A stretch of DNA of 36,051 nt, from contig JAQULZ010000009.1 of NCBI GenBank assembly GCA_028718375.1, positions 1 through 36,051 of the forward strand, read 5' to 3'. A program made the translations under genes and the position numbers. Source of the stretch: Victivallaceae bacterium (GTDB lineage Bacteria > Verrucomicrobiota > Lentisphaeria > Victivallales > Victivallaceae). Below are positions 1-36,051 of the stretch, in pieces. A model generated the notes under the pieces. The model was not told the origin of the DNA and searched no databases. It saw nothing but the letters and a program-made list of their open reading frames with translations. Numbering within the stretch: position 1 is the stretch's first letter; each line of letters opens with the position of its first letter.

Positions 1-931
1 TCTGACAGCGGTCACCGAACCATTCGCAGTTTTCATCCGCGTGGCAGCCGTAAAAACACGGTTCAAACGCCCAGTGATAATCCGAATGTCCCAGGATCAT
101 TCCCTTGTTCCACATCAGCACCTGTTTGGATTTGAGCCCGGCTTCAATAATGGCGGTTTCAAACTGGATGTGGTTCCTCGACGCATACCAGATATAAAAA
201 GCCCGTTTGCTTTTGAGGCGAGATTTGATATTCCTGAACGCCGCCAGCAGGAATTCGGATAAGGCGTCGCCGCGCAGATCGTCGTTTTCGATAATTTCCC
301 ACTCGCGTCCGTCCGGATTATTCACGCCCCGGTAACTCACTCCATAAGGCGGATCGGTAAAGACCATATCCGCCTGTTCACCGCACATCAACGCCTCGAC
401 GTCAACACTCACGGTCGAATCTCCACACATCAGGCGGTGATTGCCGAGCTGATAAATTTCACCGCGTTTGCTGACCGGTTCATCGGGAACTTCGGGAACC
501 TCGTCCGGGTCGGTCATGCCCTCGGTTACCACCTCGTTGCCGTTGAGAATTTTATCGAGTTCGTCGGCATCGAAACCCAATAATGACAAATCAAAATCCA
601 TATTCTGGAGATCGGCCAGTTCCAGCGGCAGCAAGTCGTAATCCCACTCCGCGATATTCCCGGTCTGGTTGTCCGCGATCCGGTACGCCTTGACTTTTTC
701 CGGCGGCAGATCAGCCGCGATATGTACCGGTACGGTTTCCAGTCCCATTTTTTTCGCGGCCTTCCAGCGGGTATGCCCGACGATGATAACGCCATCGGCG
801 TCCACTACTATCGGCTGGCGGAACCCATATTCCTTAATGCTGGTAACCACCGCGTCCACCGCATTATCATTAATGCGCGGATTGTGTTCATACGGAATAA
901 TTTCATTAATGTTTCTTTGTTCGATCTGCAT
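1..931 (-). CDS. ParB N-terminal (nuclease/sulfiredoxin-like) domain fused to N6/N4 DNA methyltransferase, 3' end outside window
   Basis: Manual minus-strand translation from ATG at 931 (RBS ggaggtct): MQIEQRNINEIIPYEHNPRINDNAVDAVVTSIKEYGFRQPIVVDADGVIIVGHTRWKAAKKMG...; downstream GEIYQLGNHRLMCGDSTV...MVFTDPPYGVSYRG has the DPPY motif. Open to the window edge; absent from the ORF track because it is partial. Confidence 0.93.
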   Translation of the reverse strand, partial: MQIEQRNINEIIPYEHNPRINDNAVDAVVTSIKEYGFRQPIVVDADGVIIVGHTRWKAAKKMGLETVPVHIAADLPPEKVKAYRIADNQTGNIAEWDYDLLPLELADLQNMDFDLSLLGFDADELDKILNGNEVVTEGMTDPDEVPEVPDEPVSKRGEIYQLGNHRLMCGDSTVSVDVEALMCGEQADMVFTDPPYGVSYRGVNNPDGREWEIIENDDLRGDALSEFLLAAFRNIKSRLKSKRAFYIWYASRNHIQFETAIIEAGLKSKQVLMWNKGMILGHSDYHWAFEPCFYGCHADENCEWFGDRCQ

Positions 932-1007
932 AGAGACCTCCTGAATTTTGAGCCGGTTTTTGTTAGAAAACGGCATGGGTTAAATGCCCGGAACGGGCGA
1001 AAAGTGG

Positions 1008-1204
1008 CAAAAGTACCGTTTGGCACTTTTGGCAAAACAAACCGAAGGGTTGGCAATTGCACCATATGGTGCAGTTGGCAAAATCGAGTAATTATCTCCT
1101 GAAGCGCCGTTTGGCGCTTCGGACGGTTAAGCTTAAATTACCGAAGCACCATATGGTACTTCGGAGAGATAATACTGGATTAATTAGCGCCATCTGGCGC
1201 TAAT
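1008..1204. repeat. Array of five related hairpins/palindromes (consensus AAGYRCC-NNNN-GGYRCTT)
   Basis: 1008-1031 caaaagtacc/gttt/ggcacttttg; 1058-1073 tgcacc/atat/ggtgca; 1101-1120 gaagcgcc/gttt/ggcgcttc; 1141-1164 ccgaagcacc/atat/ggtacttcgg; 1183-1204 attagcgcc/atct/ggcgctaat. Centres spaced 46, 45, 42, 41 bp. Confidence 0.85.
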
Positions 1205-1207
1205 TTT

Positions 1208-2368
1208 TTAATACGGGAAACGGCCATACGGGTTCTCGTATTCGCGCCTTCTGCCGTAGGGATCGATAGCGCGGTAAACTTTCCTGGCGGAACGGTCGCC
1301 GGTAGCGCGGCCAAATTCCAGCCCGACCTGGGCTTCCACGGTTTTGGCGAAATTCCGCTGTTCGAACGGTACGGACAACTGGGCCAGAAAAGTATCCGCG
1401 ATCCGTTTGCCGAGTTGTTCCGGATAACGCCGGATGGCGCTCGGCGAAGGTATCGTTAGGCGGTAAAACAACGTATCGTCGAAAGTAATGAACCCGATGT
1501 CACTTCCGATCTGAATCCGTTTGGACTGCAAATAAAAAAACGCCGGCTGCGCCTGTTCTACCCGGTGAAAGAACACCGAATCGAGCCGGATATTCTCATC
1601 TTCCAGCCACGATTTTAATAATTTCAGCGCCTCTTTTTCATCTTTCGCATAGCCCGCCGCCATGGGTTCGCCGTTGAATTCCCGTAGCGCCTCCCGGCAG
1701 CCCCGGAGGAATTCCTGTCCGTTGTATACCGGGCAGCCGATCAGGCCGATGCGTTTGAAGCGGCATTCGATTAAATGTTTTGTGCCGTGATAGCCGCCGG
1801 CAAAATCGCCGTCATCAACCCGCCAGCAGTCGGCTCCGTCCGGGCCGCGTCCGATGAAGGTTACCGGGAACCCGTCCCGAACCAGAGCAGCCAAAGGCAT
1901 ATAGCCGTTGATCATTTCCGGCGTCGCCGAGATCATCGCCCCGGAATAATGCCCGGCTACCAGTTTACGGATCATTTTTCGGAACGCCCAGGCGTTGCCA
2001 TGATGTTGCTGGATATCCAGTTTCCAGCCTGCGCACTGGAGCCAGACGCCGATCTCTTTCGATACCCGCCGCCAGTGTTCCGAATCGGTATCGGGCAAAA
2101 GCAGCGCCGCGCTTTTCAGACTTTCCGGCAGTTCCGAACGCACCACGGTCCCGCCGCCGAAACGGCTGGATACCAGTTTCTCTTTCCGCAGCAGTTTTAT
2201 GCCCGCGGAAACGGTATTCCGATGCAGGCTGAGTTCTCCGGCCAGCGTGTTCACGGCAGGCAACGCTTCTCCCGGCCGGTATTCACCCAGCCGGATTTTC
2301 CTGCGGACATAATCGGCAACAAACCGATGGCCACGGGCCGGATTGGATTCGAGATTTTCGTGTGTCAT
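1208..2368 (-). CDS. GntR-type winged-helix regulator with LacI/periplasmic-binding-like C-terminal domain
   Basis: ADYVRRKIRLGEYRPGEALPAVNTLAGELSLHRNTVSAGIKLLRKEKLVSSRFGGGTVV (GntR wHTH), then LacI-like sensor (RFKRIGLIGCPVYNGQEFLRGCREAL...SDIGFITFDDTLF). Confidence 0.88.
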   Translation of the reverse strand: MTHENLESNPARGHRFVADYVRRKIRLGEYRPGEALPAVNTLAGELSLHRNTVSAGIKLLRKEKLVSSRFGGGTVVRSELPESLKSAALLLPDTDSEHWRRVSKEIGVWLQCAGWKLDIQQHHGNAWAFRKMIRKLVAGHYSGAMISATPEMINGYMPLAALVRDGFPVTFIGRGPDGADCWRVDDGDFAGGYHGTKHLIECRFKRIGLIGCPVYNGQEFLRGCREALREFNGEPMAAGYAKDEKEALKLLKSWLEDENIRLDSVFFHRVEQAQPAFFYLQSKRIQIGSDIGFITFDDTLFYRLTIPSPSAIRRYPEQLGKRIADTFLAQLSVPFEQRNFAKTVEAQVGLEFGRATGDRSARKVYRAIDPYGRRREYENPYGRFPY

Positions 2369-3032
2369 AGCATCCTCCTTTGGTTGGATTTGAAAAATTA
2401 TGAAATATGCCGTTTTCAGGACTTTGCACTTCTCCGAAAACGGCGATTAGCAGTTTAGTGGCTGAAAAAATAAGTATTTGAAAATGAAATGGTTATAGCA
2501 AAAACCTTGCACCCCATGGCCTGATTTTGCCCCCTTTTTTTGGGCCTTCAAAGGCAAAGTTGCAAAACGCCGATTTCCGGCGTGTGCAAAGTTTTTCGCC
2601 GGGCTCTGAAAATCGCCGGATTTAGCCTCAAAATTCTAGTGCCGGCACTACTCCCCGGAAATCCGACCAGAAACGCCGTATCGGCAAAAATCCGAAAAAG
2701 CGGACAGGGGGGCCTGTCCGGTTTGACTTCGCAAGTGCCTGCAAATCAGCGCAGTTATAAAAAGCGGACAGCAAAACAAACTGTGTATTAACGCGTTACC
2801 CCTTCCGCTGCCCTATAACCCGTTGAGCCGCAAGAGGAACCAACTTTATCGTTTCCATAATAAACGATAATTTGAGGCGCTGTTTGAGGTGGAGCCTGTC
2901 AACTTAGCGCAAGGTTGCGCCAGGTTCTCAAGAGCACAAAACGCGGTGAACACGCCTTCTGTGCCCGGCCGGGGTAAAACCTGATCGCAAATACGAATTA
3001 TCTCGAAACCACACTTGCAATTTTCCTCGCAA

Positions 3033-3057
3033 TGATATATATTATTGGTATATATCA
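3033..3057 (+). promoter_or_regulatory. Inverted repeat upstream of vapBC-like operon, candidate autoregulatory operator
   Basis: tgatatata-ttattgg-tatatatca: perfect 9-bp arms with 7-bp spacer, directly upstream of the RBS of the ORF at 3076. Confidence 0.55.
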
Positions 3058-3075
3058 AATAAGGAGACCATCATC

Positions 3076-3306
3076 ATGGACACAGCTAAAGTATTCACCA
3101 CCGGTCGTTCGCAGGCGGTACGCATCCCCAAGCGATTCCGCTTCAAGACTGACGTGCTTCTCATACGGAAACAGGACAACAGTGTTATCCTTACTCCACC
3201 GCCGAAGATTACCTGGAATGAGTTTTTTGCCAAACATACTTGCCCTGATTTCGAGCTTGACCGCGACGACATCCAGGATGTCCAGGAACGGGAGACGCTT
3301 AAATGA
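3076..3306 (+). CDS. vapB: AbrB/SpoVT-type antitoxin (VapB-like)
   Basis: MDTAKVFTTGRSQAVRIPKRFRF...VLLIRKQDNSVILTP is characteristic of VapB/AbrB antitoxins; overlaps the PIN-domain ORF by ATGA. Confidence 0.92.
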   Translation: MDTAKVFTTGRSQAVRIPKRFRFKTDVLLIRKQDNSVILTPPPKITWNEFFAKHTCPDFELDRDDIQDVQERETLK

Positions 3307-3704
3307 AAAAGCTCTATATGCTCGATACCGATATTGCAAGCTACGTCATCCGGGGAACGTACCCCGCATTGAATACCCGCATCAGCGCTCATAAAAACCA
3401 CCTTTGCATTTCCTCGATCACCTTAGCCGAACTGCTTTTTGGGGTGACGAAACGCAAATCGGCAAGGCTGTCCGATGCGGTAATGATGTTTCAGCAATTA
3501 GTCGAGGTTAAGAACTGGACTGTGGAATGCGCCGAACACTATGGACTCATCCGCTCAACGTTGGAAACGTCAGGCGGTTTAATCGGGAACATGGATATGC
3601 TGATTGCCGCTTCAGCCATAGCGGAAAAAGCTACTTTGATCACAAATAACACAGCACATTTTTCCCGCGTTTCTGACCTGGAAATCGAAAACTGGACAGC
3701 TTAG
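3303..3704 (+). CDS. vapC: PIN-domain ribonuclease toxin (VapC-like)
   Basis: MLDTDIASYVIRG...ISSITLAELLFGV...GNMDMLIAASAIAEKATLITNNTAHFSRV: conserved PIN acidic residues and order. Confidence 0.94.
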   Translation: MKKLYMLDTDIASYVIRGTYPALNTRISAHKNHLCISSITLAELLFGVTKRKSARLSDAVMMFQQLVEVKNWTVECAEHYGLIRSTLETSGGLIGNMDMLIAASAIAEKATLITNNTAHFSRVSDLEIENWTA

Positions 3705-3824
3705 TGAGCAAATTGGCAGTTTTCCCGCAGACTTTCCCAAACTTTACTGAATATTTTTTTGCGGATTTGAAATTACATTGTAAATACAGTATAATTATAA
3801 AAGCAATATAAACAGGAACTACTT

Positions 3825-4034
3825 ATGAGAAAAGAATACGACTTCAGCAAATCGGTAAAGAATCCTTATGCGAAGCAGCTTAAAAAACAGATAACGATTC
3901 GCATAGACGAAAAGACAATCGAGTACTTCCGCGAGTTGGCGGAGAAGACCGGTATGCCTTATCAAAGCCTGATGAATTCCTACCTGACGGACTGCGCCCG
4001 GCGGCATGTCGAACCCCAACTGCAATGGAGCTGA
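3825..4034 (+). CDS. BrnA/CopG-like antitoxin, apparently orphan
   Basis: MRKEYDFSKSVKNPYAKQLKKQITIRIDEKTIEYFRELAEKTGMPYQSLMNSYLTDCARR: ribbon-helix-helix-like BrnA-type pattern; upstream tataat (about 3789) and RBS. No BrnT-like ORF adjacent. Confidence 0.8.
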   Translation: MRKEYDFSKSVKNPYAKQLKKQITIRIDEKTIEYFRELAEKTGMPYQSLMNSYLTDCARRHVEPQLQWS

Positions 4035-4363
4035 CAACCGTTGCATGGTGATTGCCATCCGGTTCAACTCCCGCATGGTGTCCATTTGCCGTTAAAACGA
4101 AACGTTCGTCCCGTAACCAGCGCCAAGCAAAGCACTTGCAGCGCCAACTCCGGAGCGCCGCGATAGCCGCAGATCGCGCAGAAACAGCCCTCTGACGCAG
4201 ATTGCCGCCATTTTCGCATGATGACCGCGGCCTGCCGCTTTTGAGCGTGAGCGGGGCATTTCTCCGCGTTTTAGTCGGAACGCAAAAATATCTGTAACCT
4301 GAACATTGTGCCTGTGAACTCAAATCGAAGCGAGTGAGGTTACAGAAAAATAAGCTTGACCGC

Positions 4364-4621
4364 TTATTCATCCCAGACATATTCCACCTTGCGCTTGCGC
4401 CTACCGGCAATAATCTGATTGACCCGGCGCGGAGTTACGTCCATGATATTGGCGATCTCCTGAACGCCCGCTCCCTGCCTGGCCAAGCTGATGACGATTT
4501 CCTTTTTGCCGGGATCGCGGGTCGGTTCGCCGGGAATGTAGAGCAGCCCGGTGAAATGCGATTTTACCTGCTCGTAAAGATTTTCCGGCAGGACGTCTCT
4601 GGCGTTGGCGTACTTTTTCAT
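4364..4621 (-). CDS. Small helix-turn-helix protein (Mor/CD3324-like)
   Basis: Start at internal Met with RBS ggaggccat: MKKYANARDVLPENLYEQVKSHFTGLLYIPGEPTRDPGKKEIVISLARQGAGVQEIANIMDVTPRRVNQIIAGRRKR. Confidence 0.72.
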   Translation of the reverse strand: MKKYANARDVLPENLYEQVKSHFTGLLYIPGEPTRDPGKKEIVISLARQGAGVQEIANIMDVTPRRVNQIIAGRRKRKVEYVWDE

Positions 4622-4729
4622 ATGGCCTCCTTGGGTTAAAGTTGATATTGTATGTAAAGCTCTCATTTGCGGACATAGCCAGTCGAATCGGGAAGCGTTT
4701 TGTTAAAAAAATATTTCCCGTCCGGCGAG

Positions 4730-4884
4730 TTAAGAAAATTAAGAAAAGAAATCAATACATTTCAATCTTCATATATATTTTCTTAATTTTCTTAATTTTC
4801 TTAATTGTTATTTAAGGTATTGATTATCAGGGATTAGATGTTAAGAAAAAGCAGTTCTTAAGTTTTCTTAAATTTCTTAATTAA
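4730..4884. repeat. AT-rich iteron-like tract of TTTTCTTAA / TTAAGAAAA units in both orientations
   Basis: ttaagaaaattaagaaaag 4730-4748; ttttcttaattttcttaattttcttaatt 4778-4806 (10-bp period); ttaagaaaaa 4841-4850; ttcttaagttttcttaaatttcttaattaa 4855-4884. Confidence 0.85.
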
Positions 4885-4906
4885 CCCTGCTTCCAGCCGG
4901 GGAAAA

Positions 4907-4970
4907 CCGGTAAAAAGTCCTTTCCCGGACAGGTTTTGGGTCGGGAAGCGCCGGTAAAAAGTCCTTTCCC
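4907..4970. repeat. 20-bp perfect direct repeat ccggtaaaaagtcctttccc, two copies 44 bp apart
   Basis: Copies at 4907-4926 and 4951-4970, immediately 3' of the Prim-Pol/DUF3987 gene stop. Confidence 0.9.
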
Positions 4971-7181
4971 TTAGCCCCAGCCCGGCGGGGTTTTGTCGGC
5001 AAAATAGCGTCCGTCGGCGTATGACAGAATACCGCGCTCGACCAGTTCCGCCAGCGCCTCATCGCGTTCTTTTCTCGTTGACCCGTATCCGGCATAGTTC
5101 GAAATGTCGCTCCGCAGCGCTCCCTTCGGCGAAAACCTGAGGACGGCTTTGAATATTTTCTTGAACAGGCGCTCCCGCAGTTTGGTGAATTCATTGCCGT
5201 CGTCGACGCCCATCAGCATGCGTTCGGCATGAGCAAAGAACCACTGCAGCAGAACGGCGGTCTTGCGCCAGACTTCATCCGTAATCACCACTTCCTGACT
5301 GAAATCGAGATCGGCCACCGACAACATGACCGCAAGTTTGGGACCGTATTCGTTGATCAGGCGTTTCCAGGACGAATACATTTTCTCATGGCTCAATTCC
5401 CTGAACATCTTGAACAGGCCGCCGAGATAATCCTCGGGAATCGCCACCAGCCCGCGTTTACCGCGAAAAGCGTCGATCCGCAGGCTCAGTTCCCGGACGG
5501 ATTTATCCAGATCTATCCTGGCCGGGCGTCCGTCGAAATCCGGCATTCTGCAGAACAGGAAACGCCCGAGAAACCCGCTGCTGATATCCTGCTTATTGAC
5601 GACGATATCGAATATCTCCGGCTGGATATGCGCGATAATGCTGGGAAAACAAAAGCGCGCCGACCGGGTGCTGACTCCATGTCCCCGAGCCGAAAAAGCA
5701 TGCTCAAAAGAGCCCTTGTTGAACACTTCCGTCAAAAACGTCGTGGCTTTGTGCTGCCAGTGCCTGGGATCGAGCCAGTTCTGCAGTTCCGAAATGGTAA
5801 TGAGCCCGTTATTGGTTTTAACCAGGGCGTCGGCAATGCCCTCGGCGCTGCCCGCGCTGGCGATCTTCCAGCCGTATCTTTTTGCCGTCAGGTCGAGCAG
5901 GTTGCCGATGTCTTTACCGGAAGTCGAAGGCGCGGCCAGCATGATGTAGCAGTTGCTGGCAAGCCCGCCGGCGGTATCTATGCGGAGCCGCGCCAGGGTA
6001 ACGCCTTCTTCCACGATCATGTTCAAATCCGAGGAACGCGCGTTGTCTTTTTCACTCAACGCGCACCCGGCCAAGACGATCGCCTTGGGCAGCGTGGCCG
6101 CCAAGGGCAGCGGCGGTCTGGTTACGGCGCTGAACAATTTTACCGTCGCGCCCAAAGAGGTGCCTTCCAGTAACGCGATGACATCGGCGTCGGTAATTTC
6201 GCGCCACGGCTTTTTCTGTTCCGTTTCTTTGGTACTTGAGGTTAAAATCGCCGAAATATCCACATCGCTATTATCCGGGAGTGGATCGCCATAGCCTTTT
6301 GAGGATAATTCCCCGGCGGCGAGGGAGTATTCTCCGTAACATTCCAACAGGGTATAAACCGCGAACGGGGAATAGCTTTTCCAGGGCTCGAACGGGGCGG
6401 CGTTGGAGCTGAAGACGAAAAACGTCCGGTCTTTCAATGATGCCGAGCAACTGCCATGGTCTTTTCCCGGGCGGCGGTAATAATCGTTGTCGTTTTTGTT
6501 GTAAAGATATTTCCAGCCGTGTTTTTCCAGCAGGGCTTTGACGTCGCCGCGCTGATTGAAATCCTCTCCGGGCAGCAGACCGGAGGATGAGGTTCTTTGC
6601 ACCGGTTCCGGGTCGGCGGATATCCAGTGCTCGTTCAACTGCTTGGCGGATGACAGGAGAATATCGCGCTGGTTTTCGGTGAGCGTCGGGATTGTGGTAA
6701 AATCTCCCTGCAGGAGCTCATATTTCGGCGTCGGAGCGCAGAGAAAGAGCCCGCCGGCGCCCCGGGTTTCGATCAGCGTGGTCAGCTTCCCGTTGCGCTG
6801 TCCCTGGGCAAGTTTCATATTGCCGGAAACCTCGGCGTCGCAGCGGTAAATGACATGCCAGCCGCCGGATGGCGTCTGCTCGATCACCAGGCGGTCAAGC
6901 AGCGGCTTGGCCCGGTCGCCGACCAGGTTTGACCAGGGATCGAAGAGTTCGCCGCCATTGTCGAAGTCGATGATCTCCAGGTTTTCAGAGGCTTTGCCGG
7001 TAACGATGCACAGCGCCTCGTGCGCGTTCGAAAACCAGGCGTTTACTTCCGCCTCGGTCGGCCGCCGTTCCTGATAAGCTTTCCAGCTTTTGAGCGCGGG
7101 GCACTTTTCCTTTCGCTTCGCCGGCAGAACGCTCAAGCCGTAATCACGATAGGTTTTTGCTGTTTCAAGAGGTATTCGCAT
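4971..7181 (-). CDS. Prim-Pol (bifunctional primase/polymerase) N-terminal domain plus DUF3987-like region, phage replication protein
   Basis: AKTYRDYGLSVLPAKRKEKCPALKSWKAYQERRPTEAEVNAWF...IIDFDNGG...ETRGAGGLFL (Prim-Pol-like); C-terminal NCYIMLAAPSTSGKDIGNLLDLTAKRYGW...ADALVKTNNGLITISELQNWLD (DUF3987-like). Confidence 0.85.
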   Translation of the reverse strand: MRIPLETAKTYRDYGLSVLPAKRKEKCPALKSWKAYQERRPTEAEVNAWFSNAHEALCIVTGKASENLEIIDFDNGGELFDPWSNLVGDRAKPLLDRLVIEQTPSGGWHVIYRCDAEVSGNMKLAQGQRNGKLTTLIETRGAGGLFLCAPTPKYELLQGDFTTIPTLTENQRDILLSSAKQLNEHWISADPEPVQRTSSSGLLPGEDFNQRGDVKALLEKHGWKYLYNKNDNDYYRRPGKDHGSCSASLKDRTFFVFSSNAAPFEPWKSYSPFAVYTLLECYGEYSLAAGELSSKGYGDPLPDNSDVDISAILTSSTKETEQKKPWREITDADVIALLEGTSLGATVKLFSAVTRPPLPLAATLPKAIVLAGCALSEKDNARSSDLNMIVEEGVTLARLRIDTAGGLASNCYIMLAAPSTSGKDIGNLLDLTAKRYGWKIASAGSAEGIADALVKTNNGLITISELQNWLDPRHWQHKATTFLTEVFNKGSFEHAFSARGHGVSTRSARFCFPSIIAHIQPEIFDIVVNKQDISSGFLGRFLFCRMPDFDGRPARIDLDKSVRELSLRIDAFRGKRGLVAIPEDYLGGLFKMFRELSHEKMYSSWKRLINEYGPKLAVMLSVADLDFSQEVVITDEVWRKTAVLLQWFFAHAERMLMGVDDGNEFTKLRERLFKKIFKAVLRFSPKGALRSDISNYAGYGSTRKERDEALAELVERGILSYADGRYFADKTPPGWG

Positions 7182-7209
7182 AGAGTTTTTTCAGTAAGTT
7201 TAATTTTTT

Positions 7210-7614
7210 TCAGATTGCGGGATGTTTCAGCGCCCAGTCGGACCAGCTTTTTATGGTGTCTTTGAGTCCCTGCAAATCCATCTCTATCTGGGGTTCGATT
7301 TTTCCGTCGGCAATGTAATTGACTCCATAGATGGTCATTGACTCAATATCGGCTTCAATAACCAGGACAAAGACCGGCTGTTTCCGCGTCATGCGACTGA
7401 AAAAGATGCGCTGTCCCTTGGAAATAATGTTATGTTCCTTGAACTCAAGGATCAGGAAATTACCTTCAACTTCAACCGCCGCGTCGATATCGCTGAAAGC
7501 TATCCTGCCCGGCAGACAGTCGGCGAACATTTCTATTTTCGGGCGTTTTTTCCTGTTGAAACAACCTTGTTTCTCACAATTCCAATGCATCGGGTTATAT
7601 CCGTTATCGGCCAT
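7210..7614 (-). CDS. Hypothetical phage protein, PD-(D/E)XK nuclease-like motif
   Basis: FSDIDAAVEVEGNFLILEFKEHNIISKGQRIFFSRM: D...E-x-K arrangement followed by GQ, as in PDDEXK-like folds. Confidence 0.6.
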   Translation of the reverse strand: MADNGYNPMHWNCEKQGCFNRKKRPKIEMFADCLPGRIAFSDIDAAVEVEGNFLILEFKEHNIISKGQRIFFSRMTRKQPVFVLVIEADIESMTIYGVNYIADGKIEPQIEMDLQGLKDTIKSWSDWALKHPAI

Positions 7615-8716
7615 AGCAAACTACTCCTATTTTATTGAATGATTCGGTAAAAGCGTCGATATTCACTCCGATGTAGGCGATCATCTGTCCCTGCAGCGGC
7701 GCGGAGATTTTTTCCGGGTGCCAGAACTTCACCCGGCCTGCCGGAAAGCAGACGGCGGCGGCGTGTTTTAACAGAAGCTGCCCCCATTTGGTTTCCGTCG
7801 CGTTGTTGACCAGCGCCACCGCCTGGATGACTTCGCCGGCAACGACATGACTGATCAGCTTTTCGGTGAATTTCTGAATATAAGGCTGGGCATAAGGCGG
7901 ATTCATGAACACCCGGCCGCTCCAGTCATGATTAAGGCCATCGTTCTCCAAACTGAAAAATTCCGCAGCCCTGACTATTTTATTCGCCTCGGCGCATGAC
8001 GCCGGGTCAAGATCGATGCCGCCCATAACATTCCGGGCGCGTTCGATATATTCTTCCGGCGTATACCATTCGTTATCTCCTGAGTTCTGCGCAACGTGCG
8101 GCGCAATGATTTGTTCTCTGGCCTGTTCAATCTGCTCCCGGGACGGTTCATCGCCAAGCCATTTTGCCAGTTGAACAACATCGTTTCGCGGGATGGCAAT
8201 ATTACCCAGGACGGCTTCTTCGGCGGCTCCCAGTTTCTCAAGCGCCGCGGCAAATTGACCATCGCGTTTTATGGTGTTTTTTCCGACACCGCATTCATTT
8301 GCCATTTGTTCGGAGGTTTTCAAGAGCCCATTTTGGGTTCTTGATTTTTCGCTTCTCCGGTCTCCGCCATGTCCGCCTTTCCGTCTGTTGTATCTCCTGC
8401 CCCGAAGCAGTGACATTTGAACCGGGGTCAGATTTCGCCGTCCGAGTTGCCTGGCGTCTATCCAGTCGGCAACTTCCTCCCGCGTTGAAAATGACAATTC
8501 GCGGATATTATACGGCAAACCATATTTGTCGCAAATTATCTTGCGGTTATGTCCGTCAACGAGAATGCCGCGATCTTTCCAGACGATTAGCGGGTCAGTG
8601 CAACCGTCATGCAAGATTTGTTGTTCAAGCAGATCAAAGTCCTGTTGCGGAATAGGCGGAATCATTCCGGCGAATTCCCGGTCGGTTACGATATTGAAAG
8701 TGTTGGTTTCAGGCAT
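7604..8716 (-). CDS. ParB N-terminal domain fused to phage-type DNA N6-adenine methyltransferase (Dam family)
   Basis: DPLIVWKDRGILVDGHNRKIICDKYG... (ParB-like) then NEWYTPEEYIERARNVMGGIDLDPASCAEANKIVRAAEFFSLENDGLNHDWSGRVFMNPPYAQPYIQKF (phage Dam-type, NPPY). Confidence 0.92.
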   Translation of the reverse strand: MPETNTFNIVTDREFAGMIPPIPQQDFDLLEQQILHDGCTDPLIVWKDRGILVDGHNRKIICDKYGLPYNIRELSFSTREEVADWIDARQLGRRNLTPVQMSLLRGRRYNRRKGGHGGDRRSEKSRTQNGLLKTSEQMANECGVGKNTIKRDGQFAAALEKLGAAEEAVLGNIAIPRNDVVQLAKWLGDEPSREQIEQAREQIIAPHVAQNSGDNEWYTPEEYIERARNVMGGIDLDPASCAEANKIVRAAEFFSLENDGLNHDWSGRVFMNPPYAQPYIQKFTEKLISHVVAGEVIQAVALVNNATETKWGQLLLKHAAAVCFPAGRVKFWHPEKISAPLQGQMIAYIGVNIDAFTESFNKIGVVCYGR

Positions 8717-8731
8717 GGTTATTTTCCTGTT

Positions 8732-8872
8732 TTAAAATGTTACAGTCGCGGTCAGGGTTGCCGCGGCAAACCAGTAGATGGTGCGCCGGATATCGCCGTA
8801 TTGGCAGTAGACGAGCGCGGCGGCAATGTCCAGGGTAATCAGGATCACCGGAAATATTTTCGTTATGTGCAT
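8732..8872 (-). CDS. Small hydrophobic (membrane) phage protein, 46 aa
   Basis: Internal start: MHITKIFPVILITLDIAAALVYCQYGDIRRTIYWFAAATLTATVTF; two hydrophobic segments; fits between neighbouring minus-strand genes. Confidence 0.65.
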   Translation of the reverse strand: MHITKIFPVILITLDIAAALVYCQYGDIRRTIYWFAAATLTATVTF

Positions 8873-8882
8873 AATTCTTTCC

Positions 8883-10571
8883 TCAAAACGGGATGTCGTC
8901 TTCATCGAAATCATCGGAACCATTGTATGGATCGGTATCATTCCAGCCGGGTTCTAATGCGTAGTCGGGAATTTGGGTGAGTTCATAATCAACCACCCGG
9001 TCGTATTTTTCCCCGGCAACCGATTTAACGATGATCTTCCGGGGAACGGCCAGCGCACCGTCCGAGGCCAGATTTACGGCCTCCTCGGCGGTATGCGGCG
9101 GGGGGACTTTGCTACGGTTCCGCCACCAGGATTCAAACTTGGCCCGAACCCAGCCGGAATGCTCCGGGCAGACCCATTCGCTGATGCTCTGCATAAAACC
9201 GATACTGTATTCAACCCGCATGGTTTTGGGAGCGTCCTCCGGCGCGCCGCGCTTATGGTGAACGCTGTATTCAATACTGTGGACGTCGTAATCGGTATAG
9301 CTGGTCTGACCGGATAAAATTCCGGCTGATTCGGCTTTCGAGGTGATTTTCTGCTGTTCCTGCTGGAGAAACTGATAGCCGCAGTCGGGACAAGTCATAT
9401 AGCCGGCGTATATCACCGAATAACACTCCGGGCAGGTCTTGGCCGGGGCTTCGCCAGTACCGTTGCCGGGTTCTTTTACCCGGACCATATCCACTGGCCC
9501 GTGGCGCATGATGTTGCCGCCGTAGTCGAGGACAAGCGTATTTTCTTTGCCGGGATGCAGGCGAAACCCGCGGCCCACCGACTGATAATACAAACCGGGC
9601 GAGTTTGTAGGGCGCAGTAAAACCACACAATCGATACAGGGAGCGTCAAATCCGGTAGTCAGCACTCCTACGTTAACTAAATATTTCAGTCTGCCCGATT
9701 TAAAATCATCCAGGTGCTGGGAGCGAAACAGCGACGGCGTATCCCCGAAAACACATTCCACTTCCAGATTGTAATCCTGCCGCAGTACTTTGGCGATATG
9801 CTCGGCATGTTTAATGCCGGAGGCGAAAATCAGGCAGGAATGCCGATTGGCGGTATAGCTGACAATCTCATCGCAGGCGGCAATGACCAGATTATCTTCA
9901 TCCATCAAATCTTCCGTTTCGGAAGCGATGAATTCACCGCCGCGTACATGAAGACTTGAAGTATCCGGGACACGTTTTCCGGCCTTGCTGATCAGCGGAC
10001 ATAAATATCCCCGGTTTATCAGTTCTTTGACTCCAATCTCATAGCAGATATGATTCAGGAGATTGTCTTCTCCGCAAATCATGCCCGATTTCATGCGGTA
10101 CGGCGTTGCGGTCAGGCCGATAAGGCGGACGTTCGGATTGATTTCTTTCATATCCTGCAAAAACGAGCGGTAAATGCCATCCCCTTCGATCGGTACGGTA
10201 TGGACCTCGTCGATCAAAATGAGATCGTAAAATCCCAATTCTCCGGCACGCTTGTACACCGACTGGATACCGGCCACAATTACCGGTGCTAGGGTATCCC
10301 GGCAATTCAAACCGGCGGAATACACTCCCACCATCAAATCCGGCGCGATAGCGTTCAGTTTTTCCACCGCCTGTTCAAGCAGTTCCTTGACGTGAGCCAG
10401 GATCAACACCCGTCCGTTCCATCTTGAAACCGCATCGCGGCAGATAGTAGTGATAACCGGAGTTTTGCCCCCGGCTGTGGGAATTACGACTACCGGATTG
10501 TCATCCCGCGTCCTTAAATGTTCATAAACCGCCTCGACCGCCTGTTGCTGGTAAGGTCTAAGCTTGAACAT
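8883..10571 (-). CDS. DEAD/DEAH-box helicase (superfamily II)
   Basis: MFKLRPYQQQAVEAVYEHLRTRDDNPVVVIPTAGGKTPV (Walker A), LILIDEVHTVP (DE-H), LIGLTATPYR, YYQSVGRGFRLHPGKENTLVLDYGGN; C-terminal CPECYSVIYAGYMTCPDCGYQ zinc ribbon. Confidence 0.95.
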   Translation of the reverse strand: MFKLRPYQQQAVEAVYEHLRTRDDNPVVVIPTAGGKTPVITTICRDAVSRWNGRVLILAHVKELLEQAVEKLNAIAPDLMVGVYSAGLNCRDTLAPVIVAGIQSVYKRAGELGFYDLILIDEVHTVPIEGDGIYRSFLQDMKEINPNVRLIGLTATPYRMKSGMICGEDNLLNHICYEIGVKELINRGYLCPLISKAGKRVPDTSSLHVRGGEFIASETEDLMDEDNLVIAACDEIVSYTANRHSCLIFASGIKHAEHIAKVLRQDYNLEVECVFGDTPSLFRSQHLDDFKSGRLKYLVNVGVLTTGFDAPCIDCVVLLRPTNSPGLYYQSVGRGFRLHPGKENTLVLDYGGNIMRHGPVDMVRVKEPGNGTGEAPAKTCPECYSVIYAGYMTCPDCGYQFLQQEQQKITSKAESAGILSGQTSYTDYDVHSIEYSVHHKRGAPEDAPKTMRVEYSIGFMQSISEWVCPEHSGWVRAKFESWWRNRSKVPPPHTAEEAVNLASDGALAVPRKIIVKSVAGEKYDRVVDYELTQIPDYALEPGWNDTDPYNGSDDFDEDDIPF

Positions 10572-10786
10572 CAGATGCGACGTACCTCCAGCCCGGCTTC
10601 AAGTAGTAAACACTTGATTTCATCGATGAATATCTCAAAAATCAGCACGGGCAGCTTCAGCCGGAACCTGACGTATTTCAGCCCGAACCCGGCCATCAGC
10701 AAATAACAGATTTCCCGCAAGACCGGGTCGTACAGACTGTTGACGACTCTTCTGGTTATAATTATTCTTCTGCATCGGCATTGCAT
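10571..10786 (-). CDS. Hypothetical phage protein (71 aa)
   Basis: Internal Met with RBS gaggtgaaatc: MQCRCRRIIITRRVVNSLYDPVLREICYLLMAGFGLKYVRFRLKLPVLIFEIFIDEIKCLLLEAGLEVRRI; coupled to neighbours. Confidence 0.5.
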   Translation of the reverse strand: MQCRCRRIIITRRVVNSLYDPVLREICYLLMAGFGLKYVRFRLKLPVLIFEIFIDEIKCLLLEAGLEVRRI

Positions 10787-10790
10787 GATT

Positions 10791-11138
10791 TCACCTCTTT
10801 TTTTCTCTGATTTCGACATGGCACAACCCGCCGGGGAGCGGTTCGCGCATATGCACATAAAGGTCTTTGACCTGGCTGTCGTTGACGAACAGCCCCGCAT
10901 TCTGGAGCGAATCCTGAATTGGCTTAATGCAATTGTCAGCGTCCCTGATGCGCCGGTCCGGCGGGTACAGCTCGATAGTCAGCTCGACCGGGCATTGCAG
11001 CGTCCGCCATTCCCCGGCCCGGACAGCCGCCGCTACCCGTTCGTGATACCTTCGCCCTTCACGGCTGATCAGCACCTGCGGCCCGACATGCCGGTAATAA
11101 TGGTTGATGCTTGGCGGATATGGCAGTTCAAATTCCAT
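10791..11138 (-). CDS. rusA: RusA-family Holliday junction resolvase
   Basis: MEFELPYPPSINHYYRH...YPPDRRIRDADNCIKPIQDSLQNAGLFVNDSQVKDLYV: hallmark RusA D-x-DN motif. Confidence 0.95.
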   Translation of the reverse strand: MEFELPYPPSINHYYRHVGPQVLISREGRRYHERVAAAVRAGEWRTLQCPVELTIELYPPDRRIRDADNCIKPIQDSLQNAGLFVNDSQVKDLYVHMREPLPGGLCHVEIREKKR

Positions 11139-11143
11139 GGTTC

Positions 11144-11171
11144 GGCTTTAGGCTTTAGACTTTCGACTTTC
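11144..11171. repeat. Heptameric tandem repeat GGCTTTA-GGCTTTA-GACTTTC-GACTTTC
   Basis: Four consecutive 7-mers at 11144, 11151, 11158, 11165; partly inverted copy ccgaaaagccgaaagcctaaaac at about 11183-11205. Confidence 0.8.
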
Positions 11172-11242
11172 GGGTACGTTTTCCGAAAAGCCGAAAGCCT
11201 AAAACCTTTTCCCCATTTTTAATTCTTAATTTTTAATTGAGT

Positions 11243-11698
11243 TTATCTTCCCCACGGCGCGGCATCATTTTTCTGCGGCGGGGGAGCGGCGGGATTGGCA
11301 GACGCGCCTTTGGGAGCGAAGCCTTTGATCTCGTTGGTGATCTCATCGGCGTCATCGCGCTTTTTGCATTTGACCGTGATTTCCAGCGGCAGATTGTGCA
11401 GATCGGCGGAGTCCTTCAGCGTCATTACATTGACCGCCCGGCAGATGGCCGAGAGGTTCCCCCTGGCGATTTTCACCGCGTCGGCGCTCGGGTTGTCGAT
11501 GTTCAGCCGCGTCCAGACTTTGCGCCCTTTGAACTCACCCTCGACAATTTCAAAGGTAAGTTCCAGGAACTGGCCGTTGCCGGACTTGGTCGGTTTGATT
11601 TCCGATTCGCTAATTACCGCTGTGTATTTCCCGGCGGGTACCGGTTCTAAAGCCACATTCGGTTCCACGGTGTTTGCGTCAAAATTAAGCGTTGCCAT
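11243..11698 (-). CDS. DUF669 family phage protein (putative ssDNA-binding/recombination accessory)
   Basis: MATLNFDANTVEPNVALEPVPAGKYTAVISESEIKPTKSGNGQFLELTFEIVEGEFKGRKVWTRLNIDNPSADAVKIARGNLSAICRAVN...; C-terminal NDAAPWGR tail. Confidence 0.88.
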   Translation of the reverse strand: MATLNFDANTVEPNVALEPVPAGKYTAVISESEIKPTKSGNGQFLELTFEIVEGEFKGRKVWTRLNIDNPSADAVKIARGNLSAICRAVNVMTLKDSADLHNLPLEITVKCKKRDDADEITNEIKGFAPKGASANPAAPPPQKNDAAPWGR

Positions 11699-11700
11699 CG

Positions 11701-11847
11701 TTATTTTTCTCCTTGGGTTGATTTTTTGATATTGAATAATTTTCGGTCTTTGAATTCCTGTTGTTTGCCTTTATTCCAGTTTTCAACCGGCCTGAAATAG
11801 CCGCACGGACGGCTCCAGACCTCGCATCTTCTGCCGCATTTAGCCAT
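11701..11847 (-). CDS. 48-aa protein resembling the glycyl-radical C-terminal tail of anaerobic (class III) ribonucleotide reductase NrdD
   Basis: Not in ORF track; manual translation MAKCGRRCEVWSRPCGYFRPVENWNKGKQQEFKDRKLFNIKKSTQGEK*. RBS caggaggcgg upstream; its own 3' end (ggagaaaaataa) supplies the SD for DUF669 at 11698. SRxCGY...NWNxGKxxEFxDRK matches the NrdD tail pattern. Confidence 0.8.
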   Translation of the reverse strand: MAKCGRRCEVWSRPCGYFRPVENWNKGKQQEFKDRKLFNIKKSTQGEK

Positions 11848-12073
11848 ATTCCGCCTCCTGTTTGGGAAGTTCTTTCAAATCCACATCAGGATACCGGGAG
11901 ATGATTTTCCCGGTTTCCGAATCGGTTTTCGTCAGCCGCATCGCATAATGCCGTTTGCCGTAATAATCGTTCAAGAGTTTGAGATCACGGAGCGCATCCT
12001 TCCTGAAATGGTAGACGACGCTGACAATCCGGCGCGATTTGCGCCGGTAGATGACCCAACTGCGCCGGATCAT
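11840..12073 (-). CDS. Hypothetical phage protein (77 aa)
   Basis: MIRRSWVIYRRKSRRIVSVVYHFRKDALRDLKLLNDYYGKRHYAMRL...; start overlaps upstream stop (12070-12073) and end overlaps the next gene. Confidence 0.65.
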   Translation of the reverse strand: MIRRSWVIYRRKSRRIVSVVYHFRKDALRDLKLLNDYYGKRHYAMRLTKTDSETGKIISRYPDVDLKELPKQEAEYG

Positions 12074-12840
12074 TTTTCCGCTCCGTTGCCGGTCATCGCC
12101 GCCATGAACGCGTTCCAGGACAACGGCAGTTCGGCGGGCAAATTAAAACGGTTTTTAGCGACGCAGGCCGGGCCGCCGACTGTACGGAGTATCCGTTCGC
12201 CGCCCTCCGCTCCGACTGGCGCGGCGATGGTGCGTTCCCGGTTGAATCCGGCGTCCTCTTTCTGCGTCCTGAACTTACGGGTGGCGAACAGTACCGCATC
12301 CACCCATTCGGAAATCAATGCGTTGGCGTGTTTGTGCAGCCTTGGCAAATAACGGTCGTAGGCGGAAGATTCCGGATCTTCAAACTTTTCGATCTTGGAA
12401 TGGGCGATCAGGATGCAGGCCATGCCTTTTTCATTCCGCAGCGCATCCAGCATATTCAGGATTTTGCGCCAGTGAGTTAAAGCATGGGTGTAGCCGCGGG
12501 CATAGCCGCCGTCGGCTTTTTCGATGCTCCGTACCCCGTATTCCCGGCAGACTTCATCGAAAATCAACCGTTCCAGCCAGTCGAGACTGTCGATAGTAAC
12601 CGTCTGGAAATCGTGTTTTTCCTGATAGAGCGCGTTCAGTGCTTCCATGACATCGGAAAAACTGTTCGCCAGCGGAAAATTATGGCAGTCGATTTCTGAT
12701 AATCCGTCCTCGGTCGGCACAAAAATCGCATTCGGCGCGGACGCGGCCAACGAGCTTTTGCCGATACCCTCGACTCCATAGACTTCGATTCTCGGCGGCA
12801 TCGGCTGTTTTCCGGATTGAATATTTTCAAGCAGACTCAT
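12070..12840 (-). CDS. Phage nucleotide-binding ATPase (AAA_24/Sak4-like RecA-type recombinase)
   Basis: PPRIEVYGVEGIGKSSLAASAPNAIFVPTEDGLSEID (Walker A), QTVTIDSLDWLERLI (Walker B), ACILIAHSKIEKFEDPES. Confidence 0.9.
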   Translation of the reverse strand: MSLLENIQSGKQPMPPRIEVYGVEGIGKSSLAASAPNAIFVPTEDGLSEIDCHNFPLANSFSDVMEALNALYQEKHDFQTVTIDSLDWLERLIFDEVCREYGVRSIEKADGGYARGYTHALTHWRKILNMLDALRNEKGMACILIAHSKIEKFEDPESSAYDRYLPRLHKHANALISEWVDAVLFATRKFRTQKEDAGFNRERTIAAPVGAEGGERILRTVGGPACVAKNRFNLPAELPLSWNAFMAAMTGNGAEK

Positions 12841-12893
12841 ATTATTGTCCTCCTGTTTTTTGGGTGTTTATTGAAATAATTTTTCCGCTTCCG

Positions 12894-12953
12894 AAGCGCA
12901 TAGCGCGAAGTATGAAGCGGTATATCGCCATCCGTCGTACGGATTATACTTCG
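12894..12953. repeat. Multi-stem palindromic element overlapping the stop codon of the ParB-like gene
   Basis: Outer stem cgaagtat (12906-12913)/atacttcg (12946-12953); inner atccgt-cgt-acggat; flanking cgcttc-c-gaagcg just upstream. Confidence 0.6.
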
Positions 12954-13651
12954 TTACCGTGACGGGTCAGGATTTTGGTCAGCACCAGGCTGAATTCATC
13001 GAAAAGCCGCTCGGAAAGCCGGTTCTCGGCAAACTTCAGGATTTCGGCCAGCGCATCCTGTTCTTCCTTGGTCAACGGGACTATTTCTGATTTGGGTTTA
13101 TTCCGGTTGACTGTGCGGTTGTAGGCGGCATTGATCGACATTTTGCCGGACTGGACCGCAGTCTTGACATCTTCCGGCGCACGATCCATTACGGTTCTGG
13201 TTTGTTCGATTTTTCTTGTAGATACGCCTAACAAAGATGCCGTTTTTTGAGCTGATTTTCCCAGAGCGCAATCTTGCGCTCTGGAAGGCTTTGGTAACAA
13301 ATTATTAATTAATGGCATTCGTTTATCCAATTCCTCCATGCACTTCATAATCTCAAAATCCTTTAAGTTTCTGCGGTTGCGCTGGCAGCGGATGGCGTAC
13401 TGCAGTGCTTCGTTTTCATCAGAGAACGCCTTCGGCATGACCGGAACGTCGAATATTTTGGCCTTTCTGGCCGCGCGCAGCCGGGTATGGCCATCGATCA
13501 CAGTGGTATCATGACCTTCCCAGACGACGATTGGCTGACTGCGGTCATAGCCGTTTTTCTGCATGTCCCAGTAGACGCGATCAAGCACTTTCTCGTTGAT
13601 CGGAAACAAGTCCCGGAACGGCGGCGCCGTTTTTAAAAATTCAATATTCAT
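12944..13651 (-). CDS. ParB-like partition/nuclease domain protein with HTH
   Basis: DRVYWDMQKNGYDRSQPIVVWEGHDTTVIDGHTRLRAARKAKIFDVPVMPKAFSDENEALQYAIRCQRNRRNLKDFEIMKCMEELDKR...AQKTASLLGVSTRKIEQTRTVMDRAPEDVKTAVQSGKMSINAAY. Confidence 0.92.
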   Translation of the reverse strand: MNIEFLKTAPPFRDLFPINEKVLDRVYWDMQKNGYDRSQPIVVWEGHDTTVIDGHTRLRAARKAKIFDVPVMPKAFSDENEALQYAIRCQRNRRNLKDFEIMKCMEELDKRMPLINNLLPKPSRAQDCALGKSAQKTASLLGVSTRKIEQTRTVMDRAPEDVKTAVQSGKMSINAAYNRTVNRNKPKSEIVPLTKEEQDALAEILKFAENRLSERLFDEFSLVLTKILTRHGNEV

Positions 13652-13688
13652 GCGAGCTCCTTTTTTGGGTTAAGAAGTTAATGGAGAA

Positions 13689-14483
13689 TCAAATGTTGAT
13701 AATGCGGATTTCCTCGTAGCCGGTCGGCCAGAGATTTTCGGCGCGGCACTTTTGTAGCCGCCCGATGGCGGCGGCGTTTTCCACTTCGGCCAGGTCTAAG
13801 GATTCATCCGAAATCCTCCAGACGCCGCAGCGGAACGGTTCGTGTTTTTCCACCGCGATCAGATGGAACGGATGATTTTCGCCGGACGCTTCCCGAAGTA
13901 TGGCGCGATAAAAAGCCGCCTGATATACGTACTGGAAACGCCGGGCGTCGGCTTCGAAATAATCGAGGTTGTCGCAGGTCTTGAGATCAATAATGCCGTT
14001 TGTTTTATGGAAAAAGTCCATTCTGATCTGGCACGGTACGCCGCAATATTCGGCGCGGATTACGCTCTCGGCAATTCCGTCCTGAAGTAGTTCGGCCGCC
14101 ATATTATGCAGTTGGACCGCCGTTTGCAAACGCCGGATAAAATCAAAGTCTGATGGCGAGATCACCGCCTTATCCTGCTCTTCCAGCCAGGACTGATACG
14201 CCTGGGTATTCTTCCCGTAGGGCTTGCCGGTGTTCGGGTTGACCGGTTCTCCGACGATATATTCAGCGTCGAATTTATCGCGGCCTTCCAGAATCAGGCT
14301 GTGCGCGGCGCGGCCGATGACATAAGCCGGGCGGTCCTCGTCGATAATTGCGCCGGTCTCTTTTTTATGGAATAATTCCGGGCATTTGCGAAAATCCGCC
14401 AGTGAGTGGCTGGACAAAAACCGGTCTCTTTTGGCGTGATATTCTTCCGCGGGTTCGATAATGATGTAATCAGGTTTGTTCAT
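13689..14483 (-). CDS. PD-(D/E)XK exonuclease (DUF3799/RecE-like phage exonuclease)
   Basis: Start at MNKPDYIIIEPAEEYHAKRDRFLSSHSLADFRKCPELFHKKETG...YVIGRAAHSLILEG...CQIRMDFFHKTNGIIDLKTCDNLDYFEADARRFQYVYQAAFYRAIL (D...D-x-K). Confidence 0.9.
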   Translation of the reverse strand: MNKPDYIIIEPAEEYHAKRDRFLSSHSLADFRKCPELFHKKETGAIIDEDRPAYVIGRAAHSLILEGRDKFDAEYIVGEPVNPNTGKPYGKNTQAYQSWLEEQDKAVISPSDFDFIRRLQTAVQLHNMAAELLQDGIAESVIRAEYCGVPCQIRMDFFHKTNGIIDLKTCDNLDYFEADARRFQYVYQAAFYRAILREASGENHPFHLIAVEKHEPFRCGVWRISDESLDLAEVENAAAIGRLQKCRAENLWPTGYEEIRIINI

Positions 14484-14583
14484 GGGAAAATCCTTTTTTG
14501 ATGATAAATTTTGCGCCTTCTCTATATATCTTTTGCAAAAACGATGTGTTTTGGCGGCGAAAAAAGGTACGGGAAACGTTTTT

Positions 14584-15204
14584 TTACCGAAAGTTTCTCC
14601 ATTCGCGTAAAATTCCGGCCAGTTTTTCCGCGCAGGCGTCAATAAAAGAGCGCGGAACTTTCAACTTTTTCGCCACTTCCCGGCGAGGATGTTTCCGCAG
14701 CAGTTCGCAGGCCCGGCGCTGGAGCGGAGTAAGGTGCGAACAGAGATATTCAATATCCATGTAAAAATCGGCAACCGGCGGACAACATTGCGGCAGAATG
14801 CCGAAAAGCAGTTCATGGTGGGTATCGACGAATTCCAGCAGTTCCACGCTTTCACCTTCGTCGAAACAGACTTTTTCATTCAGCGAAATACAGCGGCGGT
14901 GCCAATCCTTACCCGGTGACAAGCGGTGGCGCAGCAGACCATAAAGATGCCGGTCAACGATGCACCGTATCAAATTTATCGGAATCAGGCCTCCGGGATT
15001 ACAATCCCGGGTACCAATTACCGCCGCCGCCATCAGTTCCTGTTCAATGTCCGGCAGATCGTGTTCCTTATAACCGGCCTTGCCGATGGCTCGCGATGCT
15101 GTTGTCCGGACAATCCTGACGATAAAAGGATTAATGCCGGTGTAAGAGTTTTTTGAGTGATAACGCCATGCCGGCGCTTCCGCGGGTTCTTTTTCCTTAT
15201 CCAT
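14584..15204 (-). CDS. Sigma-70/ECF-like RNA polymerase sigma factor (phage-type)
   Basis: KAGYKEHDLPDIEQELMAAAV (region-2-like), C-terminal LTPLQRRACELLRKHPRREVAKKLKVPRSFIDACAEKLAGILREW (region-4 HTH). Confidence 0.7.
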   Translation of the reverse strand: MDKEKEPAEAPAWRYHSKNSYTGINPFIVRIVRTTASRAIGKAGYKEHDLPDIEQELMAAAVIGTRDCNPGGLIPINLIRCIVDRHLYGLLRHRLSPGKDWHRRCISLNEKVCFDEGESVELLEFVDTHHELLFGILPQCCPPVADFYMDIEYLCSHLTPLQRRACELLRKHPRREVAKKLKVPRSFIDACAEKLAGILREWRNFR

Positions 15205-15293
15205 ATAGAGCTCCGTTTAGCAGAACCTGAGACCGCCTCCGCCAAGCGATTTTCAGCGGATCAGAAAGCGTGTCTCTCTAAAGATATAAGGGA

Positions 15294-15331
15294 GAGATTT
15301 CATGTCGCATTTACGAGATTTCGTGTCGCAT
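15294..15331. promoter_or_regulatory. Two 17-bp direct repeats gagatttcRtgtcgcat, 21-bp periodicity, candidate operator
   Basis: 15294-15310 gagatttcatgtcgcat and 15315-15331 gagatttcgtgtcgcat (1 mismatch), 90-127 bp upstream of the start at 15204. Confidence 0.6.
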
Positions 15332-15365
15332 CGGCTTTTTTTGATGATTTTTTCGATTTTTTTTC

Positions 15366-15417
15366 AAAAAAAATGCCGAATCTTAACCTTTTTTTGCAAA
15401 AGACATTGATTCGGCAT
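15366..15417 (-). terminator. Intrinsic terminator of the 15434-19082 operon
   Basis: Minus strand: ATGCCGAATC...25-nt loop...GATTCGGCAT followed by a run of Ts, just 3' of the stop at 15434. Confidence 0.75.
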
Positions 15418-15433
15418 CAAAAAAATAGAAAAA

Positions 15434-16744
15434 TTACAAATGCCAGTGGACTATTTTTTCGGGAAAATATCCGGGATTATATCCATATCTAATCGTATCA
15501 CGAAAATGTATTGCAAGTAATTCATCGTGAAGGTACATTTTTTCGATAGCAAAGATTACAGCTTTTCTAAATGCGTCTGCGATTCGTTTCATCTGATTCG
15601 CAAGTTTTTTCCGTTGCCCGGCAGGAGCCACTGCTTCGTATATGGCTACGGTAAGGCAATCCAGATCTTTCTGTAACTGTTCCGCCATTGAATTATTTCC
15701 TGATTTTTTTGCTTTTCCCAATTCTTCAGAAATTAACATGGCTTCCTCACGGTATTGTCGGATTGCAGTTTCGTCGGCGATATTATCGGCCCCCGTTACC
15801 GGAGCATCGTGAAGCGAAAAACCTTCTTCAAATTCGTCCATATCCACACGATCGATTGAAATATAATCCTCAGATTCACCGGAGATGCCACGCATTATTT
15901 CAACAACCGGAGTAGCTGTATTTGGCCGCTCCAGCATAAAATGCAGATAGTTTGCGCCGGTATTACCGGTTGTTAACATAAACTTTTCACCACCATCGAA
16001 ACGCATCTCCCACGCATCGCCGCACTTACGGAATATGTTTTCCGGCTCGGGTTCCGGTGCCGGTGCCGACGGCGTTACCAACTGCGCCAAGTTGCATTCC
16101 CGGATTAATTCCAATTCCGTTTGAACATTGAAGTCGAGCACTTCATTCAGCGGCACAAACGCCGATCCCATATCATTTAAGATTTTCTCACTGGTTCCGT
16201 AGATGACTTTCCGGGCGGTTACCAGCAGAATATATGGTTTGTGTTCTGCACAGTTAAGCCGGTAGATCAGGTCCATGATCTCGTGATTCCAGCTTTTCAA
16301 GGTCAAATAAACCGTTGCCGACTTGCTGCCGGACAACGGAACCACACCCAGTTTCCAGGTGTCTTCTTCTTTGCCGAACTCCTCGATATGCGGGATGATT
16401 TTGAATATTTTTACGATCTCCGGCAGCAGGCCGCTGGGTTTGACGGTGAAAAACAGCACGTCGGTTTTTTCAATATCGTATTCCTTCTGCCGCCGTTCCC
16501 GGCATACCGCTTCATATTTACCTTCCCATTCATAGACCTTTCTGAAACCGCAGGACAGATCGCATTGGTCAGGGCAGGTAATAACCTCCGCCATTTTCCC
16601 GGTCGGAGCCAGATATTGTCGTTGCAGCTTGTCAAAATTAAGGCTGTCACCGAGTTTTAAGCGCCAGTCGGCCAGCGCCGCTTCGGCACTCAGGCGTTTA
16701 CTGATAAAAGTCCAGAAATTTTCTGTTTTATTGTCTTTGCTCAT
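15434..16744 (-). CDS. Uncharacterised protein: N-terminal PTGK/Cys-rich segment plus C-terminal module resembling one found in large bacterial signalling ATPases
   Basis: NFDKLQRQYLAPTGKMAEVITCPDQCDLSCGFRKVYEWEGKYEAVCRE...TWKLGVVPLSGSKSATVYLTLKSW...; C-term FRKCGDAWEMRFDGGEKFMLTTGNTGANYLHFMLERP...IRQYREEAMLISEELGKAKKSGNNSMAEQLQKDLDCL...YNPGYFPEKIVHWHL. Start overlaps upstream stop (16728-16744). Confidence 0.85.
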   Translation of the reverse strand: MSKDNKTENFWTFISKRLSAEAALADWRLKLGDSLNFDKLQRQYLAPTGKMAEVITCPDQCDLSCGFRKVYEWEGKYEAVCRERRQKEYDIEKTDVLFFTVKPSGLLPEIVKIFKIIPHIEEFGKEEDTWKLGVVPLSGSKSATVYLTLKSWNHEIMDLIYRLNCAEHKPYILLVTARKVIYGTSEKILNDMGSAFVPLNEVLDFNVQTELELIRECNLAQLVTPSAPAPEPEPENIFRKCGDAWEMRFDGGEKFMLTTGNTGANYLHFMLERPNTATPVVEIMRGISGESEDYISIDRVDMDEFEEGFSLHDAPVTGADNIADETAIRQYREEAMLISEELGKAKKSGNNSMAEQLQKDLDCLTVAIYEAVAPAGQRKKLANQMKRIADAFRKAVIFAIEKMYLHDELLAIHFRDTIRYGYNPGYFPEKIVHWHL

Positions 16745-17864
16745 GTTTGAATCCTCTCTTTATCAGCCATTCTTCGATTTTGCGGCCGTCATCGTCATAT
16801 TTAAATTCGGCCAGGTTCCCGGCCTTGATTTTCACCATGCGCACCGCTTTTGAATCCGTGAATTTTACCCGGAATTTGGCGCTGATGATTTTCGCGTTTT
16901 CCAGTAATTTCAGCTTCAGGCCGCTGATAACCTGCATCGCCAGATCACCATGAATAGCGGCAATTTCGCCCTTCGCAGTAGCAAATTTGCATTGCACCAG
17001 CGTAACGGATTCCATACCTTCAATTTCTTTACATTCCAGCGCTTTTTCGCTATCTTTCACCAAAGGCTCCAGCGTAAACACATCGTCGCCGCTGAAAAAC
17101 TCTCGGTCGCCGTAGAACACATATCCGAATATGCTGCGGTAGGCTTCGACGATCCACGGAGCCTTGCGGTAGATCGCCAGCCGAATTTCCGAAATTTTCG
17201 GTCGCAGTATTACAATGTCGAAGCGTTCGGGGCGGTAATATATATTGTTAGTTTTGCCTTCAGGCGTGATTGAACTATCGCGGGTGAGCGGTTCGCCCTT
17301 GCGCAGCAGGAAACAGTATTCGTCCGGCTCCTCGAAAACGACGATCCTGATTGTGCGCCCCCGGCGTTTCCTCTGGAAAATCCGGTTCAACAGCCGGGCG
17401 AGCTTCTGCCGTAGATTACGGCTCGGCGGCGCCATTTGCTGTTTTTTTATGGACTCGCCGTAGAAGTAAATGAATGACCGCGGCACTTTACTGCTGAATT
17501 TGGCGTGAAGCTGTTCCAGCTTTTTAGGTTCATTAAGCCAGAGCAGTAAGGCCAAGTCGGCGGCCGAAACATCGTCGCCAAGTTTAGCTGAATACGGCTT
17601 ATCGCCGACCACGTCCTGCAGCAGATCGAAATTGCGGTCGGCGGACATTTCGTCAATCAAAGCCAGGGCATCGAACATCCTGGTATTGATTTTACCTGTC
17701 GGCGAGGCTAGTTGCCGACCCAGTTTGTCATAATCAACGGTTCCGTTATCTTTCAGACCAATACCAAATTCCGGAAAACGGTGCAGGAACGCCAGCAGCA
17801 GTTTCGGTGCGACATAACGTAAGAATTCCGGCTTTGAAAACCGGCGTAAATTATAGATTTTCAT
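16728..17864 (-). CDS. Uncharacterised protein sharing the DKLxRQxxxPTGK segment with its neighbour
   Basis: Start at MKIYNLRRFSKPEFLRYVAPKLLLAFLHRF (SD ggag upstream); VDYDKLGRQLASPTGKINTRMFDALALIDEMSADRNFDLLQ...; later FRPERFDIVILRPKISEIRLAIY...YRSIFGYVFYGDREFF-like segment. Confidence 0.82.
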   Translation of the reverse strand: MKIYNLRRFSKPEFLRYVAPKLLLAFLHRFPEFGIGLKDNGTVDYDKLGRQLASPTGKINTRMFDALALIDEMSADRNFDLLQDVVGDKPYSAKLGDDVSAADLALLLWLNEPKKLEQLHAKFSSKVPRSFIYFYGESIKKQQMAPPSRNLRQKLARLLNRIFQRKRRGRTIRIVVFEEPDEYCFLLRKGEPLTRDSSITPEGKTNNIYYRPERFDIVILRPKISEIRLAIYRKAPWIVEAYRSIFGYVFYGDREFFSGDDVFTLEPLVKDSEKALECKEIEGMESVTLVQCKFATAKGEIAAIHGDLAMQVISGLKLKLLENAKIISAKFRVKFTDSKAVRMVKIKAGNLAEFKYDDDGRKIEEWLIKRGFKHEQRQ

Positions 17865-17964
17865 ACGACTCCAAAATGCAAGAGCCGCAGAATGCCAACG
17901 GAAACAGCTCGGAGGAGAGAAACAAGCCATTTCCATTCAGACATTCATGCGGCAAGTTTAAGAA

Positions 17965-18645
17965 TTATTCGTCGTTGTCCTTTTGCTGGAGCGCGACGAT
18001 AATACCACTCCAGATATCCTGCATTATTTTGGATTTCGACGCGCGCGAATTTCCTGAAAGCTTATCCGCAGCTTCTTTCAGACCCGCTTCAAGCTCGGCG
18101 AGGCGTTCTTCCTCGGGCTTATCCCAAGCTTTGTAGAGCTCGATCAGGGCCAGCCTGACCTCTTTGATGGCCTTTACGTAGAATGCGAGTTTTGTATTGA
18201 CTAGGCGTTCCAGAGCGTCATGGAGCGCCGTTTCCAAAGCGTCCAGGCACGAATTTCCGGTTGCCCGGTGTTTAGGCAGACGCTGGTATTCCGGCTTTGC
18301 TTTTTCCTTCGGCTTCTGCTTACGCTTCGGTTTGGGGGCAGAAATCGGCTGCGGTTCAGGAGCCGGCTCGGGTTTGGCAGATTCAGGAGGAGTTTTCGTC
18401 ACTTCGGGGTTCTCCGGCGAATCGGTTTTATCTGACTTTGGCGGATTAAAAATTCCCGCTATCCATTGATGAAGTTGTTTCATAACTTCCAGCCTGGCTT
18501 CAACCTGCTCTTCAATATTTTTGAGCCGTTCGATCTCAGCTTCAATCGGCTGCAAAAACGGATTACACGGCTTTCCCTCCCGGTCTCTACGGACCATATC
18601 TCTCAGGATTTCGTCTGCCAGTCCGGCAAAAATAAGACGTAACAT
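17965..18645 (-). CDS. Uncharacterised coiled-coil protein with Pro/Lys-rich linker
   Basis: MLRLIFAGLADEILRDMVRRDREGKPCNPFLQPIEAEIERLKNIEEQVEARLEVMKQLHQWIAGIF...PEPAPEPQPISAPKPKRKQKPKEKAKPE...; same strand and operon. Confidence 0.75.
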   Translation of the reverse strand: MLRLIFAGLADEILRDMVRRDREGKPCNPFLQPIEAEIERLKNIEEQVEARLEVMKQLHQWIAGIFNPPKSDKTDSPENPEVTKTPPESAKPEPAPEPQPISAPKPKRKQKPKEKAKPEYQRLPKHRATGNSCLDALETALHDALERLVNTKLAFYVKAIKEVRLALIELYKAWDKPEEERLAELEAGLKEAADKLSGNSRASKSKIMQDIWSGIIVALQQKDNDE

Positions 18646-18761
18646 AATTTGATTCCTTCTTTATTCATGTTAATTGGTTTTAAGTTAATCGGGCGGATTT
18701 GTGCGGCCCGCCCATACCGCGTGGTTGTTATTTCATAGGCATTCCTCCGGTTTATGTTTTT

Positions 18762-19082
18762 TTATTTGAAATTCATTTTGATTTTCTCCAGAAACCCGGT
18801 GATTTCATCTCCCAGCTTTTTGAAATCTTCCGACTTGAAAGAACGCTCGGGGTCTTTGAGAAATCCCGCAACTTTTTCCAGTGTGGAAACCAGTTCGTCC
18901 GTAACCGCCTCTTCAGATTTTTCTTCTTTTTCGCTCAATGCCCCCCGCAAGCCTCTGCGCAACTCGCCGGCTTCGTAACAAGAGCTGGCACTGCGGCTGT
19001 CGTTCAAAACCCCAATTGCATTCATGGCCAGTTGTTTCAGTTTTCTGTGGATTCGAGAACCGTCCATCACATGTTTTTTCAT
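18762..19082 (-). CDS. Uncharacterised small helical protein
   Basis: MKKHVMDGSRIHRKLKQLAMNAIGVLNDSRSASSCYEAGELRRGLRGALSEKEEKSEEAVTDELVSTLEKVAGFLKDPERSFKSEDFKKLGDEITGFLEKIKMNFK; first gene of the operon. Confidence 0.65.
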   Translation of the reverse strand: MKKHVMDGSRIHRKLKQLAMNAIGVLNDSRSASSCYEAGELRRGLRGALSEKEEKSEEAVTDELVSTLEKVAGFLKDPERSFKSEDFKKLGDEITGFLEKIKMNFK

Positions 19083-19158
19083 CTTGATCCTTTATGTTTT
19101 TGTTTTTTGTGATGTGATTTTTTCGGGATGCGGACAGTTTCCGAACCGTTTTGAAGAC

Positions 19159-19207
19159 AAAAAAAAAGCGCGCCGGAAAGTGTATAAATACACCATTTCC
19201 GGCACGC
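19159..19207 (-). terminator. Strong intrinsic terminator on minus strand, no recognised gene upstream
   Basis: GCGTGCCGGAAA-tg-GTGTA-TTTA-TACAC-TTTCCGGCGCGC (12 bp + 5 bp stem) followed by T9 on minus strand. Confidence 0.8.
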
Positions 19208-19742
19208 CTTTTGTTAGAAGAATAAAGCTTCTTTAAGCTTTTTATTTCCTTCAAGCGATGCCTGCTGACAGCCCTTTCCCCAAAAATAATTTCAGGGACA
19301 ATACTGCCCGCCGTTTTTATCGCTTATTTATATATCACATTGTTTCACCTCGTTATTATTCCAGTTTTCCACTATGGTATGCGGCCTTCACTTCTTCAAG
19401 ATGCAGGCCCACTACCGTTTATCGTTAGAAATCTTTCAATTCCTGTTACTTGTTCAAGCATGATCTACTATTATTTTATCATTGTCAAACAATGGGTATT
19501 TATTTGACATACTTTTTTAACCTGTACCAAGATATAAAACTCAAGTGGATTCATTCGGCTGACTGTCGCCATAATTTTGAATATCCCCCCATTTTTGTCA
19601 TTTTTCCAAACCCGGTGATTGAAATCAATAACGAGCCCTTATTTTATTTCTCCGTGTAGCCCATTTTACAATCGGCAAACTCAAAAAACATCCATGACAT
19701 ATCTTCTTTATATTATAAAAATACCTTATTTGGGGTAAAAGT

Positions 19743-19755
19743 CGTAAAATTTACG
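19743..19755. promoter_or_regulatory. Perfect palindrome cgtaaa-a-tttacg upstream of the regulator promoter
   Basis: Located 9 bp upstream of the TTGACA box at 19765. Confidence 0.45.
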
Positions 19756-19764
19756 GAACCGCTA

Positions 19765-19793
19765 TTGACATCTGGCTATTCTCAGGTTAATAT
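19765..19793 (+). promoter_or_regulatory. Sigma-70 type promoter for the catabolic locus regulator
   Basis: TTGACA (19765-19770), exactly 17-bp spacer, TAATAT (19788-19793). Confidence 0.72.
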
Positions 19794-19901
19794 ATAGATA
19801 TATAGCAATAAAGCAATATAAAAAGGTTAAATTTTGAAAAAATATTTGTTGAAAAAGTATAGCAGGGGTTGATGGGAGGTTTTTTAAGAAGGATTTAATT
19901 C

Positions 19902-21116
19902 ATGTCAATGTTGTTCAACAAAAAAATCGGAAAGATACCCGATGAAAAAACGGCAGTACAAACTATGGATAGAACGAAATTTATTCAATCTAACAGTTTG
20001 CGGTCTGTCGCAGACGCCAGCAGCCCGATTCCCAAATATCACCAGTTGGCCGTGGCAATAGCGAACTATATAAAAAAGGAAAAGTTAACGTCCGGGGATA
20101 AACTTCCCCCTGAGCGGGAATTGGCTGATCGTTTTCAGGTAAGTTACTTAACGGCAAGACAGGCGGTGGCTTCATTAGAGAAGAATGGAATTTTGAAGCG
20201 TATTCACGGCAAAGGAACATTCGTATCTACTCCGCAGGAATTAAAAAAAAGACAAATTCAGTTTATATTTTTTAATCTTGATTTCTATGTCAGTAAAATC
20301 ATCGAGGGGATTGAACGTTGTGCAGCTCCTTTCGGCCATCATCTTATTGTCCGGGATTGCAGTTTTGACCTTGCAAATGAAAAAAAAGCGCTCAGGGAAA
20401 TAGTAAATTTTTCGAATAACGGATTAATTTTGTATCCCGGATTGAAAAATTCAGAGAATAATCTGGAAACCCTTAAATATCTTTATAAAGAGAAATATCC
20501 GTTTGTATTGGTCGACCGTTTTTTTGAAGAACTGGACTCATCATATGTCGTTGTGGATGATTTTGAGGGAGGATATTTGGCCGCCAAACATCTGGTGTCC
20601 ATCGGCGGTAAAAATATAGTTTGTCTTTCGTCCGCCGGTATCAACAGTTCCTCGATGAGAAACCGAATAAACGGTTATAAGCAGGCTCTCGCCGATGCCA
20701 ATATATTTTATGATGAGAATTCCATAAGGCATATTCATTTTACTAAAAATATTTTAAATGAAAATATAGAAGAAATAAGAGATATTATCAAAAACTGGCT
20801 TAAAGAAAAAGGCAAACCGATCGCGGTATTTGCCACGGGGGATATTATAGCGTTTGTAATTTTAAGAGTGGCTTTTGAAATGGGTTTAAAAGTGCCGGGG
20901 GATATCGCGATTGTAGGATACGGCGATATCGATACCGCAGAATTACAGGTAGTGCCTTTGACCACCGTAAAGATTCCCATGCGGAAAATAGGAGAAGAGG
21001 CGGCTAGGATCCTGCTGGATGAAATGGCCGGGAAAATGCTGCCGGCGCAACGCATTGCTCTGCGTCCGGAGCTTATTGTAAGGAAATCCTGTGGAGCTTA
21101 TTTAAAGGGATACTGA
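19902..21116 (+). CDS. GntR-N/LacI-C transcriptional regulator
   Basis: IPKYHQLAVAIANYIKKEKLTSGDKLPPERELADRFQVSYLTARQAVASLEKNGILKRIHGKGTFVS followed by LacI-type sensor (DFEGGYLAAKHLVSIGGKNIVCLSS...VPGDIAIVGYGDIDTAELQVVPLTTVKIPMRKIGEEAARILLDEM). Confidence 0.94.
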   Translation: MSMLFNKKIGKIPDEKTAVQTMDRTKFIQSNSLRSVADASSPIPKYHQLAVAIANYIKKEKLTSGDKLPPERELADRFQVSYLTARQAVASLEKNGILKRIHGKGTFVSTPQELKKRQIQFIFFNLDFYVSKIIEGIERCAAPFGHHLIVRDCSFDLANEKKALREIVNFSNNGLILYPGLKNSENNLETLKYLYKEKYPFVLVDRFFEELDSSYVVVDDFEGGYLAAKHLVSIGGKNIVCLSSAGINSSSMRNRINGYKQALADANIFYDENSIRHIHFTKNILNENIEEIRDIIKNWLKEKGKPIAVFATGDIIAFVILRVAFEMGLKVPGDIAIVGYGDIDTAELQVVPLTTVKIPMRKIGEEAARILLDEMAGKMLPAQRIALRPELIVRKSCGAYLKGY

Positions 21117-21922
21117 TGAAAACAGCCTGTAACAACGCCTTGAAAAATGATTATCATATCCATACCTACTTATCGGCTTGCTGCAGCGATAGAAACGGAA
21201 TGCGTCCGGATAAAATTATCAATAGAACCGAGAAATTGGGCTATGAATGTATCGGTTTTTCGGATCATTATTGGCTCGATGGTTTCAATTCAGTTTTAAA
21301 GTTGAAAAAAGACCTGGGCGAATTGAAGAAAGACACTGCAACTAAAGTCCTGCTGGGCTGTGAAGCTGATTTGATCTCGGAAAACCGGACGACCATAACC
21401 CGGAAGGAAATAACCGATTTAAAACTGGATTTCGTTATTCTGGCAACGAATCATTTTCACCTTGACGTGGTTGAGAAACCCGGGAGCGGAAGTCCCCGGG
21501 CCGCAGCGGAACACTGGCTTAAATTTCTCCGGGCCGGAATTCTTTCCGGGCTTGCCGATATTATTCCCCATCCGATTCTGAATTTGTATAACGCCCTGGG
21601 CAATATGGATGCCGTTATGGATACGGTAAAGGATGAGGAGATTTTTGAAGTGCTGGAACTGGCAGCCGCAAAACATGTGGCAATGGATATAAATCCCCGT
21701 TTATTCACTAATCCGCTCTGGAGCGCGGATATACAGATACGTTTTTACGGTCTCTGCAAAAAAGCCGGGGTGAAAATAGCCCCGGCAAGCGACGCCCATG
21801 CTTTGGACGAAATTGGAGATACGCTGAAACTGGCTCCCTGGATTGCCCGGATCGGGCTTGACGACAGTGATTTTATCAACGCCGCGTGGCTCGAAGTTCG
21901 TAAAAGGAAAAAATATGAATAG
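21116..21922 (+). CDS. PHP-domain metal-dependent hydrolase
   Basis: NDYHIHTYLSACCSDRNGMRPDKIINRTEKLGYECIGFSDHYWLDG...GCEADLI...LATNHFHLD...IIPHPI...SDAHALDEIG; 1-nt overlap with the upstream stop. Confidence 0.9.
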   Translation: MKTACNNALKNDYHIHTYLSACCSDRNGMRPDKIINRTEKLGYECIGFSDHYWLDGFNSVLKLKKDLGELKKDTATKVLLGCEADLISENRTTITRKEITDLKLDFVILATNHFHLDVVEKPGSGSPRAAAEHWLKFLRAGILSGLADIIPHPILNLYNALGNMDAVMDTVKDEEIFEVLELAAAKHVAMDINPRLFTNPLWSADIQIRFYGLCKKAGVKIAPASDAHALDEIGDTLKLAPWIARIGLDDSDFINAAWLEVRKRKKYE

Positions 21923-24900
21923 GGAAAATTCCAAAACCGCCGTTCTATATGACCGGGCCTTTGCCGCCTTGGACGGGAATAATGCTTTTGCCCTCATCAG
22001 AGAAGCCTTTTCGGTTCTGAAGGATGTCGAATTCCTGTCCGCGGCGGAACTGACGGAAAAACTGGACAGAACGCACTACGGTCTCCTGGTCAATCCCTAC
22101 GGACCGTATTTCCCCAAGAACGCCTGGAACAAAATAATCGCATTCCTCGAAGACGGCGGAAATTTTTTAAATATCGGCGAATTGCCTTTCCTGAATCCGC
22201 TGGTTCAGGATGAAGCCGGCTGGCGGACGGAAGAAAAACAGTTTTGTTATCTGAAAGAATTGTATCTGAATTATTACGCCCGGGTTAAGAAAGATAAAAT
22301 TTCCTGTTTCGAAGCCGGGGAGGCCGGCTTTTCGGAAATGGCCCGGAAACTCGCCCCGGCGGATTGTTGCTGTCTGCTTACACGGTTCAGCGACAGATAT
22401 GATATCAGGGACGAGCCCGGTTCTTCCGGTCCCCGGGACGCAGTATTGCAGCCGCTGGTTTACGCTCTGGATGCGGCGAAGAGAATAGTAGCGGCCCCGG
22501 TGGTTGCGATTGAAAGGCGCCAGGGGCGTTTCGCCGGGGGAAAATGGGTATTCGTCACTTTGGTTCCGGAGAAGGATTTCTACGCTTCGGCGGCGGGAAA
22601 AAACCTGGTAAAATGCCTGGCGGAGTTTGCCGCCGGGAAAGTATTGGAGTTCGAAATCCGTCCCGAGTTCGCAAATTATTATCCGGGAGAAAAACCGCAA
22701 CTGCTGTTACACTTAAAAAGTTTTTCACCAGTAAACGAAAATTTTACGGCAGAACTGACGATTACCGGGGACGGCGGGAAAATCAGGCGGCGAACCGGTA
22801 AAATATCGCCGGGACAGAATCCGTTTTTTTTGCGGATCGATCCGGATATGACGGTTAAACCGGGATTTTACACGGTATCCGCCGTCTTGAAGAACAGCAC
22901 GGGGATCGTGAAAAAATATCGCACCGGTTTCTGGGGATTCGATCCCGGTTTACTGGAAGCTGGAGAAGCCGTCAGCTGCGGCGAAAATTATTTTGTCAAA
23001 GGAGGCCGGCCGTATCCGGTGATCGGGACTACCTATATGTCGAGCGAAAGTCACCGGAAATTCCTGTTTGACCCCAATCCCTATGTATGGGACAAGGATT
23101 TCCGGCGGATGAAGGAAGCCGGAATAACCATGGTGCGTACGGGAATTTGGACGGGGATACGCCATATTATGTTTGACGCCGGAGTGGCGGATGAAGCGGT
23201 AATGCGCGCGCTTGATGCTTTCCTGATGACCGCCCGTAGATATGATATTACGGTGATCTTCACTTTTTTCACCTTTTTCCCGGAAGCCTGGAATGGCGAG
23301 AACCCCTATCTGGACCCGCGCAGCATTCAGGCGCAGAAGGAATACGTTGCAGCGATAGTTCAGAGATACAAAGACGTAAAACAAATAATCTGGGATCTGA
23401 TAAACGAACCTTGTTTCGGCAATCCCCGGTATCTTTTCAAACTTTATCCCAATTATGACGATTTTGAGAAAAAAGCCTGGCGGGACTGGCTCAGAACCAG
23501 ACACGGGTCGATCAGCGCATTACAGGCAAAATGGCGCTGTACGCCGACGGAATTCGAAGATTTCACCGAAATCGAGCTGCCTCCGCTTAGCGATTTCGCC
23601 GTTCACCGCTTCAATGACCAGTTCATTCACATGGACATAAAGCCCATGCGCGCCGCCGAATACCGGCTTTTTACCCAATACGCTTTCAGTAACTGGGTAA
23701 AAACGATGAAAACAACGATCAGGAATTCAGGAAGCAGAGCCTTGATTACCGCGGGTGCCCAGGGGGAACAGGGGCTGGTCGAAGATCCCTGTCCAATGTT
23801 TTATGCCGAAAACCTGGATTTCACCTGTGTTCATTCCTGGGTATTGAATGACGATTTGCTTACGGATTCGCTGCTGGCAAAAGTCGCTTCGTGTCCGATG
23901 CTGGTACAGGAAACCGGCGTAATGTATCAGGAAAACCCGGACGGTTCCATCAGATACTCGGAAGCTGACGACAGCAGGCTGCTGGAGCGGAAGCTGGCCT
24001 ACGCTTTCGGCGGCAACGCGGCCGGCGCCGTCCAATGGCAGTGGGAAACGAACGTTTATAAAAAAGTTCACCATGAAACCGGCCTGACCCGCGCTGATTC
24101 ATCGGAAAAACCGCAGTTGGAAACGCTGCGCCTGGCGGCGGCTTTCATTAAATTTTCAGGCCGGTATTTTAAGGACAAAAAGGACGAAAAAGTGCTCGTC
24201 GTCATACCTTCCTCCCAAATGTTCTCAGCCCGGGAAGCCGCAATTAAAGCCGTCCAGAAATGCCTGAGGGTGATCCACCACTATAATCTGACCCCGGCCA
24301 GTTGTGTCGGGGAATACAGTCTCTCAAGTATAAAAATTCCTCCCCCCCTGCTCATTCTTCCCGCCGCGAGAACCTTCTCCGCTGCGGCCTGGAAGCAACT
24401 GCTTGAACTGGTCAATGCCGGTAGCACGCTGCTGCTTACCGGGTATATCGAAAGCAATGAATACCGGCAACGTGAAGACCGGTTCCACCAATGGGGTATG
24501 ACAAGCATTTGCCGGCCGGTTGTCCGGGAAGAGTTGGTCACTATCGGGGATAAAGAAATGCGCCTGACCTTTGAACGGGACGGGTTCATATACGCGGACA
24601 AGGGGGTGATCGAAGGCCGCGAAACGGAAAACCTCCGGGAAATGTCTCTCGGCAAGGGGAAAATAATTTACTGCACCCATCCGGTTGAAGTCGCGAACGA
24701 CGCCGAACCCGTGGCCGGATTATATCAATACGCCCTGGAAAGAACTGCGTTGAAACTGGAACCGCCGTTTACCATGAAAAACCCGGATCCGACTGTATTG
24801 ATCCGCCCCGTAATATTTGGCGACAGCATATTGTACAACGTCATTTCTGAAAACAGCAGGAAAAGGACGGTTGAGTTTGTTGACCAGACGACCCGAACCA

Positions 24901-25187
24901 AAATAAAATTAACACTTCATCCGCAGCGGAGCGCAATGTTTTTCATAGGACGGCCCAACGGCGAACTGCTGACAGCTTGGGTGCATGATGATTTGCAGGT
25001 CGGCAAAATGCGGCTGGCTCCCGGAGGAAACGTCGCGATTGCCGTTTCGGAAAATGAGATTTCATATATGACCGGTACCGGAACCAAAATTTCACTGGTT
25101 CCGGATAGCAATAAAAATAAAATAAATCTTCGGACAAAATCTCTTTTTGCCGAAGAAAAATTTCAAAAAAGGAGGAAATTATCATGA
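21915..25187 (+). CDS. Large glycoside hydrolase-like protein (TIM barrel, GH42/GH5-like beta-glycosidase)
   Basis: Start at internal [39 protein letters not shown]...[19 protein letters not shown] (acid/base E in NEP), [10 protein letters not shown] (candidate nucleophile), AVQWQWETN. Confidence 0.8.
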
Positions 25188-25864
25188 AATCCTTATCACT
25201 TAGCGCCGGGAAAAATTATGGTTCACATCACATATTTTATTTCTCGCTGATCGAATTGCTCGTGGTGATTGCGATCATAGCCATCCTTGCATCAATGTTG
25301 CTGCCGGCTCTCCAAAACGCAAGAAAAAAAGCTATGCAATCCCAGTGTGCCGGAAATTTAAAACAAGTGGGGCTGGCAACAATAATGTATGAGAATGATT
25401 TTGACGAATGCATTCCAGCTAATTACAGTCCTCCTCTCTACGAATGGAGCTATTATCTTACGAATGGAAAGTATATTAAGGAAGGCTCCTGTCTTTGTCC
25501 TTCTGCCTTGCCAAAGGTGAAAGACTTTCATATGGATAACACCTACGGTAGTTCGAACCGAGATAATTTTTATAAAGTAAACAGAATTGCTACTGACTGG
25601 AAATACGCATTTGGTTATGGAAGCCTGAACAATATTATCTTACTGGCTGATAGTGTTTATTATGGAAGCACTACTTCCAAGCATGGCTGGCAAACTGCCT
25701 ATATTGACGACACATACGGAACTGTCGGTATATTTATGCTTCATATCAGACATGCGGGAGTAGCCAATTCCCTTTTTGCTGACGGCAGGGTAGAACCTTT
25801 AACAAAAGGTCAGGTACAAAACTATCGTACTTATTATGGTTATCCTCCTAATGTTTTTCCATAG
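25184..25864 (+). CDS. Type II secretion pseudopilin-like protein (prepilin N-terminal methylation motif, H-X9-DG C-terminus)
   Basis: [54 protein letters not shown]...[22 protein letters not shown] overlap with the glycosidase gene. Confidence 0.93.
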
Positions 25865-25955
25865 AGCCAATTTCAAAACTCTCTCACGGCGGTTCGCGAC
25901 GTTCTCGCAGTGATTGGCTTGCGCCCCATCCGAACCGGAGTTTTGAAATTAGCTT
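25865..25955. repeat. About 85-bp inverted-repeat element after the pseudopilin stop
   Basis: aatttcaaaactc (25869-25881) and gagttttgaaatt (25938-25950) perfect 13-bp arms; inner ggttcg...cgaacc. Confidence 0.7.
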
Positions 25956-26018
25956 CATAATAAAAAGAATTTTATATTACCGCTCAAATTATTTTTGATT
26001 TAAAGAAGGCGATAAGCA

Positions 26019-29000
26019 ATGAAAAGGATTGTCAAAATTATTTGCGATGCAAGGCATGGAAATTGTAAATTGTTTAATTGGGAAAAGCCAACCGGTCAAG
26101 TTAAGATTTTATTTTTATTGCTGTCTATTATAATAAGCACAATAAATTGTCCTTTGGTTTTAGGAGAAAATAATCTTATAAAAAATTCGGGATTCGAGAC
26201 GGAAATGAAAAATTTGCCGTTATCTTGGCAAATAACCGGAAGATATAAAAATAAGGACTCTTATCGAGTAGATAAAAGAATCCGAAAAACCGGAAAAAAC
26301 AGTCTGAGATTGTACAATAAAACACCTGCTGCAACGGATAAACGCAGCTGGTTAAAAATCAGCCAGGTAATTAATATTGCCGGTGGAGATTATTATGAAT
26401 TTTCATTTTGGATAAAAGGAAGCGAAATTGTATCAACGGACAATAATGCTTCATATAGAGTGGCTCTTGTCTTTAGCGGGGATAAAGTTGCCAGGCATAA
26501 ACATTATACTTATAAATTACCTGCAGGAAAAGACGGTTTTGATTGGATGGAAGTTAAAGACAGTTTTTTAGTGCCCCAAGGGATAAATAAACTGGCAGTT
26601 GTTATTATGATGGATTCCAGAACTACCAGCGGCAAGGTATGGTTTGATGATTTTTCACTTGTAAATCTCAGCAGGAAAGAAAAAAAAATCATTCAAGTTT
26701 ATCCATTCAAAACGAGATTTGACGGAGAAATTGCAAGATTAAAAAAGGATATGACCAGAGAAGTTTTTTCCATTAGAGGAACTCCCGAAATAGATGGAAT
26801 TTTAAATGACCCATGTTGGGAAAAAGCGCAGAAAATAGAACTTTCTTTTATTCCGGGGAAAAGCGGCAAATATGTAAAAGAAAAAACAGTAGTATCTTTA
26901 TGTAATGATGAAAATAATTTGTATCTGGCTTTCGACTGTTATACTGCTGATCCGTCTAAAATAAAAACAAATTTCAATAAACACGATGCCCCGTTATGGT
27001 ATGACGATTGTGTGGAAATTTTCATATCCGCTCTTCATAAAAAAGTAACAGCGCATCTCATCGCGAACAATAATGGAACCAAATGGGAGGCGCTCCAGGA
27101 TGGTTTTAATGATGATACATCCTGGAATCCTGCATGGCTGGTATCCACCTCGACTGCTCCAAAGGCTTGGAAAGCAGAAATATCCATCCCTTTGTCGGAA
27201 CTGACTTCAGTTCTGGGATCGTTTGATTCCGGATGGTCTGTAAATCTTTGCCGGGAAAATAAAATAAACGGGGAAAACAGCAGTATCTGCTATTCTCCTG
27301 AATCTGTAAGTTTTTATCGTCCCGCGGCTTTTGCAAAACTGAAATTTCCGGACAAGGAAAGTGCTCTGCCCAAGGAGGACGGTTTTATAAAAAAATACGA
27401 TAGGTTGAAAACGCTAGAAGCTATACGTATAAAATCCATTCTGTCGAAGGATAAGAAAATATATAAATTCAAAAATATCTACGATTTCGGAAGCAATACA
27501 TCCCCGATCTGTGACGGATTTTTGCAGGTTACCCCGAAAACAAAATATTCTTCCTCCCTTGGCTATGGATGGATTACGGAAAAGAATATGTCAGCAGTCG
27601 ATAGAGAAGCAGACCCCAAAACAGGATCGCCCAATAAGCTGACCTGTGACTTCATAGAAAGCAAATTTAACGCTTCGTTCAGAATCAATGTACCGGATGG
27701 AGAATATATAGTGTACGTAATTTGCGGTGATACAAAACTGCCGGCGCCGACATTCGAAATATATTCAGATCATGATAAGATTGGTGATATTGCCGTGGGC
27801 GGACGTTATAATTTTCAGCCGTTTTCATTTCCGGTAACGGTTTCGAACAACAGACTTTTACTTAGTTTTACCGGTAAGTACGGATGGTTAATAAACGCCC
27901 TGGTTGTATATCCCAAGAAGGACTTTCTTCAGGCTCAAAAAGAATTGAATAACCTGGAAAGAGAAATATACCTTGGCCCGGTCAATTATATAATGAGATT
28001 CGTCAAATATGAACATAATGAAACTAATCATACCGCTGAGATTAAAAATTTATATCATACTGATTATGTGGTGTTCTCCCGTATCTATCTTGACGATGTT
28101 TTTCCCAATACTGTTCCTCTGAAAAAAGAGGTGACAAATGAACTTTACACATTTGCTTCTCCCGGCGAATATGAACCGGTTACTTTTTCTTTATTGCCTC
28201 TGAAAGATTTAAAGAATGTCAAAATAGATATAAGTGAGCTTACCGGCAGGGATGGGGAAAAAATTATAAATAAGAAAAATATTAAACTTCGCGAAGTGAA
28301 ATACGGTTATTGGAATGTCCTTCATTCTAAACCGCAGACCTACATGCTGTACCCCCGTATATTGGCAAATTATATTCCAGCAGGGATTGATAAACATAAA
28401 ACCACCCGATTTTGGATTTCAATAAAAATCCCCAAAGATTCCGCAGCGGGTGATTATTCGGGGAAAATAACCATTTGTCCTGAAAACTCTTTTAAAACTA
28501 CTTTGAAGCTGAGGTTAAAAGTTCTCCCCATTAATTTAATCGAGTTAAAAACTCCTTTTTTTAATATGTGTTACCATCTTCCGTTGAACTGCCCCCGGAG
28601 AGGCGTAGATGGATGGAAACTTATAGAAAATGATTTGACTGATATGAAGGAACATAATATGAATTCAGTATGTTTATTTATTATCAGACAAAACGCCTGG
28701 CCTGAATTTGGGCAAATTAAAAAATCACTCAATGTCGAAACGATCTTAAAATTTTTGAGATTATGCAAAAAAACCGGGTTGACAGGACCGGTTATTTTTA
28801 ATGTTTGTCCATATTTTCCATGGGATCCGCAACAATCGCCTGAAATAATGACTTTGAATCCTGAAAAATGGCATTTTGTGGTTAATGCTCTCAATGAATT
28901 GAATAAGAAAATACATACGGAGTCTCTACCTGAAATATGGTGCTATTTGGATGAGCCGTATAAACCTGAGAGAAAAGCTAATTATACTGCTGTTATTAGA

Positions 29001-29666
29001 TTTTTAAAGCAAAATTGCCCGCAAATCAAAACTTTCGTTACCACAGCCAAAAGGTTTGTTGCAGGCATTGATGTTTTATGTCCGGGACCAACGGATCTGT
29101 CCAGAGAGTTAGGATTAAATTCCAATTATATTTATGACATGAAAAAACGCGGTAACCCGGTTTGGACCTACAACGCCGCATGTTATTCATTTTCGTCGGT
29201 TTGTGACAAATTTGGAATAGGTTTTTTGACCTGGCGCTGGGGAGTAGAGGGCCAGATGACTTTTACCTATCAGTTGTACTATTATCACAAAAATCCATAC
29301 AATCCTCTTGATAATTCTGTGCCTCAATATGGCCATACTTTTCCCGGTGCAGATGAATCTGTTCCGACTATTACCTGGGAAGTGATAAGAGAAGGAATTG
29401 ATGATCTGAGATATATTAAAACTCTGGAAAAACATATTGAATCAGCCCAAAAAGCGGGTCATGAAAAATCTAAGGCGGTTATTGGGGCTAAAGAAGTTTT
29501 AAAACAGCTGAAAGCAGATGTCCCTCTGGATATCAGCAAATTCCTGATTAAGAATTCGGTTGGAGTCCCTGTTTATGATGTCATCCTTTCTGCCGAAAAA
29601 CAGAAGTTTTACCGTAAAAAAATCGCGGACGCTATAATTGAACTGAAAAAGGAAATGAGAAAATGA
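26019..29666 (+). CDS. Secreted multidomain protein: CBM-like N-terminus, CBM9-like domain, DUF4091 glycoside-hydrolase-like C-terminus
   Basis: Hydrophobic signal-like ILFLLLSIIISTINCPLVLG; NLIKNSGFETEMKNLPLSWQ (CBM4/9-like); GTPEIDGILNDPCWEKAQKIELSF...WYDDCVEIFIS (CBM9-like); TWRWGVEGQMTFTYQLYYYHKNPYNPLDN...TITWEVIREGIDDLRYIKTLEK (DUF4091). Confidence 0.87.
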   Translation: MKRIVKIICDARHGNCKLFNWEKPTGQVKILFLLLSIIISTINCPLVLGENNLIKNSGFETEMKNLPLSWQITGRYKNKDSYRVDKRIRKTGKNSLRLYNKTPAATDKRSWLKISQVINIAGGDYYEFSFWIKGSEIVSTDNNASYRVALVFSGDKVARHKHYTYKLPAGKDGFDWMEVKDSFLVPQGINKLAVVIMMDSRTTSGKVWFDDFSLVNLSRKEKKIIQVYPFKTRFDGEIARLKKDMTREVFSIRGTPEIDGILNDPCWEKAQKIELSFIPGKSGKYVKEKTVVSLCNDENNLYLAFDCYTADPSKIKTNFNKHDAPLWYDDCVEIFISALHKKVTAHLIANNNGTKWEALQDGFNDDTSWNPAWLVSTSTAPKAWKAEISIPLSELTSVLGSFDSGWSVNLCRENKINGENSSICYSPESVSFYRPAAFAKLKFPDKESALPKEDGFIKKYDRLKTLEAIRIKSILSKDKKIYKFKNIYDFGSNTSPICDGFLQVTPKTKYSSSLGYGWITEKNMSAVDREADPKTGSPNKLTCDFIESKFNASFRINVPDGEYIVYVICGDTKLPAPTFEIYSDHDKIGDIAVGGRYNFQPFSFPVTVSNNRLLLSFTGKYGWLINALVVYPKKDFLQAQKELNNLEREIYLGPVNYIMRFVKYEHNETNHTAEIKNLYHTDYVVFSRIYLDDVFPNTVPLKKEVTNELYTFASPGEYEPVTFSLLPLKDLKNVKIDISELTGRDGEKIINKKNIKLREVKYGYWNVLHSKPQTYMLYPRILANYIPAGIDKHKTTRFWISIKIPKDSAAGDYSGKITICPENSFKTTLKLRLKVLPINLIELKTPFFNMCYHLPLNCPRRGVDGWKLIENDLTDMKEHNMNSVCLFIIRQNAWPEFGQIKKSLNVETILKFLRLCKKTGLTGPVIFNVCPYFPWDPQQSPEIMTLNPEKWHFVVNALNELNKKIHTESLPEIWCYLDEPYKPERKANYTAVIRFLKQNCPQIKTFVTTAKRFVAGIDVLCPGPTDLSRELGLNSNYIYDMKKRGNPVWTYNAACYSFSSVCDKFGIGFLTWRWGVEGQMTFTYQLYYYHKNPYNPLDNSVPQYGHTFPGADESVPTITWEVIREGIDDLRYIKTLEKHIESAQKAGHEKSKAVIGAKEVLKQLKADVPLDISKFLIKNSVGVPVYDVILSAEKQKFYRKKIADAIIELKKEMRK

Positions 29667-29796
29667 GTATATAAAAATATATTTTTAACCATGCGGATGG
29701 ATAAATAATTCCCGGGGATCAGGCAAATCCATCCATTACCGTAACAACCAGGGCAATTAAAAAAAATTCTGAAATGAGAATATAAGGGAGATAAAA

Positions 29797-31248
29797 ATGA
29801 AAATAAGAAGAGGTCTTGAAGTACTGAATAAACAGGATTGTGAAAAGATTTATTCTAATGCTTTAAACATTTTGGAAGAAATCGGGGTAAGAGTCGAAGA
29901 TGTCCGGGTATTGAAGGAGATGAAACGATATGGTAATGTAAATGATAATATTATAAGATTTTCCAGGCGGAAGATTGAAAAAGTACTTGAGAACGCGAGG
30001 AACGAATATAAAAATAATATCACCTTAGTGGACATTGAAAATTACAGGAAACCAGCAAAAATAATAAAAGGCCTGGGGTACAGCACTACTCAAGCAATAG
30101 ATATAGATAACCATTTAATTCGTTCAGCGACAAAGAAGGATTTAGATGAAGCCTGTATTATCGGTGATTTTCTGGATGAAATAAAAATCGTTCCCCCCTT
30201 ATTTTTCCCGCAGGAAGGAAACCTGAAAATTTACCCGCTTGATGCTTTGAAAATACTGTTGAAACGGGTTGCGCTGGAAAAATGTCATTACTCTATTTGT
30301 GAAGAAGGACTTGCCGTTTCACTGCGTGAAATCTTCACAATAGTATATGGAAATTCAAAGCCTTTGGATGAAACAATTTCAAAACGGTTTATTCCACATC
30401 GTTTTGTAATGAGTCCGTTGCGGCTTGATGAAGAATCAATGCGGCTGGCATTGGAATATTATGATGCCGGGTTTCCTGTAGTTTTACTTTCAAGTATGGT
30501 AATGCCGGGAGCTTCAGGCCCGGTTACCCTTGCCGGGGCATATTCTCTCGGGCTTGCGGAAAAGATAGTTTGTATGTGTTTCAACGAAATATATTCAAGA
30601 GGCCGAATGCAGGTGACTCCCGGAAATGGCGGTTATACTTTTATTGATCAGCGCAATGGCACTAACTGTTATTCCGGTCCTGATTCCCTTTTATCCATGA
30701 TAGCAAATGCCGAAATCAATAATTATCTTGATTTTCCGGTAATGCAAGTAGGAAGTAATAAAACTGATTTTTGTATACCGAATTTTCAAGCCGGGGCAGA
30801 AAAAATGATGCATACTCTTGCCTATGTTTTTACCGGCATTTCCGTATATTCCCAGGTAGGAACACTTGGTCCCGGGAATCTTACGGGAAGTCTGGAGCAG
30901 ATATTTATGGATTTGGAAATGGTAAATATGATCAATTTCTTCCTTGAAGGACTTAATGTAAATGAGGAAACCCTGGCATTCAATATTATAAAGGAAGTCG
31001 GGATAGGAGGAGATTATATGGCAACGGAACATACGGTTGAACATTTTAAAAACTCACTGTGGTTGCCAGACATTTTTCGCAGAATAAATCCAATCGCCTG
31101 TGAATACGGCAAAAAGGACCTGGTCATTGAAAGCGCCAGGGAAAAAGTAAAAAAAGTTTTAAGTTCACATGATCCTTGCTACCTTTCAAAAGAGCAGGAA
31201 AATGAAATTTCAAATGTCATTAAAAGAGCAGAATCAATTTTTGCATAA
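29797..31248 (+). CDS. Trimethylamine methyltransferase (MttB) family protein, apparently non-pyrrolysine
   Basis: MKIRRGLEVLNKQDCEKIYSNALNILEEIGVRVEDVRVLKEM...MVMPGASGPVTLAGAYSLGLAEKIVC...MQVTPGNGGYTFI...FNIIKEVGIGGDYMATEHTVEHF; full-length without an internal UAG. Confidence 0.9.
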   Translation: MKIRRGLEVLNKQDCEKIYSNALNILEEIGVRVEDVRVLKEMKRYGNVNDNIIRFSRRKIEKVLENARNEYKNNITLVDIENYRKPAKIIKGLGYSTTQAIDIDNHLIRSATKKDLDEACIIGDFLDEIKIVPPLFFPQEGNLKIYPLDALKILLKRVALEKCHYSICEEGLAVSLREIFTIVYGNSKPLDETISKRFIPHRFVMSPLRLDEESMRLALEYYDAGFPVVLLSSMVMPGASGPVTLAGAYSLGLAEKIVCMCFNEIYSRGRMQVTPGNGGYTFIDQRNGTNCYSGPDSLLSMIANAEINNYLDFPVMQVGSNKTDFCIPNFQAGAEKMMHTLAYVFTGISVYSQVGTLGPGNLTGSLEQIFMDLEMVNMINFFLEGLNVNEETLAFNIIKEVGIGGDYMATEHTVEHFKNSLWLPDIFRRINPIACEYGKKDLVIESAREKVKKVLSSHDPCYLSKEQENEISNVIKRAESIFA

Positions 31249-31268
31249 AAATAAGTGACATTTTAAAA

Positions 31269-32084
31269 ATGAACAGGAAATGGACATACCGGCTCAGCAT
31301 TGATGATAATATATTATTCTTAATGGACATTGCCCAAAATAATTATGAAACATTATTTGCGCAGCCCTATTTGAACTTTTGGCAAAAAATGCATGAGCAA
31401 TATGGTCTGAAAGTTCAATTTAATATTCATGGCCGCGGGAAAGATTTTTCCATTGAAGAAATACCCGATAAGTATAAAATGGAATGGAAAGAAAATTCTG
31501 ACTGGCTTAAACTTGCCTTTCATCAGTTTGAAGAACCTGACAGTCCCTTTTGTTACCGGGATTCATCCTCCGCAAAGGCCGAAAATGATTATTTATTTGT
31601 GAAAAAAGGAATTGAAAGATTTGCCGGTATAGAAAATCATTCTCCCTTCACCACTATTCATCATGCCAGCGGCGGCAAACAAATTTGCAGAACCTGGCGG
31701 GAATGTGGAATCCGCGGATTGGGAGGGGGAACCTGGATCGGAGCCGGCGGCAATCGGGAAAAAGGATATTATCTGAATGATGACCAGATAGAGGAAATTG
31801 CAGCCCGCGGTTTTTGCAAGGATGAGGAGACCGGGTTATATTTTTTCTGTTTTGATGTCGTTCTTCACCGAAAAGGCCTTTCTCCTGAAGACTTGGTAAA
31901 AGTAATTAAAAATGTACTGAATGCTCCCAGCCACTGGCCGCACCTGGAGATAACATTCGAAGAGTGGGCTTTTGAACCTTCCTCAACCGGGTATGTTCCT
32001 GACGCAAAAGAAAGAGTGGAAGCAATTCTCAAGTTTTTTAAGCAGCAGCAGATCCGCCCAGTTTTTATGGAGGAAATATTATGA
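31269..32084 (+). CDS. Polysaccharide-deacetylase-like (NodB-fold) hypothetical protein
   Basis: WTYRLSIDDNILFLMDIAQNNYETLFAQPYLNFWQKMHEQYGLKVQFNIHGRGKDFSIEEIPDKYKMEWKENSDWLKLAFHQFEE: metal-site-like DD and FH positions. Confidence 0.65.
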   Translation: MNRKWTYRLSIDDNILFLMDIAQNNYETLFAQPYLNFWQKMHEQYGLKVQFNIHGRGKDFSIEEIPDKYKMEWKENSDWLKLAFHQFEEPDSPFCYRDSSSAKAENDYLFVKKGIERFAGIENHSPFTTIHHASGGKQICRTWRECGIRGLGGGTWIGAGGNREKGYYLNDDQIEEIAARGFCKDEETGLYFFCFDVVLHRKGLSPEDLVKVIKNVLNAPSHWPHLEITFEEWAFEPSSTGYVPDAKERVEAILKFFKQQQIRPVFMEEIL

Positions 32085-33139
32085 TCACGGAACTGGGCAC
32101 AGTAAAACTTAAAACCGGCGAGAATCTGTCAGTAAAATGCGTTGAACCACCGGAAGCGGTATATAATGAAAAATTAAGGCGGTTTCTGGAACACAAAGGT
32201 GATTCCTCCATGAGGGACATCTGTGAAAGGCTTAATGGAAACTATACGGAATTTTGTATCGATAAATATTTTACAGGTGAAATAGCGGGAAATATTGCCG
32301 CCCAAATGTGGTATGGCATTTCCTTAAAAACGGGGATGGGTAATTTCGGACATGTCTATACCGAACCGGAACACAGAAAGAAGGGTATAGTCAATGAATT
32401 AATGGGATTTCTCATCGAGGACTTTCAAAACAGCCCCGGGAAAGCATTGTTCTGCGGAACCGGTTCGCCATGGATCGCTGATATTTATAGAAAATACGGG
32501 TTTCAACTGATAAAACAGGGGGCCGACTATGGTCCGATGGTTTTAACCAAACAGAATTACGCCGAAAATTTCAATGAATTAGAAAAAAAATACTTTGCCC
32601 CTGATTTAAGTTTTACCGTCAGGATTGCCGATCCCGGAGACCAATTTGACTGCGATAAAGTTCTCGGCTATTCAAAGGGAATAAGAGAACTTGCGTCTCC
32701 CAGAATTTTTCTATCTGCCCAGATCCCAACTTTTATGGAGGCGATGTTCAGGGTAAAAGATAAAAAAGGACTGGTAACCGTCGCTGAGACCAGCATCGGA
32801 AGTATTGTCGGCTGGAGCTTTGTTTTAAACCTGGGGTCTCCGGATGAGCAGGAGGCGAAAGTGTTTGATTTCATGATCCATCCTAATTATTCAAAGCAGG
32901 CAGAGCAGTTTATCAAACAGTCTACTCAGCTGGCAATTGATAGGGGAATTACTAAAATATATTCTTATGTCTGTTCAAATGAAAGCAAAAAGATCAAAAA
33001 TTTATTGGGTGCGGGGTTTATAGAGGTTGCCCGCATACATAATTACTGTATGCGGGGTAATAAGAATTGCGACTTGCTGATTTTTTCTGCTGATTCGGGG
33101 AATTATAATTGTAAAAAGATGAAAGTCGCTGAAATTTAG
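32081..33139 (+). CDS. GNAT family N-acetyltransferase (possibly tandem GNAT)
   Basis: GNFGHVYTEPEHRKKGIVNELMGFLIEDF...LFCGTGSPWIADIYRKYGFQLIKQG; second half DFMIHPNYSKQAEQFIKQSTQLAIDRGITKIYSYV; ATGA overlap with upstream gene. Confidence 0.85.
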   Translation: MITELGTVKLKTGENLSVKCVEPPEAVYNEKLRRFLEHKGDSSMRDICERLNGNYTEFCIDKYFTGEIAGNIAAQMWYGISLKTGMGNFGHVYTEPEHRKKGIVNELMGFLIEDFQNSPGKALFCGTGSPWIADIYRKYGFQLIKQGADYGPMVLTKQNYAENFNELEKKYFAPDLSFTVRIADPGDQFDCDKVLGYSKGIRELASPRIFLSAQIPTFMEAMFRVKDKKGLVTVAETSIGSIVGWSFVLNLGSPDEQEAKVFDFMIHPNYSKQAEQFIKQSTQLAIDRGITKIYSYVCSNESKKIKNLLGAGFIEVARIHNYCMRGNKNCDLLIFSADSGNYNCKKMKVAEI

Positions 33140-33283
33140 CGAGGAATAATATATGTCCCGGCGAAATATTTTACCCTCTCCAGCAAGTCAAATGAAAATG
33201 ATCGAATACGATTTTTTATTCGTTGTTGGTATATAACCAGGAATTTTTCACAAATTTTTAAAATGAATTGAGAAGAGAAAAAA

Positions 33284-35272
33284 ATGAAGACTGCAAAATT
33301 TGAAAGCCGTTTGAAAAAAGATGAAAATTTATTACCCGATTGGACTGCGCCGGAAAATTTGCGGTGGGCCTGGTGGGGGTGGGAGCCGTTAATGCACCGT
33401 TGTCGCGCCGGGGGGCACAAAATTGCCTACTTAGGGAATTCACAGTGGGCAAAACAATGGCATGACAGAATTTTTTCAGAAGCAACTGTACGGCAAATGA
33501 AGAAACTTGGAATCAATTTTGCCGTAACGCATTTTTTTAAGGGCATGGGATTGGAATCAGAAAAAGCGGAGATGCTTCAGACGAAACAATTTGTCGAGCT
33601 CTGTCACAAGCATGGGATCAAGGTGGCAGGGTACACCCAATTCGGCTCGTTATATTATGAGCTTTTCCTGAAAGAACAACCGAATGCTGCAGCGTGGATA
33701 ACCCGGCAAAGAAACGGTGATTTCATAAACTACGCGGGTAATGTATATTATCGCTGGAAACCCTGTGTGAATAGCCGTGAATTTAAAAATTATCTGAAAC
33801 AAGTTATTACTTACGGTGCGGAGGAAATAGGTTTAGATGCTTTTCATTTTGACAATGCTGATGCAAAACCATGTTATTGTGAAAACTGCCGGGGGCTTTT
33901 TCGGGACTATCTGAAGAAAAAAATAAATGATGAAAGGCGTCTTGGATTCCTTGACTTTAACCATATAGAACTGCCCCTTTATGATGAAAACTGCGCTCGT
34001 ATTGATGATCCGCTTTATCAGGAATGGATTTGTTTTCGTGTCGAATCCTTGACAAATGCCTGGCGTGAATTGTATTTGCACATAAAAAAGATAAATCCCG
34101 ACTTGGGTATGATTACCAATCCGAGTTTCCCGCGGGCTTTCGGCTGGGCAAATGACCGAAGTTTTCATCCGCGTGCCGCAGGAAAATATACAGACATGAT
34201 GTGGGCCGAAAACAGTAATTTCCCCACGGTTGCGGGAGATAAACACATAAGCCAAATTCGCGCATATAAAATCGGCAGAGCCTGTGGATATCGGGTCATT
34301 TCAACCTCCTGGAAGCATCATGACAGAAATGGTGATTTGCGTTGTCCAATAAGTGGGCGCGAAGTCCAATTATGCCTGGCTGAGGATGCTGCATTTGGTG
34401 GAACGATCGGAACAACTTGGGCTCTCCGTACCACAATAGGAAAGAAAATAGTTATAGATAATCAAGAATTGGCAGATTCCTTTGAAACGTATATCAAGTT
34501 CTTAGATCGAAATCGCGATTTATATACAAAAGCTGAGACCGATTCAAAAGTAGCTATTCTGCATTCATTTGAATCATTTGCTTATCGTACGTCAGAATCT
34601 TCTGCATTATTTACCGGCATGGAACAAATTCTTATTTCCGGCAGCATTCCGTATGAGGTAATATTCGAGGAAGATATTATTAAAGTTAAGCAATACCGGC
34701 TTTTGATAGTTGCCGGACAGGAATGTCTTTCCGATAAAACAATTCAGGCAATTCAGAGATTTGTCCGTGCCGGAGGAAAGGTTTTTGTCATTGGAGAAAG
34801 TGGGGCATGTGATGAAAAAGGGCTGACACGCGAAATAAATCCTCTGGCTGCCGTTGAAGATGGGGAAAATGTAGTCTCTGAAAGGAATGCAAATTCGAAT
34901 ATATTCGTAAAAGATGCGGTACAACATGCCCTTAAGCTTTCCCCGGGAGCCATGAAGGTACTTCGCAAGATTCGAAAAATGCTGAAAGCTGAGGATATTC
35001 CATTCTCCGTTTTGGCGCCACCGGGAGTCTTTGTTAACTGGACAAAATTACCAGACCACCGGAATGTCTTGCATCTTATTAATTATGACAATGAAAAAGC
35101 CGCAGTAAAAGTTTCCCTTTCTTTTATACCTGAAATTTGTGTTGGGCGGAAATATTCATTTCTTATGCCGGAAAAAGAATTGATGGCAAGTGGAAAATTG
35201 CCGGTTAAGTTAGAAATTAATGGGTTGACCACCTATGGCGTGGTAGTAATAGAATCTGAATATTACGCTTAA
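33284..35272 (+). CDS. Glycoside hydrolase-like TIM-barrel protein with beta-galactosidase-trimerisation-like C-terminus
   Basis: MKKLGINFAVTHFFKGMGLESEKAEMLQTKQFVELCHKHGIKVAGYTQFGSLYYE...GAEEIGLDAFHFDNADAKPCYCENCRGLFRDYL; later VAILHSFESFAYRTSESSALFTGMEQILISGSIPYEVIFEEDI. Confidence 0.75.
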   Translation: MKTAKFESRLKKDENLLPDWTAPENLRWAWWGWEPLMHRCRAGGHKIAYLGNSQWAKQWHDRIFSEATVRQMKKLGINFAVTHFFKGMGLESEKAEMLQTKQFVELCHKHGIKVAGYTQFGSLYYELFLKEQPNAAAWITRQRNGDFINYAGNVYYRWKPCVNSREFKNYLKQVITYGAEEIGLDAFHFDNADAKPCYCENCRGLFRDYLKKKINDERRLGFLDFNHIELPLYDENCARIDDPLYQEWICFRVESLTNAWRELYLHIKKINPDLGMITNPSFPRAFGWANDRSFHPRAAGKYTDMMWAENSNFPTVAGDKHISQIRAYKIGRACGYRVISTSWKHHDRNGDLRCPISGREVQLCLAEDAAFGGTIGTTWALRTTIGKKIVIDNQELADSFETYIKFLDRNRDLYTKAETDSKVAILHSFESFAYRTSESSALFTGMEQILISGSIPYEVIFEEDIIKVKQYRLLIVAGQECLSDKTIQAIQRFVRAGGKVFVIGESGACDEKGLTREINPLAAVEDGENVVSERNANSNIFVKDAVQHALKLSPGAMKVLRKIRKMLKAEDIPFSVLAPPGVFVNWTKLPDHRNVLHLINYDNEKAAVKVSLSFIPEICVGRKYSFLMPEKELMASGKLPVKLEINGLTTYGVVVIESEYYA

Positions 35273-35296
35273 TAAAAAAGAAACGGGAATATCAGC

Positions 35297-35928
35297 ATGA
35301 AGGTTATTGCTCATAAATTAAGGGAAATTAAAAAACCGGTAGATAAACCGCTTTCGACTTTGGGGTACCATGACTTTACATCAAATGAGGATTGGCGGCG
35401 AAATTTAATCTCCTTTACCTCTCTCCTTTACCATTCTGTAAGGAGAACTATCGTTTGTGGACTTACTGCTTTTGATACGGACCTCATGTATGAATTTGAC
35501 TTGCAACGTAAAACGTTTCAATGTTTGGGGTACCCAAAAGTCAGCGAAAAATTCGAGATAAAAATCCATCGTTCTTTGCACCTGCTAAAAGATGGGCGGG
35601 TTGTTGGGGCTACTGCATGTCTACATCGCGAAGACCAACGTAAAGAGGGGACCGGAGGTCGGATTTTTATCTATGATCCGAAAGATAAAATATATGACTT
35701 TCTTGGTATCCCGGTCCCGTATGATTATATTCAAACCATCACTGTAGACGAAATGCGCGGCTTAATTTATGGCTTTACCTATCCGGTATTCAATTTTTTT
35801 GTCTTCGACATGGTAGCCCGCAAAAACCGACGGGTCGATTATATGGGAAGCATCCCTCATATTGTCGCTCTTGACGACAACGGCTGCTACTGGGCTACTT
35901 GGAATAATCGAACCCACTACTTATTTAA
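35297..35928 (+). pseudogene. Beta-propeller-like gene, apparently truncated by an IS insertion (open frame runs on to 35989 inside the IS)
   Basis: Repeating YEFDLQRKTFQCLGYPKV / IFIYDPKDKIYDFLGIPVPYDYIQTITVDEMRGLIYGFTYP / FFVFDMVARKNRRVDYMG propeller-blade pattern stops mid-blade at ATWNNRTHYLFK where an IS-like end begins. Confidence 0.6.
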
Positions 35929-36051
35929 GAGCTTATCAACTAATAATTCTATAGTTTTGGATAGATTGCCATTATCTTATTCATGGTAATCATCGTAGCG
36001 GCCAAATAGAGAAACCCGTTGTATGCACAGGCCGTTTTCTCGTAACGAACA
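35929..36051 (-). mobile_element. End of an IS5-like insertion sequence (partial)
   Basis: Candidate terminal sequence gagcttatcaac at 35929 followed by a transposase C-terminus on the minus strand. Confidence 0.6.
35949..36051 (-). CDS. IS5-like transposase C-terminus (partial, 5' part outside window)
   Basis: Manual minus-strand translation: VRYEKTACAYNGFLYLAATMITMNKIMAIYPKL*; RYEKTA..(Y/F).GFL.LA..MI pattern is typical of IS5-type transposase C-termini. Confidence 0.72.
   Translation of the reverse strand, partial: VRYEKTACAYNGFLYLAATMITMNKIMAIYPKL

Follow-up and report, generated by a model that had tools for sequence, protein, structure and literature searches.

The window, the whole stretch of DNA analysed here (36,051 nucleotides; contig C9 of a draft genome), was studied by reading its open reading frames, by folding, and by comparison with relatives. 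An initial annotation had described four consecutive minus-strand ORFs of 106, 226, 378, and 436 aa bounded by terminators, the last two overlapping, and the sequence bears this description out: the genes, which we call P4, P3, P1, and P2 in that order, include a 17-nt overlap between P1 and P2 (16728-16744), and folding yields a hairpin with a T-run at either end.

About 19163 to 19212, minus strand: strong hairpin and T9 run just upstream of P4, a leader terminator or attenuator (-35.9 kcal/mol, z -6.3)
18762 to 19082, minus strand: P4, 106 aa, the first gene; small and charged, its ATG preceded by the ribosome-binding site AAAGGA
17965 to 18645, minus strand: P3, 226 aa; helical ends with a Pro/Lys-rich linker between them
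16728 to 17864, minus strand: P1, 378 aa; RdgC/CENP-N-like predicted fold, conserved partner P2
15434 to 16744, minus strand: P2, 436 aa; four-cysteine N-domain and C-terminal HTH-type helical tail
16085 to 16723, minus strand: P2 N-domain, residues about 8-220, pLDDT mostly 80-95
15437 to 16051, minus strand: P2 C-terminal tail, residues about 232-436, helical; such a tail also ends the QatC-like protein of locus L045
About 15372 to 15418, minus strand: intrinsic terminator after P2, hairpin and T-run (MFE -20.2 kcal/mol, z -3.4)

An alternative P1 start, an ATG at 17936, would give 402 aa; we set the start at the ATG at 17864 (378 aa) because GGAG lies ahead of it and it opens the conserved family start MKIYNLRRF. 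A simple terminator scan listed neither flanking hairpin, the downstream one being missed because its loop exceeds the 3-8 nt limit of the scan. The upstream hairpin (19163-19212), like 19260-19900, belongs to a long non-coding stretch ahead of the operon, and promoter-like sites lie beyond the hairpin, so that antitermination may be required for early transcription.

None of the four proteins matches a named family above noise in Pfam, PHROGs, or NCBIfam, in agreement with the earlier reading that they carry no phage replication or structural motif, and P1, P2, and P3 have no match among the PADLOC models at E up to 1. Because P1, P2, and P3 keep this order in other genomes and in phage contigs, the module is more than a chance arrangement, but the proposal of a four-gene unit stands for P1-P2, joined by P3 in close relatives, and not for P4. 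The true conserved unit is P1-P2; P3 is restricted to parallel elements within this genome and its genus, and to phage contig L063, and P4, for which 41 genomes gave no relatives, is found only in the window. The suspicion of an undescribed system holds for the pair, a conserved module without a named family whose genes are found together elsewhere and whose homologs are not characterised structural or replication genes.

Prophage setting of the window

Downstream of P2, recombination and replication genes confirm the phage-like character that had been ascribed to the region.

14584 to 15204, minus strand: ECF-sigma-like regulator, 206 aa, named by sequence reading with no Pfam match; follows P2 in close relatives
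13689 to 14642, minus strand: exonuclease VIII (DUF3799), family match
12944 to 13651, minus strand: ParB-like protein, family match
12070 to 12840, minus strand: Sak4-like single-strand annealing ATPase, family match
11243 to 11698, minus strand: single-strand DNA-binding protein (SSB, DUF669), family match
8883 to 10571, minus strand: helicase
4971 to 7181, minus strand: Prim-Pol/DUF3987 primase-helicase
2 to 976, minus strand: phage-type ParB-methyltransferase, truncated where the contig stops; a sequence reading, the kind of gene being taken from a comparable gene of record G318 that has a PHROG match, and a relative of the gene at the end of phage contig L111

RusA and Dam methylase genes also lie downstream on the strand of P1-P2. 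To the right of the operon stands a glycoside-hydrolase and regulator locus that resembles host DNA; together with the ParB-methyltransferase gene cut at the left contig end, this shows that the window holds the right part of a prophage, which extends beyond the window at that end. When the window was searched for direct repeats that could mark attachment sites, nothing but a 13-base AT-rich match turned up, which we attribute to chance; the contig does not reach the left end of the element. A GntR-LacI-type sugar regulator, possibly phage-carried, is encoded on the late side both in the window (1208-2368, minus strand) and in L046 (1-699, minus strand).

P4-P3-P1-P2 head the early operon of this prophage in a Victivallales-type bacterium, and the best explanation of the element is an integrated phage of the tailed type, with its right-hand early region in the window; the same synteny with phage recombination and replication genes is found in elements that carry virion genes. 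The initial annotation had favoured a cargo, immunity, or signalling module over core phage machinery. The proteins are indeed more immunity- or signalling-like than virion- or replisome-like, but we reject free-standing cargo on account of the fixed synteny with the early operon, of which P1-P2 form the fixed first part in relatives.

The P1-P2 pair and its variable slot

By profile search, P1 is encoded in 22 of the 289 genomes that were sampled across the phylum, and the relatives found by sequence are Victivallaceae/Victivallales MAGs. Two records labelled as Veillonellaceae and Bacilli MAGs (L060, L062) hold P1-P2 contigs identical or close to Lentisphaeria ones and are probably mis-binned rather than members of other phyla. 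P2 lies directly downstream of P1, always in this order, and as a rule the two overlap by some 14-89 bases (42 P1 reading frames, some loci being counted twice and three frames stopping at a contig end). The overlap fails in L099, where one gene intervenes, and in L112, where a 6-base gap does; in L067 and L109 the open frame taken for P2 begins further upstream, and L096 and L100, apparent misses, also have P2, with a tail of the window type. A single 709-aa frame in L097, with P1 at its start and an HTH at its end, is an apparent fusion. Both proteins occur in IMG/VR phage contigs, and tblastn with several family members found no relatives among GenBank phages and PLSDB plasmids. One 68-kb record (G318) unites P1-P2 with terminase, portal, tape measure, and integrase genes, and the presence of virion genes and an integrase beside the pair marks this element as a real tailed phage.

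P2 also accompanies recombination genes without P1 (L046, L047, and L039-L041). The last three, on contigs C93, C55, and C174 of the genome that yielded the window (G000), are elements of the same kind with P2 of 273-287 aa. The module decays in some elements: P1 of L038 (L038/L057, G002:C202) carries a large internal deletion beside an intact P2, and two stop codons interrupt P2 in G003:C352.

The recurring layout runs from recombinase, LexA repressor, or restriction-modification genes through P1, P2, and a sigma-like or excisionase-like gene to exonuclease, Sak4, helicase, and primase, not every gene being present at each locus. At six P1 loci (L042, L043, L044, L066, L113, and L114, with L044 and L066 near-identical in P1), the gene immediately upstream of P1 encodes a LexA-type repressor, the calls resting on NCBIfam lexA in L042 (below cutoff in L047) and on S24 plus a LexA DNA-binding domain in L114; in the window, no LexA/CI-type gene adjoins P1. 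Restriction-modification genes lie upstream of the pair at L093, L096, L098, L099, L106, L109, and L112. In L113, L114, and L104, P1 and P2 are still together, with the recombination genes encoded on the other strand. The conserved co-occurrence for which the initial annotation proposed a search is present. At loci with an evident phage context, which L090-L092 and L094 lack, the pair goes with the early operon rather than being scattered in defence islands.

The content of the slot before the sigma-like gene is variable, as in immunity regions. In L045 and L111 it holds QatB-like and QatC-like genes, the former called from frames containing MGH with Trp downstream, by comparison with the described QatB start motif (PMC13279940), and the latter by PADLOC and NCBIfam for L045 (NCBIfam QatC score 209.9, below the model cutoff of 280) and by Pfam QueC for both loci. 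The C-terminus of the QatC-like protein matches P2 tails, of the window type in L045 and of the 'WxD' type in L111, and L135 has a 'WxD' tail attached to yet another, third N-terminal region and followed by a 195-aa gene. P1-P2 thus share with Qat a prophage slot and kinds of tail, but P2 has no QueC domain and P1 no similarity to QatB; in Pfam, PADLOC, and NCBIfam, QueC or QatC matches were confined to the slot occupants of L045 and L111, with none for P1 or P2.

Predicted architecture of P1 and P2

A Foldseek comparison, suggested at the outset, was informative for P1 but not for the P2 N-domain, which has no fold match in the PDB. The AlphaFold model of P1 (AF2; pLDDT 79, pTM 0.76) matches RdgC (2owl/2owy, E 2.8e-5 to 6.6e-5, prob 1.0, about 300 residues) and CENP-N (E 1e-4); RdgC, CENP-N, and the yeast kinetochore counterpart take all of the 14 highest ranks among the PDB matches, and the best named matches in BFVD are phage RdgC proteins (E 1e-5), with TM-scores of only about 0.35-0.44. 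Profile comparisons, by contrast, were null: hhalign gave a probability of 0.3-0.4% against nine RdgC proteins and 0.1% against lambda RexA, Pfam including the RdgC family PF04381 returned nothing at E up to 1, and solved structures yielded only weak annexin-type noise. P1 therefore resembles RdgC and RexA by predicted fold, and its sequence gives no sign of membership. The model suggests that P1 may be a dsDNA-binding protein with the RdgC/RexA/CENP-N fold.

RdgC of E. coli and phages is like P1 in predicted overall fold and in its phage early/recombination setting but unlike it in sequence and profile (hhalign probability below 1%), and the constant P2 partner belongs to P1, having not been noted beside the RdgC genes looked at. 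CENP-N and Chl4 share the predicted fold but serve eukaryotic chromosome segregation and show 8-12% identity to P1; we infer no common role beyond DNA contact. The RdgC of Vibrio phage 51E28.1 (L122, 301-1461) has a C-terminal extension that by eye is like an FtsK-gamma/winged-helix domain, and so resembles another RdgC joined to a DNA-binding-type tail.

The family alignment of the P2 N-domain shows four invariant cysteines (C57, C61, C65, and C81) and conserved W130 and G133; this four-cysteine domain probably binds zinc. A profile search of P2 against solved structures found nothing. The tails of P2 are exchangeable and fall into three types: the type found in the window, a winged-helix-like type ('WxD'), and one like sigma-70 region 4. 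Of these, only the region-4 type has Pfam support; it is present in L112 and in the L097 fusion, where the Pfam match is below and above the curated cutoff, respectively. The names winged-helix ('WxD') and HTH (window type) rest on pattern and context, and confidence in the model of the window-type tail is low. From this arrangement, P2 would appear to be a regulator in which a sensor or partner-binding N-domain is coupled to an exchangeable HTH tail.

The P2 N-domain also occurs alone (about 210-250 aa), in 7 or more copies per genome within one genus (G005, G022, and G033; loci L005-L007, L011, L013, L014, L016-L019, and L048-L054). These units of roughly 600-1000 bases are 65-83% identical, have mostly unrelated flanks, and often lie near contig ends; the lone domain is possibly a mobile or amplified single-gene cassette.

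Proposed role in lysogeny control and alternative roles

An RdgC fold is reported for lambda RexA and Iml3/Chl4, and RexA is reported to bind DNA non-specifically and to bias the CI-Cro switch (PMC11077077); it is from these properties of RexA that our proposed role for P1 derives. The cI-rexA order of lambda has a parallel in several relatives, where P1 comes after a LexA-type repressor, but not in the window. P1 and RexA are without sequence similarity, and the partner of P1 is a cysteine-domain/HTH protein, whereas that of RexA is the membrane protein RexB. We propose, giving it about an even chance, that P1-P2 are a Rex-like immunity or early-control module at the head of the early operon, with P1 as the DNA-binding effector and P2 as the sensor or regulator, that controls lysogeny and possibly superinfection; in broader terms, the pair probably helps to set the dormant-or-active switch of the phage or its immunity. 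The P2 tail would bind operator DNA in the immunity region and the P2 N-domain would bind P1; P2 would set the place and expression of P1. P1 would clamp DNA and could (i) shift the lysogeny/lysis decision, (ii) restrain RecA-driven induction, or (iii) act on competing phages.

The pair could instead be chiefly an anti-phage superinfection exclusion system, with P2 acting as an infection sensor and transcriptional autoregulator, like QatB-QatC or RexAB. Proteins of the QatB/QatC type, with tails like those of P2, occupy the same slot and QatBC alone confers defence (PMC13279940), RexA-fold proteins function in exclusion (PMC11077077), and restriction-modification genes lie upstream at the seven loci named above; yet PADLOC has no match, no catalytic signature was seen, and the pair, where its context is phage, is bound to the early operon instead of being scattered over defence islands, and we regard this role as possible but rather unlikely. 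An improbable alternative, to judge from the loci at which P1-P2 are kept together and the recombination genes occupy the other strand, and from those at which P2 and recombination genes are found without P1, is that P1 serves recombination in an accessory role, as an RdgC-like clamp tuning RecA or the phage Sak4/exonuclease recombination, with P2 regulating the operon; the predicted fold, the place of the pair immediately ahead of exonuclease and Sak4 genes at many loci, and the many named phages that encode RdgC (430 records) speak for it. A toxin-antitoxin or RnlA-type RNase module, to which the P1 model points through a weak match with RnlA (E 0.036), is very improbable: RnlA chains rank well below RdgC/CENP-N, Pfam matches to RnlA or HEPN are absent, and P2 is larger than usual antitoxins.

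Tentatively, the prophages of this phylum might possess an immunity-region swap slot in which shared DNA-binding-type tails are placed on different sensor/effector heads: P2 with P1, QatC with QatB, and a third head. P1-P2 would then be a new two-protein switch/immunity system, and there may be a relationship between QatB-QatC-type defence and prophage control modules built on this plan.

An unnamed protein pair now has a testable role, and the RdgC/RexA/CENP-N fold is extended, as a prediction, to prophages of a phylum whose phages have been little studied, where it goes with one partner throughout. The shared DNA-binding-type tail links the QatB-QatC defence pair to a prophage control slot, so that how lysogeny control relates to phage defence can be put to a direct test.
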